64,000 nt of DNA, from positions 1 through 64,000 of the forward strand of contig JABEUN010000048.1 of the NCBI GenBank assembly GCA_013044385.1, given 5' to 3'. The notes beneath the pieces are model-generated. The model ran no database searches. It was given only the letters and a program-made list of their open reading frames with translations, and had not been told where the DNA came from. Positions 1 to 64,000 of this stretch are shown piece after piece. This stretch comes from Acidimicrobiaceae bacterium (GTDB lineage: Bacteria > Actinomycetota > Acidimicrobiia > Acidimicrobiales > Acidimicrobiaceae). The stretch's first letter is position 1. Every line of letters begins with the position of its first letter. The translations under genes were made by a program, and so were the position numbers.

Positions 1-401
1 GCACCATAGATCAGGGCCTGAGCCAGCTTGCCAAGAGCTATGTAACCAGCCGGGATCAGAACTATACAGCTCATACCCGCCCTTGCGGCGTACGCCGCAG
101 CAGACGCCGAAGTATTCCCGGTCGAGGCACAGACGACCGCTTTGGAGCCGGCCTCTTTGGCCTTGGTGATGGCCATGGTCATTCCACGGTCCTTGAAGGA
201 ACCCGTTGGATTGGCACCCTCGAACTTAAGGTAGACCTCAGCCCCCGTGACATCTGATAGGTATGGCGCCGGGTACAGCGGCGTTGCTCCCTCGTAAAGC
301 GTTACGATCTCCGAGTCGGAGTCGACTGGAAGGAATGCCCGGTAGGTATCGATTATGCCCCTCCATTGAGGACACCGATCTCCTGGCAACGACTGCTCCA
401 A
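1..401 (-). CDS. thrC: threonine synthase, N-terminal part (runs off the left edge)
   Basis: Makes L-threonine from O-phosphohomoserine in a PLP-dependent reaction. Only about 133 N-terminal residues lie in the window. Translated on the minus strand they give the early TLYEGATPL motif, then the PLP-lysine motif [10 protein letters not shown] and the motif [10 protein letters not shown], all typical of threonine synthase. The start chosen is TTG at 401, just after the hom stop (403-405), with GGAGG about 7 nt upstream inside the end of hom. It is the last visible gene of an argS-lysA-hom-thrC run. A second threonine-synthase homologue with a different N-terminus lies at 50019-51257; this copy, next to hom, is the better candidate for ordinary threonine synthesis. 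Family identity is near certain. Confidence 0.93.
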
Positions 402-402
402 G

Positions 403-1689
403 TCAGGCCTCCTCGCCGAGTACACGCATCGCCTGCCGCAAGCTGCGAACTGCATCCAACTCCTCGAGCTGACCAAGAGTCTTTGCAATATCCTTCTCAA
501 GCGAGTCATGGGTAAGAAAGATCAGCCGAGCTTCGCTCATATATCCGATCTGCTCCATGGACTGGATTGAGATCCCGTTATCGCCAAAGACCTGCGCAAC
601 CTGGGCCAAAACGCCAGGTCTATCCTTTACATCCACCGCTATCAAAAAACGCGATGACAACTTGTCAGGGGATGCTATCACCACATCTTTCCGATCGATT
701 CGGCGCTCGGTAGTACCAAATCTGAGGTTGTGGGCGACGTCCATCAGATCCCCTAGGACGGCAGATGCCGTAGGGGCACCACCTGCACCACGACCGTAGA
801 ACATCAGCTCTCCGACTGCCTCACCCTCTACGAAGATGGCGTTGAACGCATCCCTAACTCCTCCTAGAGGATGGGTCCTAGGGACCAACGCCGGGAAGAC
901 CCTCACGTCAAATGCTCCACCATCGTTGTTAGGAATCCGTTCGCAAAGAGCAAGCAGTTTGATGGTAAAGCCGTGTCTTCTGGCGAACTCGAAGTCCGAA
1001 GCGGTCACCTTGGTGATCCCTTCACGACTCACGTCGCTAAATCTGACCTTCCGACCAAATGCGATACTCGCCAAAATTGCCGCCTTCGCGGCTGCGTCTA
1101 CACCTTCGATGTCTGCTCGGGGATCTGCCTCGGCATATCCGAGCTGCCTGGCGAGTGCCAAAGCAACATCGTAAGACAGTCCATCTTCGTCCATCCTGGT
1201 CAGGATGAAGTTGGTCGTACCGTTCACGATTCCGATTACCCGGCTCAACTGCTCTCCGGCCAGCGAAACCCTAAGTGATCTGATGAGAGGTATTCCTCCT
1301 GCGACGGCAGCTTCGAAAAATATATCTTTACCGACCTCTTCGGCCAGCTCCTCAAGCTCAAAGTAGTGGTCGGCAAGGAGAGCTTTGTTGGCGGTCACAA
1401 CTGACTTCTTTGCCCTGAGCGACGCCTCGATCAGCTCCTTTGCCGGGTGTATGCCGCCCATGACTTCCACGACAACATCTATCGTCGGATCTTGGACTAT
1501 TGACATGGGATCATCTGTCAACAGCTCTCGACGGACCCAAGCAGGACGCACCGAATCGAGTTCACGGACTGCGACGCTTACTACCTCCAGCTCCTCGCCG
1601 CTCCTGTCCAGGATCGAAACCTGATTCTCTTCTATCAGCTTCAGAAGGGCTGCGCCGACATTCCCGCATCCCAAAAGGCCCAATTTCAA
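403..1689 (-). CDS. hom: homoserine dehydrogenase
   Basis: Reduces aspartate semialdehyde to homoserine with NAD(P)H, the branch to threonine and methionine. The 428 residues start with a Rossmann motif ([10 protein letters not shown], residues 4-13), followed by the catalytic domain with the family sequence [12 protein letters not shown], and end in an ACT domain (from about residue 350, [16 protein letters not shown]). The ACT domain normally binds threonine for feedback inhibition. The length matches the monofunctional actinobacterial enzyme with no aspartokinase fusion. The start is TTG at 1689. It lies 27 nt after lysA and abuts thrC, so one transcript probably serves lysine and threonine synthesis. 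Confidence 0.96.
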
Positions 1690-1716
1690 AGTGCACCAAC
1701 CGACATTGCTAGAGTT

Positions 1717-3045
1717 CTATTCAAGCCTAAGCAGGTCATCGAGCGACTCCCTCCTTACGACCACCCGGTGCTTCCCGTCCTTTACGAATACCACCGGCGG
1801 ACGCAGAACCTTGTTGTAGTTGGACGCCATCGAGTAGCCATATGCGCCAGTAACGGGAGTGCCGATCAACTCTCCAACCGCTAAGTCTGCAGGGAGAAGT
1901 GCTTCTCGCACGAGTATGTCGCCAGACTCGCAGTGCTTGCCAGAGATGCAGAAGATCTCAGTCGCGACATCCTCAGCCCTCTCGACCAGCAAAGTGTCAT
2001 ATCCGCTTCCATAGAGCACCGGACGGGGATTGTCACTCATACCGCCATCTACGGACACATAGGTCCTGATGCCTTCAAGTCTCTTGATCGTGCCGGCACG
2101 GTACACCGTTACCGCTGCCTGAGCGACAATTGATCTACCCGGCTCTATATGCAGCCTCACAGCGCCAGGGATACCCGCTTGCTCCGCATACCTCCCGAGC
2201 TCAGAGACCCATTCTTCCAAACTCGGAGCCTCCTCACCGCCGACGTATGGAACTCCCAAGCCACCACCAATATTCAACTCGGCCAGTTCATACCTACGCA
2301 CCAGTACTGCCATCACCTCTATTGCCGCTCGGTAGCTTTCGAGGCGCAGAATCTGGGAACCGATGTGACAGTGCAGTCCGACTAGTACGAGGTTCGAAGA
2401 GTCCAGCACCCGCTTTATAGCTCTCTCTGCTGCCCCAGAGTTAAATGAGAACCCGAACTTGGAATCCTCCTGACCAGTCATCACATACTCATGCGTATGA
2501 GCTTCAACACCTGGTGTAACTCTTATCCAGACACGAACGGGGCCAAAGGCGAGCGTATCAAGGCGATCGAGTTCATCGAAGGAGTCGACTACCACTCGCC
2601 CGACTCCGGCCTCAAGAGCGAACCTAAGCTCTTCACTCGACTTGTTGTTGCCGTGGAAGATCATGCGACTGGCTGGAAATCCCGCTGACAGCGCCACAAA
2701 GATCTCTCCCTGGGTGGCGACGTCCAAAAAGAGACCCTCTTCATCGACGATTCTCGCTAATTCGCGGCACAAAAAGGCTTTTGAGGCGTACGCAACTTCA
2801 CCGACGAAGCTGCGTTTCAACCTCCTCATGACAGACCTGATGTGCTCCTCGTCATAGACGAAAAAGGGAGTGCCGACTTCATGAGCGAGCCAGCCAAGGT
2901 CGACACCCCCGATTGAAACTCGTCCGTCGGAGATCTTCGAAGTCTTGGGGAGGAGTTCGATTGGGAAACTCCTTCGAGGGCCGGACGGTGCGACTCCAAA
3001 CTCACCGCCCTCGTTTGATCCAAATTTATCGACCATATCAGTCAT
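1717..3045 (-). CDS. lysA: diaminopimelate decarboxylase
   Basis: Last step of lysine synthesis: decarboxylates meso-diaminopimelate to L-lysine with PLP. The 442 residues form an alanine-racemase-like barrel with the PLP lysine in YASKAFLC (about residues 86-93), the phosphate-binding GGGLGVPY segment, HCHIGSQ, and the C-terminal CESGDIL motif that supplies the catalytic cysteine from the partner subunit. The start is ATG at 3045, only 7 nt after the argS stop, so the genes are cotranscribed. The argS-lysA-hom-thrC order is common in Actinobacteria. Because this enzyme uses meso-DAP, it also bears on the unusual substrate motif of MurE at 20568-22064. Confidence 0.97.
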   Translation of the reverse strand: MTDMVDKFGSNEGGEFGVAPSGPRRSFPIELLPKTSKISDGRVSIGGVDLGWLAHEVGTPFFVYDEEHIRSVMRRLKRSFVGEVAYASKAFLCRELARIVDEEGLFLDVATQGEIFVALSAGFPASRMIFHGNNKSSEELRFALEAGVGRVVVDSFDELDRLDTLAFGPVRVWIRVTPGVEAHTHEYVMTGQEDSKFGFSFNSGAAERAIKRVLDSSNLVLVGLHCHIGSQILRLESYRAAIEVMAVLVRRYELAELNIGGGLGVPYVGGEEAPSLEEWVSELGRYAEQAGIPGAVRLHIEPGRSIVAQAAVTVYRAGTIKRLEGIRTYVSVDGGMSDNPRPVLYGSGYDTLLVERAEDVATEIFCISGKHCESGDILVREALLPADLAVGELIGTPVTGAYGYSMASNYNKVLRPPVVFVKDGKHRVVVRRESLDDLLRLE

Positions 3046-3052
3046 CTGAATA

Positions 3053-4675
3053 TCACATCTGCTCCGGTGCCGCCACGCCTATCAGTCCCAGAGCCACCCG
3101 CACTCCAATTTGCGCACCACTGACCAGGAGGAGCCTGGCTTGAACGAGGTCCGGTGGCGTGGACTCCGCGAGAACCGGACAGTCGTGGTAGAAGCCATGG
3201 AAATCCGATGCGAACTCCCTGAGCCAGGTCACAACCTTCTGCGGCGCTCTCTCTTTGGCCGCAGCCTCGACAACCTCGGGAAGTCTGACAAGCGTCCGAA
3301 TCAGCTCGAGTTCTCTTGGATGTTGGAGCAGATCTACTGGTACCTGATCGACATCGACCAGAACAATCCCGCGCTCCTGACGAACCCTTTCAATCGAAGC
3401 GATGCGGGCGTGCGCATACTGGATGTAGTAGACCGGATTGTCCATCGACGTCTTCCGTGCCTCCTCGACGTCGATGGATGACGCTCTGTCGATGGATGAG
3501 GATAAGGACAGGAGCCTCACAACGGGGGCACCAACCTGGTCCACGAGCCAGTCCATCGCAACGACATCACCCGCACGCTTTGAGAACTTGACCTTCCGGT
3601 CACCCTCGACAAGTGAGACCATCTGCCCGAGCAGGATCTCCAAGCGATCAGGGTCGATCCCAAGAGCCGCCACCGCAGCCTTCAAGCTCGCCACCTGTCC
3701 GTGGTGATCCGCTCCGAAGATGTCAATAACCCTCTGGAATCCACGGACCAAAAACTTGTTCCGGTGGTAGGCAATATCACCCGCCAGATATGTGAAATCT
3801 CCGTTGGACTTCTTAAGCACACGGTCCCGGGTGTCGCCGAACCTGGTCGCGTCCAACCAGAGTGCGCCATCCTTCTCGTAAGTACTTCCTTGGCCCTCAA
3901 GAATCGCTATGGTCTCTGCCACAGCACCTGACTCCTCGATGGAGGCCTGCGAGTACCATTCGTCGAAGTGGATGTCTAGTTTCTCAAGGCTCTGCCGAAT
4001 GTTCTCCAAGTTCTCCTTGGCTGCGAACCGACCAGCGATGGTGATGTCCTCGGGCCCATCGTAGCGCTTTGCAAGTTCCACGACATACTCTCCCCGATAG
4101 CCACCTTCTGGGGGAGCATCCCCAGATCGACGGGCCAACAATGACTCCCCAAGAGTCCGGATCTGACCTCCAGTATCGTTCACGTAATATTCGGTGCTCA
4201 CGTCATATCCGCAACGCGAGAGCACTCGGCCCAAGGAGTCTCCGAACGACGCATACCAAGCATTGCCAACGTGGAGAGGTCCGGTCGGATTTGCTGAAAC
4301 AAACTCCAACTGAATCTTCTCGTCTGCCCCGAGAGTACTTCGGGCGAACTTATCCTCTCCATCCTCGATGACCTCGAGAAGCGCTTCGTGAAGGTAGCCA
4401 TTTTCGAGCCGAAAGTTGATGAATCCCGGACCAGCCAGTTCGACAGATGCAAGGTGGGGTATCTCACTGATTGCTGCCGTGGAGGCTATCTGACTCGCCA
4501 AGTCTCTGGGATTCCTGCCCACCCTCTTTGAGAGTCCAAGGGCAACTGAGGAGGCAAAGTCGCCATGTTCTGGACGGGCTGGTTTCTCAACTTTGATTAC
4601 GTCGTCAGAAAGCTCCAAGCCCAACTCCCTAAGAGCAGCGGCAATTGCCTCCGCGATCTGCCTCTCGCTCTTCAA
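3053..4675 (-). CDS. argS: arginyl-tRNA synthetase
   Basis: Charges tRNA-Arg; class I synthetase. The 540 residues begin with the Add-1 tRNA D-loop recognition domain, followed by the Rossmann catalytic domain with the HIGH-type motif written HVGN (in ANPTGPLHVGN) and a KMSKS-like segment KVKFSKRAGD. The C-terminal DALR anticodon domain ends in LGLIGVAAPEQM. The start is TTG at 4675, preceded by GGGAGG about 8 nt upstream. It is the first gene of the argS-lysA-hom-thrC operon and reads away from the tRNA-Arg gene at 4796, so a synthetase and its own substrate tRNA are neighbours. Confidence 0.97.
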   Translation of the reverse strand: MKSERQIAEAIAAALRELGLELSDDVIKVEKPARPEHGDFASSVALGLSKRVGRNPRDLASQIASTAAISEIPHLASVELAGPGFINFRLENGYLHEALLEVIEDGEDKFARSTLGADEKIQLEFVSANPTGPLHVGNAWYASFGDSLGRVLSRCGYDVSTEYYVNDTGGQIRTLGESLLARRSGDAPPEGGYRGEYVVELAKRYDGPEDITIAGRFAAKENLENIRQSLEKLDIHFDEWYSQASIEESGAVAETIAILEGQGSTYEKDGALWLDATRFGDTRDRVLKKSNGDFTYLAGDIAYHRNKFLVRGFQRVIDIFGADHHGQVASLKAAVAALGIDPDRLEILLGQMVSLVEGDRKVKFSKRAGDVVAMDWLVDQVGAPVVRLLSLSSSIDRASSIDVEEARKTSMDNPVYYIQYAHARIASIERVRQERGIVLVDVDQVPVDLLQHPRELELIRTLVRLPEVVEAAAKERAPQKVVTWLREFASDFHGFYHDCPVLAESTPPDLVQARLLLVSGAQIGVRVALGLIGVAAPEQM

Positions 4676-4795
4676 TATCCGATCCTCCCTTGGGGTGTTT
4701 GGGCTAGCGCGTACTAAACAGATTTAGCCTAGGCAGAACGGACCCATGTCGCTACGGACGGCTTTGCCAAGTAAGCTGACCTAACTCACTGACTC

Positions 4796-4870
4796 GCCCC
4801 CATAGCTCAGGGGATAGAGCACCGGCCTCCGGAGCCGGGTGCGCAGGTTCGAATCCTGCCGGGGGCGCCA
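4796..4870 (+). tRNA. tRNA-Arg (anticodon CCG)
   Basis: A full cloverleaf can be drawn. The acceptor stem pairs GCCCCCA with CGGGGGC, with one A-C mismatch at the last pair. The D arm is GCTC...GAGC, the anticodon stem CCGGC/GCCGG holds loop CTCCGGA with anticodon CCG, and the T arm is GCAGG-TTCGAAT-CCTGC. The discriminator is G and CCA is encoded at 4868-4870. It decodes CGG. The 3' 44 nt are repeated at 15739-15782, which makes this gene the attachment site of the island that follows; the copy here is the complete one. Confidence 0.96.
4827..4870 (+). repeat. left attachment repeat inside tRNA-Arg
   Basis: These 44 nt run from the anticodon loop of tRNA-Arg to its CCA end and match 15739-15782 at 42 of 44 positions. 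The differences are at 4851 (G here, A in the other copy, T loop) and 4867 (G here, A there, discriminator base). In the usual model the incoming element supplies this 3' end and so restores the tRNA. Confidence 0.9.
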
Positions 4871-5505
4871 GATGTAAGCCCAGGTCAGAGGCCACTTTTG
4901 CCAGGTGGCCCTGGCCGGGAGCCTCCGAGTGTCGATCACGGTTGTCGATCAATGCTCCCCCGGAAGCCCAGCTAGACTGGGCGAAGGGAGTGGACATGGC
5001 CGGATCAATGCGCCAGCGAGGCGAAAACCGGTAGAACGTCGGCGTCCAGGAGCACAACGAGCTTCCTGTACTGCAGGCGCCCGAGGTACAGCGGCGTCGC
5101 CTGTCGCTCCTCGAAGGGCGGCCACGCAGAGTGCATCGCACGGGAGCTGTGCGCCATCCTCAGTCTTGGCAGCATGCCCAGTGCCTCCCGAATCGTCTTT
5201 CGCCTATCCGGTCAATTATCGCAGAAAGGCTCTCTCGGACGTTCGACGGAGTCTGGTTCCCGGGAGCCACCCCAGCCCCTGGCGCTTGTCAACTAGCGCT
5301 CGGCGGCGCTCTGCACATGCCCCTCCTTGACATCATGTAGATCGTCTTCGAACGCCATGCGGGAAGCGAGCTTCCCCGGTAGCTGACCGCTGCCTTGGCC
5401 GCTGCAAGGCCCAAGAGCGAGAAGCCGTTCCGGCTTGACCTGTTCCGCTCGGCAGTTGGCCCGCTTGTCACCGTGGCATCGATCCACACAACAGGAGGTG
5501 CAGCA
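4871..5505. other. island left flank, mostly without a convincing gene
   Basis: Apart from the possible small gene at 5005-5175, nothing here translates convincingly. A GGCCAC/GTGGCC hairpin (4890-4895 with 4905-4910) follows the tRNA and might be a tRNA terminator or an integrase-arm site. Frames antisense to the tRNA that read PPAGFEPA are artefacts. The stretch before 5506 probably holds the ssb promoter, though no clear -35/-10 pair stands out. Confidence 0.5.
5005..5175 (-). CDS. possible 56-residue protein at the left end of the island
   Basis: An ATG at 5175 is preceded by GGGAGG about 8 nt upstream and opens 56 codons ending at TGA 5005-5007. Third positions are mostly G or C, as in neighbouring island genes, and the C-terminal half is regular (ends VVLLDADVLPVFASLAH). 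I do not recognise a family. The slot beside the tRNA is where integrative elements often keep an integrase or excisionase, but this product is too short for an integrase and shows no Arg-His-Arg-Tyr catalytic set. It could be a small regulator, a remnant, or chance in G+C-rich DNA. Confidence 0.3.
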   Translation of the reverse strand: MLPRLRMAHSSRAMHSAWPPFEERQATPLYLGRLQYRKLVVLLDADVLPVFASLAH

Positions 5506-5892
5506 ATGCGCAGCAACACAACCAGCATCACGAAGAAGCAAACCGCTTCCGTCCAGAGCCGGGGAGACTCGGTGAACAAAATGATCCTCATCGGTCGTTT
5601 CGTCGCAGCTCCCGAACTGCGGGAGACCAGCTCGGGGAAGCACGTCACGACCGCCCGAGTCGCGGTCAACGGCGAGGCTGAGGCGGACTTCTTCGATCTC
5701 GTCCTCTGGGGTCAGCTCGCCGACTTCGCTACGACCTACCTCGGTAAGGGCAGTCTGGTTTACGTCGAGGGTCGGCTTGCATCCCGCCAGTGTCAGGCTA
5801 CCGACGGGAGCAGTCGACGTACCGTCGAGATCGTCGCCAACAGGCTCCAGGCGCTTTCATCCAAGAGCGCTTCGGAGGCTCCGGCAGTGTAA
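5506..5892 (+). CDS. ssb: single-stranded DNA-binding protein (island copy)
   Basis: Binds single-stranded DNA through an OB fold. The 128 residues include the SSB N-terminal strand pattern MILIGRFVAAPELRETSSGK, then ATARVAVNG-type and DFFDLVLWGQLADFATTYLGKGSLVYVEGRL segments, all standard for the family. The ATG at 5506 is chosen because AGGAGGTG lies 5 nt upstream; an upstream in-frame ATG at 5395 lacks this support. The protein ends KSASEAPAV, so it lacks the acidic DDxPF-type tail by which housekeeping SSB recruits replication partners. Small tail-less SSBs are common on mobile elements. It is the first of two plus-strand genes in an otherwise minus-strand island. Confidence 0.9.
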   Translation: MRSNTTSITKKQTASVQSRGDSVNKMILIGRFVAAPELRETSSGKHVTTARVAVNGEAEADFFDLVLWGQLADFATTYLGKGSLVYVEGRLASRQCQATDGSSRRTVEIVANRLQALSSKSASEAPAV

Positions 5893-6135
5893 TGCTCGGC
5901 TCGATCCCCGATGGGGCTCTCACCCAGCCTCCTCGGGGACGGCAGGCCACATCCGCAACGAATCTTCTCGGGTTCGGTGCATGCAGTATTGCACGGAGCC
6001 ACACAGCGTCAAGGCGGTCCGAGCCGCCGCTCCACTCCGGTACTCCCGGAGGACTGCGTCCTCTTCCCTTGACTCCGTGCTTCCCCTCCGTGCCCTTTCG
6101 CGCCCATGAACCGAGAAGGAACAGGAGTTGCCGAC
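5893..6135 (+). other. gap between ssb and the Cys-motif gene
   Basis: No gene seen. Several short G+C-rich inverted repeats occur, for example CCCCGATGGGG just after the ssb stop, which may act as a weak terminator. The last 20 nt hold the ribosome-binding site for the gene at 6136. Confidence 0.35.
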
Positions 6136-6402
6136 ATGGCCTACGACATCAACGACTGTGCAGAGCTAGTCCGCTACCACCTCGTCCTGTCCGCGCCGGA
6201 CGACGACACTGCCCACGCCAACCTCGTTCAACTCGTGCAGCAGCTCGAGCTGATGGCGCCCCGCCCGCTGTGGCGAGAGGCGACGTGGGTCTTCTGCGAT
6301 CGGTGCGGGTGCTCGGTCGACACCGACCTCATCCACCCCGACGGACACCACTATGCCGACGATGGCGACTTCTACTGCGCCGACTGCTGGGGGCTTATGT
6401 AG
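6136..6402 (+). CDS. small protein with a Cys-rich (putative zinc) motif
   Basis: I do not recognise a named family. From the ATG at 6136 the product is 88 residues. An acidic helical N-terminal half (MAYDINDCAELVRYHLVLS...) is followed by CDRCGC near residue 55 and CADCWG near the C-terminus, with His-His between, a spacing that could bind one zinc ion. This start has AGGAACAGGAG about 8 nt upstream; an in-frame ATG at 6106 would add ten residues. About 240 nt without a gene separate it from ssb on the same strand. A DNA-associated or regulatory role is possible, but the sequence does not show one. Confidence 0.6.
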   Translation: MAYDINDCAELVRYHLVLSAPDDDTAHANLVQLVQQLELMAPRPLWREATWVFCDRCGCSVDTDLIHPDGHHYADDGDFYCADCWGLM

Positions 6403-6432
6403 TACGCCCGCGGCTCTTTCTTCGGCGCACGC

Positions 6433-7449
6433 TCAGTCTTTCTCAATCGGTCCGCAGAACGGTGTAAACGTCACATAGGTCGTCTTTGTCTGTGTCCATC
6501 CAAGAAGCTTGCTCGTCGTAGTCGCGGGAAGCTGCTTGATCCGGTCCTTGACAGCCTTCAAGTCAATGCGCACTAATGGTCCGCCGGGTTGGTCCACATA
6601 GTCGCCATAGACCAAGAGCCACGACACAGTGTCCTTACGATGACCATTCTTATCGAACAGTGGGTGTTCAACATGGACTCCGACACGCTCATACGAGCGA
6701 GGTGACCGGGGAAGGTAGAACGCGTAGGACGATGAGTCACGTACTTCTGCTACCGAAAGGGTTCGTTCGTCCCCCCAGATATGACTCGCCTCCGGAATGG
6801 GTTCGCGGTCGGATCGGGCAATCTCGACACCTGTCGTGATAAGAATCGGCAGCGGGTCATGCTCGGAGATTCCACGAATACAAACCTCGTCATTGGTGAA
6901 AAGCATCGCTACCTCCGGCGCCATCAGTTGCTTTGCATGAGCGTCTGCAAAGACAACCCCGGATGGACGCGCCTTATCCATCAACCGTGCCGCCAAGTTG
7001 AGGCACCGCCCCGTGTAATCGAGAACACCGCCGTCGGAAATGAGTCGAGTTGCTGATCCGCGAGCGATGCCCACACCCAACTTCTTAGGTACCGGAAAGT
7101 TGATCATGTAATCGTCGGCAGTGATCTGACCAAACGCACCCACGAGCGTCACAGCACGAGCGAGGATTGAACTAACAATTCCCGGGACTGCCCCGGCGTT
7201 CGGCGGCAGCTCGTGGATCAGGAGAAGCCCGTCACCCGTTGGCTTGAAGAATGCGGTGTCGTCAAAGTGGGAACGCAGAATGGTGGTGAAGACAGATCGG
7301 AGATAATGAGCAGAATCGAACGATTCACCTTGTGCCGAGAAGGTTGAGAAGCCTCTGATATCAAGAAAGGTGGCGACGACTTGGCAGGACTCGGCTCGCG
7401 CTGACTTCAACAGTTCTCGAAGGCGCTCATGGAGTTGCTGCTCGATCAT
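6433..7449 (-). CDS. class III nucleotidyl cyclase coupled to the type I R-M operon
   Basis: Predicted to cyclise a nucleoside triphosphate into a 3',5'-cyclic nucleotide. In the 338 residues the cyclase homology domain covers about 22-175. Both metal-binding aspartates are present, D30 in FLDIRGFS and D73 in KPTGDG, 43 residues apart as in active enzymes. So are K69, D144 (LDYTG), N151 and R155 (NLAAR), which correspond to base- and transition-state-binding positions. The K69/D144 pair resembles adenylate cyclases, but base specificity cannot be settled by eye. Residues about 205-338 form a second domain I do not recognise. No membrane segment is seen. Its ATG overlaps the hsdR stop (ATGA, 7446-7449), so it is translated with the restriction genes. 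Pycsar defence cyclases are of this class, but no PycTM- or PycTIR-type effector is adjacent. The family is secure; the role is inference. Confidence 0.85.
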
Positions 7450-10400
7450 GACGCGACACCAGCGGCAAGAAGTTCAGCCTGCTGCATGACGAGTTGCACG
7501 GCCGCCTCTTGCTTGTCCGGAGGGTAGTGGTACTTCGCGAGGAGCCGTCGGATGTGCCGACGGAGCGACGCCCGCACCTGTTCCTTCTTGTCCCAATCCA
7601 CCGCTGCGTTGGCTCGCACAACATCGACGAGTTCTTGAGCGATGCGCTTGAGGACGTCGTCCCCAAGTTCCATGACGGCCGAGTCGTTCTGACACACTGC
7701 GTCATAGAAGGCGAGTTCGTCGTTGCGGAGCCCGAGCTTCGCACCTCGGTCGCTCTCGGTCTTCATCTCCTTCGCGAGTTCCACCAGCTCGGCGATGACC
7801 TCAGCAGCGGTGAGCGAACGGTTGTTGTACGAGCGCATCGCGCGTTCCAACATCTCTGAAAACTTGCGCTCGGCGACGACATTCCGCTTCGCCATCGACC
7901 GAACCTCGGAAGCGAGAAGTCGCCGCAGCACCTCGATCTGCACGTTTGGATGCGGGTTGGTCGTGAGCCGCTTCGCGAACTCGGCGTCGATGATGCTGAG
8001 ATCCGGTCTCCCGATCCCAGACGCCGCGTAGATGTCGATGACGCCGGATGCTGTCACTGCGTCCGACACGACCTGGCGAATGGCGGTTTCCAGTGCGACG
8101 TCATCGGTCGTACCTGGGCGATCCTCCGCCCTCGCCCTCCGCAGCTCCACGGCGACTGCCTGGAAGAATGCGAGATCATTTCGGTACTGCATCGCTTCGG
8201 GAGAGGAGACGACGAGCGCGAAGCTCTGCGATGCCACCCGAACGTGTTGGAGAAAGCGGTCCGGCAGCTCCATGTCCTCGCCGCCCAGCAGATGCTCCAG
8301 AGCGGCCATGATCGCCTCGATCCTGGCTCGGTCGCTGCCGGAGTCCAGTGCCTCTCTCCACGGACAGCCGTAGAGCAGCTCGCAGCAGACCTCGTGGTTC
8401 TCCTGGAGTAGGGCGAGCGCCTCATCGATAGGTGCGCCGACCTCTTGCCGGGCACGGTCGCGATCGGTGTAGTCGGCGAGTGCTGTCCGCAGGCTCTCGG
8501 CAATGCCGATGTAGTCAACGACGAGACCGCCGGGCTTGTCGAGAAAGGTTCGGTTCACGCGGGCGATGGCCTGCATCAGCCCAGCGCCGCGCATCGGCTT
8601 GTCCACGTACATCGTGTGGAGCGATGGCGAGTCGAAGCCCGTGAGCCACATGTCCCGCACGATGACGAGTTCCAGCGAATCGTCGGGGTCCTTGGCCCGC
8701 TCCTTGAGCGCTCGCTGTCGATCCTTGTTCCGGACGTGGCGGTTCATCTCCGGTCCGTCGGACGCGGATCCGGTGATGACGACCTTGATCTTGCCCCCAC
8801 CATCGTCGTCGGAATGCCACGCAGGGCGGAGCTTGGTGATCTCGTCGTAGAGGCTGACGCAGATTCGACGGCTCATGCAGACGATGAGGCCCTTGCCAAC
8901 CTCTGCGGATCGCCGCTTCTCCCAGTGATCCACGATGTCCTGGGCAACTTCGGCGATGCGCTTGTCAGCTCCGACGATCGCCTCGACCCGAGCCCATCGG
9001 GTCTTGAGTCGCTCTCGGGTGTCCGTTTCGGTCAGCTCCGTGACCTCATCGAACTCCTCGTCGATCGCGGACCGGGCTTCAGCAGGAAGCTCGACGCGGG
9101 CCAGGCGAGCCTCGTAGAACACCTTGACGGTTGCTTCGTCCTCGACAGCCTGGGTGAGATCGTAGACGTCCACATACTCACCGAAGATGGCTCGGGTGTC
9201 CTTGTCGGCGGTCTCGATCGGGGTACCCGTGAACCCCATGAAGGCGGCGTGAGGAAGGGCATCTCGGAGATTGCGAGCGAACCCGTCGATGAGGTCGTAC
9301 TGCGTACGGTGTGCCTCATCGGCCACGACGACGATGTTGCGCCGGTCGGACAGGATCGGGAAGGATCGGTTGGCGTCCTTGTCCTCTTTGGTGCGCCCGA
9401 ACTTCTGCATCGTCGAAAAGATGATGCCGCCCGATGCTTTCGATCGCAACAGCTCGCGCAGATGCTCGCGGGACTCAGCTTGCACGGGTGTTTCTGGGAG
9501 AGTTCGAGCAGGCGCGAAGACCTCGTCGAACAGTTGATCGTCGAGGTCGTTGCGGTCCGTCAGCATGACGACGGTCGGATTTGCCATCCCCGGATGGCGC
9601 ATGACCTTGCTGACGTAGAAGAGCATCTCCAAGCTCTTGCCGCTGCCTTGCGTGTGCCAGACGACGCCCGCCCGACCATCTCCTCGCTCCAACGCCGAGA
9701 GGGTCGTGTCAACGGCCTTATTGACTGCGTGGAACTGGTGATACTTGGCAAGCCGCTTGACGACGCCACTGCGTTCGTCCGAGAAGCTCACGAAGTTCCG
9801 AACGAGGTCCAGGAAGCGAAGCGGATCGAAGACACCGCGTACGAGCACTTCCATCTCGGGAGTGCCTGGCGCAGCGAGCCTCTTGCCCTCGATCGTCTTC
9901 CAGGGGGCGTAGTGCTCGAAGCGCCCCGCCAATGGCCCCATCCGAGCCTGCGTGCCGGTCGAGATGACGCATACCGCGTTGTAGGCAAGGAGCGCTGGAA
10001 TCTCAGCTGCGTACGTACGAAGCTGGTCGTAGGCACCCCTCAGCGTTGCCCGCTCCTCGCCGGGAACCTTCAGCTCAACAACGCCGAGGGGAAGTCCATT
10101 CACGAATAGCACGATGTCCGGACGTCGGGTACTCTGATCTCCCTCAACGGTGTACTGGTTGACGGCGAGAAACTCATTGCGGTCGGGGTGCTCGAAGTCC
10201 ACGAGCCACGCCACGTCGTGTCGGGATTCGCCATTGTCGGCCCGCCGTTCGATGGGCACCCCTGCCGCCAGGAGCTTGTAGATGCGCCAATTCTCGGCGA
10301 GTACATCCGCACTCTCGGGGCGGCGTACCGTAGCGACGACCTCATCGATGACGGATGCGGAGAGCAACGGGTTCAATCTGCCGATAGCAGTTCGGAGGCG

Positions 10401-10550
10401 ATCTTCCAGAAGGACATCCCGATAACTTCCACGCTCCGCACGGGGTTCGTCCGGGGCGAGGCCGGGTCCATACAGGACATCCCAGCCGAGGTCGGCGAAG
10501 TAGTCGAGGCATACCTCTTCGACGCCCGACTCTGCGATGAACGACCTCAC
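7446..10550 (-). CDS. hsdR: type I restriction enzyme, R subunit (HsdR)
   Basis: Motor and nuclease subunit of a type I restriction system: translocates DNA with ATP and cuts far from the recognition site. It has 1034 residues. The N-terminal PD-(D/E)xK nuclease has D145 (RPDIVLF) and E159/K161 (VELKV). The SF2 helicase has Walker A HTQGSGKS (about 299-306), the DEAH box in [13 protein letters not shown], and later motifs such as GFTGTPIE and [10 protein letters not shown] helical C-terminal domain that should bind HsdM follows. The start is GTG at 10550; the sequence then matches the family N-terminus ([15 protein letters not shown]). Every key motif is present, so the enzyme should be active. 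It follows a zinc-ribbon gene and overlaps the cyclase gene by 4 nt. Confidence 0.97.
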
Positions 10551-10565
10551 ATCAGTTCTCGCGAC

Positions 10566-10730
10566 CTACGTCCAGCCCCGGTGCCCACAGTTGTGACACC
10601 ATGGGAGCCAGGTCGTTCTCTTGTGACAGCTGGGACATTTCCGCACAGGTAGTACAGCGCTCATCAACGTCCCCCATGGGAACCATGAGAACCCCCCAGC
10701 ACCACCCTTGCCTCCGCTCCTTTTTGCCAT
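10566..10730 (-). CDS. 54-residue zinc-ribbon protein between hsdS and hsdR
   Basis: A short gene reads from ATG 10730 to TAG 10566-10568. The N-terminus is basic and Gly-rich (MAKRSGGKGGAGGFSW). Then comes a clear four-cysteine ribbon, CPSC (residues 32-35) and CHNC (45-48), followed by GHRGW, the spacing of rubredoxin-like zinc ribbons. GAGGAG lies about 8 nt before the ATG. It starts 18 nt after the hsdS stop and ends 15 nt before the hsdR start, on the same strand, so it belongs to the operon. An overlapping 66-codon frame (10552-10752) joined to hsdS by GTGA lacks this pattern and is judged a shadow. The function is unknown; binding DNA, HsdR or HsdS are possibilities. Confidence 0.72.
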   Translation of the reverse strand: MAKRSGGKGGAGGFSWFPWGTLMSAVLPVRKCPSCHKRTTWLPWCHNCGHRGWT

Positions 10731-10748
10731 AGCGATTTCTCCTCTTCG

Positions 10749-11960
10749 TCACCTTGTGTTGTCAACCAAGATTCGAGCATCGTTTTCTTCCACGAGGGAC
10801 TCGGCGTCACGAACGCGCAGCTCACCACTCAGGAGCTTCGGAAGCAGAGCGTCGCGGACGATTGTCAGTCCAACCGACTCCTTACGGAGGAGGCACGCCG
10901 ACTTCACCATTGCGTTGAGCGCCAAGCGGTGGACATCAGGAATTGAACTCGGATCACCAACCTCAATGGCAAGGACATCGGTTGCCTGAACTCGCTGGTG
11001 GCTGCCGGTCGTTCCGGTGACGCTCTCACCTAGCGAAGAGGTAAAGCTCGTACTGTTGCAGCACGCCCACAGTTCTTCTGCGGTCACAGCCCCCAGTGAG
11101 GTCATCACCACAAACTCTGTGGATGCAACGCCAAGCACACCGGGCTCCGGAACGGCGTACCACACGCGGGGAATGTGTGGATTGAGCCGTGAGACAAGAA
11201 CAGATACATCGTCTATTCGTTGTTTGCCGCTCTTGATCTCCGCTCCGGACTGACGAACAGGTAGGTGTCGCTCATCGAATGCTGGCAAGCTGAAATGATC
11301 GACCATCGTCGTCCCAGACGCAGCAGGATCGATGATGGTCCGCTGGACAGTCGCAACATCTCCAAGACGAATGCGGTTGGGCGCCTGCTCCAATAGCCGC
11401 GTTGCAAGTTCTTCCTCAAGCTGGACAGTTCGCTGGTTCGCTTCGATCTTGTCGTCCAGAGTACCGAGGACGTCGGCGATGGCGTCTTGAGTGCTTCGGT
11501 CTGGCAGCCGGATGGGCCACTCACCAAGTTCGTTCAGCGGGATTCGATCGACCGTGGCTCCACGTACCGCTCGTCGATCAATTTCCTGTTGAAACTCCGG
11601 ACCCAAGTATGCATAAAGCAGGAATCTCGGACTGACTTCAGCAGGTCGAGGGCGAAGTATCGCCATACGCCTTCCCAAGCAGGCGCTCACACCATCCGGC
11701 ATCAACGCCGCCTCACCGAGTCGGGTCTCATAGGAAAACAAGACATCATCAGGCTGCGGAGTTACTCGTCTTGTCCATTTTGCGAAGTCCTCTTCACTTA
11801 GATGTGCTGATTCCGACAGCACGAGACGGCCTTGCTGCAAGGAAGAGATGCTGAGAAACCATGGTCCCCGTTCGGTCTTATGCGGCGTTGCATGAGGCCC
11901 GTCGTAGATATCCGCTATATCTCGAACGGATCGCGTGTTCCAACTCGCGGCGTCAGTCAC
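10749..11960 (-). CDS. hsdS: type I restriction enzyme, specificity subunit (HsdS)
   Basis: Recognises the bipartite DNA target for both methylation and restriction. From GTG at 11960 the product is 403 residues. It shows two target-recognition domains, each followed by a helical spacer: the first ends in the conserved segment [27 protein letters not shown], and the second ends near [15 protein letters not shown]. The GTG overlaps the last codons of hsdM (stop 11953-11955), giving translational coupling; an ATG frame opening at 12032 would overlap hsdM by 80 nt and is less likely. One counted line is about 50% G+C, well below hsdM and hsdR, which fits exchange of recognition domains. The target sequence cannot be read from this. 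Confidence 0.93.
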
Positions 11961-13527
11961 CGAGTGTCTCCAGAGCGGAGCGCACTCGGGTCTGGAGTCG
12001 GTCGCTCTCCTCCAATGCTGCGAACAGCTCATCCTTCAGTCGCTGAATCTTCTCCTGGATCGGCTCGCCGTCGTCCTCGGCGTCTTCGGTGCCGACGTAG
12101 CGGCCCGGCGTGAGCACGCAGCGGCGTTCAGCAATCTGCTCAAGCGTGGCGGATGCGCAGAAGCCGGGGATGTCTTCGTGCGCACCAGCATCTGGCTCTC
12201 CTCGCCATGCGTGATAGGCACCGGCGATCTTCGCCGTGTCTTCATCGAACAGTTCTCGATGCGTACGGTCCACCATGGTGCCGAGCTTGCGGGCGTCGAT
12301 AAAGAGAACCTCACCCTTCCGGTCTCGCCACCCGCGCGATCCGCCAGATGTCTTGTCCCGGTTGAGGAACCAGAGAGACACCGGAATCGGCGTCGTGTAG
12401 AAGAGCTGGCCCGGTAGAGCAACAATGCATTCGACGAGATCAGCTTCGATCATCTTGCGGCGGATGTCACCTTCGCCGGACTGCTGGGAGGACAAGGAGC
12501 CGTTGGCGAGAACGACGCCAGCCACGCCTTGCGGCGCGAGCTTCGAGGCCATGTGCTGGAGCCAGCCAAAGTTGGCGTTCCCTACCGGCGGCGCTCCGAA
12601 GCGCCAGCGAGGATCATCCCTCAGCTGATCGCCACCCCAGTCCGAGATGTTGAACGGGGGATTCGCGAGGATGAAGTCGGCCTTGAGGTCGGGGTGGAGG
12701 TCCTCGTGGAACGTGTCGCCCCATCTCGGGCCGAGGTCAGCTTCGATCCCGCGGATCGCGAGGTTCATCTTCGCCAGTCGCCAGGTTGTGTCGTTCAGCT
12801 CTTCGCCGTAGACAGCGATGTCGTTGCGCCCGCCGCCGTGGGACTCGACGAAGTTCTCCGACTGGACGAACATGCCGCCTGAACCACAGCACGGGTCGTA
12901 GACCCTACCCTTGTGCGGCTCGATCATCTCGACGAGGAGCTTGACGACGCTTCGCGGCGTGTAGAACTCGCCGCCGCCCTTCCCCTCCTGGGAGGCGAAG
13001 CGTCCGAGGAAGTACTCGTACACCCGACCGAGGATGTCCTTCTCCCGGTGCTCGGCGCCACCCAGCCTGAGCCCGGCGATCAGGTCGACCAGTTCGCCAA
13101 GGCGACGGACATCGAGACTCGGCCGCGCGAAGTTCTTGGGGAGCACCCCTCGCAGGCTCGGATTCTCGACCTCGACCGCGTCCATGGCGGTATCGATGAG
13201 CTTCCCGATCTCGGGCTGCTTGGCACTGGCCTGGAGATACTCCCAGCGAGCCTCGGGCGGCACCCAGAAGACCCCTTCCGCGGTGTACTCGTCACGGGAC
13301 TCCAGCAGCTCCTCAGCCTGCTCGCCGGTGATGCCGTCGGCAGCCAGATCGGCGGCAAGCTGCGCTCGGCGCTCGCCGAAGGCGTCATCGACGTACTTGA
13401 GGAAGACGAGTCCCAAGACGACGTGCTTGTACGCGCTGGCGTCCATCGAGCCCCGGAGCTTGTCCGCGGCCTTCCAGAGGGTGTCCTCGAAGCCAAGTGG
13501 CTCGCCGTTCCGAGCCGGACGTGCCAT
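11953..13527 (-). CDS. hsdM: type I restriction enzyme, DNA methyltransferase subunit (HsdM)
   Basis: N6-adenine methyltransferase that with HsdS protects host DNA and with HsdR forms the restriction complex. It has 524 residues: a helical N-terminal HsdM domain (about 10-145), then the SAM-binding motif [15 protein letters not shown] and the catalytic motif NPPFN (in [12 protein letters not shown]). The C-terminal helical region ends [17 protein letters not shown] at 13527 is the start. It is first in the order hsdM-hsdS-zinc ribbon-hsdR-cyclase and lies 111 nt after the DGQHR gene on the same strand. All catalytic motifs are intact. Confidence 0.97.
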
Positions 13528-13638
13528 CAGGCAACCGTCCCGGTTTCGCGTGGACGAGAGTGAGCGTGTCGGACCATCAAGAGATCGTACGACAGGGGGG
13601 TGACAGCCATGAGGGGTCGTCGCTGATCAGGAGCATCA

Positions 13639-14892
13639 TCACGCCGCGTGGACAGGCTGGTCGAGCCACTCGGGCACCGGCTCGGCGATAGCCCATTCGA
13701 CCATTGCATCCCGAAGCGTCTTGAGGTCCTGACGGCGGCTACGAGGGGCGAACGCTCCGGGCGAGTAGACGTCGTCGCCGACCTTGGAGACCCAAATGCT
13801 GCCAGCGGTCGCCGGTCCGGCCATATGCGGCGCCAGCTTCCTGAAGAAGTCCGTCACGTCCTCGTCGTCGAACGCCTGCTTGTCGGCCAGCTCAGCGTAC
13901 GCACCGGCCAACACTCGCAACATGACCGTCGACCCAAGCAGGCTCGACTTCCGGAGTTCCTCGGTCGTAAGTTCGTCGTCCGCAACCGCTGCCAGAGGCG
14001 GAAAGGCCGTTAGCAACACGTCGAAGAAATTGTTCGCCTTCTCGACAAGCGCATCCTCCCGAAGCTCATCTTCCAGGCGGCGTCCGATCCTTCCGTCAAT
14101 CCCGACAGCGAGGGTGCGCACGATCTCTGCAACATGCTTCGCGCCCAGGAGGTTCGGGTTGTTTCGACCCATGCGATCTTGTTCGGGGTCGACCCGTCCC
14201 TTGAGGAGGGCATGCTTCATGACATCCTCAAGGCTCCGATTGACGACCTTGCGGCTGTCGAACCGAGCACGCACTGACGACGTGATCCCCAGGGCGTTGT
14301 CGGCGATGTCGAAGAACATTTGCTTGTAGGCGATCTGGTCGTCCTCGATAAAAATCTGAAGCGTCGTTCGCTCCCGGTCGAAGCGCTCCCGCTGCTCGTT
14401 CAACTCGGCGATCTGCTTCTCGAACATCTGGATCACAGCCGCCTCTTCCCCGTTCCGCTTTGCTGCGGCCAGCTGGCTCCGCTTCTTCTCAAGCTCTTCC
14501 GCGATGGCCCGGATGGCCAAGTGGATGCCAAGGATGCGGTGCTGCCCGTCGAGGATGCGGAGATCGGTGCTGGCAAGGCGCGGGAAAGAGATCACCCCGA
14601 ACTCCGTCCCTCCGATCTTCTCCCGGCTCTCGAACTCGAAGATGTCCGGCCCACGGAGCACCAACGCGGGTGCTACCCAATTGCGCTCGATCCTGACGTA
14701 GTCGCCGAAGGCCCGAGCGTGGGCTTCCTTGATCCGGCGGTTTCCTTCGGTGGGGTGCAACGGGTCTGGCGCCGGGAGCAGCCCGGCGATCTGCGTAAGG
14801 GCCAGGTCCAGCGAGAAGACCGTCCTTCCTCCCTGCTTGTACCGGGTTGCGTAGAACCGGATGGACGGGTCGTACCCCGTGACCTCTGACAT
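13639..14892 (-). CDS. DGQHR-domain protein (DndB-like)
   Basis: The 417 residues carry the signature DGQHR at 115-119 (RILDGQHRI), inside a ParB/sulfiredoxin-like fold that defines DndB-type proteins. DndB is known as a regulator of phosphorothioate DNA modification, but no dndA/C/D/E genes are present here. A charged helical stretch follows (about 130-170, EELEKKRSQLAAAKRNGEEAAV...), probably a coiled coil, then an all-helical C-terminal region. The start is ATG at 14892 with GGAGG about 7 nt before it. It has its own promoter and palindromic operator (14929-14964) and lies 111 nt upstream of hsdM, so it could be cotranscribed with the R-M genes. The exact role, whether regulator or accessory defence protein, is unknown. 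Confidence 0.85.
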   Translation of the reverse strand: MSEVTGYDPSIRFYATRYKQGGRTVFSLDLALTQIAGLLPAPDPLHPTEGNRRIKEAHARAFGDYVRIERNWVAPALVLRGPDIFEFESREKIGGTEFGVISFPRLASTDLRILDGQHRILGIHLAIRAIAEELEKKRSQLAAAKRNGEEAAVIQMFEKQIAELNEQRERFDRERTTLQIFIEDDQIAYKQMFFDIADNALGITSSVRARFDSRKVVNRSLEDVMKHALLKGRVDPEQDRMGRNNPNLLGAKHVAEIVRTLAVGIDGRIGRRLEDELREDALVEKANNFFDVLLTAFPPLAAVADDELTTEELRKSSLLGSTVMLRVLAGAYAELADKQAFDDEDVTDFFRKLAPHMAGPATAGSIWVSKVGDDVYSPGAFAPRSRRQDLKTLRDAMVEWAIAEPVPEWLDQPVHAA

Positions 14893-14928
14893 CGTGAACC
14901 TCCGTTTGCTCGTAAACCTCGATAACGA

Positions 14929-14964
14929 GATCTTATCGTAGCTACTACGATCTTATTTGTCAAA
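14929..14964 (-). promoter_or_regulatory. promoter and overlapping operator of the DGQHR/R-M genes
   Basis: On the minus strand a consensus -35 TTGACA (14964-14959) is followed after 18 nt by a -10-like TACGAT (14940-14935). Overlapping the -10 is a perfect inverted repeat ATCGTAG-N3-CTACGAT (14935-14941 and 14945-14951). GATCTTAT also occurs twice in direct orientation (14929-14936 and 14949-14956), 20 nt or about two helical turns apart. A repressor bound here would block RNA polymerase. The regulator is not identified; DndB-like autoregulation is one possibility. Confidence 0.65.
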
Positions 14965-15000
14965 TCTAGATGTTATCTGACTGGGAGGTCACCCGGCTAC

Positions 15001-15438
15001 TCAACAGCACCTCGCCGAGGCGAAGCCGCCCTCGGTCACGATGACGTGATCGAGGACGGGGAGCCCGTGCCGGGCGCACTCAACCGCCAGCGCAGCGAAG
15101 AACCGCTCCTCGACTTCCGTGGCGCTCAGGATGCGCCAGCGGCCAAAGCGGATGACCACGGCCGTTTCGGCCCGGCACGCCTGGGATCCTTGAAGGATCG
15201 GTCGTGCCGAGAGGCGGTCGGCCTGCGCCCAGCCCACGGCAAGGATCGCTGTGCCGACGAGGCGATGACGCCCGTCGAGGTATAGGGCGAGCGGGATGTC
15301 CCCCCGGCGATGCCGGAGCAGATCGGCGGCGAGCTGCGCCGCCGACGCCGGACCGTCGGACCCTCGACCCGTCGAGGAAGGTTGAGCGGAGCGTCGCCCA
15401 CGGCGTCCGGAGGATGCGGAGCGTCGAAGTTGGGACAT
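15001..15438 (-). CDS. RadC-like protein without the JAMM metal motif
   Basis: From ATG 15438 (GGAGGG about 7 nt upstream) the product is 145 residues. After a basic, disordered N-terminus (about 1-45) comes a RadC/MPN-like fold with LYLDGRHRLVGTAILAVG, an internal R-P-I segment, and the C-terminal GLPVLDHVIVTEGGFASA that matches the conserved end of RadC (LDHxIxG...YxS). The metal-binding HxHPSG...D motif expected in the middle is replaced by VVIRFGRWRI, so metalloprotease-type catalysis is unlikely. RadC-like proteins are frequent on mobile elements and their function is unsettled. It stands alone at the right end of the island, reading towards the DGQHR gene. Confidence 0.7.
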   Translation of the reverse strand: MSQLRRSASSGRRGRRSAQPSSTGRGSDGPASAAQLAADLLRHRRGDIPLALYLDGRHRLVGTAILAVGWAQADRLSARPILQGSQACRAETAVVIRFGRWRILSATEVEERFFAALAVECARHGLPVLDHVIVTEGGFASARCC

Positions 15439-15738
15439 CGTGGTGCCCTCCAGGGAGAGTGGATTCAATTGAGGGGTCCCATGTCTGCGCTCCCGAACCA
15501 CCAGCGTCGGGTGCGCGATTCTCACCATCCAGATCGCGAAGCACCCGGTTGCTACAGTGGCCCTCAGCAGCCGCTGGACCGCTCGGCCGCACCAAGGTCG
15601 GGTGTACGGGGGTTGTCGATCACATTTGCCGATCTAACGGGTAGCACTGACGAGAACCGATCACACTCGGTAGACACAAAGCCCAGCTCAGAGGCATTGG
15701 GGTTGACGGAGTAGACGCTCTGGACACCTCAGATCGCT
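15439..15738. other. island right end, no gene seen
   Basis: Three hundred bases between the RadC-like gene and the right attachment repeat. I find no frame with coding character or a ribosome-binding site apart from the RadC-like gene's own leader. No integrase remnant is recognisable. Confidence 0.5.
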
Positions 15739-15782
15739 CTCCGGAGCCGGGTGCGCAGGTTCAAATCCTGCCGGGGGCACCA
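15739..15782 (+). repeat. right attachment repeat: 3' fragment of tRNA-Arg
   Basis: These 44 nt copy the tRNA-Arg 3' part (4827-4870) with two changes, TTCGAAT to TTCAAAT in the T loop and discriminator G to A. The 5' half of a tRNA is absent, so it cannot fold into a working tRNA. It is most likely the displaced 3' end of the original host gene and marks the right junction. Confidence 0.9.
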
Positions 15783-16144
15783 ATATTTGCATAGCGAACT
15801 GACCCGGTTCGCAACCATTTGATTCACTCGTCAATATAGAAATGCTTCGCCAGCGACGGCCGGATGGCTCCACGACGGCATCAGCGCCACAAGGGAGGCC
15901 CGCTCAAACTCCTTTACCGTGTCGGCGTATTGGCATCACCAACTTTTTATCTACCCAGCTAGTTACTGCTCGGTGAGTAACACGACGGGGACCGCCACCT
16001 AAAAGCCGGCAGCTTTGCCAGCGCGCCCAAAAAAACACCAACCATCTTCAACATGATGGTCACTGCAGAATGATGAGGCCCCGAACCTGGATTGGGCCTA
16101 AGATTCGGCAACCGTAACGTAACGCCATCAATCAGGAGGAGCCC
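15783..16144. other. gap after the island
   Basis: No gene seen in 362 nt of lower-G+C host-type DNA. The end holds the ribosome-binding site AGGAGGAG of the gene at 16145. Its promoter is not obvious. Confidence 0.4.
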
Positions 16145-16921
16145 ATGACTGGAGACGACCAGAGGCTGGTAACCGTGGATGTCGATGCAGGTGTGACGAC
16201 AATTACCATCAACCGACCGGAAGCGAGAAACGCAGTAGATCGGGAAGTGGCCAAGGATCTTGTTGGGGCCTTTGAAAAATTTGATGCCGACCCGAAGCAA
16301 ATGGTGGCAATCCTTCATGGTGCCGGTGGCGTCTTCAGCAGTGGCGCCGACCTAAAGGCGATAGGCACAGATCGCGCAAACCGGGTGCACCGCCATGGAG
16401 CTGGGCCAATGGGTCCAACACGGATGAGGTTGAGCAAGCCCACAATCGCTGCCATTTCGGGATACGCCGTCGCAGGTGGTTTGGAGTTGGCGCTCTGGTG
16501 TGACATGCGAGTTGCCGACTTGACCGCCGTATTCGGCGTGTTCTCCCGCAGGTGGGGGGTCCCTCTCATCGATGGTGGTACAGTCAGACTCCCGCGCCTG
16601 ATAGGTCAGAGCAGGGCCATGGACATGATTTTGACTGGTAGGCCAATCGGTGCCGAGGAGGCATTGAGCTTCGGACTTATCAATCGCCTAGAAACGGACC
16701 GTACCGCCCTCACTGGCGCAGTAGAGCTGGCACGTCAGCTGGGTGATTTTCCACAGATTTGCATGCGAGAAGATCGGCTATCACTCCTAGAGCAGCAGGG
16801 GCTCGGCGAAGATGCTGCGATGACAAACGAGCATATCCACGGACTCTTCTCGCTCGCAGCCGACTCTGGAAACGGAGCGGTTAGGTTTCAGCGTGGCGAA
16901 GGGCGGCACGGCGCGTTTTAG
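16145..16921 (+). CDS. enoyl-CoA hydratase/isomerase family protein
   Basis: Crotonase-fold enzyme acting on acyl-CoA thioesters. The 258 residues show the family pattern: TITINRPEARNAVD near the start, the first oxyanion-hole segment GAGGVFSSGADLKAIG, and the second in ISGYAVAGGLELALWCDMRVAD. The usual glutamate pair of true hydratases is not clear; the segment FGVFSRRWGVPLIDGGTVRLPRLIG resembles the subgroup annotated EchA-like enoyl-CoA hydratases in Actinobacteria. ATG 16145 has AGGAGGAG immediately upstream. It stands alone beside the island, so context does not reveal a pathway. Confidence 0.9.
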   Translation: MTGDDQRLVTVDVDAGVTTITINRPEARNAVDREVAKDLVGAFEKFDADPKQMVAILHGAGGVFSSGADLKAIGTDRANRVHRHGAGPMGPTRMRLSKPTIAAISGYAVAGGLELALWCDMRVADLTAVFGVFSRRWGVPLIDGGTVRLPRLIGQSRAMDMILTGRPIGAEEALSFGLINRLETDRTALTGAVELARQLGDFPQICMREDRLSLLEQQGLGEDAAMTNEHIHGLFSLAADSGNGAVRFQRGEGRHGAF

Positions 16922-17401
16922 GCCCCATGCCTATCGGCACAGCGAATAGTATCCACCCCGCCCCTCGAAGCTGGTACTGAAAAACAGCCTTGTCAGTTCG
17001 GACCGAACAATGAATCTCCGGATACTTCTGCAAATTTTGATCCACTCAAACCGGAAACATGTGGTTTCGCTCTAACGGCGCAATCGCCTCAGCCAGCTGA
17101 TTTGTCGCCTGGTATGTCCTATTTGGCGATGCGAATTTGACAATCTCGAATCCGAAGCTGCCCCGATAAGTCCAGTCATCTTCAATGTGGGAACCAGTGC
17201 AGAAGGAGGAGGATCTATCGGCAACAAAGACCAAGCTGGAGCAGATTGCTCCGAGTGCACACCAGAGTGACGGTTCAGTCACAGTCTGTTCTGGCAGCAC
17301 CGCTGAACTTCTAGGTATCGACGCTCGAGCAGAATCCGAATGCGAACCGTCTCAAAACCACTGCGCCTAGATGGGCAAGTGGAAACAAGCAATCAATAGG
17401 G
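16922..17401. other. gap with a possible gene remnant
   Basis: No certain gene. On the minus strand a frame from 17300 to 17046 (84 codons) reads regularly in its second half (GSHIEDDWTYRGSFGFEIV, then a helix-like AEAIAPLE), with codon use like host genes. Its first half does not look coding and no ribosome-binding site is seen, so it may be the 3' remnant of a lost gene. Confidence 0.3.
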
Positions 17402-18115
17402 CTAACGGATTGGCCGCCTCGCCCGGACCCTCAGCCGCACGAAGTCTATGACGCCAGCTCCCAACTGGCCGAAGAACTCCTTCTCCAAAGCAACCGCCGT
17501 CTCAGCTGGAAAATCCGCCAACACCTGACTGAGGAAGATGCGCTTGACAAAGGCCATGAAAAGGTCGGGACTCATGATCTCCATCGGTGCGGGAACTATT
17601 GAAACATCTAGGTCGATGAAGCCAGCGGAGATCAGTTCTCTAGTCGCCTCTTCTTCGTCTTGATACGTGAAAAAAAAATGATCTCCAAAGTTTGGAATCA
17701 CCTGCCGAGCTACCGCCCAGATCGACGCCATATTCTCGGGAGCTCCCATATCCAGCACAAAAAGTCCGCCCGGCTTGAGAGCTCGGAATAGACGTTTGTA
17801 TACGTCGAGTTTGTCAGCGTAGGCCCCCATCACCCCGATCGAGATGACCCGGTCGACCGCGTCCTCCAATTCGACCTCATTGGATTTCAGATTAAGTAGT
17901 TCAACCCTTGTTCGATCACGGGGATGTAGAGCGGAGGCGTCGATACCGAAATCCCAATCGCCCTGGAGTACGACAAGTTTTCCCCTAGCTAGCCTTGAGA
18001 TAGTCAGTGGTATCTCTATAGCTGGAGCCAGACCGATCACCATTACCGTCTCATCGCCGGTAAATTCAGCCAACTCGAGACACTCAAGCAAAATCTCTTC
18101 CATCGCGAAGGGCAT
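17402..18115 (-). CDS. class I SAM-dependent methyltransferase-like protein
   Basis: Probably transfers a methyl group from S-adenosylmethionine; the substrate is unknown. From ATG 18115 the product is 237 residues. It shows the Rossmann-type succession ETVMVIGLAPAIEIPL (degenerate motif I), KLVVLQGDWD (acidic residue after strand 2), VDRVISIGVMG (motif IV region) and LFRALKPGGLFVLDMG, a typical post-motif. Motif I lacks the usual GxGxG glycines, so SAM binding may be altered. The start at 18115 has GGGGG about 8 nt before it; an in-frame opening up to 18223 would add 36 residues without family character. It stands alone. Confidence 0.65.
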   Translation of the reverse strand: MPFAMEEILLECLELAEFTGDETVMVIGLAPAIEIPLTISRLARGKLVVLQGDWDFGIDASALHPRDRTRVELLNLKSNEVELEDAVDRVISIGVMGAYADKLDVYKRLFRALKPGGLFVLDMGAPENMASIWAVARQVIPNFGDHFFFTYQDEEEATRELISAGFIDLDVSIVPAPMEIMSPDLFMAFVKRIFLSQVLADFPAETAVALEKEFFGQLGAGVIDFVRLRVRARRPIR

Positions 18116-18681
18116 CAATCGACCCCCAAGAATCCATACCGAACTGCAACACAGGTTCCTGAACGCATAGTCGGCTTGCGACCGAAGTCGTACAACGGAA
18201 ACGAGTTGGAGATCGTTACACAATCCGTTAGCTGATCCAACTTGGACAGAAGGTTACGGTCAAGGGACCCACTACCCGTCAAGTAGAAATCCCTAGCAAG
18301 TAGAGCCTGGACAATCATGCAGCTATCCGTCGCAAATCTTGCCCAGCCGCGGCTCATCCAACGCCTACTTCCAGTCGAGACCCACAGACAGGCGGAAGTA
18401 CTGAACCGTTCCAGTAACACCTTGGGGCCATTCTGGCCAACGCAACCCCCGCCCTGACGAGTGCCTCAGCTGCACCGTCACTCAAGGCCCCGACCGGGCC
18501 TAAGGTGAGAATAACACGCTATGTCAGTGCCAAGGTGGCCCAAAAGTAAGTAAATGTCAGGAGCGTGAAATCAGGCCTGATTTCTTTCACGGAACGTACG
18601 TGTCGTAGTCAATCCACCACACTGGGCACCCAAATCACTGCCAGACACCGGCGACTTGCGCTGGTCGCTGGCAATCGAACT
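18116..18681. other. gap upstream of the methyltransferase
   Basis: No supported gene. A minus-strand frame (18115-18420) that ends at the methyltransferase start lacks recognisable domains and a good ribosome-binding site. The rest shows nothing beyond possible promoter DNA. Confidence 0.35.
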
Positions 18682-18936
18682 TCAGCTTTGCGGTGGTTCG
18701 AGATCTGCCTGATGTACCTGCGGATTCGGAGTTGAAGTCGAGTTTGACTGCGGGATCGACGTTGATTGTGAGGATTCAGTTCCCTTCGAACCCTCTTCGA
18801 TTCCCTTCTTGAACTCTGATGATGCAGATCCAAGCGAGCGGGCCAGTTGCGGCAGCTTCTTCGCTCCGAATAGAAGTACGATAACCACTATCAGGATTAT
18901 CGGGTCGGCTCCACCGAATATCTCACCCAACACCAT
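18682..18936 (-). CDS. tatA: twin-arginine translocase subunit TatA/E
   Basis: Forms the pore of the Tat system that exports folded proteins. From ATG 18936 (GGAGG 5 nt upstream) the 84-residue product has a short N-terminus, one membrane helix (DPIILIVVIVLLFGAKKLPQL, where the FGxKKLP hinge is diagnostic), an amphipathic helix (ARSLGSASSEFKKGIEEG), and a Ser/Thr/Pro/Gln-rich tail. A start at 18981 would add 15 residues and is less likely. TatB and TatC are not nearby. The Rieske protein QcrA in this window is a likely Tat substrate in Actinobacteria. Confidence 0.92.
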   Translation of the reverse strand: MVLGEIFGGADPIILIVVIVLLFGAKKLPQLARSLGSASSEFKKGIEEGSKGTESSQSTSIPQSNSTSTPNPQVHQADLEPPQS

Positions 18937-18994
18937 CAGAACCTCCAACCCCTCGACATAGGCGTTATTCAGACTTGCCAACTAGCCTGAAAGC

Positions 18995-19642
18995 GTGTCG
19001 TGGATAACAAATAATATCCTAACCCTCCATGGGGCTTTAGCGTTAGTCATCATCTTCCTACTCCCGGCACTTGAAGCTTCGGCGTTCGTCGGCTTCATCT
19101 TCCCCGGCGAGACTGCGGTGATCCTCGGCGGAGTATTGGCCTATGAACACAGAATCCCACTCGCCGCCGCTATGGCTGCAGCATCGGCTGGAGCAATCAT
19201 CGGCGATAGCGTCGGCTACTACATCGGGAAACGGTGGGGTCACTACATCATTGAGCGCTTGTCGGGGAGGCTTGTAAAGGCATCTACGGTGCATGGCGCG
19301 GTCAGCTATATAGCCCGACGAGGTGGAGTCGGCGTATTCATTGGACGATTCACAACTGCGCTAAGAGTTCTGGTTCCCGGTGCAGCTGGAATGGCCGGCA
19401 TGCATTACCGCAAGTTCCTATTTTACAATGCCCTCGGTGGAGTCTGTTGGGCAGTCGGCTTCTCAATTCTCGGCTATCTGGCAGGAGCGAGCTTCCACAA
19501 AGTAGAGAAAACCGCAGGAACCATAAGCTACGTTCTGCTCGGTCTTGTTGTCGCAGCGCTCGTCGGACGTGTGCTCTACAAGCACTTCCGTCCCGGAGAT
19601 GACGAGGAGATGACCGGCGAGGATATTTCGACAGGCAGCTAA
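18995..19642 (+). CDS. DedA family (VTT domain) membrane protein
   Basis: Integral membrane protein of the DedA/VTT family; members move phospholipids or undecaprenyl phosphate across the membrane. The 215 residues contain the signature FIFPGETAVILGG near 35-47, GDSVGYYIGKRWG, and FIGRFTTALRVLVPGAAGM (the R-x-R/P re-entrant motif), followed by two C-terminal helices and an acidic tail. The start is GTG at 18995, divergent from tatA 58 nt away, so the genes share a short promoter region. It ends 11 nt before the convergent glycosyltransferase gene. Confidence 0.93.
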   Translation: MSWITNNILTLHGALALVIIFLLPALEASAFVGFIFPGETAVILGGVLAYEHRIPLAAAMAAASAGAIIGDSVGYYIGKRWGHYIIERLSGRLVKASTVHGAVSYIARRGGVGVFIGRFTTALRVLVPGAAGMAGMHYRKFLFYNALGGVCWAVGFSILGYLAGASFHKVEKTAGTISYVLLGLVVAALVGRVLYKHFRPGDDEEMTGEDISTGS

Positions 19643-19653
19643 TCCGCATCAGG

Positions 19654-20571
19654 CTAATTCGGCTTGGCCCGATTCAATCTCAACCTCGCCCTCTCCACCA
19701 GGAAAGGGAATGTGTGATGAGCAAGAGCGGCGGTATTTGCCTTGGAGGTTGAGCTGTTGAGGGCTTTTAATGTCGCCTTAACAGCATCAGAAGGCATCTT
19801 TGCCAAAACGAAGGCGATCACCATACGCTGATAGTGCCAAGCCCTGATCTCGTCGAAGAGCACAGAATCGATCTGAGTAATCAACTTCTCCTCGTCCAGC
19901 ATCCTGTTCATGTTGGCATAGAACTGGGAGAGTCTCTTGGACACGCCACCCGGAGAGTTTCGATAGTGGACTAATACCCTGCCCGAGAGTATCACCGGAG
20001 ACCGCTCGGTGGCCCTAAGCCAAAGGTGCCAATCCTCGACGCCGTCGAAATCGCTCCTGAATCCACCGATAGTTTCGAAAAGGGACTTCCTCATTAGGAC
20101 AGTTGACGTCTGGAAACTATTTAGCAATAGCTGACTGACGTAGGGAATCTGAGTCAGCTCGCTCACACTTTTTGGATCAGGAGGTCGACCACGAGTCCAT
20201 TTGGCGGCGAGCAGGTCGCACCGATCCAGATTTCCAAGCTCCTGAATCTGCAGCTCTATTTTGCGCTCGTGCCAATAGTCATCACCATCTAGAAAAGCGA
20301 TCCATTCACCGTTGGCCAGCTGGACGCCACGGTTTCTTGCCGCCGAAGGTCCCTGATTCTTTTGTCGAACAACGGTGACCTTTGGGGAAACGGCCATAGC
20401 TACATCCACTGTCGAGTCAGTTGAACCGTCGTCTACAACTATCAGTTCACCAATCTCGACAGTCTGGTCGAGCACCGATTCCAGAGCTTCGACAATGGTC
20501 TCTGCCGAATTGTATGTCGGGACTACAACCGAGATCGACGACGGGTCAACCACGATGCCCGGGCGCGTCAA
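19654..20571 (-). CDS. glycosyltransferase family 2
   Basis: Transfers a sugar from a nucleotide-activated donor. The 305 residues have a GT-A fold: SVVVPTYNSAETIVEALES near the start, the donor-binding LIVVDDGSTDST, the DxD motif FLDGDDYW, and the base region GVEDWHLWLRA (ED motif). No membrane helix is evident, so it is probably cytoplasmic or peripheral. It overlaps murE by 4 nt (20568-20571) and is translated after it, which hints at a cell-envelope polysaccharide role, although the acceptor is unknown. Confidence 0.92.
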   Translation of the reverse strand: MTRPGIVVDPSSISVVVPTYNSAETIVEALESVLDQTVEIGELIVVDDGSTDSTVDVAMAVSPKVTVVRQKNQGPSAARNRGVQLANGEWIAFLDGDDYWHERKIELQIQELGNLDRCDLLAAKWTRGRPPDPKSVSELTQIPYVSQLLLNSFQTSTVLMRKSLFETIGGFRSDFDGVEDWHLWLRATERSPVILSGRVLVHYRNSPGGVSKRLSQFYANMNRMLDEEKLITQIDSVLFDEIRAWHYQRMVIAFVLAKMPSDAVKATLKALNSSTSKANTAALAHHTFPFLVERARLRLNRAKPN

Positions 20572-22064
20572 CTGGAAACGCCCTCCTTGGCCAATACTGA
20601 CAGAATCGCCTCACTTGCCGCTTGTCTATCATCGAGTTCGAGTCTCACTTCGCCCACACGAAACGATCTCTCATGGCCCCTTCCAACTATCAGGACAGCA
20701 TCGTCGGGGCCTGCCTCCTCAATGGCAAGATGAATTGCAACTCTACGATCGAGTTCCACCTCTATGTGACGTCGAGCGATGTCTACCGTTCCAGCAAGGA
20801 GTTGTCTGACTATCTGGGCTGGATCCTCGTCTCCTGGGTTGTCGGTGGTGAGAATAGCCAAGTCGGCTGATGCTGCCGCCCTTCCCAACTCCGGCCTCTT
20901 CATACGGTCGCGCCGTCCCCTTGCACCGGCGACGAGTATGACTCTTCCATTACTGGGTATGAGGTCCCGCGCCGTCCGAATCAGGGCCCTGATCGAGTCT
21001 GGTGTGTGTGCGTAGTCGACGACCACAAGGAAGTCTTGACCTAGGTCAATTCTCTGAAACCTGCCTTCGACGCCCGGAGTTCTGGCGATACCTTGCGCCG
21101 CATCCTCCTGAGACACTCCGAGCTGCGTTGCCCCTAGGTACGCCGCTGCTGCATTTGCAGCATTGCAAGATCCAATAATGGGCACCTCAAGCGCCCGGTC
21201 TAAGCCGAGCCCTTTCACGTGAAGCCTTGTACCACTAAAGCCGGTCTCAAAATCGACTATCACAAGGTCGGCATCTTCGGAGAATCCATACGTTAGGACC
21301 GGAACCTTGGTCAGATACGAGAGCCGCCTGCCCCACTCGTCATCGATACAAACCAAGGCAAGATCGCACCTCTCCGGCTCGAACAGAAGGGATTTGGCGT
21401 AGAAATACTGTTCTATCGTTCCGTGGTAATCGAGGTGTTCCGCAGTGAGGTTGGTAAAGATTCCGAGCTTGAAGTGTGCCCCATCGATCCGGTGTTGGTC
21501 AATGCCATGCGAAGACACCTCCATGGCAACGATACCGACGCGAAGATCCACCATCTCAGCAAGTACCCTGTGTAGGTCGGGCGCCTCTGGCGTGGTATAG
21601 ATAGAGGGCCGATGACTATCGCCAACCCTCGACTCGATAGTACCGATCAGACCGGTCTTGTGCCCGCCCATCTGCAGGGCACTGTCCATCAAATAGCTTG
21701 TGGTCGTCTTGCCGTTGGTTCCAGTTATGCCAACGAGGTCCAGCAGTGAACTCGGAGAATTGAACACCAAGTCCGATATCCGTCCCACAGCGTGGCGGAC
21801 AGAAGGTACTACCAGAAGAGGAAGCGGTGACTCAAAGGCCTGAGAGACCATCAGTGAACTCGCCCCTCGCGCGATGGCCTCCTGAATGAACTGCATTCCA
21901 TCGAACCGTGCCCCTTTTGTGGCACAGAACATCCGTTCAGGTGTTACTTCCCGAGAGTCCAGTGTCAGGTCACCGATCGGAACGTCCTCGCCAACAACGA
22001 ACGAGCTAGCAATGATGGCACTAAGTTCGCTCATTAATGGGGGTCGTCTATCCTGCATATACAC
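20568..22064 (-). CDS. murE: UDP-MurNAc-tripeptide synthetase MurE, with an altered substrate motif
   Basis: Adds the third amino acid of the peptidoglycan stem peptide to UDP-MurNAc-L-Ala-D-Glu. The 498 residues have the Mur ligase order: an N-terminal UDP-binding domain, the ATP loop GITGTNGKTTT, the central domain (SSHGIDQHRI, TNLTAEHLDYHG), and a C-terminal domain with DYAHTPDS. The motif that reads DNPR in meso-DAP-adding enzymes is DNPG here (20832-20843, in TTDNPGDEDP), so the arginine that contacts DAP is missing. The frame opens at GTG 22064; ATG at 22034 (MSELSAII) is equally possible. It is cotranscribed with the glycosyltransferase. Confidence 0.95.
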   Translation of the reverse strand: MYMQDRRPPLMSELSAIIASSFVVGEDVPIGDLTLDSREVTPERMFCATKGARFDGMQFIQEAIARGASSLMVSQAFESPLPLLVVPSVRHAVGRISDLVFNSPSSLLDLVGITGTNGKTTTSYLMDSALQMGGHKTGLIGTIESRVGDSHRPSIYTTPEAPDLHRVLAEMVDLRVGIVAMEVSSHGIDQHRIDGAHFKLGIFTNLTAEHLDYHGTIEQYFYAKSLLFEPERCDLALVCIDDEWGRRLSYLTKVPVLTYGFSEDADLVIVDFETGFSGTRLHVKGLGLDRALEVPIIGSCNAANAAAAYLGATQLGVSQEDAAQGIARTPGVEGRFQRIDLGQDFLVVVDYAHTPDSIRALIRTARDLIPSNGRVILVAGARGRRDRMKRPELGRAAASADLAILTTDNPGDEDPAQIVRQLLAGTVDIARRHIEVELDRRVAIHLAIEEAGPDDAVLIVGRGHERSFRVGEVRLELDDRQAASEAILSVLAKEGVSS

Positions 22065-22199
22065 CCAGTCCCACTAAGGATCCAGTCGATCGACCCAGAC
22101 GCATATATCTACAGACCCCTTAAACATCTCTCACATACACAAACCTAATCCGCTCAGAGCGCCATAGCTCTGGCGAGGACTCACGCGAGCCTCAGGGAG

Positions 22200-22610
22200 T
22201 CAGCCGATAGACATTCCTGGCACTACCTCGGCGTCATCAAACCCGAGGAGCTTCACGGTACCATCGGGCATGAGAGCTCCAAGAATCAAGAACTCACTCA
22301 ACACTGAAGCTATCTTCCTACTCCCGAGGTTTATCACACCGACAACGAGCCTTCCAAGCAACTGATCGACGCCATAATTCCTGACTTTCGCAGACGTTAC
22401 CAAAAGGCCGATCGCCGGACCGAAGTCGACCGAGATAGCATACGCCGGATCCCTTGCGCCGTCGTTATCTTCCACTGAGACGACCCGACCGACCCTAACG
22501 TCTAGTGCCAGCAGCTCCGATAGACCAACATCCGGCTTTCTCTGAAGACTCTCCGGGTGATACGGCAAGCCCTCTGGATCGATTCTGTGGAACTTACCCG
22601 TTGGGCTCAT
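22200..22610 (-). CDS. CsaA-like tRNA-binding-domain protein
   Basis: The 136 residues are a single OB-fold tRNA-binding domain (Trbp111/CsaA/MetRS C-terminal type). The pattern DVRVGRVVSVEDNDGARDPAYAISVDFG, GLLVTSAKVRNYG and LLGRLVVGVINLGSRKIASVLSEFLILGA follows the family closely. CsaA has been described as an export-related chaperone; stand-alone members may bind tRNA. A 33-residue N-terminal extension precedes the domain. It starts 15 nt after ctaF on the same strand and may ride on the respiratory transcript. Confidence 0.85.
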   Translation of the reverse strand: MSPTGKFHRIDPEGLPYHPESLQRKPDVGLSELLALDVRVGRVVSVEDNDGARDPAYAISVDFGPAIGLLVTSAKVRNYGVDQLLGRLVVGVINLGSRKIASVLSEFLILGALMPDGTVKLLGFDDAEVVPGMSIG

Positions 22611-22625
22611 GTCACCACGGATTGT

Positions 22626-23018
22626 CTAGATAACTCCGCCACGCTTGGACTCCAACGTGGCACTTATGGCAGCGGAAATAATGAAGGCAAAGCCAATGAC
22701 CAGCGTCCATGACCCGAAGACCATCGCAAGAGCTACCATAAAGGCACCCATGCCCATCACGAATGGCCAGATTGTATAGGTCGGGAACGCTCCTATCGAT
22801 CCAGACGACTGCTCGACAGTAGGCTCATCAACGTCCTCTGGCCTTTGACTCATCCGCTTAGCCCACCAACCGAGGTAGCTGCCCGGCACCAGACCTAGAA
22901 GAGCGCTTGCAAGCAACATTGTCGCCCCACCGCTCTCACCTGCCCAAAGCCAGTAGATGATGACAATCAGCGAGAAAAAGGCCCCTAAACCCAAGTAAAT
23001 CTTGTGCTCAACCTTCAC
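22626..23018 (-). CDS. ctaF: cytochrome c oxidase subunit IV, actinobacterial type
   Basis: Small membrane subunit of the aa3 oxidase found only in Actinobacteria. The 130 residues contain four hydrophobic helices: two near the N-terminus (YLGLGAFFSLIVIIYWLW; ATMLLASALLGLVPGSYLGWW), a polar loop rich in Glu and Ser, then two more (YTIWPFVMGMGAFMVALAMVF; WTLVIGFAFIISAAISA). The first 11 nt overlap the end of ctaD, so the genes are translationally coupled. Length and topology match CtaF. Confidence 0.92.
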   Translation of the reverse strand: MKVEHKIYLGLGAFFSLIVIIYWLWAGESGGATMLLASALLGLVPGSYLGWWAKRMSQRPEDVDEPTVEQSSGSIGAFPTYTIWPFVMGMGAFMVALAMVFGSWTLVIGFAFIISAAISATLESKRGGVI

Positions 23019-24714
23019 TGCTGCTCACCTCCTTCTTGGCATACTCCGTGACATGCGGAGACTTATAATCTGCATGCTCGGGGTGATTTCTGTCCCAGGT
23101 GGGGCGCGTGGACCTCACTGGCGGCAACGATGTGAAGTTGTGGCTCGGTGGTGGCGAGGTGGTTGCCCACTCCAAGGTGTAGCCGTCCCACGGGTTATCA
23201 CCTGCAGGAACCGGCCTCTTCCAGGAGATCCACATGTTCACGAGGAAGATTACAAATCCGAGTCCAGTCAGGTAACCACCCACTGTAGAAATCTGATTGA
23301 GGAAAGTGAACCCATCGGTGGGCGAATACACGGCAATCCTCCTCGGCATTCCCTTGAGTCCAAGTAGGTACTGCGGCAGGAAGGTCACGTTGAATCCGAT
23401 GAACACCACCCAGAACTGGAGCTTCGCGAGCCACTCCCGATACATTCTTCCAGTCAATTTTGGATACCAGTAGAAGAACCCAGCAAAGCCAGCAAATATG
23501 GTCGATCCGAATAGAACCTGATGGAAGTGTGCCACCACAAAGTAGGTGTCATGCGTGGCGAAGTCGATGGGAGGCGAAGCTAGGAAGACTCCCGTAATCC
23601 CGCCCATGGTGAACGCCACAATAAAGCCTATAGCCCAGGTGAGGGGTGCTTTGTAGTTGAGCTGACCACCCCACATGGTACCGATCCATGTGAAAATCTT
23701 GATTCCGGTCGGCACGGCAATCAACAGACTTAGGGCGCTGAAGAACGGCAGTAGAACAGTACCCGTTGTAAACATGTGGTGGGCCCAGACTCCGGTAGAG
23801 AGTCCGGCGATAGCCAATGTGGCGAATACAAGTCCCTTATACCCGAACACCGGCTTCTTGGAAAAGACCGGGAAGATCTCCGATACCATTCCGAAGAAAG
23901 GAAGTGCGAGGATATAGACCTCGGGATGTCCGAAGAACCAGAAAAGGTTCTGCCACAGCACCGGAGATCCTCCACCTTTGACGGAATAGATCACCGTACC
24001 GAAGTGCCTATCTGCATACAGCATGATCAAAGCAGCGGTAAGTACAGGGAATGCGATCAGGATTAGCAAACCGGTGACGAGCATGTTCCATGTGAAAATT
24101 GGCATCCGGAACATAGTCATTCCCGGTGCCCGCAGGTAGAAAATCGTGGTGACGAGATTCACTCCGGTAAAGATTCCGGAAAAACCGACCAGAGCGATGG
24201 AGACGATCCAAAGGTCAGGACCGGCTCCCGGCGAGTTGGTGCTGCTTGACAGTGGCGCATAACCAACCCAGCCGAATGCTGCAGCCCCTGATGCTGTCAG
24301 GAAACCGAGAAGCATTGTGATCCCACCGGTCAGATAGAGCCAGTAAGAGAGCGCATTAAGCCTCGGAAACGCCATATCTGGTGCACCGATCTGAAGGGGA
24401 ACCAGATAGTTAGCGAATCCTCCGAATGCGAAGGGCCCAGCAAATAGGTAGAGCATGATACTGCCGTGGATGGTGAACAGTTCGTTATACGTCTGTTGTG
24501 AGACGAAGTGACCATTAGGACTCGCGAGCTGTGTTCGGATGAGCATCGCCATGCCTCCGGCAATGAACAGGAACACCATCGCGGTGTACATGTAGTTCTT
24601 TCCAATGACCTTGTGATCAGTAGAAGTCAGCCAACGATACAAGCCGGATGGGCCCTCATGGTGGCCGGCCTGTCCATGGTCCGACTCGCCCTTTTTCTCC
24701 TCCGTCAGTGTCAT
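23008..24714 (-). CDS. ctaD: cytochrome c oxidase subunit I
   Basis: Catalytic subunit of the aa3-type terminal oxidase: reduces O2 to water and pumps protons through haem a, haem a3 and CuB. From ATG 24714, which overlaps the ctaC stop as ATGA, the product is 568 residues with twelve predicted helices. The A1-family motif GHPEVYILALPFFG carries the CuB histidine, the proton-channel glutamate and the cross-linked tyrosine; AHHMFTTG supplies two more CuB histidines and HFHQVL holds haem-binding histidines. The C-terminal tail is polar and Pro-rich. An in-frame start 11 codons upstream is less likely because of the overlap geometry. Confidence 0.97.
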   Translation of the reverse strand: MTLTEEKKGESDHGQAGHHEGPSGLYRWLTSTDHKVIGKNYMYTAMVFLFIAGGMAMLIRTQLASPNGHFVSQQTYNELFTIHGSIMLYLFAGPFAFGGFANYLVPLQIGAPDMAFPRLNALSYWLYLTGGITMLLGFLTASGAAAFGWVGYAPLSSSTNSPGAGPDLWIVSIALVGFSGIFTGVNLVTTIFYLRAPGMTMFRMPIFTWNMLVTGLLILIAFPVLTAALIMLYADRHFGTVIYSVKGGGSPVLWQNLFWFFGHPEVYILALPFFGMVSEIFPVFSKKPVFGYKGLVFATLAIAGLSTGVWAHHMFTTGTVLLPFFSALSLLIAVPTGIKIFTWIGTMWGGQLNYKAPLTWAIGFIVAFTMGGITGVFLASPPIDFATHDTYFVVAHFHQVLFGSTIFAGFAGFFYWYPKLTGRMYREWLAKLQFWVVFIGFNVTFLPQYLLGLKGMPRRIAVYSPTDGFTFLNQISTVGGYLTGLGFVIFLVNMWISWKRPVPAGDNPWDGYTLEWATTSPPPSHNFTSLPPVRSTRPTWDRNHPEHADYKSPHVTEYAKKEVSSSEG

Positions 24715-25475
24715 GCTGTCACCTTGCCTGCTTGGGATGCGGTCCAACTACTGAATGCCGCCGGACTAATAACCTTTACCGAGAAAAGCATCTCAGAGTG
24801 GTACAGCCCACAAAGCTGAGAGCATCGACCTATAAATGTCCCGGTCGTTGTCGGATTGAAATCAAACCTGTTGGTAAATCCCGGGAGCGCGTACCGCGAG
24901 AAGTTGAACGCTGGTATGTAAAACCCGTGCACAACATCTTTGGAGACCAGCGTCACCGTCGTGGTCTCACCTTGAGGCAGCACGAGCTGGGGATAGGTAT
25001 TACCGCTTGCAATCACCGTCGTGTTAGTCGCCGGGTAGTAAAACTTCCAGCCCCACTGGAACGCCGTCACCGTCACACGCTGGTTAGGCGATGGTGACAC
25101 CGCAACAACCTTATTCTCCACTCTGACCGTGAAGAAGAACAGGATCACAACGATAATGATAGGGATCACCGTATACATGATCTCGATCGGAACATTTGAA
25201 TGAGTCTGCTTCGGGATCGATTCATCCTTCTTGCGGAAGCGGAACATCACGTAGAACAGGAGTAGGAATGTCACTCCACCCACTGCTATCGAAGCTAGAG
25301 CGAACCCTTGGAACAGGTGAAACGTGGACTGACCCTGGGTAGTCGCACCCTTGAAAGCACCGAAGGTTGGAATCGTGCAGCTCGACAAGCCCAGCGCCGC
25401 TGTCGCAACGGCCAACGCGGAGGTAACTCCTCGGGGCCGTACCAGGCTTGTGAACTTCTTGTGTCCCTGTTTCAT
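24711..25475 (-). CDS. ctaC: cytochrome c oxidase subunit II (lipoprotein)
   Basis: Carries the CuA centre that passes electrons from the bcc complex to subunit I. From ATG 25475 the product is 254 residues. It starts with a lipoprotein signal with lipobox LGLSSC (about residue 33 is the modified cysteine), then two membrane helices (GFALASIAVGGVTFLLLFYVMF; EIMYTVIPIIIVVILFFF), then the periplasmic cupredoxin domain. The CuA ligands are visible in CSQLCGLYHSEM; the usual Glu between the cysteines is Gln, which should not matter because a backbone carbonyl coordinates. An in-frame opening up to 25511 exists. Overlaps ctaD by 4 nt. Confidence 0.96.
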   Translation of the reverse strand: MKQGHKKFTSLVRPRGVTSALAVATAALGLSSCTIPTFGAFKGATTQGQSTFHLFQGFALASIAVGGVTFLLLFYVMFRFRKKDESIPKQTHSNVPIEIMYTVIPIIIVVILFFFTVRVENKVVAVSPSPNQRVTVTAFQWGWKFYYPATNTTVIASGNTYPQLVLPQGETTTVTLVSKDVVHGFYIPAFNFSRYALPGFTNRFDFNPTTTGTFIGRCSQLCGLYHSEMLFSVKVISPAAFSSWTASQAGKVTA

Positions 25476-25590
25476 CTCTCCATCCACTTCGGGGTCTTGG
25501 GGGTTGAGCAACGAACAACCTGGTCACACTGTCCTGTACGCGTGAAGCACATAGGGCCGAGTTGCTCTGGTCTAACGGAGTGAAACACGA

Positions 25591-27222
25591 CTACTCCTCT
25601 GACTTTCCGGGGCGGCGTTTGCGCGATCCCATGCCAGTGGCGCCACCGCCAGGAACGTTCCTTGGTATCCTGAATATCCCTGTTCCCCCCGACCTGAGTG
25701 GCCCAATGTCATCTGTCGGCGATGTCTTCATATTCGCAGATGAGTGGCTCGTTGCGAACATCAGTTCATTTGCTGTCTCTTTGTGTTCAGTAACTCCAGA
25801 GTGGAAAGCGACTTCTTCAGGTAGCTCTACTATCTCCTCCTCCTCCTTCTCGAAGTAGGGCTCGGTCTCCACGGTCGAATATTCACCAGACGCAGAGAGG
25901 TTGATCACTAGAGCCCTCTTCCTCTTACCTGCGTTGTATACACCCGAGGTCTCTTTGCAGAGGTGGAAAGTGAAGTACCAGACGATCGGTGGAACGACAA
26001 ATACAAGAATTCGGAACGACCAGAGTACGAAGTTCAGAGATGTGTTGAAAGAGTTGGCCAGTACGTCAGTAGAGGACGCAAAGAAGAGGACTACGTAGAA
26101 CGAAAGTACCGCAGCACCTAAAGCGGTCCTCTTGGGGTTGTCCCTCGGCCGCTCGAGCAGGTTATGGATTGAGTCATCCTTGGTCCACTTGCGCTCGATG
26201 AAGGGCCACATAGCCAAGATGGTGAACGTCACGCCTGGCAGAAGCACAGCCGGGAAGAACACAGTCGGGATCATGTGACCAAACATCACAGTCTCCCAGC
26301 TCGGCATCAACCTCAGAGCGCCATCCAACCATCCCATGTACCAGTCAGGCTGCACCGCATAACTGACCTTGTACGGAATGTACTGGCCATACAACCAGAT
26401 CGGATTGATCTGAACCAGGCCGCCAAGTGCGGCTAGGACACCGGCGGTAAGGAAGAAGAATCCACCTGCTTGGAACGCATATGCAGGCCAAGCAGCGATT
26501 CCTACCACGTTCCTGTTGGTTTTTCCTTTACCCGGAAACTGCGTATGCTTCTGACGCACCATCATCCCTAGGTGCGCAGCGAGCAGGCCGATGATGATTC
26601 CCGGTACAAGCAGCACATGGATGGTGTAGAAGCGGGGGATGATCGAATCGCCAGGGAAGTTTCCACCAAAGAGCAGGAATGCAAGGTAGCTTCCGACCAC
26701 CGGTACCGAAAGGACTATCGAGAACGCAATGCGGATACCTGTTCCGGATATTAGGTCGTCAGGAAGTGAGTAGCCGAGGAATCCATTGACAATTGCGAGA
26801 ATCATCAAGAGCACGCCGACGACCCAGTTCATCTCCCGAGGCTTGCGGAAGGCACCCGTGAAGAAGATGCGCAACATGTGCACAACGATCGCCGCAATGA
26901 AGACATTTGCTGCCCAATGGTGCATCTGTCGCATGACCAATCCGGCCCTGACGTTGAAGCTGATGTTCAAGGTCGACGCATACGCTTCAGACACTTTCTG
27001 GCCACGCAGCGGCGCGTAAGAGCCGTGATAGATAATTTCATGACTCGACGGCACGAAAAAGAGTGTCAAAAAGACACCAGTGAATAGAAGCACAATAAAG
27101 GAGTAGAGCGCAATCTCGCCGAGCATGAACGACCAGTGATCGGGAAAGATCTTGTTGACGAGCTTTCGCCCACCCTTTGCTACACCGAGCCGCTCGTCAA
27201 GCCAATCCGTAGTCTGACTCAT
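25591..27222 (-). CDS. qcrB: menaquinol-cytochrome c reductase cytochrome b subunit
   Basis: Membrane core of the bcc complex: oxidises menaquinol at the Qo site through two b haems. From ATG 27222 (GGAGAGG upstream; the ATG shares its A with the qcrA stop) it has 543 residues. Haem-binding His pairs are visible around MRQMHHWAANVFIAAIVVHM and HVLLVPG...AAHLGMM. The Qo motif reads PDWYMGW instead of PEWY, as is usual in Actinobacteria. A long cytoplasmic C-terminal tail of about 120 residues follows the last helix, also an actinobacterial trait. Part of the ctaE-qcrCAB-ctaCDF operon. Confidence 0.97.
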   Translation of the reverse strand: MSQTTDWLDERLGVAKGGRKLVNKIFPDHWSFMLGEIALYSFIVLLFTGVFLTLFFVPSSHEIIYHGSYAPLRGQKVSEAYASTLNISFNVRAGLVMRQMHHWAANVFIAAIVVHMLRIFFTGAFRKPREMNWVVGVLLMILAIVNGFLGYSLPDDLISGTGIRIAFSIVLSVPVVGSYLAFLLFGGNFPGDSIIPRFYTIHVLLVPGIIIGLLAAHLGMMVRQKHTQFPGKGKTNRNVVGIAAWPAYAFQAGGFFFLTAGVLAALGGLVQINPIWLYGQYIPYKVSYAVQPDWYMGWLDGALRLMPSWETVMFGHMIPTVFFPAVLLPGVTFTILAMWPFIERKWTKDDSIHNLLERPRDNPKRTALGAAVLSFYVVLFFASSTDVLANSFNTSLNFVLWSFRILVFVVPPIVWYFTFHLCKETSGVYNAGKRKRALVINLSASGEYSTVETEPYFEKEEEEIVELPEEVAFHSGVTEHKETANELMFATSHSSANMKTSPTDDIGPLRSGGTGIFRIPRNVPGGGATGMGSRKRRPGKSEE

Positions 27223-28109
27223 TATGACCTCTCCCAATATCCCGGTCCAACCGGCTGATCAAACCCGGCCTGCGCCCTCAAAAAGCCGTTCGAATCGATT
27301 AGAAGTGGCAGTTGTGGAAGTGGGCGAGGCGCCGGTCCGAACACTGGCGTAGCTCCAGTCATAACGTCGAAGAGGCTCTGGTGGCACGGACACAGAAGTT
27401 GCTGTGTCAACTGCTGATAGAGCCCAACCGGGCACCCAGCATGGGTGCACACTTTCGAATAGGCAAGATAGCCCTGTGGAGCCCAACTCTCCCGACCCGG
27501 TTTTGTGACGATTGCGCTCTGCGAGGGCCGGACCAGAACCACCTGATCATAGGCATTTCCAGCAAATCCCTCTGGAAATGCGGTAAGAATTCCGCCCACC
27601 TCAAGGTCGTTCACCGAAATTGGCGTGCCGTCTGGTTTTACGAGTCTCGCATTGGTTTTCCAGTTTGTAAGAGTAAGGCTGTTCTTAGGAAGTGGTCCAA
27701 GTGACCGCACGAAGGGAAATAGCTGAATCAAACCGAGCGCACCAAGCGAGAGACCGAGCAGCCTGGTCAGCGCCTTACGTCTAGTCAGCTCAGATGTACC
27801 CCTGCCCAAAGAAGCTTCAAAGGCTGCCTTCTCCGCTTCGGTGGAGACGAGTTCCTCTCGCTCTTCCACGAAAGGACCTTGTGGGACCAGATATTTTCCC
27901 CAACTCACCGTACCGACACCAATTCCGACCAGCGCTACGAATAGGAATGTGCCTTCGAGTTGCGGCTGCCCTCCCTGCCAGAAGGTGACGCCGAGGGCGA
28001 CGGTCGCAAGGAAAGAGACCAGAAACGACATTGCAACTACACGCTCGGCGGATTTGGATTCCACCGGTCCGGTCGAATGATGGTTGAGCTCTTCAGGTGA
28101 AATCGTCAC
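27222..28109 (-). CDS. qcrA: Rieske iron-sulfur subunit of the bcc complex
   Basis: Accepts the first electron from menaquinol on a [2Fe-2S] cluster. The 295 residues have three hydrophobic segments in the first 150 (MSFLVSFLATVALGVTFW; GTFLFVALVGIGVGTVSWG; LLGLSLGALGLIQLFPFV), as in other actinobacterial QcrA. The C-terminal Rieske domain has the cluster motifs CTHAGC and CPCHQS. RRKALTRLLGL before the third segment resembles a Tat-type signal. It overlaps qcrC by 4 nt and qcrB by 1 nt. Confidence 0.97.
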   Translation of the reverse strand: MTISPEELNHHSTGPVESKSAERVVAMSFLVSFLATVALGVTFWQGGQPQLEGTFLFVALVGIGVGTVSWGKYLVPQGPFVEEREELVSTEAEKAAFEASLGRGTSELTRRKALTRLLGLSLGALGLIQLFPFVRSLGPLPKNSLTLTNWKTNARLVKPDGTPISVNDLEVGGILTAFPEGFAGNAYDQVVLVRPSQSAIVTKPGRESWAPQGYLAYSKVCTHAGCPVGLYQQLTQQLLCPCHQSLFDVMTGATPVFGPAPRPLPQLPLLIDSNGFLRAQAGFDQPVGPGYWERS

Positions 28110-28927
28110 TTAGCCCTACCACCGATCCAGAATCCAGCCAACATAAGTACTCCAAGTCCCACGAAGATACCTATGAATCCCTCCGTTACGGGTCCGACAT
28201 GACCTAACGCAATACCACCGGCATCATTTGGGTGGTGCAGGTACTCGACGTAGGAGACGATATCTGCAACCTGCTGATTGGTGAGCGTGCCCGGACCAAA
28301 TCTTGGCATGTTCGCCGGTCCCGTACGGATCGCCTCGGCAATCTGAGTGGCATCGACCGGCTTTAGCGAAGGCGCATATACGTTGCTGGCCAGGGCGTCT
28401 CCTGCTCCGGTAATTGTGTGGCATGCCGCACAGTTCGTCGAGAACAGTGCCGCACCCCGAGCCAGATCAGCAGAGGGGAGGTTTACATCCGGTATTGCGA
28501 CTCCACCAGGTGCTAGTGAGGCCACGTAAGAATCAAGTGCCAGCGTCTGCTGGCGGTTGAATCGACTCGGTTTCTGAATCGCTTGAACAGTGGGATCCGC
28601 CAAGGGCATACGCCCAGTGGAGACCCAGAAGTCGATGGTCGCCGCTCCAAGGCCCTGGAGATTAGGACCCCTAGCAGACCCCTCTGCCTGAGAGCCGTGG
28701 CAACTGGCACAGTTCTCCTGGAAGATCGAGTTACCCTCCGCCGCCAGATTGGATGGCGGAGCCTTATATACGATGGGAGCTTGGGGATTGGTTGCGGGCT
28801 GCGCGGATGCAGCAGCACCACCTGAAAACGCCGCAAGGCCAATTGCTCCCACGGTTGCGCCTACAGCAAGCGATGTGAAAATCGGCTTGTTCAGGACAGA
28901 GCCTGCGGCTTTGAGACTTCTATGCAC
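28106..28927 (-). CDS. qcrC: dihaem cytochrome c subunit of the bcc complex
   Basis: Relays electrons directly from the Rieske protein to CuA of the oxidase, so no soluble cytochrome c is needed. The chosen start is GTG 28927 with AGGAG about 8 nt upstream and 11 nt after the ctaE stop; the product is 273 residues. An N-terminal signal anchor (SLAVGATVGAIGLAAFSGG) is followed by two c-haem motifs, CASCHG and CAACHT, and a C-terminal membrane helix (GFIGIFVGLGVLMLAGFWIGG). A longer frame to 28978 would overlap ctaE. Confidence 0.96.
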   Translation of the reverse strand: MHRSLKAAGSVLNKPIFTSLAVGATVGAIGLAAFSGGAAASAQPATNPQAPIVYKAPPSNLAAEGNSIFQENCASCHGSQAEGSARGPNLQGLGAATIDFWVSTGRMPLADPTVQAIQKPSRFNRQQTLALDSYVASLAPGGVAIPDVNLPSADLARGAALFSTNCAACHTITGAGDALASNVYAPSLKPVDATQIAEAIRTGPANMPRFGPGTLTNQQVADIVSYVEYLHHPNDAGGIALGHVGPVTEGFIGIFVGLGVLMLAGFWIGGRAK

Positions 28928-28938
28928 GGACTCTTCTC

Positions 28939-29538
28939 CTAGTGAATCAAGAACAGCACTGCGTACAGCGCTACCCAAACCACGTCAACAAAGTGCCAGT
29001 AGTAACTGACCGACTGCAGGGCGGCCAGCTCACCTGGGTCGGACTTCGAACCCGCCAGACGAAGCATCAGGAAGCCCATTGCGACAATACCGAGCAACAC
29101 GTGTAGTCCATGGAGTCCTGTCATGACGAAAAACATCGAACCGTATGCGTTGGTGGACGTAGAGAATGTCACGTGCGTCCATTCAACCGCCTGGTTCGAG
29201 AGAAAGGAGAGGCCCATAACCATAGTGAGCACGATCCACCAACGAGCGGAACGCTTGCGGCCATGCTCTGCCTCAAAGACCGCCTTTTGCATGGTAACGC
29301 TGGACATGACAAGTATCACGGTGAAAACAGCCGACTGGGCGATGTCCAACTTGATACCAGGGGGCGGCCAAGCCCCAGTACGGTTCGCTCTGACCGTGAA
29401 ATATGCGGCAAACAGTCCACTGAAGAACATCAGTTCCGACCCGAGCCACACCATGGTTCCGACGCCGAGCATCGAAGGCTTGTTGAACCTGATTGGCTCT
29501 CGCACCTTCGGCGTCTGAGTTACGACTGCTTGTGCCAT
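28939..29538 (-). CDS. ctaE: cytochrome c oxidase subunit III
   Basis: Membrane subunit that stabilises the aa3 oxidase. From ATG 29538, with AAGGGAG close upstream, it has 199 residues with five helices, for example TMVWLGSELMFFSGLFAAYFTVRA and VMTGLHGLHVLLGIVAMGFLML; the end WHFVDVVWVALYAVLFLIH is the family signature. A GTG five codons upstream (29553) is an alternative. First gene of the ctaE-qcrC-qcrA-qcrB-ctaC-ctaD-ctaF run, spaced or overlapped so tightly that one transcript is likely. Confidence 0.96.
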   Translation of the reverse strand: MAQAVVTQTPKVREPIRFNKPSMLGVGTMVWLGSELMFFSGLFAAYFTVRANRTGAWPPPGIKLDIAQSAVFTVILVMSSVTMQKAVFEAEHGRKRSARWWIVLTMVMGLSFLSNQAVEWTHVTFSTSTNAYGSMFFVMTGLHGLHVLLGIVAMGFLMLRLAGSKSDPGELAALQSVSYYWHFVDVVWVALYAVLFLIH

Positions 29539-29599
29539 CTCTCCCTTGTCCACTTCAGAAGTCTGACCCTTCCGACCCAGCCGGCGTCAGACTTACCCC

Positions 29600-31777
29600 T
29601 CAAGAATCCTCCAAAATGAGCCAAGAAGGCAAATCGGCAGTTGAGACTATGGTAAGTCTCGATGTTGTACGTGTGAGAGCAACGAAGAGAGCTCGGATCG
29701 CCCTATCAGAATCTGGGAGAAGTCGATCGGGTTCGACAACGATCACGGAGTCGAATTCAAGCCCCTTTACCGACTCCGGATCGTGGACGGCCACCCGACC
29801 ACGCTCGGCCATGAGATCCGTAAGAGCCAATGAGACCGGCCCCCGGAGCCAAGCGGGAAGCACCACGCCGACCGTACCCGGTTCGATCAGTCTCAACTCC
29901 TCTTTGACTCTGGCCGCCACTATAGCCTCCAACTTCTCCGGCTCGGTCGAGACCAGCTCTACCGGATACCCCGAACTTCGAAGTGAACTAGGCGGCGGAA
30001 GCTGTGGTGCATAACGAACCAGGACGGACGAAGCAACCTTCATCGCCTCTGACGGGGTCCTGTAGTTGACTGTCAGTTCAACCTTTTTGAACGGCTTTCC
30101 ACCGTTCAAGTTCTCTACAATCTGCTCCCAACCGCGGTTCGCAAATGGCCCGATCGCCTGTGCCACATCTCCCAGTACCGTCATTGACCCGGACTGGCAC
30201 CTTCGACCGAGCATGCGAGCCTGCATGTCAGACAGGTCCTGTGCTTCATCTATGACCATGTGCGCATAGCTCGGTGGATCGTCCTCGGACTTATCGACGG
30301 GTCCAAGTAGCAAACGTGCCTCGTCTAAAAGTGCCAAGTCCTCTCTTGACCACCGCGGAACCTCGTCATTTCGATACGTCGAGACATATTCGAAAAGTAG
30401 CTCGGTCTCGAATTCGGACAGAACACCGCGGGCCGCAAGTTCGAAGAGCGGTTTGTGGCTGTAAAGGTCGCCGAGTAACTGAAGCGGCGAAAGTCTTGGC
30501 CAGACCCTCTCTACAGCCCGTTGAAAGTGCACCGACCTCCTGAGGCTCGCTGTCACCTCAGCCATCAGTTCAACGTCGTTCGCTCCTGTCGTATTGTCGG
30601 TCTCGAACGTCTCTGAGCCCGCAGAAATAGCAAAAACGTTGTCCTGTTCAGTTCTGTTTCGCACAAATGGACCATCGTCCAGATACGATACGACCAGGGA
30701 CTTGGCTAGGAACTGCTCGACGAGCCGCCTCCTTGAATTGTGTGTCCCGCCCCTCCTTCGGGCCAGATTGACCGCTTGACGAGTGACCTCGGGGGTCAGA
30801 ATCAGATATTTCGACCCAAATGGAATCTCAACTGATCGCTTGAGCGGCCTCTGTCGGGTCCTAACCGCTCCGGCGATGAACCTAACCATCCGTATGTCAC
30901 CCTTGATGGCTGATATCTCAAGCGAATCCAACCTCTTTGCGGCTCCGAATCCGGCGACTGTCTCGATGGTGGCGAGTTCCACCCCGGTCTCACCGAGACT
31001 TGGAAGCACCCTTTCGATGTACCGAAGGAACGAGACATTCGGCCCAACCACAAGTATTCCTTGAGTTTCAAATCTCCACTTGTGGGTATAGAGAAGGTAA
31101 GCAGCCCTATGCAACGCCACGGCCGTCTTACCTGTACCTGGGCCACCCTGCACAACAAGCAGGCCTGGAAGTGGGTGCCTGATTATCCTGTCTTGCTCGG
31201 ACTGAATCGTCGAAACGATGTCCCGCATCCAAGCGGTACGAGGTTTGCGAATAGCAGCAAATAATGCCCCCGCACCTGAAACGCTCGGAGCGACAAGATC
31301 TTCGTCACCGTCTGCTGAAAGACCCGATCCGGAGAGGACCTCGTCCTCAATTCCCAAAAGTCGCGGACCTTCACAGTCGAAATGGCGCCTAAGACGTAGG
31401 CCCATGGGATCCTTACCCGTCGCCCGGTAAAACGGCTCAGCAACGGGTGCCCGCCAATCTACGATCATCGGTTCGGAATCGTAGGCGGTCACAGCGACCC
31501 TTCCCAGGTGAAACGAGAGTCCAGCGAACTGGTCCGAATCGGCATTGAAGTCGACCCGCCCGAAACAGAGAGCCTGATCACCGATCTCTAGTTGCTCCAT
31601 CCTCTGGAGCGCGGAACGAACGATGACGTCCCTTTCCGTTCTCGCCTGGTAGGTCCCCCCACGACCAATATCCATGACCTCATCCATCATGGCCTTCGCC
31701 TGATTTTTGGAATCTTCGAGTCGTGCATAGGCGGCCTTTATGAAGCTTGCCTCGGCTTCAAACTCTGGATGAGTCAC
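29600..31777 (-). CDS. HelD/HelR-type RNA-polymerase-recycling helicase
   Basis: UvrD/Rep-like superfamily 1 ATPase that removes stalled RNA polymerase from DNA; HelR homologues can also displace rifampicin. The 725 residues start with a helical arm (FIKAAYARLEDSKNQAKAMMDEVMD), then a specific domain (YDSEPMIVDWRAPVAEPFY, diagnostic of HelD), Walker A QGGPGTGKTAVALHRAAYLLY, Walker B in HMVIDEAQDLSDMQ, and C-terminal helicase motifs (ELTVNYRTPSEAM; FVALTRTTSRL). The start is GTG 31777 with GAGG upstream. It lies just before ctaE on the same strand, 46-61 nt away, and is divergent from hemE. Confidence 0.92.
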   Translation of the reverse strand: MTHPEFEAEASFIKAAYARLEDSKNQAKAMMDEVMDIGRGGTYQARTERDVIVRSALQRMEQLEIGDQALCFGRVDFNADSDQFAGLSFHLGRVAVTAYDSEPMIVDWRAPVAEPFYRATGKDPMGLRLRRHFDCEGPRLLGIEDEVLSGSGLSADGDEDLVAPSVSGAGALFAAIRKPRTAWMRDIVSTIQSEQDRIIRHPLPGLLVVQGGPGTGKTAVALHRAAYLLYTHKWRFETQGILVVGPNVSFLRYIERVLPSLGETGVELATIETVAGFGAAKRLDSLEISAIKGDIRMVRFIAGAVRTRQRPLKRSVEIPFGSKYLILTPEVTRQAVNLARRRGGTHNSRRRLVEQFLAKSLVVSYLDDGPFVRNRTEQDNVFAISAGSETFETDNTTGANDVELMAEVTASLRRSVHFQRAVERVWPRLSPLQLLGDLYSHKPLFELAARGVLSEFETELLFEYVSTYRNDEVPRWSREDLALLDEARLLLGPVDKSEDDPPSYAHMVIDEAQDLSDMQARMLGRRCQSGSMTVLGDVAQAIGPFANRGWEQIVENLNGGKPFKKVELTVNYRTPSEAMKVASSVLVRYAPQLPPPSSLRSSGYPVELVSTEPEKLEAIVAARVKEELRLIEPGTVGVVLPAWLRGPVSLALTDLMAERGRVAVHDPESVKGLEFDSVIVVEPDRLLPDSDRAIRALFVALTRTTSRLTIVSTADLPSWLILEDS

Positions 31778-31841
31778 GCAACCTCACATCGGCGAAAGTA
31801 GATAACTGACCAAAAGAGTTTAGGCTGACTGCCGATGAACT

Positions 31842-32930
31842 ATGACTCTTTCACAGCCTGACTCCAGCCAGCCCGAGGTAACAGCGCCTATCTTTCTGGC
31901 CCAGGCCCGTCGGCATCAGACCGACACAGTCCCGGTCTGGTTCATGCGGCAAGCGGGACGAGCATTGCCAGAATATAGAGCTATTAGGGGTACCGGATCG
32001 ATACTAGAGGCCGTTCAAAAACCCGAACTGGCAGCTGAGATCACTCTTCAACCGGTCCGTCGCTACGGTGTGGATGCTGCGGTACTCTACTCCGACATAA
32101 TTGTGCCGGTCAATGCGATCGACTTTGGTGTGGAAATACGACCAGGCAGAGGCCCAATCGTGGAGCACCCTATTCGCTCCGAGTCTGACATGAAAAGATT
32201 CAGGGCACTCGACCCGATGAGCGATATGCCCTATGTGATCGAGACGATAAAACTCCTAAAACCCGAACTGTCTGTACCACTGATCGGCTTTGCCGGAGCA
32301 CCTTTCACGGTTGCCAGCTACCTGATCGAAGGGGGACCCTCAAAAAATTTCGAGCGCACCAAGGCGTTGATGTTCCAAGAGCCCGAACTTTGGGACCGAA
32401 TAATGTCCGCCCTCAGCCAGCTTGCCACTGAATTCCTGACGGCACAGCTGGAGGCTGGAGTGGATGCGGTGCAGTTATTCGACAGCTGGGCTGGCGCTCT
32501 GTCACCTCGCCACTATCGCGAACTCGTGCTTCCCTACACACGTCGCGTATTCGAATCGATCGAGCGTTTCGCGGTCCCAAGAATTCACTTCGGAGTCGGA
32601 ACATCTGCCCTAATCTCAGACATGGTGGACGCACCTGTCGAAGTACTAGGCCTGGACTGGCGGGTTCCGATTTCGAAGGCTACAGAACAGACTCGAGGTC
32701 AGGTGGCGCTTCAGGGAAACCTCGACCCTGCCATCTGCTTGAGCAATTGGAGCACCATTGAAACGGAGGCTCGCCAAATTCTCAAGGAGGCATCAACCGC
32801 ACCAGGCTTCATATTCAACCTAGGTCACGGAGTACTACCAGAGACTGACCCAGGGTTGCTGAGCGATTTGGTGCAGTTCATACATTCACAAGGCAGAGAT
32901 TTGATCTCGGCAAACACTGAAGGAAACTGA
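31842..32930 (+). CDS. hemE: uroporphyrinogen III decarboxylase
   Basis: Converts uroporphyrinogen III to coproporphyrinogen III in haem synthesis. The 362 residues contain the N-terminal signature VWFMRQAGRALPEYRA, the active-site YSDIIVPVNAID segment with the essential Asp, GFAGAPFTVASYLIEGG, and QLFDSWAGALSPRHY. The ATG at 31842 lacks a strong ribosome-binding site, but no other start gives the family N-terminus. The gene stops 6 nt before cgoX, so the two successive steps are coupled. Confidence 0.97.
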   Translation: MTLSQPDSSQPEVTAPIFLAQARRHQTDTVPVWFMRQAGRALPEYRAIRGTGSILEAVQKPELAAEITLQPVRRYGVDAAVLYSDIIVPVNAIDFGVEIRPGRGPIVEHPIRSESDMKRFRALDPMSDMPYVIETIKLLKPELSVPLIGFAGAPFTVASYLIEGGPSKNFERTKALMFQEPELWDRIMSALSQLATEFLTAQLEAGVDAVQLFDSWAGALSPRHYRELVLPYTRRVFESIERFAVPRIHFGVGTSALISDMVDAPVEVLGLDWRVPISKATEQTRGQVALQGNLDPAICLSNWSTIETEARQILKEASTAPGFIFNLGHGVLPETDPGLLSDLVQFIHSQGRDLISANTEGN

Positions 32931-32936
32931 ACCCCT

Positions 32937-34340
32937 GTGAGGCTCGTGGTCATTGGAGCTGGCATAGCTGGCCTCTCTGCAGCTATCGAGGCGGCGAGGG
33001 GTGGAATAAAAGAGATCGTGGTAATAGATGCAGAAAGTCGCGCCGGCGGAAAGATACACACTTTGCACAGGGACGGCAAGATTTTTGAAGCTGGGCCAGA
33101 TGCATTTCTCCGGCGGAACCCGGTCGGCTTGGCGCTCGTGGAGTCTCTCGGCCTAACTGGAAACCTGACCGCTCCATCAGCATCTTCGGCACTACTTTAC
33201 GCCAGCGGACAACTGCACCCAATGCCAAGGGAGCTCGCAATGGGTGTTCCGACAGATCCGATCGCACCTTTGAAGACCACGTCGGTGCCTATTCTTTCCA
33301 GACTCCGGGCCTCTGTCGGAATCAGTATCGGTTTGAAGGGAGATCCAAGCACCGACTCCCTCGGATACCTCTGCCAAAGAAGATTGGGCCGGAGGTTCAG
33401 CGAGCTCGTAGTAGACCCCTTGATAGGCGGGATCAACGCAGGTTCCGTATTCGGCTCATCGATGGAATTGGTGGCCCCCCAGCTTGGTAGCGCACTGACT
33501 GCTCCTCCTATCGGACCCACAAAACTCCTTCGGCGGTCGGTAGGCAATCAAAAGATCCGCATGGCCCCGACGGTACCGGTCTTCGGAAGCCTTTCAGGCG
33601 GCCTCTCCGAGTTGGTTGAGGCGATGGTCGCCGAGCTTTGCGCACTTGGCGTGCAGTTCAAATTCCAGACCGCCGCACTGTCGATGGAAAAGTTCGGCGA
33701 AAGGATAAGACTCCATCTAGGCAGCAACGACGGAGTAGAGTCAGAGCTGGACAGCGACATGGTTGTCGTTGCGGTACCATCCGGTCCAGCATCTGGTCTG
33801 CTCGCCGGATTGTCCAAGGTCGCATCGGGTCGCCTGGGTCAGATCCGCTACTCATCGGTGGCATTGACAGTTCTCGGCTTCCGCGGGGTTAGAAACCCTC
33901 TTCCTGCTGGCATATCGGGAGTCCTTTCCCCCGCTCGGGAGCGAACTTTGACTACCGCCGTCTCCATTGCATCTTCGAAGTGGCCCAGTTGGGCGGAACC
34001 AGATGAACTCCTCCTGCGTGTCTCGGCTGGCCGAATGGCGGATCAGAGATTTCAGAACCTTGACGATGAGGATCTCTCGGAATTGATATCCAAAGAAGCC
34101 TCTAGGATCGTTGGACTTCCAACTGTCTGCGATCCTACTTTCACCAAAGTGATCCGATGGCACGATGCGCTTCCGCAATTTCGCCCCCACCATTCGGCTC
34201 TTATTGCGTCAGCTCGGTCCATACTCGCCGACGAGACAGGCTCCAAGGTGGCGATTGCGGGAGCGTACATGTACGGATCCGGCATCCCAGCCTCGATCAG
34301 CTCGGGAATTCGAGCTATCGGGGATCTCAAACCAAACTAA
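32937..34340 (+). CDS. cgoX: coproporphyrinogen/protoporphyrinogen III oxidase
   Basis: FAD enzyme that aromatises coproporphyrinogen III to coproporphyrin III in Actinobacteria and Firmicutes (formerly HemY). The 467 residues start at GTG 32937 with the dinucleotide motif VVIGAGIAGLSAAIEAA and the second FAD segment AGGKIHTLHRDG. The middle has LVVDPLIGGINAG and the C-terminus carries YMYGSGIPASISSGIRA, the usual FAD-closing stretch. With ChdC at 43815 in the same window, the coproporphyrin-dependent route is the likely one; ferrochelatase is not here. Confidence 0.93.
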   Translation: MRLVVIGAGIAGLSAAIEAARGGIKEIVVIDAESRAGGKIHTLHRDGKIFEAGPDAFLRRNPVGLALVESLGLTGNLTAPSASSALLYASGQLHPMPRELAMGVPTDPIAPLKTTSVPILSRLRASVGISIGLKGDPSTDSLGYLCQRRLGRRFSELVVDPLIGGINAGSVFGSSMELVAPQLGSALTAPPIGPTKLLRRSVGNQKIRMAPTVPVFGSLSGGLSELVEAMVAELCALGVQFKFQTAALSMEKFGERIRLHLGSNDGVESELDSDMVVVAVPSGPASGLLAGLSKVASGRLGQIRYSSVALTVLGFRGVRNPLPAGISGVLSPARERTLTTAVSIASSKWPSWAEPDELLLRVSAGRMADQRFQNLDDEDLSELISKEASRIVGLPTVCDPTFTKVIRWHDALPQFRPHHSALIASARSILADETGSKVAIAGAYMYGSGIPASISSGIRAIGDLKPN

Positions 34341-34351
34341 GGATCGGCTTC

Positions 34352-35416
34352 TCAGGCCTCTGAGACACCAGATGACTCGAAGGTAGCCATCTCCCCTAAA
34401 AGTCGTGCTGCGCTCTGTAAAACCGGAATTGCCATTGCGGCACCGGTGCCCTCTCCCAACCTCATGTCAAGTTTAAGAATCGGCTTGAGTTTGAGGTGTC
34501 CGATCGCGATCCCCGCTCCCGGCTCTATCGAGAGGTGGCCCGCAAACATATACTCCGCAGCCAGTGGTGCGATCTCGTTGGCTATCAACGCTCCGGCTAG
34601 GGAAATCACTCCGTCCACAATTACCGGTATCCTCCGGCTGGCCGCTCCCAATATGAACCCCGCAATTGCACCGATCTCAAGGCCACCCAGCTCCGACAGC
34701 ACGGCCACAGGATCGTCGGACAAACCCGGCCTCACAGAGGCTCGTTCGATCGCTGTCTCGATGACGGAGATCTTCCTTGCCAGGGTCGGGTCGTCTATTC
34801 CAGTTCCCCGGCCAGTAGTGACTGACGGATCCGTTTTACAAAAATAAGAGATAATCGCAGCTGAGGCAGTCGTGTTGGCTATACCCATATCACCACACAC
34901 CAAGAGGTCGGTTCCTGAATCTATCAGTTCGACAGCTACGCTAACACCGAGGTCTAGGGCCGCCTCGGCCTCCAGGATCGTCATAGCGGGCTCTAATGAG
35001 ATGTCAGCTGACCCGTATCTAACTTTTCCCATTACGAGACCCTCAGAAGGCGTCAGGTCCGCAGCGACGCCAGCGTCGACAACGGTGACGGTGGCGCCAA
35101 CTTGCCGTGAAATCGCGTTTATCGCTGCACCACCCGAGAGAAAGTTGGCGACCATCTGCACGGTAACCGCTTGGGGCCAAGGTGTCACTCCCTGACCGTG
35201 CACCCCGTGGTCGCCAGCGAACACCACCACGTGCGGATTCAATGGGATTGGCGGGGGGCACCTCTGAGCCACTCCGGCTAATCGATTTCCGATCTCTTCA
35301 AGCATGCCAAGTGAGCCAGGAGGCTTGGTAAGGGTCAGTTGACGCGCCTCTGCCTCGCTCACGATCTCCCGATCCACCGGATCGATGTGTCGGGCAGCGT
35401 ACTTGTACTGATTCAT
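34352..35416 (-). CDS. cobT: nicotinate-nucleotide-dimethylbenzimidazole phosphoribosyltransferase
   Basis: Activates the lower base of cobalamin by making alpha-ribazole phosphate. The 354 residues show LTKPPGSLGMLEEIGNRLAG near residue 30, AGDHGVHGQGVTPWPQAVT (the catalytic-site motif), GDMGIANTTASAAI, and the C-terminal LRLGEGTGAAMA-like segment, here DMRLGEGTGAAMAIPVL, with the catalytic Glu. The start is ATG 35416, 6 nt after gtrA. No other cobalamin gene is adjacent and no cobalamin riboswitch is visible upstream. Confidence 0.96.
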   Translation of the reverse strand: MNQYKYAARHIDPVDREIVSEAEARQLTLTKPPGSLGMLEEIGNRLAGVAQRCPPPIPLNPHVVVFAGDHGVHGQGVTPWPQAVTVQMVANFLSGGAAINAISRQVGATVTVVDAGVAADLTPSEGLVMGKVRYGSADISLEPAMTILEAEAALDLGVSVAVELIDSGTDLLVCGDMGIANTTASAAIISYFCKTDPSVTTGRGTGIDDPTLARKISVIETAIERASVRPGLSDDPVAVLSELGGLEIGAIAGFILGAASRRIPVIVDGVISLAGALIANEIAPLAAEYMFAGHLSIEPGAGIAIGHLKLKPILKLDMRLGEGTGAAMAIPVLQSAARLLGEMATFESSGVSEA

Positions 35417-35422
35417 AAATAG

Positions 35423-35905
35423 CTAGCTCTCGACGAAGAGGACCTTGTTGAAGATCACGAACTTGCCAACCCACAGGACCCCAAAGGCCATCAAGGATGC
35501 GACATTAACGAACAACACATCCGAAAGATGGCTGAGCCCCATGCTCACTGAGAGGTGGTGGGCATACGATACCGCCAACAGCGAAAGACCCAATCCTAAA
35601 AAGGCAAGGCCCCAAAATGGGAGCACCTCTTTGAGGAAGTGAGACCTCCCTGTCTTTCCCCAAGCCCACGCCCTATTCATGTAGTAAGACGGTACGGCGG
35701 CGATTCCGGTCGCCATGATATTGGAAGTGGTAACAGACCATCTTCTTAGTATTCCATAGAATAGAATAAGTAGTCCCTGCGTTATAATGATTGAAACGGC
35801 AGAGGCGGCCGCGTACTTAAGCGTCTTTGGATGAAGAGTCAGCCTAACAAGGCGCCTGTACAACGACCCTGATTCAGATTTGAATTCGGGGCGGTCGTCA
35901 CTCAT
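35423..35905 (-). CDS. GtrA-like membrane protein
   Basis: Small polytopic protein of the GtrA family, whose members help flip lipid-linked sugars for cell-wall polymers. From ATG 35905 it has 160 residues and four helices: TLKYAAASAVSIIITQGLLILFYG, IMATGIAAVPSYYMNRAWAWG (the NRxWxxG turn is the family mark), LPFWGLAFLGLGLSLLAVSYA and VNVASLMAFGVLWVGKFVIFN. A TTG start at 35926 is possible but less likely. The close upstream link to cobT is probably transcriptional only. Confidence 0.88.
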   Translation of the reverse strand: MSDDRPEFKSESGSLYRRLVRLTLHPKTLKYAAASAVSIIITQGLLILFYGILRRWSVTTSNIMATGIAAVPSYYMNRAWAWGKTGRSHFLKEVLPFWGLAFLGLGLSLLAVSYAHHLSVSMGLSHLSDVLFVNVASLMAFGVLWVGKFVIFNKVLFVES

Positions 35906-35996
35906 GGTAAATTGCACGACTCCCAAGCATAGTTGGCCGCGACCTAGTTACAGATTTAGGGGACCAACTGAACCAACAAGCAGTAAAGATGGAAGC

Positions 35997-36890
35997 GTGA
36001 GCGACGCACTTGAGAACCTGATCGAACTACTGGACCTAGAGCCGATCGAGGTGAATATCTTTAGGGGGCGTTCACCGGAGGAACACCGGCAGAGGGTCTT
36101 CGGAGGGCAGGTGGCCGGACAGGCTCTGGTGGCCGCTGGCAGAACCGTTGAGAAGGGAAGAGTCCACTCGCTACACGCATACTTCCTGAGACCGGGTGAC
36201 CCTACTGTACCGATATTGTACGAAGTTGATCGAATCAGGGACGGCAGAAGCTTCACAACCAGGCGAGTGGTGGCGATCCAGCACGGGCACGCAATTTTCA
36301 ATCTATCGGCGTCTTTCCACATCGACGAAGATGGCGTATCGCATCAAACAAAAATGCCAGAAGCCCCAGATCCCGAGGTGACGCCTACATTCAAGGAGAG
36401 GATGGCTCCATGGGCGGCACGTATGGGGGACTGGTACGAAAGACCTAGGCCGATCGACATGCGGTATGTGGACCCACCGATCATGGAGAAGATCGACGGA
36501 CCGAGGGAACCGCGAAGTCGAGTTTGGATGAGAGCTGATGGGGTGCTTCCAGAGGATCCTCTGCTCCATGCCTGCATCGTCGCATACGCATCGGATATGA
36601 CCTTGCTCGACTCCACTATGCTTCCGCACCGTCTCAGCTGGGATGAGCCTGGGTTGATGGTCGCAAGCATGGACCATGCCATGTGGTTCCATCGGCCCTT
36701 TAGGGCCGATGAATGGTTCCTTTACTCACAGGAGTCTCCAAGTGCCTATGGAGCACTTGCCTTGGCACGGGGACAGATATACACAAAAGATGGCAGGCTG
36801 TCCGTTTCGGTGGTGCAAGAGGGGCTGGTGAGGGTCACCGACAAGGAGCGTCTTGCGGTCTTAAAGAGTTACGGTGATCAACAGGTTTGA
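35997..36890 (+). CDS. tesB: acyl-CoA thioesterase II (TesB family)
   Basis: Hydrolyses acyl-CoA to free acid and CoA. From GTG 35997 the 297 residues match the usual 285-290-residue double hotdog. Motifs are GRSPEEHRQRVFGGQVAGQALVAA in the first domain, LHAYFLRPGDPTVPI, and in the second HACIVAYASDMTLLD with the catalytic Asp, then DHAMWFHRPFRADEW. A longer frame from 35880 would run through non-family sequence. Monocistronic and convergent with gltA. Confidence 0.93.
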   Translation: MSDALENLIELLDLEPIEVNIFRGRSPEEHRQRVFGGQVAGQALVAAGRTVEKGRVHSLHAYFLRPGDPTVPILYEVDRIRDGRSFTTRRVVAIQHGHAIFNLSASFHIDEDGVSHQTKMPEAPDPEVTPTFKERMAPWAARMGDWYERPRPIDMRYVDPPIMEKIDGPREPRSRVWMRADGVLPEDPLLHACIVAYASDMTLLDSTMLPHRLSWDEPGLMVASMDHAMWFHRPFRADEWFLYSQESPSAYGALALARGQIYTKDGRLSVSVVQEGLVRVTDKERLAVLKSYGDQQV

Positions 36891-36897
36891 GTGAAAT

Positions 36898-36953
36898 CCA
36901 ACCCGCCTGCTCCGCACCGTCGCCCTAGGGGCGGATCGTCACAGACGGGTTGG
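36898..36953. terminator. hairpin between convergent tesB and gltA
   Basis: CCAACCCG (36898-36905) pairs with CGGGTTGG (36946-36953), and an inner CGCCC/GGGCG pair lies in the loop. It sits between the stops of convergent genes and could end transcription both ways; no long T-run follows. Confidence 0.55.
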
Positions 36954-36968
36954 GAAAGTTCTGAGCTA

Positions 36969-38240
36969 CTACTTGCGCATATCCATTGGAACGTACTTCC
37001 GTTCAGGTAGCCCAATGTAGCTCTGTCGTGGTCTGACAATCTTCGCGTCCTGATCGAGCATCTCGTTCCAGTGGGCCAGCCAGCCGGCTGTCCTTGGAAT
37101 TGCGAAAAGAACTGGGAACATGTCTACCGGGAAACCCATTGCTTGGTAGATCAGGCCTGAGTAGAAGTCCACATTCGGATATAGCTTCCGCGATACGAAG
37201 TAGTCGTCCTTGAGGGCAACCTCTTCCAGCATGAGGGCGATGTCCAGCAATGGATTCTTTCCGGTGACTTCGAATACGTCGTATGCCACCTTCTTGATGA
37301 TCTTCGCCCTCGGGTCATAGTTCTTGTAGACGCGATGGCCAAAACCTTGGAGCCTTCCATTACCGGCCTTGACTCCTTCGATGAAGGCCGGGACTTGATC
37401 CATGGAACCGATCTCGGTGAGCATCTTCACAACCGCCTCGTTGGCACCACCGTGGCGAGGACCGTAAAGTGCGGCACACGCCGCTGCTGTTGAGGAGTAA
37501 GGGTCCGCATGAGCAGATCCGGTAACCCTCATTGCTGTTGTCGAGCAGTTCTGCTCATGGTCGGCATGCAAGATGAACAGGATGTCCATCGCACGCACCA
37601 GAGTCGGATGGGGCTGGTAATGCGGCTCTGCTATCTTCCACATCATCGAGAGGAAGTTCGCCGGAAACGAGAGTTCGTTGTCAGGATATACAAATGGCAT
37701 GCCCACGCTGAAGCGATAGGCAGCGGCAGCGAGCGTCGGCATCTTTGCGATCAGGCGTACTTCCTGATTGTATCGCGCAGTCTCGCTAAAAATATCCTTC
37801 GCATCTAGGTAAAAAGTCGACAGGGCGGCCACAGCTGAGACGAGGATTCCCATCGGGTGGGCATCGTAGTGGAAACCTTCTAAAAAACGTTTCCGCACGT
37901 TTTCATGGATAAATGTGTGATGCGTAATCTCCTTGGACCATGCATTGAACTGCGAAGGCGTAGGAAGTTCACCGTTCAGAAGCAGATAGGCCACCTCAAG
38001 GTATGTCGACTCCTCAGCCAGCTGCTCGATCGGATAGCCACGGTAGCGAAGTATCCCCGCCTCTCCATCTAGGTACGATATCGAACTCTCGGTCATCGCG
38101 GTGGCAGTGAGCCCCGGATCAAAGAACCAGACTCCGGGAAGCAGCTTCTGCCAGTCGACTGATGAGACCACCCCATTCTGAATCGGGATCTCAATGGACT
38201 TGCCGGACCTATTGTCCGTCACGGTGATACTCTCCGTCAC
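36969..38240 (-). CDS. gltA: citrate synthase
   Basis: Condenses oxaloacetate and acetyl-CoA to citrate, the entry to the TCA cycle. The 423 residues match the long hexameric (type II-like) group. The N-terminal beta domain (IEIPIQNGVVSSVDWQKL) precedes the catalytic part: active-site histidines in LHADHEQNCSTTAMR and GFGHRVYKNYDPRA, the signature GPRHGGANEAV, and the catalytic Asp region near VDFYSGLIYQAMG. The start is GTG 38240 with GAGGAAGG upstream. Monocistronic. Confidence 0.97.
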   Translation of the reverse strand: MTESITVTDNRSGKSIEIPIQNGVVSSVDWQKLLPGVWFFDPGLTATAMTESSISYLDGEAGILRYRGYPIEQLAEESTYLEVAYLLLNGELPTPSQFNAWSKEITHHTFIHENVRKRFLEGFHYDAHPMGILVSAVAALSTFYLDAKDIFSETARYNQEVRLIAKMPTLAAAAYRFSVGMPFVYPDNELSFPANFLSMMWKIAEPHYQPHPTLVRAMDILFILHADHEQNCSTTAMRVTGSAHADPYSSTAAACAALYGPRHGGANEAVVKMLTEIGSMDQVPAFIEGVKAGNGRLQGFGHRVYKNYDPRAKIIKKVAYDVFEVTGKNPLLDIALMLEEVALKDDYFVSRKLYPNVDFYSGLIYQAMGFPVDMFPVLFAIPRTAGWLAHWNEMLDQDAKIVRPRQSYIGLPERKYVPMDMRK

Positions 38241-38458
38241 AATCTCGCCTTCCTCATAGTTTCGATAGAACTTCGATCGACAAGCGATCTTAAACCGATC
38301 AGATCCTTGTACAACTGGGGCCAGTCAACCAAATTGACTGTGTTAGGCAGTCATGCCTGACCTCTGTCATTCCATTCAATTCCTTTTGGACACGCAACTC
38401 TGCCGATCATCGGAAATAGCGACACTGTCAGCACCCATTTACGAAAAAACGAACATCC

Positions 38459-38773
38459 CTACTGCGGGTCCGAATTCCAGAAGCTGTGCTGGTAGGTCTC
38501 CTCAGAGACCGATATGTCGTACCACGAGTAGAACTCGTCACGACCCTTCCGTTGTGCCAAGAGGTGAGCCGGGTGCTCCGCCCAGGCCAAATGACTCTCA
38601 CGATCCCTGAATCGCACCAATGTGACTCTCTCTCCATCAGGGGAGATAAAAAACTTTTCTTCTAGAAAACCACTCATAGAGTGCGCAATGCGACTCATCT
38701 CGTTTGCCACCTCCCGGTATAAGTCTTCAACCCCGGGTCTAAGTCGACTCCTGAAAACAGTAACAATCGCCAC
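38459..38773 (-). CDS. antibiotic biosynthesis monooxygenase (ABM) domain protein
   Basis: The 104 residues form one ABM ferredoxin-like fold: VTVFRSRLRPGVEDLYREVANEM, then MSGFLEEKFFISPDGERVTLVRFRDRESHLAWAEHPAHLLAQRKGRDEFYSWYDI. The His-Pro after the Trp is the family hallmark. Such proteins range from small oxygenases without cofactor to haem-degrading and stress proteins, so no substrate can be named. The start is GTG 38773. The 218 nt between it and gltA hold no gene. Confidence 0.85.
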   Translation of the reverse strand: MAIVTVFRSRLRPGVEDLYREVANEMSRIAHSMSGFLEEKFFISPDGERVTLVRFRDRESHLAWAEHPAHLLAQRKGRDEFYSWYDISVSEETYQHSFWNSDPQ

Positions 38774-39271
38774 CAGCGAACTTTACCACTTCAGGAGAGC
38801 ACTCTGATTAGGCGGGACGTCTGCTGCGTACTCCAACCGAACCTTGCTAGATCTACTCAGATGCTGAAATGGCAAACGTTCCTACAACACCTAGCGGCAC
38901 CAAAGAACGAGCGGACCTCGAGTTCCGGAACTTGCTAGCCAGTTCGGGGAGCAATTCAAATGGCGACCACCCAAACCCATTCCTCATCAACGCCGGAACA
39001 ACGGTGTGAAAGGATAACTTCGAATCGACGATCGAGCGCTATTGCACCTCTTGAGAAGCACTCCCCGAAAAGTCCGAGGAAGTCAGTCGAGATCGCCACA
39101 GCATTTCAAACAACCTCAACATGGCCATCAGACGTAGGCAACTTGACAACTCAGACACCGGCAGCAACTATTACGTGCAAAAGCCGCATCGGCGAACGAA
39201 TCAGCCCGCTCTAGCGCCCCTACCTAGGATGAACCAGCTGCGTTCATAATGGAATATCTGTAAACATTTGT
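38774..39271. other. gap of about 500 nt, possibly a decayed gene
   Basis: No intact gene. On the minus strand, one frame between 39212 and 38950 reads as plausible protein interrupted by at least three stops (for example FLGLFGECFSRGAIALDRRFEV between stops), which could be a decayed gene. The evidence is weak and no family is recognised. Confidence 0.25.
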
Positions 39272-39862
39272 CTATCGTTTTTTGGTAGAAGTGAATTCGT
39301 GGCGCTGCCAATCCGAGCGACTCATCGCCCAGATGAGTCCGCGACCGGTATGTCCCGTTGCCCATATCGGCTTATCAAATTCTCCAACGTTGGTGAAGCC
39401 CAACTTTTCAGGAATACGAGCACTCGCAATATTCGCGATATCCATTCCAATCTCAACTGATGAGATTGATGGCAGGAAACGGAATGCTGTGTCCGTCAAT
39501 ATACGCGCAGTCAGTGTTGCCAAATTTCGGCCAGTGCATGAAGTGCGGATCCAATAGCCAACTTTGGCCGAACTTCTATCGCCCGATGCCGCCACATCAA
39601 TGCTGCAACCACCAACGAGACTGTTAGTTGCGCGCTCAAAAAAGAAATAACGCCACTGAACATCGATCCGAAAGTTCTCTGAACCGCTCCGGACGAAAGC
39701 CCTGTAAGAATCCTCATCGAGTGGCGCCTGCGCCCACCAGAGCCACATTTGAATGTCCGGCAGGCTCTCCATTACTGCGTCGAGCGCATCATCGAAGTAG
39801 TCCAGTGAAAATGCTCTGAGCTCCAATTTGTCGGCAATCAGTCTCTGGGGAAGCAGCGTCAC
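39272..39862 (-). CDS. GNAT family N-acetyltransferase (RimJ/RimL-like)
   Basis: Acetyl-CoA-dependent N-acetyltransferase. The 196 residues follow the RimJ/RimL pattern: LELRAFSLDYFDDALDAVMES, FFERATNSLVGGCSIDV, KVGYWIRTSCTGRNLATLTARILTDTAFRFL (acetyl-CoA binding, though the usual RGxG is less clear) and VEIGMDIANIASARIPEKLGFTNVGEF. The start is GTG 39862. The substrate is unknown. A second, unrelated GNAT lies 29 nt upstream on the same strand. Confidence 0.9.
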   Translation of the reverse strand: MTLLPQRLIADKLELRAFSLDYFDDALDAVMESLPDIQMWLWWAQAPLDEDSYRAFVRSGSENFRIDVQWRYFFFERATNSLVGGCSIDVAASGDRSSAKVGYWIRTSCTGRNLATLTARILTDTAFRFLPSISSVEIGMDIANIASARIPEKLGFTNVGEFDKPIWATGHTGRGLIWAMSRSDWQRHEFTSTKKR

Positions 39863-39891
39863 TCAACCAGTCTTTCACCGCCGCTGTCTGT

Positions 39892-40338
39892 CTACTTAAT
39901 CGTGAACCTGTAGATATTCGTCTTGCGCAGCTCGAACCCGCACCGGAGATACAGTCTGTTGGCAGCCTCCCGGTCCGGCCTCGAAGTGAGATCGACGGTC
40001 TTGGCACCGCGGTACTCGGCCCGTTCTAGCCCAGACCGGACGAGACTTTCTCCTACGCCTTTTCCACGACACGAGGAGTCAACGACCACATCCTCGATAA
40101 AGCTCCTGAGGCCGGTTAGCAGCCTATCTGTGACGAGCGTGAGTGTACCCACGATCTTTCCGTCCAGTCGAGCTGTAAAAAGATCCACTCCATTTTGAAG
40201 CATGATCATGGACAAAGCATTTTCATCAATCTCAGTGGATGACTTCGACAATTGGGGTAAGAGCAGCGAGATCGCCTCTGCGAGCGCAGAAGTCGATTCG
40301 CTCTCAAGCACCACGGAAACCCCACTAGTGTCCGACAC
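39892..40338 (-). CDS. GNAT family N-acetyltransferase
   Basis: A 148-residue GNAT of the small, single-domain type: LFTARLDGKIVGTLTLV, FIEDVVVDSSCRGKGVGESLVRSGLERAEYRGAKTVDLTS (the CRGKGVG acetyl-CoA loop is canonical) and NRLYLRCGFELRKTNIYRF. The protein ends with that last strand, so it is complete. The start is GTG 40338. Close to the other GNAT gene and probably in the same transcript, but the two are not similar enough to be recent copies. Confidence 0.92.
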   Translation of the reverse strand: MSDTSGVSVVLESESTSALAEAISLLLPQLSKSSTEIDENALSMIMLQNGVDLFTARLDGKIVGTLTLVTDRLLTGLRSFIEDVVVDSSCRGKGVGESLVRSGLERAEYRGAKTVDLTSRPDREAANRLYLRCGFELRKTNIYRFTIK

Positions 40339-40720
40339 GGCGCCTCCCCCTGGGTCCTCCGGACCCCATCAAGTGGACTCTGAGGTTCCAACCTTAGGTT
40401 CCAGAAGGCACCATGCTTGGCGGTTCTACAGAAATAGATCACAACAATCTGTTCACTTAAATCTTGCTTCTTACCTTCTAATGTCTTCATTCAATTGTTC
40501 CCCATTGCGCCATGAATCTAAATCGAGTCGCACCGGACTTTCTTGACCAGTTTCGAGGCACCACGAGCACATTTGCAACCTGAACGAAATGCTCTCCAAT
40601 GCACCGCCTGAGGCTACCAAACTGAGCAGTACCCTTCTGATCGGCCGGACCAATCCAGAAATACTCAAAGGGACGGTGCTAAGACAGGTAGCTTCGCTTT
40701 TGGGCTAGCGTGTAGTACGA
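40339..40720. other. gap upstream of the PAC2 gene
   Basis: No gene seen in 382 nt between divergent genes. It should contain promoters for the GNAT pair and for PAC2, but I cannot point to a clear -35/-10 pair. Confidence 0.35.
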
Positions 40721-41596
40721 ATGGCTGATATCAGATGGCAGAGACGTATAGCTCAGGATCTTGAGGAGCCGGTACTTTTGCTGGCATTCCAAGGTTGGAG
40801 CGACGCCGCCGAATCTGCTTCGATGGCGCTTGACTATCTCCGCAAAAGACTCGGCGCCAAGCTGGTTGCCACGATATCAGCAGATGAGTACTTTGACTTC
40901 ACCGTGGTGAGGCCACAGATCACACTGGATCACCGAGGAGCGCGACAGCTGAGCTGGCCAGACATACGTCTATATGTAGCACAGACTCCGCCCGGCTCGA
41001 TGGATTTCGTGTTTCTCAAAGGATTCGAACCGCAGCTCCGCTGGAGACGATTCGCTAATACCGTGCTCGAGGCATCTAGATCGCTCGGCGTTGAGAGGGT
41101 TATCTCCATGGGTGCGCTTCTATCGGACGTGGCCCACTCGAGACCGATCAAGGTGATCGGCTCCTCTTCTGACCCCATGGTAACGGTGAAGACCGGTCTA
41201 ACTCCATCCAAGTACGAAGGCCCTACCGGAATAGTCGGAGTCCTTCAGGCGATGTCACAACAGCAGGGCATGGTCTCCACCTCATTGTGGGCGAACATTC
41301 CGCACTACGTGGCTCAGACGCCATCACCGAAAGGTGCACTGGCAATCATAAGGAAGATCCAACTTCTGCTCGATCTTGAGATGGATCTGAGCGACCTTGA
41401 GCTGGACACCCAGGAGTACCAGAAGCAGGTGGACGCAATTATCGCTGCAGACGATGATGCCAGGGCTTACATTGCTGACCTCGAGTCAAGGATCGACGAG
41501 GAGGAGGACCCGGAGGTGATGACCATCGCGTCTGCCGATGAACTCGCCTCGGCCGCCGAGAAGTTCCTTCGGGAGCTGAGCGGCGAAGACGAATAG
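40721..41596 (+). CDS. PAC2 family protein
   Basis: Homologue of proteasome-assembly chaperone 2, widespread in proteasome-bearing Actinobacteria, of uncertain bacterial role. The 291 residues show the PAC2 pattern: PVLLLAFQGWSDAAESASMALDYL, DEYFDFTVVRPQITLD, FVFLKGFEPQLRWRRF, VISMGALLSDVAHSRPIKVIGSS and YEGPTGIVGVLQAMSQQQG. The tail from about 230 is acidic and helical. It starts at ATG 40721 and is convergent with the NUDIX gene. No proteasome subunit gene is in this window. Confidence 0.93.
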   Translation: MADIRWQRRIAQDLEEPVLLLAFQGWSDAAESASMALDYLRKRLGAKLVATISADEYFDFTVVRPQITLDHRGARQLSWPDIRLYVAQTPPGSMDFVFLKGFEPQLRWRRFANTVLEASRSLGVERVISMGALLSDVAHSRPIKVIGSSSDPMVTVKTGLTPSKYEGPTGIVGVLQAMSQQQGMVSTSLWANIPHYVAQTPSPKGALAIIRKIQLLLDLEMDLSDLELDTQEYQKQVDAIIAADDDARAYIADLESRIDEEEDPEVMTIASADELASAAEKFLRELSGEDE

Positions 41597-41613
41597 GTAG
41601 CCTAGCTCCGCAA

Positions 41614-42294
41614 CTACCTGAGGTTTCTGGGGAGATCAAAGTAGGCAGGAATGTCCTCGCCATCTAATGCGCGGTAGATTTCCGGCACCCAACGTTCCAG
41701 ATTTGGCATTGGCGAAGGAAGATTATGCCTATCAAACCAGCCGACATCGCTGACTTCGAGGGGATGAGCCTTCAATGCACCCCCTGTAGCTTCACAAAGG
41801 AACACCATCGAATACATCGGGATAGCCGTGAATCCCCTCCGCATGCCATCAAGCACACCGAGTAACTTCAGCGGCACAGCTTCTATACCGGTCTCCTCGA
41901 GGACCTCCTTCACGACCACCTCGGCGGGACTGTAGCCTACGTCTGCCCACCCTGTCGGATATAGCCAAACTCCAGAGTCTGCCCGCTGGACAAGCAGAAT
42001 CTGACCCTTCTCGTTTCGCACAACTGCAGCTACTGCGCTTTTTGGGGTCACATAGCCGGGGACACCGCTTCCGACCCGCGACATCCAGATCTCGACGAGC
42101 TCGTCCACGGTCTCAGTTCCAGGGGAGTAACCCTCCCCACTCGCCGACGAGGAGAGGCGCATTTCGGATGCAACCTTCAATATCTCCTCGAACCGCTCCT
42201 TTTCGTAAAGGCTCTCCGTGAAGCCGAGACCCGTCCGGGCTATTGCCGAAAGCCGCTCTGCCCAACTTATGAGGTCCACTTCGTTTGCGGTCAT
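41614..42294 (-). CDS. NUDIX hydrolase (ADP-ribose pyrophosphatase-like)
   Basis: Hydrolyses a nucleoside diphosphate linked to another group. The 226 residues have an N-terminal helical domain of about 75 residues (ERLSAIARTGLGFTESLYEKERFEEILKVASEM), known from a subgroup of bacterial NUDIX enzymes, then the NUDIX domain. The NUDIX box reads GYSPAEVVVKEVLEETGI, with Lys in place of the usual Arg before the first Glu of REUxEE but the metal-binding Glu residues kept. The gene is monocistronic. Confidence 0.9.
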   Translation of the reverse strand: MTANEVDLISWAERLSAIARTGLGFTESLYEKERFEEILKVASEMRLSSSASGEGYSPGTETVDELVEIWMSRVGSGVPGYVTPKSAVAAVVRNEKGQILLVQRADSGVWLYPTGWADVGYSPAEVVVKEVLEETGIEAVPLKLLGVLDGMRRGFTAIPMYSMVFLCEATGGALKAHPLEVSDVGWFDRHNLPSPMPNLERWVPEIYRALDGEDIPAYFDLPRNLR

Positions 42295-42441
42295 TGCTAA
42301 AAGCTACCTTCAGTCGGGTCGATCAGCACCTGAATTCCCACACCCACGTTATCGAAAAGCCAAAGATGTGGGACGTATTTACGATCACAATCGTTGTCAA
42401 GCACCTGACTTCGTACCCGAAAACCGACTAGCCTTTAAGCC

Positions 42442-42645
42442 GTGAGCGTCAAGGAGAACTGTAAACACTTTCTGCTTCAGACGGTCTCAGTAGCTGACAA
42501 GCTCGAGAGGTGCCGGCTGGGCGTCAACCAAGAGATCCCATTCGCATGTGCTGAAGATTGCATATTCTTCGAACAGCGAACGTCCATTTCTAAAGTTGGC
42601 TGGCAGGTCCCGAATCCGAAATCCAAGAGAAAGCCCAACCCGTAG
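42442..42645 (+). CDS. small conserved Cys-motif protein
   Basis: The 67-residue product has four cysteines in a regular pattern: C7 (KENCKHF), C24 (LERCRLG), C36 and C40 (PFACAEDC), followed by IFFEQRTSISKVGW and a basic Pro-rich tail. The pattern looks like a small zinc-binding or redox motif and resembles unnamed actinobacterial proteins I have seen, but I cannot name a family. The start is GTG 42442. It ends 2 nt before the convergent NIL-domain gene. Confidence 0.55.
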   Translation: MSVKENCKHFLLQTVSVADKLERCRLGVNQEIPFACAEDCIFFEQRTSISKVGWQVPNPKSKRKPNP

Positions 42646-42647
42646 GC

Positions 42648-42890
42648 TCAGCTCTCGACGATATCGGACAGGCGATCTACCTCGACTCCTATCGATGCAA
42701 GCCATGTAAGTGCTGATTCGATCTTGTCTTGGTCGCCGACTAGCTCGCAGACAATCCATCCAGTACCGTCCTCCACAGAGGCACGCCTGATATTGGCCGA
42801 TACGTCAAAATCCTTGGCGAGTTCATAGATTACGGGCCGCTTGACGAGTTCGTCACGATAGACAAGTTTCACTCGATGCCCCAACATCAC
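42648..42890 (-). CDS. NIL-domain protein
   Basis: The 80 residues make up a single NIL domain (KLVYRDELVKRPVIYELAKDFDVSANIRRASVEDGTGWIVCELVGD), a ferredoxin-like fold best known as the regulatory end of methionine ABC-transporter ATPases (MetN) and found next to sulfur-metabolism and ferredoxin genes. Here it is free-standing. It overlaps larE by 4 nt (ATGA, 42887-42890) and is translated after it, which suggests a joint role in sulfur transfer or sensing. No transporter genes are nearby. Confidence 0.85.
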   Translation of the reverse strand: MMLGHRVKLVYRDELVKRPVIYELAKDFDVSANIRRASVEDGTGWIVCELVGDQDKIESALTWLASIGVEVDRLSDIVES

Positions 42891-43756
42891 ACCCCCTCTT
42901 CCTCAGAGGCGACAAGCACCTCATTGAGACTTCCAGATCGAAAACCGAGCGGATCGATCCGGTAACCCTCGTAGCCCGCCTCTGACACTATCCGCTCCAG
43001 GTCGCTACTCCTCAAGGCGAGGTCAGCAATCGCTCCCTTTTCAACCTCAATTGACGCCAGCTCTCCATAATGTCGAACCCGTACTACTGGAAATCCAAGC
43101 TCCCGTATCGACCGTTCGGCCGATGCAACCTTGGAGACAGCGCCAATGGTGACTCGGGTCCCATACGGGAGCCTGGAGGAAAGACAGGGGGCTGCTGGCT
43201 TGTCCCAGACTTTTAGTCCAATTAGTCGGGCCAATTCCCGCACATCAACTTTGGAAAACCCGGCCCCAACCAGAGGAAACATCGCGCCCCGCTCTGCAGC
43301 TGCCTTTTGGCCCGGTCTATATTCACCCAGATCGTCCGTGTTGACACCAAGAACTACTGTCGCGCCCTCCGCACGTGCGATCGGCTCAAGCTGGTCCATC
43401 AGAGAAGACTTGCAGTAGTAGCACCTAAGTGCGTCATTTCTCAGATATCGCTCGTCATTGAACTCATCTGTGTTCACTTCGGTGTGCCGGAGACCCCAGA
43501 ATCGTGCCATTTTCGCCGCCTCAGTGCGCTCTAGGGGGTCCAGAGACCCCGAGACCGCAGTTGCCGAAAGGACCCTATCAAAGCCCAAAGTCCGGGTGGC
43601 AAACACGGCTAGCAACGCCGAATCGACGCCACCGCTGTAGGCTACGACGACGTTTGAAATTCCGTTGAGGATGGATGCGAGTGCCGTCGCCTTGGTCTCA
43701 AGTTCACCTGTAAGACGAGCCAGATTCAGCGGCGAAGCGTTAGCTCTGGTCTGCAT
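42887..43756 (-). CDS. larE: ATP-dependent sulfur transferase, LarE family
   Basis: LarE uses AMP activation and sulfur transfer to build the nickel-pincer cofactor of lactate racemase. From ATG 43756 (AGGAG 7 nt upstream) it has 289 residues. The PP-loop is AYSGGVDSALL (about residues 39-49). Three cysteines stand out: CYYC in NDALRCYYCKSSL and the Cys of APCLSSRLPYGTRV, the position of the sulfur-donating Cys in LarE. Members with all three are reported to carry an iron-sulfur cluster rather than sacrificing a cysteine; that class is inferred here. LarB, LarC and LarA are not in the window, so the sulfur acceptor may differ. Confidence 0.9.
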   Translation of the reverse strand: MQTRANASPLNLARLTGELETKATALASILNGISNVVVAYSGGVDSALLAVFATRTLGFDRVLSATAVSGSLDPLERTEAAKMARFWGLRHTEVNTDEFNDERYLRNDALRCYYCKSSLMDQLEPIARAEGATVVLGVNTDDLGEYRPGQKAAAERGAMFPLVGAGFSKVDVRELARLIGLKVWDKPAAPCLSSRLPYGTRVTIGAVSKVASAERSIRELGFPVVRVRHYGELASIEVEKGAIADLALRSSDLERIVSEAGYEGYRIDPLGFRSGSLNEVLVASEEEGV

Positions 43757-43814
43757 GATCAATCTCCTATTTGGACATCCCGAAGGCTGGAGGAATCGCC
43801 GCTGCCATTTATTG

Positions 43815-44561
43815 CTACCTGACCAGTTGGGCCGCGAGTTCCTCTGGGTCCACCATGATCCCGGCGTAGAAAGGTCCGAATTCAGCGTAGACAGCTGAGG
43901 CCTCGTCAAAGCGCATCGTATATACGACATCTTTCAGGTCATCCGGTCGCTCGGCGAAAAGCGTCACGCCCCATTCGTAGTCGTCCAGACCGGCTGAGCC
44001 AGTTACGAGCTGAACGACCCGACCGGCGAACGCTCTGCCAGAGGCACCGTGTTCGAACATCAACCTCTCCCGCTCCTCATAGGGGAGGCTGAACCAGTTC
44101 TGGCCAACGTCACGTCTTTTGGACATCGGATAGAAGCAGATCGCTGTGGTTCCCTTTGGTGGCAAGCGCTTGGGGTACAGCCGCAGTCTCTTCTGCTCCT
44201 CGGGAACCTTTGAAGCGTACTCCGACACTTCGGTGATTGAGACGTATGAGTCAACTACCTCGAGTCCGGTCCTTTGGATCTCTGATTGAAACTTCCGGAG
44301 GCTCCACAGGTCTGCTCCGACGGCCATCAGGCCGGCATCTGCCTTATGGCCAAGCACGCCGAAGGTCACCAGCAGTAGGCCATCCTCCTTCGCCTGCTTG
44401 CAGGTCGATTGGAACTGTTCCCCGTCGAAGCTATCCCGGGCTTTACAGAAGAGATGCAAGACGCCGAGACCATCTCTGGGGGTTCTTGTGTTGACCTCCA
44501 CCTCAGAATCCTGACTCGGAGAGATCACCTTTACTACGGCCTCCACCTTTGTTTCGCTCAT
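43815..44561 (-). CDS. chdC: coproheme decarboxylase (HemQ/ChdC)
   Basis: Last step of the coproporphyrin-dependent haem pathway: two oxidative decarboxylations turn coproheme into haem b. The 248 residues belong to the chlorite-dismutase fold: FYPMSKRRD (about 140-150), MFEHGASGRAFAGRVVQLVTGSAGLDDYEWGVTLFA with the proximal haem His in EHGxxGR, and an ending typical of the family (FGPFYAGI). The start overlaps the ftsH-like gene by 4 nt (ATGA). Together with cgoX at 32937 it places this organism on the actinobacterial haem route. Confidence 0.94.
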   Translation of the reverse strand: MSETKVEAVVKVISPSQDSEVEVNTRTPRDGLGVLHLFCKARDSFDGEQFQSTCKQAKEDGLLLVTFGVLGHKADAGLMAVGADLWSLRKFQSEIQRTGLEVVDSYVSITEVSEYASKVPEEQKRLRLYPKRLPPKGTTAICFYPMSKRRDVGQNWFSLPYEERERLMFEHGASGRAFAGRVVQLVTGSAGLDDYEWGVTLFAERPDDLKDVVYTMRFDEASAVYAEFGPFYAGIMVDPEELAAQLVR

Positions 44562-46948
44562 AGTTCCGGCTCCACCATTGCTGCAGTGTTATTGAGAGAC
44601 TTGTCGAGGACGTCGATGGTCTTGAATGAACCTTCTCCAGCAGTGGGCAGGGCAACGTCAACCGGTCGATGGTTTCGATGTGCCTCTGCGACCGCCGTGT
44701 GGTACCTCTCCAACTCGGCTATAAATGCTGAGTTAGCGTAGATGCGCCCATCCACAAGTGGGCCTTCTGTCTTGTCAACAATGGCCATTACGTCTTCGCC
44801 GGTGATCGTCTTAGCGGTCTCTAGCGCGTGCGCCACAGACAGAATTTCCGACCTATTCTGCTCGAGTATCCGAAGGGTCTCCTTGTAGATCTCCTCAAGA
44901 CGACCCTCGATTCGATCGCCGATCCCACGCGGCAGCTCGCGTTGCCCGCTCTGTCGACCCTGCTTGGAACCTCCACCGATTCCGACACTCTGGGTAACGC
45001 CGTGGGAGGAGATCGTCGATCCCATTCCCCAGTATCCCTCCATCAAGGTCGCTAGTTGAGTAGCACCTTCGAGGTCGGCCGACACACCAGATGAGTTGTC
45101 GCCACCGAAGAAGAGACGTTCACCAGCCAGAGAGGCCAGTGAGACCATTATGTCTGCCTCATACTCGGACCGCCAGTGGGTGAACTGATCTTCCGGCGGA
45201 ATCGAGGCGACCATTCCCAGATAGTTACTACCCTTCTCGATAGTCGCGATATCGATCGTGAGGTGTTGACGTGTCACAGCGGCCATGACTGCATGGCAAG
45301 CCTCGTGCACAGCCACTGCATGTCGCTCACGCTCTATGTACTCAACATCCTCGGGAGGACCGAGTTCTTTGAGCTGCTTGGCCCTGATAACGTCGCGCCA
45401 AGTGATCACGTCCCGACCGTCTCTGATCGCCGTAATTAGAGACTCGTTTACAAGATCCTTCATGGTCGCACCGGTGGCATACGGCGTAATCGTTGCGAGC
45501 CTGTCGATATCAGACTCGGTGAGATTGTGCGTCACCTTTGCGAGATACCCCTTGTAAGTCCTGATTCGTCCAGCCTTCGATGGATAGCCGACCCTGTAAA
45601 TCCGGTCGATCCTGCCGGGCCTCAACAGTGCCTCGTCCAGCGCCTGGGGGAGGTTGGTGGCCATCATCACGAGGATGCGGTACTTGGGTGGATTCTTCGG
45701 CCTGAGGCCCAGAGCTCGTCGCACGACCCTATTGAAGAATCCTCTCGGCTTCTTCAGTCCAGAAAGCTCGGTCAGTAGTGCCTGGAGGGTCCCACTACCG
45801 CCACCGCCACCATTCATTCCGCCCATGCCAGCAATGACTTTGGAGGTCCAACCACGCCTTGGTTCCTCCTCAACAGCAGAAGGAGCCCTGCCCAGCAGGA
45901 CTTGTCGCAGGGAGGATTCGCTCAGGTAGCTCATTCCGTTGCAACCGTGACTCGGACTAACTTGATTCTCTGAGAATCCGAACGTACCCTGCGGCATCAA
46001 CGAACCCCTCGATCCGAGTGAGTCCGCCTCGTCAAAGAATACGACCACTCCCCCGTACCGCAGAGAAAGTTTCCTAAGCTTTCTGAAGAGTCCCTTCACC
46101 TTAAGAACTCCAACGCCCATAAACATATTGATAAACGCACCAGGGTCTACGAACACATAGGGGTTCTCAGTCTCGCCGGCGACCGCCTCGGCTATGAGGG
46201 TCTTGCCAGTGCCTGGTGGGCCCCAAAGCAAGATACCTCCCGGCACATAACCGCCCTTTTCTTCGATCTCCTCAGGACTCTTGAGAAAGATGATGTTCTC
46301 TTTCACCCTTTCGAGGACCGAATCTTGGCCCCATACATCTGTGAACCTGGTCTTGATGTCGCCCGGAAAATATACGTCAACTCCACCTTTTGACAGAAAC
46401 CAGAACAACCCTACGAACTGGAGGATGACGAAAACGAACGCGAACAGGAGCTGTCCGATGAGTGGCAAGGAGGAGTATACGGTGGCCGGAAATTGGAAGA
46501 GTGAGACCAGCGGAGAGGTGTGGTAATAGGCAGCGAGCACGACTGCTAGGAGAGCAAGGATACCGAATATCTTCAAGGCACGTGAAACGCGGAATCTGGT
46601 CCAGTCGTTCCAGCCAGCGCCTATCTTACCCATCGGCTCAACCACCGACTCGTTCCAGAACATATTCCATGATGCCGAACGCTCAGCTAGGAGGTAGTTT
46701 GCTTGACGCAGCATCTCGATGCCGATCAACAGCGTCAACCACCACTTATCATGCAGAGTGATCCTTGCGGCAGCTCCGAAGGACTCTAGTGGATTTGCCG
46801 ATCTGGCTGCCAAGACGATAGCAAACCACGCCAGCAGCAAAAGCAGTACTATTTTCGACCTATCCCAGAATGCCACGGGTTTTCTGGTAGCCGACTCTTC
46901 CTCGTATTCGGGGAAGAATGCCTCTTCGTTCACCTCGGGTTCGCTCAC
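44558..46948 (-). CDS. FtsH-like membrane AAA protease with an AAA insertion
   Basis: ATP-dependent membrane zinc protease. The 796 residues begin with about 210 residues holding four hydrophobic segments (IVLLLLLAWFAIVLAA; WWLTLLIGIEML; IFGILALLAVVLAAYY; LFAFVFVILQFVGLFWFL), more than the two of classical FtsH. The AAA module has Walker A WGPPGTGKT and Walker B VVVFFDEADSLGSRG, then a Gly/Ser-rich insertion of roughly 110 residues before MMATNLPQALD and the arginine-finger region LRPGRIDR. The M41 protease has HEACH (HExxH). It lies between a lipoprotein gene and chdC, overlapping each by 4 nt. Substrates are unknown. Confidence 0.9.
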   Translation of the reverse strand: MSEPEVNEEAFFPEYEEESATRKPVAFWDRSKIVLLLLLAWFAIVLAARSANPLESFGAAARITLHDKWWLTLLIGIEMLRQANYLLAERSASWNMFWNESVVEPMGKIGAGWNDWTRFRVSRALKIFGILALLAVVLAAYYHTSPLVSLFQFPATVYSSLPLIGQLLFAFVFVILQFVGLFWFLSKGGVDVYFPGDIKTRFTDVWGQDSVLERVKENIIFLKSPEEIEEKGGYVPGGILLWGPPGTGKTLIAEAVAGETENPYVFVDPGAFINMFMGVGVLKVKGLFRKLRKLSLRYGGVVVFFDEADSLGSRGSLMPQGTFGFSENQVSPSHGCNGMSYLSESSLRQVLLGRAPSAVEEEPRRGWTSKVIAGMGGMNGGGGGSGTLQALLTELSGLKKPRGFFNRVVRRALGLRPKNPPKYRILVMMATNLPQALDEALLRPGRIDRIYRVGYPSKAGRIRTYKGYLAKVTHNLTESDIDRLATITPYATGATMKDLVNESLITAIRDGRDVITWRDVIRAKQLKELGPPEDVEYIERERHAVAVHEACHAVMAAVTRQHLTIDIATIEKGSNYLGMVASIPPEDQFTHWRSEYEADIMVSLASLAGERLFFGGDNSSGVSADLEGATQLATLMEGYWGMGSTISSHGVTQSVGIGGGSKQGRQSGQRELPRGIGDRIEGRLEEIYKETLRILEQNRSEILSVAHALETAKTITGEDVMAIVDKTEGPLVDGRIYANSAFIAELERYHTAVAEAHRNHRPVDVALPTAGEGSFKTIDVLDKSLNNTAAMVEPEL

Positions 46949-47667
46949 TTATTCTCCTTGACACTCCACGAATTAACTATCTGCTTGATCGTCGCCCCGT
47001 TGGCGGAAAAACAGGTCTCTGTACACCCAAGACCAATGAAATAGACCCACTGGGTCGCCTTGTCGACGGCCGCAGCCTCATCCAGCGTCGACGTCAATCC
47101 ATTTGGTGCCGTAACGTTCACAAGTAGCCTAAGGCCCTTCATCCCGTAAGCGTTGCTGAACTGACTATACGACAAGACTTTGTACTTGTACCCAGAGAGG
47201 CTGGCTGTTTTGGCCAACGGGTCGTCTGGAAGGAAGACCGTCCTCAAGGCGGCCAACGAAAAGGTGCTCTTCTGCGCTGCAGTGAGTTCGATCTGCTGGC
47301 TTATTCCAAACGGCTTAGGTGAGGTCAGGCCCTTCTGATTAGCCAAGGTGGCTCCTGGATTGGCGCTGAGAATGTAGGCCCACTCGGTTGCGTCTATCTG
47401 CTTCAACTGAGTCAAAGTAATCTTGGAGTCACTGGCAGTAACTATCTGGTCCTGCGAAAACTCGGTCCAGCTTGACGGGAAGCGGAAGTAAGAGTCGCCA
47501 CCTGAACTGTTGGTGTGGCTCACGTAGGTGTACCGGCCCGATAGGCAGGCCGAAAGGATCAGTGGAAGCGATAACAGACCGGCCAAGGGAAGTGCGCGCG
47601 CCAGTAACCTTTCGGTGCCAGATGAAGCAGACGCAGTGCGCATCGCCAACGCTTTCGTACCCTCCAT
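46945..47667 (-). CDS. putative lipoprotein, first gene of the FtsH-ChdC operon
   Basis: The 240 residues start with a signal sequence (LLARALPLAGLLSLPLILSAC) whose lipobox LSAC predicts a lipid-anchored, surface-exposed protein. The mature part has no family I recognise; FRFPSSWTEFSQDQI resembles the PsbP/LpqN-like fold seen in many actinobacterial lipoproteins, a weak resemblance. Two cysteines near the end (GCTETC) could form a disulfide. It overlaps the FtsH-like gene by 4 nt, so the protease and lipoprotein are probably made together. Confidence 0.75.
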   Translation of the reverse strand: MEGTKALAMRTASASSGTERLLARALPLAGLLSLPLILSACLSGRYTYVSHTNSSGGDSYFRFPSSWTEFSQDQIVTASDSKITLTQLKQIDATEWAYILSANPGATLANQKGLTSPKPFGISQQIELTAAQKSTFSLAALRTVFLPDDPLAKTASLSGYKYKVLSYSQFSNAYGMKGLRLLVNVTAPNGLTSTLDEAAAVDKATQWVYFIGLGCTETCFSANGATIKQIVNSWSVKENK

Positions 47668-47830
47668 AGAACAATTATTGCCGAATGCCGTCGTCTAGTT
47701 TTGAACGCTTACAGATTGACAGAGCCTTATTGCGAATCCTGTGTATTGGCTAAGTGTATCCATAGGATCGACATCGAATGCTTAGATCCTTAGTCCGCAA
47801 GTCGCGGGGACGTAGCGGCCCGATTCATCG

Positions 47831-47868
47831 AAAAGGGGAGGAGCACCGGTAGACCAGCGCTCCTCCCC
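47831..47868 (-). terminator. intrinsic terminator after groEL
   Basis: A perfect 10-bp stem, GGGGAGGAGC (47835-47844) with GCTCCTCCCC (47859-47868), and on the minus strand a TTTT run directly after it (47834-47831). It lies 34 nt past the groEL stop and reads in the groEL direction, a textbook rho-independent terminator. Confidence 0.88.
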
Positions 47869-47902
47869 CAACCATCCCAATCTGGGACGCCACTTAAGTG
47901 GC

Positions 47903-49580
<1,678 letters not shown>

Positions 49581-49729
49581 TAACAACATAGACGGAGTGG
49601 GTGGAAGTAGATCACGTGACAATCCAGAATTGCTATCTAAGGCGCCAACTCGGTAATCCAGCGGTCACGCAACAGGTGCGAACCGTTCCAGATACCCACA
49701 ACCCTCACAGACCTAGCAACTCAACGACG

Positions 49730-50011
49730 CTAAGAGTCCCCACCTGCCACAGCGGGAACTATGGAGATCACTTGGTCATCTGAGATCGGAGTATCTAAGC
49801 CTTGCAGGAACCTGACATCCTCATCGGAGAGGAACACATTTACAAATCGGCGAAGTTTCCCTTCGTCATCAAAGATGCGAGATGTTAGCTCTGGATGGAC
49901 CACTCCGAGTTTGGCCAACGCCTCGCCCACGGTGGCACCTTCCACTGATACCTCGGAAGAACCTTGGGCCAACGAGCGCAGTTGGGTTGGGATGCGAACG
50001 GTTACTGACAT
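49730..50011 (-). CDS. MoaD/ThiS-like sulfur-carrier protein with a GG-DS tail
   Basis: The 93 residues have the ubiquitin-like sulfur-carrier fold: VTVRIPTQLRSLAQGSSEVSVEG, GEALAKLGVVHPELTSRIFDDEGKLRRFVNVFLSDEDVRFLQGLDTPI and DQVISIVPAVAGGDS. It resembles mycobacterial CysO, which ends in AVAGG. Here two residues, Asp-Ser, follow the Gly-Gly, so the carrier would need trimming before its C-terminal glycine can be activated. It starts 7 nt after thrC2 on the same strand, so a threonine-synthase-like enzyme and the carrier are made together. The placement near groEL also occurs in other Actinobacteria, as I recall. Confidence 0.9.
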   Translation of the reverse strand: MSVTVRIPTQLRSLAQGSSEVSVEGATVGEALAKLGVVHPELTSRIFDDEGKLRRFVNVFLSDEDVRFLQGLDTPISDDQVISIVPAVAGGDS

Positions 50012-50018
50012 GGCGAAG

Positions 50019-51257
50019 CTAGCTCCTTTGCTGCTCTATAAATCTGAGGAATTCGTCAAGCGATGGCTTGATAGTCGTGGTCACATGCGTGGTCGGTGCC
50101 ATCGCCTCCACGGTCTTCAAACCATTGCCAGTGATGTATGCGACTACCCTCTCATCGCGCGACACTGTTCCTGCTTCTGCGAGTCGTTTCAGAGTTGCAA
50201 CCGTAACTCCGCCAGCGGTCTCGGCAAAGATGCCTTCAGTTCGGGCAAGTAGCCTGATTCCTTCCAGAATCTCTTCATCTGTCACCGCCGCCATGGCACC
50301 GTTGGTCTTGCGCACTACATCTAGTGCATAGATGCCGTCGGCCGGATTGCCTATCGCAAGCGACTTGGCGATCGTGTCGGGCTTGACAGGAAGGACGTAG
50401 TCACTTCCAGAGAGGAATGCTGACGCCACCGGGGAGCATCCGAGCGGCTGCGCACCAGAGACTCGTACGTTAGGTTCTCTGTCGATGAGCCCGACTTTGT
50501 AGAGTTCATTGAAGCCCTTGTGGATCTTGGTAAGTTGCGAACCGGAACCTACCGGCACCACTACGTGGTCAGGGGTATCCCAGCCAAGTTGCTCCGCAAC
50601 CTCGAAAGCTAGCGTCTTGGAGCCCTCGGAGTAGTAGGTCCGCACATTGACATTCACGAAAGCCCAACCGGGCTCTTCCGAAGTGATCTCGGCACATAGG
50701 CGATTTACGTCGTCATAGTTTCCGTCAATTGCGATGACGGTGCCACCATAAACAGCTGTCGTAATTACCTTCGCTGCCTCCAGATTCGCAGGAACGAACA
50801 CGAAACTGTCCATCGAAGCCCAAGCTGCGTGCGCAGCAACCGAATTCGCCAAGTTGCCCGTCGAAGCACAAGCGGCAACCTTGAACCCAAGTTCCCTTGC
50901 CTTGGTTAGAGCTACCGAGACGACCCTGTCCTTGAAGGAGCCGGTGGGATTAACGGTGTCGTTCTTCAAATAGAGTTCGCCGAGTCCGAGTGCCGCAGCG
51001 AGCCTGTCGGCTCTCACTAAGGGAGTGAAGCCGGCACCTAGGTCGACGTAGTCTGTCCCTTCCGCCGGCAAAAGATCCTTGTAACGCCAGATCGTGGCGG
51101 GTCCCTTTGCTATCGATTCCCTAGATATGTTCGCCTTAATGGCGTCGTAGTCGTACGCGACCTCGAGTGGTCCAAAACAGAATTCACAGACGTGAAGTGC
51201 CTGCACTGGATAGCTCTGACCACACTCCCTACAGCGGAGTGCCTTTACAAAAGACAC
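50019..51257 (-). CDS. threonine synthase-like PLP enzyme with an N-terminal zinc ribbon
   Basis: Fold-type II PLP enzyme. From GTG 51257 (AGGAGG 4 nt upstream) it has 412 residues. A CxxC...CxxC ribbon (ALRCRECGQSY; HVCEFCFGP) opens the protein, unlike the thrC at the left edge. The PLP lysine is in [11 protein letters not shown] and the next motif is CASTGNLANSV; a glycine-rich phosphate loop (VPVGSGSQL) follows. It could make threonine, or use O-phosphohomoserine or another activated substrate with sulfur from the adjacent carrier, as CysM does with CysO. The second reading is inference from context. Confidence 0.88.
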   Translation of the reverse strand: MSFVKALRCRECGQSYPVQALHVCEFCFGPLEVAYDYDAIKANISRESIAKGPATIWRYKDLLPAEGTDYVDLGAGFTPLVRADRLAAALGLGELYLKNDTVNPTGSFKDRVVSVALTKARELGFKVAACASTGNLANSVAAHAAWASMDSFVFVPANLEAAKVITTAVYGGTVIAIDGNYDDVNRLCAEITSEEPGWAFVNVNVRTYYSEGSKTLAFEVAEQLGWDTPDHVVVPVGSGSQLTKIHKGFNELYKVGLIDREPNVRVSGAQPLGCSPVASAFLSGSDYVLPVKPDTIAKSLAIGNPADGIYALDVVRKTNGAMAAVTDEEILEGIRLLARTEGIFAETAGGVTVATLKRLAEAGTVSRDERVVAYITGNGLKTVEAMAPTTHVTTTIKPSLDEFLRFIEQQRS

Positions 51258-51413
51258 CGTTCCTCCTATGCATCGATCGGGCATTGGCACCTGGCGCTAA
51301 CGGCGCTGGTTGCCGCGGTATCTAAGGGCCCGTCCCTCCACCGCTCTGGATGACCAAGATGCCCAGACTCACGCACAAAAGTAGTGCGACAGTCGGGCTC
51401 AACTATGTTCCAA

Positions 51414-52424
51414 CTACTCTACCGTGACTAGCCAATCCCGTACGCACCTTATGACTAGCGATCGCATAGTCGGGGGTGGTAGTGACCCTGACTCCAAAGT
51501 CGAGGGAAGAACCTGCACTTCAGCGCCTAACGACTGAGCCATCTGTCTCCCTGAATCGGTGGCAGATCCCGCGACAACTAGGCAATTCGCTCCTAGTTCT
51601 TGGGCCATCTTGATGATGGAGCCCACGGCCTTGCCCATGAAAGACGTCTCGTCCAACCTGCCCTCGCCGGTTACGACGTTGCGACTGCGCTGGATTGACT
51701 CGCGCAACCCGTGGTATCTCGCCACGTACTCGAATCCAGACTCGATCTCGGCGCCTAACGCAAAGAGTGCACCTCCTAGTCCACCAGCGGCTCCGCCGCC
51801 CTCTACGGCAGTTACATCAATGTCAAAGCGATTCTTAAACTCGGCGGCGACCTCCCGCAACCTCTTTGACAGCACGACTACTTGCGCGGGTGATGCGCCT
51901 TTCTGGGCAGCGAACAGGTCGGCCGAATCCAGAAACTTCGCATCCACGTCGACGAGGGCCCTCAACTCAATATCCGCAAACCTCTCGAGCGGCTCCATGG
52001 CCGCCAAGGCGGCGACTCCGCCGTCGGTAGTAGCCGAACCGCCACACCCCACGATGATTTCGGTCGCACCCGCAAGCAGTGCGGCAACGATCAGCTCCCC
52101 AGTACCCCTAGTCGAAGCCGCTAGAGGATCGTTTCTTTCAGGACCGCCAACGATCGTGATGCCAGAAGCTTGGGCCATCTCTATGACGGCAGTTTTCCCC
52201 GATATCCTCCACTCAGCCCGAACGAGCTTCCCCAATGGAGAGGTCACCCAGACCACTCGCCGCATGCCTCCCAGCGCCTCCAAAAGACCCTCGCCACCAT
52301 CAGACATAGGGATGGATTCGGGTGAATATCCGGCGACTATGGCAGCCTGTTCAATCCAGTTCGACACCTCGGAGGCCGACGCGGTTCCTTTGAACTTGTC
52401 AGGTGCGATTACGACAGACGACAT
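51414..52424 (-). CDS. glycerate kinase (GarK/GlxK family)
   Basis: Phosphorylates D-glycerate. The 336 residues have the family start VVIAPDKFKGTASASEVSNWIEQA, the SDGGEGLLEALGG motif, RGTGELIVAALLAGATEIIVGCGGSATTDGGVAAL, GGGAAGGLGGALFALGA, and VTGEGRLDETSFMGKA. This matches the bacterial type I glycerate kinase. It may serve glyoxylate or serine metabolism. The gene is monocistronic, with ATG 52424. Confidence 0.95.
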   Translation of the reverse strand: MSSVVIAPDKFKGTASASEVSNWIEQAAIVAGYSPESIPMSDGGEGLLEALGGMRRVVWVTSPLGKLVRAEWRISGKTAVIEMAQASGITIVGGPERNDPLAASTRGTGELIVAALLAGATEIIVGCGGSATTDGGVAALAAMEPLERFADIELRALVDVDAKFLDSADLFAAQKGASPAQVVVLSKRLREVAAEFKNRFDIDVTAVEGGGAAGGLGGALFALGAEIESGFEYVARYHGLRESIQRSRNVVTGEGRLDETSFMGKAVGSIIKMAQELGANCLVVAGSATDSGRQMAQSLGAEVQVLPSTLESGSLPPPTMRSLVIRCVRDWLVTVE

Positions 52425-52541
52425 ATCATCTCAATCCCATGGGGTCGAGATGGCAAGCCCCACCTCCGACCGGTCGACAATGAGTTAGTCCCATCTGACC
52501 TGGATTCGACAACAAATTGGTCCATTTCCTCGCTTGCGTCA

Positions 52542-53117
52542 TTAGCCGTTTGCCAGTATCGACAGGTCCGGACCGGCCAATACCGTTATATCCTCCTCGG
52601 GCAGGTTCAGTGGAACGCTACTGGAGTAGGGTGCAACTGATGCAGGGGACAATGCAAGGTCCTCTGCCAGGGAGTCAGCCGAATACAGAAAACCTGGAGC
52701 GTAGTAGATCGTTGTAGCGGAGAGATAGGAGTTCGCATTCACGGGCGCTACTACGTCATAACCCTTCCCGGCCAGGAAGTCGGTCACCTTTCCAGCAAGT
52801 CCGTTGATCGTGGTTGCATTTGCAACCCGCACGGTGATCCTCGAATTGGCATTGGTTGTGATCAGCAAAGACGTTGTCGTAGTTGTTGCGACACTAGTTG
52901 AGGTCGTTGGAAGGACGGTAGTAGTTGTCGCCGCAGTCGTAGTAGTAGAGGTAGTCGCTACTACCGAACTAGAGGTCGAAGTGCGGGACGTGTTCGACGC
53001 GGCTAATTGGCTGCGACCTGACGCAGTTGCATGGGTTGAAGCCAGCACCACATATCCAGTTAACGCCTCTGAACCAGCGACGACCACTCCCAAGAGTCCG
53101 CGAACAACGCCCTTCAT
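52542..53117 (-). CDS. LytR_C-domain membrane-anchored protein
   Basis: From ATG 53117 the 191 residues start with a membrane helix (VVRGLLGVVVAGSEALTGYVVLA), then a Ser/Thr-rich extracellular linker with long Thr runs, then a LytR C-terminal (LytR_C) domain: ITVRVANATTINGLAGKVTDFLAGKGYDVV and YYAPGFLYSADSLAEDL. LytR_C domains occur in cell-wall-associated actinobacterial proteins, often without the LCP ligase part, as here. The linker is probably glycosylated. An upstream in-frame extension to 53246 lacks support. Confidence 0.85.
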   Translation of the reverse strand: MKGVVRGLLGVVVAGSEALTGYVVLASTHATASGRSQLAASNTSRTSTSSSVVATTSTTTTAATTTTVLPTTSTSVATTTTTSLLITTNANSRITVRVANATTINGLAGKVTDFLAGKGYDVVAPVNANSYLSATTIYYAPGFLYSADSLAEDLALSPASVAPYSSSVPLNLPEEDITVLAGPDLSILANG

Positions 53118-53325
53118 GCTGTCCCTCTCTTTCGAGAAGAGGGCCGCGATCTGCGACGGAGACGTCCGACAAAATTCAAGATCGGCCAACGACTTTGAAG
53201 CACTGACCTGATCATCACCACACTTTAGCCGAGAGTCCACCCCCAATACCCAGACTTTCCATCCCAGCAGAATACCGATTCATTCAAGAGTGATCAATAA
53301 ACTTGCGTCAGATACACTCAATTTT

Positions 53326-53334
53326 TGTTATAAT
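53326..53334 (+). promoter_or_regulatory. extended -10 promoter of hsp20
   Basis: TGTTATAAT gives TG-N-TATAAT, a perfect extended -10, 65 nt before the hsp20 ATG. The -35 is weak (TTGCGT at 53303, spacer 20 nt). An imperfect CAAG...CTTG inverted repeat (53285-53305) lies just upstream and may be a repressor site; it is not a clear HAIR or CIRCE element. Confidence 0.65.
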
Positions 53335-53398
53335 GTGGAATAAAGCAACCTACTACCGGTTGACTTAGGCGTAACCAGTTAGAGAAAGGTCTACGGAG

Positions 53399-53818
53399 AT
53401 GATTCTGATGAAGGTTGATCCTCGCAAAGAGTTCGAGACGTTTACGAACAGCGTGTTCGATGGTCGATACACCACCTCAGGCGTGGACGCTTATCGTGAC
53501 GGTGATACATATGTGGTCGAATTCGAGATTCCCGGTTTCAACGCAAGTGACATTGACGTGACGGTACACAACGGTGTGCTCACGGTGTCTGCCGAGCGAC
53601 AGAGTTCGGCTCGACAGGACGTCCAGTGGATTCTCTCCGGACGGAGCAGGGGCAACTTTGCACGCTCAGTCAGACTTGGAAACCACTTGGATACAGATGC
53701 CGTCTCCGCTGCGTACAACGCGGGAGTACTAACCGTCCAGGTGCCACTGCTCGCATCGTCTAAGCCTCGCAAGATTTCAGTTGAGAGTGTTGAGGGTTCT
53801 GCGGTCACGCTGAACTGA
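53399..53818 (+). CDS. small heat-shock protein, Hsp20 family
   Basis: ATP-independent holdase of the alpha-crystallin family. The 139 residues show the usual core: VDAYRDGDTYVVEFEIPGFNASDIDVTVHNGVLTVSAER, then the AGVLTVQVPL signature near residue 117, and a short C-terminus. The oligomerising I-x-I motif is not clear (a KISVES segment lies near the end). It is the only plus-strand gene in this stretch, has its own promoter, and is followed by a strong hairpin. Its role beside GroEL is probably shared stress protection. Confidence 0.94.
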   Translation: MILMKVDPRKEFETFTNSVFDGRYTTSGVDAYRDGDTYVVEFEIPGFNASDIDVTVHNGVLTVSAERQSSARQDVQWILSGRSRGNFARSVRLGNHLDTDAVSAAYNAGVLTVQVPLLASSKPRKISVESVEGSAVTLN

Positions 53819-53835
53819 TCTAGCCAAGAAAATCT

Positions 53836-53885
53836 CCGTTATGGCGGATAGGAATTGGGGCCCTCCATCCGATCCGCCATAACGG
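53836..53885. terminator. 14-bp hairpin between hsp20 and rlmB
   Basis: CCGTTATGGCGGAT (53836-53849) is exactly complementary to ATCCGCCATAACGG (53872-53885) with a 22-nt loop. It lies just after the hsp20 stop and before the convergent rlmB stop, so it probably terminates both; no T-run follows directly. Confidence 0.7.
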
Positions 53886-53936
53886 GTACCGCCCGACACC
53901 AAAAAGGGGACTCCCGTGACTGGTACTTCGGCGAAA

Positions 53937-54785
53937 TCAGATCTCGTCTCGAGATCTAGCCACCTCGTAGAAGGCGACGGTCGCTGCCGCCGATACGTTT
54001 AGCGACTCCACCTTGCCGTATTGGGGGATCCCAGCCAGCAGGTCACACCGGGATCTGGTCAGCTTTGAAAGACCCTTACCCTCGGCGCCAAGCACCATTG
54101 CCACTGGGCCCGATAATAGCGACACATCAGAAAGCGACATCTCTGCATCTGGGTCGAGACCAACTGACCAGACACCCAGCGCTTTTAGTTCCTCCAAGGC
54201 TGCAGGGACCCCAGGGACCAAGGCGAAATCCATATACTCAATAGCCCCAGCGGCGGTCTTGGTGGCCGACGGTGTGAGGCGGCAGGCACGATGTTCTGGA
54301 ACGACCACGCCGGTCATGCCAGCAACTTCAGCGCTCCTTAGGAGGGCTCCAAAATTCCTCGGATCAGTGATATGATCCACTACCACAAGGGCCGGCGGCC
54401 TCCCGGACTTCTTAACCAGCTCCTCGAGCGAAACACCTCGTATCGCCGGAGCAAAAGCCATCACCCCTTGATGTGACTCAGATGCTGCCCGCGAGTCGAA
54501 TCTAGTCCGCGAAACGGTGACCACTGGTACCCGCTCCGACAGCGCTAGATCGGCAATCTCTCGAGGGAGTCCGAGTCTGTCTATGCCATCTTCGAACCAA
54601 ATCTCCTGCGGACGTCGGCGGCCCGCCTTAAGCAACTCCAGAACGGCTCTGTGTCCTTCTACCTGCTCTCCACCTAGATTCGCAGCTCTTTGGGTGAAGT
54701 AGGTGTTCTGCCCTCGATCTCTCTGTCCTGGTCTAGAACTTCGCTGCCGAGATGTTCTACTCGGTCCTTGCCTACCGGTTGCCAT
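53937..54785 (-). CDS. rlmB: 23S rRNA (guanosine 2'-O)-methyltransferase RlmB
   Basis: SpoU/TrmH-family SAM enzyme that methylates 23S rRNA (G2251 in E. coli). The 282 residues have a basic, disordered N-terminus of about 40, the substrate-binding domain (VEGHRAVLELLKAGRRRPQEIWF) and the knotted domain with motif 1 DHITDPRNFGALLRSAEVAG, motif 2 MVLGAEGKGL, and motif 3 IPQYGKVESLNVSAAATVAFYE. Part of rlmB-ispF-ispD-carD, the same order as in mycobacteria except that cysS is missing between ispF and rlmB. Confidence 0.96.
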   Translation of the reverse strand: MATGRQGPSRTSRQRSSRPGQRDRGQNTYFTQRAANLGGEQVEGHRAVLELLKAGRRRPQEIWFEDGIDRLGLPREIADLALSERVPVVTVSRTRFDSRAASESHQGVMAFAPAIRGVSLEELVKKSGRPPALVVVDHITDPRNFGALLRSAEVAGMTGVVVPEHRACRLTPSATKTAAGAIEYMDFALVPGVPAALEELKALGVWSVGLDPDAEMSLSDVSLLSGPVAMVLGAEGKGLSKLTRSRCDLLAGIPQYGKVESLNVSAAATVAFYEVARSRDEI

Positions 54786-54821
54786 GAATTTTCTCCTCGG
54801 AATCTCTTAGGTACTCAACAG

Positions 54822-55355
54822 TCATACAGCGCGCTCATAGAGGAGGGCGGAGCAGATCGCCGCAATCCCCTCCTTCCGGCCCAACGCACCCATTTTCTCC
54901 GGTCGCTTTGCTTTCACCGTCACCGGAGAAGAGGTCACATTCTCAATCGCTAGAGCCATATTCAAACGAAATGGCGCAATTCTCGGCTCCTCACAAATGA
55001 TCGTGAGGTCCACATTGATGACCTCGAAACCGAGATCTTTTACCTTGTCAACAATCGCTGTGAGCATGTCGATCGAATCGGCACCGGCATTGTCCGGGTC
55101 GGTATCTGAGAAAACGTCCCCTATTCCGCCCAAGCCTGCTGCCCCCAGGATCGCGTCGGCTACGGCGTGGGTACCCACATCGGCATCGGAATGGCCACAA
55201 AGCCCGACACCGGGGAACCTCTGTCCGCAAATCACCAATTCTCTACCGAGGTCCGTCGCGAACGGGTGAGCGTCAAATCCCGTCCCAACCCTTAAGCGAC
55301 GGAAAGCAGCTAGAAACCGATCTTCACCAACTTCTCGCTCGTCAGCGGCCACCAC
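54822..55355 (-). CDS. ispF: 2-C-methyl-D-erythritol 2,4-cyclodiphosphate synthase
   Basis: Cyclises the MEP-pathway intermediate with release of CMP. The 177 residues show GTGFDAHPF (metal-binding Asp-His), GLCGHSDADVGTHAVADAILGAAGLGGIGDVFSDTDP with the second metal His, and the C-terminal VKAKRPEKMGALGRKEGIAA. The frame opens at GTG 55355, inside the end of ispD (14-nt overlap), with GGAGG just upstream; a second GTG follows directly. An N-terminal extension of about 20 residues precedes the family start. Confidence 0.96.
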   Translation of the reverse strand: MVAADEREVGEDRFLAAFRRLRVGTGFDAHPFATDLGRELVICGQRFPGVGLCGHSDADVGTHAVADAILGAAGLGGIGDVFSDTDPDNAGADSIDMLTAIVDKVKDLGFEVINVDLTIICEEPRIAPFRLNMALAIENVTSSPVTVKAKRPEKMGALGRKEGIAAICSALLYERAV

Positions 55356-55995
55356 TGATCCTCCACTTCAGAATCGCCTCCGCATACGCGAGGTCAAGTG
55401 GATAGGTGATCTTCAGATTATCCAACTCACCATCTACCATGCGAGCCTTAATCCCGAGCGACTCAACCATGGCTACGTCATCGGTGGCCTCGGAGTTTCC
55501 GGCGTGGGCAGCAACAATAGTCGCCCGCCTAAACCCCTGCGGTGTCTGGGCAAGACGGTACTTAGTCCGATCAACTGAGGAGATCGAGCGGTCATCGTCG
55601 AGGAGCTTCAGGCTCTCCTTGACCTCGATTACGGGTACGACCGATTCAGCGCCCGCAAGTAGAGCATCAACAACCCTGCGATATAACGCCACAGACGCAA
55701 GCGGCCTCGCAGCGTCGTGCACGAGCACGAAGTCGACGTCATCGGGAACCAGACTGAGCCCTGCTCTCACCGACTCAGACCTAGTGGATCCGCCGATGAC
55801 CTTAAAATCGCCTGGATAGTTGGCAAGATCCGCATCAGGGTGAACCACGACCACCCTCTCTGCAAGCACAGATGCCGTTTCGAAGCTCCAGTCCAGCACC
55901 CGCTTGCCAGCAAGCTCCGCTACCTGCTTGGAGCCACCGAATCGGGAGCCCGATCCCGCAGCCACCAATACAACCCAGATTCTCGAACTCGACAA
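55342..55995 (-). CDS. ispD: 2-C-methyl-D-erythritol 4-phosphate cytidylyltransferase
   Basis: Attaches CMP to MEP in isoprenoid synthesis. The 217 residues show the nucleotide-binding start VVLVAAGSGSRFGGSKQVAELAGKRVLDWS, VLVHDAARPLAS, and the C-terminal YPLDLAYAEAIL typical of IspD. The start is TTG 55995, 9 nt after carD. It overlaps ispF by 14 nt, so the two MEP-pathway genes are coupled. Confidence 0.96.
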   Translation of the reverse strand: MSSSRIWVVLVAAGSGSRFGGSKQVAELAGKRVLDWSFETASVLAERVVVVHPDADLANYPGDFKVIGGSTRSESVRAGLSLVPDDVDFVLVHDAARPLASVALYRRVVDALLAGAESVVPVIEVKESLKLLDDDRSISSVDRTKYRLAQTPQGFRRATIVAAHAGNSEATDDVAMVESLGIKARMVDGELDNLKITYPLDLAYAEAILKWRISGGR

Positions 55996-56004
55996 GCTCG
56001 GACC

Positions 56005-56484
56005 TTAGGCCAGAGCAGCGTCGAGCTTTGCCTCAGCCTCTGCCTCGGGCACCTCTAGCGCAAAGCTCAGCTCAGAGACCAGAATCTGACGCGCCTTGCC
56101 AAGCATTCTCTTCTCTCCTGCGGAAAGACCCTTGTCCTTGTCACGTATTGAGAGATTCCTTACAACTTCAGCTACCTGATAGATGTCGCCAGACTTGAGC
56201 TTTTCCACGTGATTCTTAAACCGCCTAGACCAGTTGGTCGGCATTCTCGCCTCCTTCTTCCGAAGGACAGCAAATACCTCTTCGACCTCCTCGTCATTGA
56301 TCACCTCTCGCAAGCCGACCTCGTCGGCATTCTCCGAGGGAACCATGAGCGTGAGGTCACCGTAGGCAAGCCTGAGCACGAGATACTCCCTGGTTTCCCC
56401 AAAGGCCTCTCTCGTCTCGCGCTTCTCTATGATGGCCGCACCATGGTGCGGATAGACGACTTTGTCTCCGACGTCGAAGCTCAC
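56005..56484 (-). CDS. carD: CarD family transcription regulator
   Basis: Binds RNA polymerase beta and stabilises the open complex at many promoters, including rRNA. The 159 residues have the N-terminal Tudor-like RNAP-interaction domain (GDKVVYPHHGAAIIEKRETREAFGETREYLVLRL, then LMVPSENADEVGLREV) and a helical C-terminal DNA-binding domain (NWSRRFKNHVEKLKSGDIYQVAEVVRNL; GEKRMLGKARQILVSEL). The start is GTG 56484. First gene of carD-ispD-ispF-rlmB, divergent from the Crp/Fnr gene with 107 nt between. Confidence 0.96.
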   Translation of the reverse strand: MSFDVGDKVVYPHHGAAIIEKRETREAFGETREYLVLRLAYGDLTLMVPSENADEVGLREVINDEEVEEVFAVLRKKEARMPTNWSRRFKNHVEKLKSGDIYQVAEVVRNLSIRDKDKGLSAGEKRMLGKARQILVSELSFALEVPEAEAEAKLDAALA

Positions 56485-56591
56485 CTGAACCTACTCTCAC
56501 GCTTCATCTGAATTACTCTTCACATCTAGGGTAAAGGGAAATCACAGAGGATCTATTCTATTCGACAACAGCGGGCCTAAGGGACTTAATC

Positions 56592-57296
56592 ATGAACAGC
56601 GAAAAGACCACTCCGCAAACCGGTTACGTAGACGCCAAGACACTACTTCTGCGGACCGCGTTCTTCAAAGCGTTGGATGCTGTCGCAATCGACGAAGTGA
56701 CCAGGTCACACAAGCGCTCAACTTATCTTCGAGGTCGGGACGTCTTCGTAGAAGGTGACCCGTCCTCGGAACTATTCGTTGTGGCGACGGGTCGCGTAGC
56801 AATTGTGAAAAGTGCCATTGGCGGCAAAGATTCGCTCATGGCGCTTATGGAGCCCGGAGATCTGTTCGGTGAAATGGGCCTCTTTGACGATCAAGGAAGG
56901 TCGGCGACCGCCCGTTGCCTTGAACGGACAGAACTCCTGAAGGTCCCTTACTCCGCCCTGAGACTCATCCTCCACCAAAGACCGGGCCTTCTCTGGGGAA
57001 TGCTCGAACTCCTGGCAAAACGTCTAAGGAACACTGATGGCGCCCTCGCGGATGCAATGTTCCTCGACGTCCCCGGTCGTACAGCGAAGAGGATACTGGA
57101 GATTTCCGGTGGCGAACTCGACTTTATACTTCCACTTACCCAAGAGGAGCTAGCTGGACTCGTCGGAGCGTCGAGAGAGCGTGTCAACAAGGCCATCGCT
57201 GCACTCTGCAAAGCCGGTGTACTTGAGGTTATCGACCGAAGATACAGAATTCTCGACCCAGCGGAACTCCTGAGGCTGACCGGGGAATCCAAGTAG
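56592..57296 (+). CDS. Crp/Fnr family transcription regulator
   Basis: The 234 residues have an N-terminal cyclic-nucleotide-binding-type domain (RGRDVFVEGDPSSELFVVATGRVAIV; MEPGDLFGEMGLFDDQGRSATARCLERTELLKVP) and a winged helix (LPLTQEELAGLVGASRERVNKAIAALCKAGVLEV). The phosphate-binding cassette reads FGEMGLFDDQGRSATA, close to Crp, so a cyclic nucleotide is a plausible ligand, but the sequence alone does not prove it. No Fnr-type N-terminal cysteine cluster. It lies between carD (divergent) and disA (convergent). Confidence 0.93.
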   Translation: MNSEKTTPQTGYVDAKTLLLRTAFFKALDAVAIDEVTRSHKRSTYLRGRDVFVEGDPSSELFVVATGRVAIVKSAIGGKDSLMALMEPGDLFGEMGLFDDQGRSATARCLERTELLKVPYSALRLILHQRPGLLWGMLELLAKRLRNTDGALADAMFLDVPGRTAKRILEISGGELDFILPLTQEELAGLVGASRERVNKAIAALCKAGVLEVIDRRYRILDPAELLRLTGESK

Positions 57297-57312
57297 CGGT
57301 CCCAGTTCTGGC

Positions 57313-58404
57313 TTAGACTTCGATGATTTTCCCGTCCGTCTGTGACAGGTGCTCTTTTACGGCCCTAGCCCACCTAGTTCCGACACCATCAACCTCAGCC
57401 AGCTGTTCAGCAGTTGCTTCTACGATCGGCTTCAGCCCTCCGAACGTATCCAGCAGTGCAAAGCGGACCTCATTAGGGATCTGAGGAACACTCGATATGA
57501 GCCTGGATCCCCTAGACGCCATAGACACCTCGAGTGGAGATGCGCCGGTGAAATCGCTCAACCCAGAGCAGCAGGAGTGCTCCCTAATCCCGTTCGCGAT
57601 ACTGCTTAGATCGAGAAGATCCTCCATCGGTACGCTGGCGAGATAGCTGACCAACTCGGAAGCCTGCTCCTTCGTCGAAATCTCGAGAAAGTCCTGAATG
57701 ACCGAGAGGTAGTCCCCTTCGAAGTCGATGTAGAGTTCGTCCAGTTGTAGAGCGAGAAGGCGTCCCTCGGAGCCTAGCTCGAGGAGATACCACGCTATCT
57801 CCTCCGATATCCTTCGTACCAGTTCGCCCCTTTGCAGAACGAGGGCCACGTCTTTGAATCTCGCCTCATGGCTCACCTCCAACCTGTCCAGATTGCCAAG
57901 CACGCCATCGAGTCGCTCCTTGTATCTCTCCAGTGTTGACAGGGCCTGGTGAGCACGGTCGATGATTGAAGGAACGGATCGAAGCTGGTGCTTGAAGCCT
58001 CCTCTGTAAACGGACACCACCGACAGTTCCTCAGAGATGGCAAGTACCGGGACAGATATGCTCCGTGCCACCCTCTCCGCCGTCCGATGACGAGTACCGG
58101 TTTCCGAGGTGGCAACGGAGGAGTCGGGAACCAAGTGAACGTTTGCTCTTGCGATTCTCGCACCATCTGACGAAAGGACAATCGCGCCATCCATCTTGGC
58201 CAGTTCATATATCCTCTGGGGCGAGAACTCCGAATCTATGAGGAAACCGCCTGAACAGATAGATAGCACATCAGGTCCATCGCCAATGAGCACCAGGGCA
58301 CCCATATGTGCCTGAAGAATCCTATCGAGTCCCTCGCGCAGGCCAGTGCCTGGCGCAACCCGTCTCAACGTCTCTACCAGCTTGACGGAACGCTTGACTT
58401 CCAT
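57313..58404 (-). CDS. disA: diadenylate cyclase DisA
   Basis: Makes cyclic di-AMP from ATP and scans DNA for branched structures. The 363 residues have the DAC domain with the two catalytic motifs, DGA (KMDGAIVLSSDG) and RHR (GTRHRTAERVARS), a helical spine, and a C-terminal helix-hairpin-helix DNA-binding part (GLKPIVEATAEQLAEVDGVGTRWARAVKEHL). All catalytic residues are present. It is near carD and clpC as in other Actinobacteria; radA, its usual partner, is not in this window. Confidence 0.96.
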   Translation of the reverse strand: MEVKRSVKLVETLRRVAPGTGLREGLDRILQAHMGALVLIGDGPDVLSICSGGFLIDSEFSPQRIYELAKMDGAIVLSSDGARIARANVHLVPDSSVATSETGTRHRTAERVARSISVPVLAISEELSVVSVYRGGFKHQLRSVPSIIDRAHQALSTLERYKERLDGVLGNLDRLEVSHEARFKDVALVLQRGELVRRISEEIAWYLLELGSEGRLLALQLDELYIDFEGDYLSVIQDFLEISTKEQASELVSYLASVPMEDLLDLSSIANGIREHSCCSGLSDFTGASPLEVSMASRGSRLISSVPQIPNEVRFALLDTFGGLKPIVEATAEQLAEVDGVGTRWARAVKEHLSQTDGKIIEV

Positions 58405-59373
58405 TTAGATATTCTAGTCAAACCGAAGATCTTGCTCGTAGTTAGCCAATCCTCTGAGCTCGGTTTAGCGAGCGAAATCTCGGGCAGGCACGCGGTGCAA
58501 CGGAATCATAAATAGCTACTGAAACTTCCTACTTCAGCGCGCGACTGCCCGCCCCCAGGGACACTCATTATCGACCCTGATTCATCGCTATCGATGCGGT
58601 AGCCAGACTGTACACGTCAACCGTGAGCACCTAGGCCGAGGCACTTCGGCGAAACGAATAGCCCAAACAGTCCAAAATAAAGCCATACAGGTTACGTCTG
58701 GAAACATACCGTATCAATCTCTGTCGACTGGCCAAACTTGGCACGGCCGAAAACTAGTGTTTTCAACTGTTCAGCAGCTAAGTAGCCTGCTGGATGCCAC
58801 ACTAGTGGACCGTTGGCATACCGGTAATAGTGAAGCCCGGATCGCCACCCGACCCAGGAGTGGCTCTTTGTCCTAAGTCGGCCACCATAGAACCACACAC
58901 GCTGTGCCCTGAACCCACTTGCAAGTCCACAGAGCCTGCACCCGACCTGACAAGTCCACTCCACGAACAGGGAGTGAAGCCCACCTGAGGCACCGAACTT
59001 CTCGGGTCCAATGAGACACCGGATGCTCGGATATCGATCCACACCTCCTCCTCGGCTTGCACAACTCAATCAGAACCAGCAGAGCGTTCAATAGAGACGC
59101 GTCGCCCATACTTTTCGGCACCAGCGGCACCTTGTGGACACTTTCGCTGCCGAAGGGGTACTTTGTCATGTCAGACCCACAGAGTCGGGGTACTAAATCC
59201 GCTCTGTAAGGCATAACGCGCCAGTTCGTTCTCCCAAGTCGGACTCAACTTGTGGATTAACTGAAGTACCCCCAGATAAATCTGGGGGTACTTCAGTTAC
59301 AACTTCATGCACTTCCAATTCACAGAACAAAAGTGCGTCTTCTATCGACTCATGACAAGTAGCGAGTCCGAAT
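58405..59373. other. gap of about 970 nt, no convincing gene
   Basis: The largest gene-free stretch of the window. Two overlapping minus-strand frames (58692-59069 and 58873-59214) have fragments of protein-like sequence but no recognised domain, no ribosome-binding site and mixed reading frames; a decayed gene is possible. No tRNA, tmRNA or RNase P pattern was found. The right end carries the 42-nt palindrome described separately. Confidence 0.4.
59258..59299. repeat. perfect 42-nt palindrome after clpC
   Basis: Two exactly complementary 20-nt arms (59258-59277 and 59280-59299) are separated by AA. The hairpin is 75 nt past the clpC stop. It may terminate clpC transcription, but no T-run follows on either strand, so another role, such as a mobile palindromic element or RNA-stabilising structure, is possible. 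Confidence 0.75.
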
Positions 59374-61863
59374 CTACTCCGAGCCAGTACCCGCAAGCTC
59401 CACCGACGGAGGCTCCACGCTTTCGACCACCCTGAAGACCAGCTCGTCGCCCTCGGCATCGGCGATAATGGTCTCGCCAACCCGATACTCCTTCCAGAGT
59501 AATTTCTCCGAGAGCGGATCCTCGATCAACCTTTGGATAGTCCTACGCAGCGGCCTAGCACCGAGCTGAGGATCATAACCCCGCTCAGCCAGAAGCAGCT
59601 TCGCACCAGGAGTCAACTCCAGTCGGATGCCAAGAGCCTCAAGCTGCCTTGCAACTCTAGCTACGAGGAGATCCACAATCTCGGTAACTTCTTCCTTCGA
59701 GAGCTCGTGGAAGACGATCACCTCGTCGATCCTGTTGAGGAACTCTGGTTTGAAGTGAGCCTTCAAAGCCTCGGAGACCTTGACCTTCATACGCTCGTAC
59801 GTGATCGCCTCGGAATTCTTGGCGAAGCCAACCGACGCCTTGCGCAGGTCTGCCGTACCCAAGTTCGAGGTCATGATCAGGACAGTATTCTTGAAGTCCA
59901 CCGACCTTCCCTGAGCGTCGGTCAACCTTCCGTCTTCGAGAATCTGAAGCAAGGTATTGAAGATGTCCGGGTGCGCCTTCTCGATCTCGTCGAACAGCAC
60001 AACTGAGAACGGCTTCCGCCGAACCGCTTCGGTCAGCTGACCACCTTCGTCGTATCCAACGTATCCCGGAGGAGAACCTACCAACCTAGACACGGTGTGC
60101 TTTTCCATGTACTCACTCATATCGAGCTGGATAAGCGCCGACTCATCTCCAAACAGGAACTCCGCCAAAGTCTTGGCCAGTTCGGTCTTTCCTACGCCTG
60201 TTGGTCCAAGGAAGATGAATGAACCTGACGGCCTCCTAGGATCCTTCAAACCTGCACGTGTACGCCTGATAGCTCTTGAGAGTGCTGCTATAGCTTCCTC
60301 TTGGCCAATCACACGCTGATGGAGTACGTCTTCCATCCGCAACAGCTTCGAGGTTTCCTCTTCGGTCAGCTTGTAGACCGGTATTCCGGTCCAGTTCGCT
60401 AGCACCTCTGCAATGACCTCTTCATCTACTACGTCGAAAAGTTCCTTGCCCTCTGAGCGCCAAGTGCTCTCCATCTGAGCCTTCTGGTCCAGCTTGTCCT
60501 TCTCCTTGGCGACCAATCGCTTGGCCTCATCGAAGTTCTGACGTTCAATCGCCGCATCTTTATCCTTGCGGATCCTGCCGAGTTCAGTCTCGATCCCCTT
60601 GAGTTCGGGGGGAGTTGTCATCCTGCGGATCCTCAGTCTCGAACCTGCTTCGTCGATAAGGTCGATTGCCTTGTCTGGAAGCTGCCGGTCGGATATGTAG
60701 CGATCTGCCAGATTGGCAGCGGCGACCAGCGCTTGGTCGGTGATCGTGACATTGTGGTGCGATTCGTACCTGTCTCGCAAACCCTTCAGGATCTCGATCG
60801 TGTGCTCTAGCGAGGGTGGTTCCACCTTGATCGGCTGGAACCTGCGCTCAAGGGCTGCATCCTTCTCAAGGTGCTTTCGGTACTCATCGAGTGTCGTTGC
60901 ACCTATGGTCTGCAGCTCACCCCTGGCAAGCATTGGCTTGAGGATTGATGCAGCGTCTATGGCTCCTTCGGCAGCACCAGCACCAACGAGCGTGTGAAGC
61001 TCGTCGATGAAGAGGATGATGTCACCTCTGGTTCGAACCTCCTTGAGAACCTTCTTCAGCCGCTCCTCGAAGTCTCCTCTGTACCTAGAACCCGCCACAA
61101 GGGCCCCAAGGTCGAGCGTGTAAAGCTGCTTGTTCTTGAGAGTCTCAGGGACCTCATTAGCAACGATCCTCTGGGCTAGGCCCTCGACGATCGCGGTCTT
61201 ACCGACCCCCGGCTCCCCAATTAGGACCGGGTTGTTTTTGGTCCTTCGGGACAGCACCTGCATGACCCGTTCAATCTCGCGTTCCCTGCCGACCACTGGG
61301 TCGAGCTTTTTATCACGCGCGATCTGTGTCAGATTCCTACCGAACTGGTCAAGGATCGGCGATCCGCCAGTTGGCGATTCGGTACCAGATGACGCGCCAA
61401 CTCCTGCGTTGGCGGTCTCCCGACCCTGAGAATTGGACAGAATCTGTATGACCTGCTGACGAACCCTTGAGAGGTCCGCGCCAAGGCTGGTAAGAACTCC
61501 GGCGGCAACGCCCTCGCCCTCACGAACCAAACCAAGCAGCATGTGTTCTGTGCCTATGTAATTGTGACCGAGCTGAAGTGCCTCTCGAAGAGACAGCTCT
61601 AGTACCCTCTTTGCACGCGGGGTGAAAGGTGGCGACCCAGCGGTAGTCCCACTTGGAGGGCCAATGGTCTCCTCAACCTTCTCCCTTACAGCTTCGAGTG
61701 ATATGCCGAGTGACTCCAAGGCTTTGGCGGCAACGCCCTCGCCCTCGTGAATCAGTCCCAGCAAGATGTGCTCGGTGCCGATGAAGTTGTGGTTCAGAAG
61801 CTTGGCTTCTTCCTGAGCCAGAACTAGAACCCTTCTGGCCCGATCAGTGAAGCGTTCAAACAA
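59374..61863 (-). CDS. clpC: ATP-dependent Clp protease ATP-binding subunit ClpC
   Basis: Hsp100 unfoldase that feeds ClpP. The 829 residues contain the duplicated N domain (two [22 protein letters not shown] repeats within the first 150), AAA1 with GEPGVGKT and [12 protein letters not shown], the middle coiled-coil with a UVR-type segment ([19 protein letters not shown]), AAA2 with [15 protein letters not shown] and [12 protein letters not shown], and the C-terminal D2 small domain. The start is TTG 61863 with GGAGG 7 nt upstream. No clpP adjacent. Monocistronic. Confidence 0.97.
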
Positions 61864-62294
61864 GTCTCCGCCTCCCTATTGGAGTTGCCAATCGTTCTAA
61901 CAGTGTATCCGGTAATAACCCAGTTAATGGGAATCGCGGACTTTGGGCCCTCTTATTCAATGCAAACACCCCAACACCTCAGAAACTTCCCTCCCCTGTT
62001 CTTCACAAGTCTCACAGAGGCCCGACATTCACTTATCGGCACTATCAACACCCGTGTTTAATCTCTCACCCAACTCTAGACAACAAAGATATTCGGGGCT
62101 CACCCGTAGGGTCTGCTGGGAGGTTCGTGGGTGATACCACGGGACATTTCCGTGAAGCGGCCACCATCGATAAGTTCGAAAGGAGTCGAAAAAGGGCCGA
62201 ATGACTCGTGTGTTGGCGACTAAAGATTGGACAAACGACCCCATTTCACCTCTAACTAACTGCCCCATTATCTCTTGAGCCTCTGCATCCCCTA
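61864..62294. other. clpC/polyprenyl synthase divergent region
   Basis: Some 430 nt between divergent genes. It should hold both promoters. A CGTGG-GTGATA-CCACG hairpin lies near 62130, but I see no ClgR or other known operator with confidence. A minus-strand frame (62029-62304) is probably not a gene. Confidence 0.35.
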
Positions 62295-63299
62295 GTGTGG
62301 TCATCAGTGCAGTCGATCATTTTTACAAAGCAGGAGATCTTGGGAGACGATCTGAAGGTGCTGGAGGCGGAGCTTGTTCTGTCCGTCGCCACCCCTGACC
62401 CACTCCTCTCCGAGGTGGCAGGCCATCTGATTTCAGCAGGCGGGAAGCGGATCCGTCCGATACTGGCGATCACCTCAGCCCGTGCGGGTGGAGCAGAGGT
62501 CGACCGGAGGGTAGTTCAGGGAGCCGTAGCGGTAGAGCTGGTCCATCTAGCGTCGCTCTACCACGATGACGTCATGGACGAAGCGACTGAGCGCCGCGGG
62601 GTGCCTTCGGTAAATGCCAGATGGGGGAACCTAGTGGCCGTGGTTAGTGGGGACTTCCTCCTCGCCCGAGCCGCCGGAATAGCAGCACGACTCGGATCAG
62701 ATATCGCGGAACTTTTGGCCGACACACTTGCGGAGATGTGCGAAGGGCAGATCGTCGAGGTGAAGTCGGGTTTCGACACCGACAGGACCGAAGCTCAATA
62801 CTTGCAAGCTATCTCCGGCAAGACGGCCTCGCTTTTGGCGACGTCAGCTCGCATCGGTGCAATGGCGGGAGGGGTCGAGCAGGCCAAGGTCGAGATGCTT
62901 ACCGATATCGGTCGAAACTTCGGAATGCTATTTCAGCTCAGGGACGACATCTTGGATGTAGCGGCATCACAAGTAGATCTTGGCAAACTTCCTGGCCAGG
63001 ATCTGATCGAGGGGGTATACAACCTCCCGGTGATCTATGCCCTAGCCGGATCAGAACCCGCAGGCGAGCTACGGTCCCTGCTTGCAGATCGAATCACTCC
63101 CTCCACCTTGCCTACGGCAACTGAACTAATCATCAGATCCGGTGCTCTGTCTGCGTGTTTCGACGTCGCAGCGTTCTATCAACGCAGGATTGAAGAGCTC
63201 GCTGCCGAACTCACCGATCCCTACTCGTCCTATATTGCGGACCTTGGCCGACAACTGCTGGGTTCTCTGGACGACCTCGTCGCGAGGACCGTCGCCTAA
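62295..63299 (+). CDS. polyprenyl diphosphate synthase (trans-isoprenyl)
   Basis: Elongates allylic diphosphates with isopentenyl diphosphate, probably for the menaquinone side chain used by the bcc complex. The 334 residues show both aspartate-rich motifs, DDVMD (in SLYHDDVMDEATERRG) and DDILD (in LFQLRDDILDVAA), and GGKRIRPILAITS. The residues before the first motif suggest a long-chain product, but chain length cannot be fixed. The frame opens at GTG 62295; other GTG starts nearby are possible. Confidence 0.94.
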   Translation: MWSSVQSIIFTKQEILGDDLKVLEAELVLSVATPDPLLSEVAGHLISAGGKRIRPILAITSARAGGAEVDRRVVQGAVAVELVHLASLYHDDVMDEATERRGVPSVNARWGNLVAVVSGDFLLARAAGIAARLGSDIAELLADTLAEMCEGQIVEVKSGFDTDRTEAQYLQAISGKTASLLATSARIGAMAGGVEQAKVEMLTDIGRNFGMLFQLRDDILDVAASQVDLGKLPGQDLIEGVYNLPVIYALAGSEPAGELRSLLADRITPSTLPTATELIIRSGALSACFDVAAFYQRRIEELAAELTDPYSSYIADLGRQLLGSLDDLVARTVA

Positions 63300-64000
63300 C
63301 TACTCGAAATTCTGCTCCGCCCTCATCGCCGGGAAGGCTACAACCTCCCTGATCTGGGCCTCGTCGGCCAGCAACATCACGAGTCGGTCAATGCCGATGC
63401 CGAGTCCACCGGTCGGTGGTAAGCCATACTCAAGGGCTCTCACATAGTCTGAGTCCATAGGCATAGCCTCGTCGTCTCCGGCAGTCCTCTGCTCCAGCTG
63501 GTCGGCAAATCGCCTCTTCTGTTCGTCAGGGTCATTCAACTCAGAGAACGCGTTTACTAACTCACGTCCGGCAACAAATGCCTCAAAACGCTCGACGAAA
63601 CCTGGTCGGGAACGGTGATCGCGAGCCAGCGGAGAGATCTCCATCGGATGGTCGTAGACGAAGGTCGGCTGTATCAGACCGGACTCCGCTACATTCTCGA
63701 ACAGTTCGAGGAGAAGCTTCCCATTGCCCCAAGAGGAATCGACCTTGCCTCCGTGTTCTGTCACAAGCTTCGCGAGTTCTTCCCTCGGCATGTAGAAACT
63801 GATGTCGCTGCCGAGGGATTCCGATACGGCCTCCTCCATGGTTAGACGCCGCCACGGCGGACTAAGGTCTATGGTCTCGCCCTGGTAGGTGATGGTGGTC
63901 GACCCGACCACCACTTGAGCAACCGATGAGATCAACTCCTCGGTTAATCTCATCATCTCTTCTACATCCACATAGGCCTGATAGAGCTCCAGCATTGTGA
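63300..64000 (-). CDS. lysS: lysyl-tRNA synthetase, C-terminal part (runs off the right edge)
   Basis: Class II synthetase that charges tRNA-Lys. About 233 C-terminal residues are visible, starting within the catalytic domain ([15 protein letters not shown], motif 2 region) and including [19 protein letters not shown], [17 protein letters not shown] and motif 3 [19 protein letters not shown], ending [12 protein letters not shown]. All match bacterial LysRS. The start and the anticodon-binding domain lie beyond the window. It is convergent with the polyprenyl synthase gene; the two stops abut. Confidence 0.96.

Follow-up and report, generated by a model that had tools for sequence, protein, structure and literature searches.

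A predicted zinc-ribbon microprotein gene between hsdS and hsdR in related type I restriction-modification operons

Type I restriction enzymes are regarded as three-subunit machines, and a conserved microprotein co-translated with these subunits in one subgroup would, if true, be a host-encoded small modulator. A very short open frame lying between hsdS and hsdR raises the question of whether such a gene exists, which restriction systems carry it and what its product may do. Here, we address this question in a window of 64,000 nucleotides, meaning the whole stretch of DNA that was analysed, and in the closest relatives of its restriction operon.

The microgene and its product

The hsdM, hsdS and hsdR genes lie together on one strand of the window and form an ordinary type I restriction-modification operon according to Pfam, NCBIfam and PADLOC. 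A 54-codon open frame, hereafter the microgene, lies between hsdS and hsdR. In minus-strand order the features are:

13527 to 11953, minus strand: hsdM (N6_Mtase)
12032 to 10749, minus strand: hsdS (Methylase_S); the open frame is listed from its first ATG, and the true start is probably nearer the hsdM stop, about 11956
10752 to 10552, minus strand: longer overlapping frame of 66 aa with a GTG start, from the open-frame listing of the window
10745 to 10739, minus strand: ribosome-binding site AGAGGAG, within the hsdS-microgene spacer
10730 to 10566, minus strand: microgene, ATG at 10730, TAG at 10568-10566, 54 codons
10694 to 10644, minus strand: hydrophobic stretch with Trp and Pro, codons 13-29, GFSWFPWGTLMSAVLPV, mean Kyte-Doolittle value 1.0
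10637 to 10587, minus strand: predicted zinc ribbon, codons 32-48, C32-P-S-C35-x9-C45-H-N-C48, placed by the cysteine alignment of five homologues
10550 to 7446, minus strand: hsdR (HSDR_N, SWI2_SNF2, T1RH-like_C), GTG start at 10550, in the reading frame of the microgene

The microgene is translated as MAKRSGGKGGAGGFSWFPWGTLMSAVLPVRKCPSCHKRTTWLPWCHNCGHRGWT. Its ATG follows the hsdS stop after 18 nt, CGAAGAGGAGAAATCGCT, and 15 nt separate its stop from the GTG of hsdR. A sequence-only reading of this DNA had described a 54-codon gene at 10566-10730, fitted between hsdS and hsdR, preceded by a strong ribosome-binding site, encoding a CPSC...CHNC protein and masked by a longer frame; each of these elements is present in the window, and the strand, which that reading left unstated, is the minus strand. 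The plus strand at 10566-10730 is interrupted by stops and is not open. The same reading placed the gene below usual gene-calling limits; the usual limit of modern gene callers is 90 nt, and 54 codons exceed it.

The predicted protein consists of a flexible Gly/Lys-rich N terminus, a short hydrophobic stretch and a single four-cysteine zinc ribbon. Its charge is +8 (+7 to +10 across the four hsd loci described below) and it contains five tryptophans (four to five among the hsd-locus members). The AlphaFold model has a mean pLDDT of 63; its N terminus is disordered, its ribbon region is moderately confident with about 78 for residues 31-50, and the best Foldseek match has an E value of 1.2. No family in Pfam, NCBIfam or PADLOC claims the microprotein, and every match to a curated zinc-ribbon model lies below the Pfam gathering score; we infer that the ribbon binds zinc. 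Nucleic acid or another protein is a common binding partner for single zinc ribbons of comparable size. We found no report of such a gene in the open-access literature.

Conservation and patchy presence in related hsd operons

HsdR was used as an anchor across genome samples of the phylum and of the order, and the hsdS-hsdR gap of each of the closest systems was read. HsdR identity to the window protein was 87% in genome G043, 86% in G824, 84% in G115, 74% in G802, 72% in G327 (whose system lacks its 5' end) and 71% in G432. The same gap contains an orthologue of the microgene in G043, G802 and G115, which belong to three other families of the same order, with 69%, 54% and 45% identity, respectively (the G043 match stood at 75% in the first search and is 69% over the full-length alignment). 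A scan of a public genome collection returned a sole match, JAJZBS010000064.1, which is the 16,210-base contig G043:C99 of an actinomycete metagenome-assembled genome. Place and strand of the microgene are identical in the four loci, a GGAG-type ribosome-binding site is found at the same place in each, and the spacers measure 18, 21, 18 and 18 nt on the hsdS side and 15, 15, 15 and 21 nt on the hsdR side (window, L043, L045 and L014). The four cysteines are invariant together with W16, W19, P28 and R30 (window numbering), hence the zinc-ribbon pattern first read in the window is kept between hsdS and hsdR in all three relatives. The sequence-only reading had named the loss of this pattern in relatives as its refutation, and the microgene withstands that check. 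By these alignments the carriers of the microgene are close relatives among type I systems, with HsdR identities of 73-87%, and come from four families.

A frame this short could be open by accident in a high-G+C spacer, and a longer frame does overlap it in the window. We therefore consider how the two frames vary. Between the window and G043, nucleotide differences over the 54 codons number 12, 9 and 31 at codon positions 1, 2 and 3, and NG86 estimates give a dN of 0.22 with a saturated dS; for the remaining microgene pairs dN is 0.26-0.60 while dS is 1.7-2.8 or saturated. The third-position excess, together with dN far below dS, argues that the microgene is protein-coding and under purifying selection, and it is the synonymous bias that the sequence-only reading had proposed to look for. 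In the register of the longer frame, G043 has nothing open for 45 codons or more at this spot, and the longer frame is not kept open. Besides, the 64-kb window has 542 stop-to-stop frames with a length of 50-110 codons, and the microgene is the only one among them with the pattern CxxC-x6-14-CxxC. Since amino acids, cysteines, start, stop and position are conserved in four loci with a strong third-position bias, the reading as a spurious frame is refuted unless all the alignments are artefacts, and we give it almost no credence. We take the microgene to be a real, previously unannotated protein gene of the hsd operon.

In all four loci hsdS, the microgene and hsdR share one reading frame, both spacers being multiples of three although they differ in length by 3 and 6 nt between loci. 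Such phasing would suit a module in which stop-codon readthrough yields HsdS-ribbon or ribbon-HsdR fusions. However, the in-frame pattern would arise by chance about 1 time in 81 with events counted generously, the stop codons vary (TGA, TAG) with no conserved stop context, and each gene has its own start, the microgene also having its own ribosome-binding site; readthrough is highly improbable.

G824 has no microgene, and its hsdS and hsdR genes overlap by 4 nt, although HsdM and HsdR of this genome are 92% identical to those of the carrier G043. The hsdS-hsdR gap of G432 holds a different gene. Among loci with HsdR below 57% identity, some of which end before the gap, no readable hsdS-hsdR gap contains the microgene, and neither do the annotated plasmid hsd systems of Citricoccus, Rhodococcus and Dietzia, in which hsdS and hsdR overlap. 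No free-standing close copy was found in viral contigs or in phage and plasmid records. Full-length matches in the order sample number only five, of which four lie in hsd operons; the weak genome matches (E 1e-4 to 1e-2) that were read proved to be bL32 genes (L095, L098, L099), another zinc-ribbon protein (L106), and stop-interrupted frames or partial matches inside unrelated genes. Presence and absence among near-identical HsdM/HsdR pairs show that the microgene is optional, and a core type I subunit was rejected on account of G824 and of the more distant readable hsd loci, which have none. The suggestion of a new subunit made in the sequence-only reading thus holds in so far as a real, conserved microprotein gene lies in the operon; it fails as a general type I subunit, given the absence from G824, from the readable gaps of distant loci and from the annotated plasmid systems, and a homologue in another setting (G827, see below). 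Judged by gene content, the microgene is a clade-restricted optional add-on, and the core enzyme would work without it.

These arrangements bear on a possible regulatory function, in which the ribbon would bind nucleic acid and control hsdR or the operon, for instance by postponing HsdR until after methylation; mere translational coupling across the short spacer may account for part of the effect. The position between S and R and the highly basic nature of the protein (+7 to +10) are consistent with this, as is the difference between the short hsdS-hsdR overlap without the microgene (G824; Dietzia and Citricoccus plasmids) and an hsdR start 15-21 nt after it. Against it, closely related operons are arranged without the microgene, and the protein belongs to no helix-turn-helix or known DNA-binding regulator family: no helix-turn-helix family matches at E <= 1 in Pfam, which speaks against a controller (C) protein. 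We consider a regulator unlikely.

DNA identity between the window and G115 is 91% over the hsdS tail and ribosome-binding site, 78% at the 5' end of hsdR and 48% in the ribbon-coding part, while for the window and G043 the ribbon-coding part is the more similar (72%, against 58% in the tail). The second recognition domain of HsdS is of one type in the window, G043 and G802 (47-53% identity) and of another in G115 (19-22%; 19% against the window), so that it tracks the ribbon type across the four loci. This raises, only as a suggestion, the possibility that microgene and recognition domain were exchanged together. A requirement of the microprotein for one type of recognition domain was rejected, as both types occur elsewhere without the microgene, the window/G043/G802 types in L048, L050, L051, L068, L040 and L116 and the G115 type in L115, L017 and L025. 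A given target specificity thus does not depend on the microgene.

A homologue outside restriction and comparison with known systems

A profile of the four microproteins retrieved a fifth full-length match, in G827 (E 1.9e-7): MASKSSSKGPGGIPWAVVVPVVHAVVDLATHASCPACGNQVVLYVCVNCKKPVW. This match scores 34.4 bits, while 500 trials with a shuffled N terminus gave a mean of 11.0 and a maximum of 20.0; the collapse of the score indicates that the match exceeds the ribbon alone. The microgene homologues known from the genome samples are these five sequences, and all four cysteines, in two CxxC knuckles, are invariant in them. The mean hydrophobicity of the central stretch is 0.7-1.4 in the restriction-linked members, which have Pro, Trp or Arg inside it, and reaches 1.9 in G827 only; a clear membrane anchor was rejected because the stretch is too weakly hydrophobic in the restriction-linked members and is broken by these residues.

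The G827 homologue lies a short way upstream of genes for multiubiquitin and an E1-like ThiF/DUF6791 protein, on a 4.8-kb contig with no restriction genes. The other strand carries a helix-turn-helix gene and a second frame that appears ImmA/IrrE-like when read by eye. At 2726-3399 of this locus (L094) two further small unannotated frames, of 93 and 55 codons, flank the homologue ahead of multiubiquitin, and neither has a family match above cut-off. Given the G827 context, restriction is not an obligatory setting for the microprotein family, even though it is the setting of the other four known members. The locus resembles the multiubiquitin-ThiF-DUF6527 operons in its neighbours, but the five annotated plasmid examples of these operons contain no such zinc-ribbon gene. 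With a homologue in one of the six multiubiquitin operons examined, the microgene is neither a standard part nor a recurrent component of them. The homologue hints that such microproteins may be common to different defence systems and missed by annotation. A broader proposal, that Lys/Gly-rich, W-P-W zinc-ribbon microproteins form a new defence-operon family of exchangeable adaptors or sensors plugging into the effector complexes of unrelated systems (type I restriction, multiubiquitin-ThiF), strikes us as improbable.

Several known proteins share single features with the microprotein. Lambda Ral and Rac Lar (PF14354) are likewise small, and type I methyltransferases are their target; Ral makes M.EcoKI a de novo methyltransferase (PMC3874165). 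Ral is phage-borne, whereas the microgene lies inside the hsd operon. Membership in Ral/Lar was rejected, with no PF14354 match at E <= 1 and no detectable similarity to Ral, whose score with the microprotein model is -1.2 bits and whose cysteines are spaced differently (11, 17, 20, 26). The CxxC-x9/10-CxxC ribbon is found in DZR (PF12773), DZR_2 (PF18912) and small zinc proteins of the HVO_2753 type, but the double-zinc-ribbon models have neither the Lys/Gly-rich N terminus nor the W-P-W stretch, and the weak single-member matches (DZR 6e-4 with G827, DZR_2 1e-3 with G802) fall below curated cut-offs and cover the ribbon only. Ribosomal protein bL32 is also small and basic, with a zinc ribbon at the C terminus behind an N-terminal tail, and is the best weak PDB sequence match (E 0.004); the match covers 21 ribbon residues only, the tail is unmatched and the genomic context is unrelated. 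A weak match to Nop10 is likewise confined to the ribbon.

Possible roles at the hsdS-hsdR junction

Placement between S and R, co-translation and protein-level selection argue for an accessory role in the operon, while a core role is hard to reconcile with the patchy distribution. We tentatively favour, at somewhat less than an even chance, an accessory that docks on HsdS/HsdM or on the DNA side and tunes the restriction complex. The microgene would have been added at the hsdS-hsdR junction, a known collecting site for defence genes. Its product would be made together with HsdS and HsdR, the zinc ribbon would dock on assembled HsdS/HsdM or on the DNA to which this is bound, and the docked microprotein could tune the restriction-modification complex, e.g. 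the balance of modification and cleavage or the recruitment of HsdR. This is consistent with the same place, strand and spacing in four loci, the invariant cysteines and purifying selection, the lack of free-standing close copies in viral, phage and plasmid records with four of five matches in hsd operons, and the precedents of the junction hotspot (PMC12255303) and of small proteins acting on type I methyltransferases, such as lambda Ral (PMC3874165). On the other side, the same HsdS recognition-domain types work without the microgene in other operons, the G827 homologue in a ubiquitin-like operon points to a function that is wider than restriction, confidence in the predicted structure is low (mean pLDDT 63) with no significant structural match, and the restriction loci number four only.

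The hotspot also allows for an independent passenger, that is a small defence or stress gene lodged at the junction with a target of its own, for which the operon only supplies expression. Genes inserted at the hsdS-hsdR junction include darTG2 and an RNA-binding protein/AAA ATPase pair (PMC12255303), and the EcoprrI operon harbours prrC (PMC3874165). The microgene resembles such cargo as an accessory gene embedded in an hsd operon; PrrC and darTG2-type cargo are large effectors or toxin-antitoxin pairs, whereas the microprotein has 50-56 aa and no catalytic domain. Its patchy presence, the occupation of the same gap by other genes in G432, and the G827 homologue next to the multiubiquitin and ThiF/DUF6791 genes (34.4 bits, with shuffles reaching no more than 20.0) all point towards cargo. 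However, four of the five homologues occupy an identical position within a single type I subgroup, the microgene is translationally packed between S and R with no other partner, and it has no recognisable effector domain; cargo is possible but rather unlikely. If it were passive cargo, the microgene would be one more small passenger at a known hotspot.

Some further observations concern the operon that hosts the putative docking accessory. A DGQHR/DndB-like gene lies at 13639-14892 (minus strand), 111 nt upstream of hsdM and on the same strand, with matches to the DndB Pfam model (1.9e-29) and TIGR03187 (4e-16); its product has no match in the stretches examined around hsdM of G043, G802, G115 and G824. 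Within 7446-14892, G+C content is 0.62-0.64 in hsdR, hsdM and the DndB-like gene, against 0.56 in the whole window, which is compatible with horizontal acquisition. An Rfam search of 10000-15200 gave no match. The hsdS gene is seemingly split by a frameshift in L071 (G824), where six consecutive C lie close to the break, and in L070 (G115), which could reflect phase variation or assembly error. Finally, the single-contig genome G010 (L066 / L075), from the same family as the window, contains a truncated hsdR fragment (82% identical, residues 554-848), likely a remnant of the same system.
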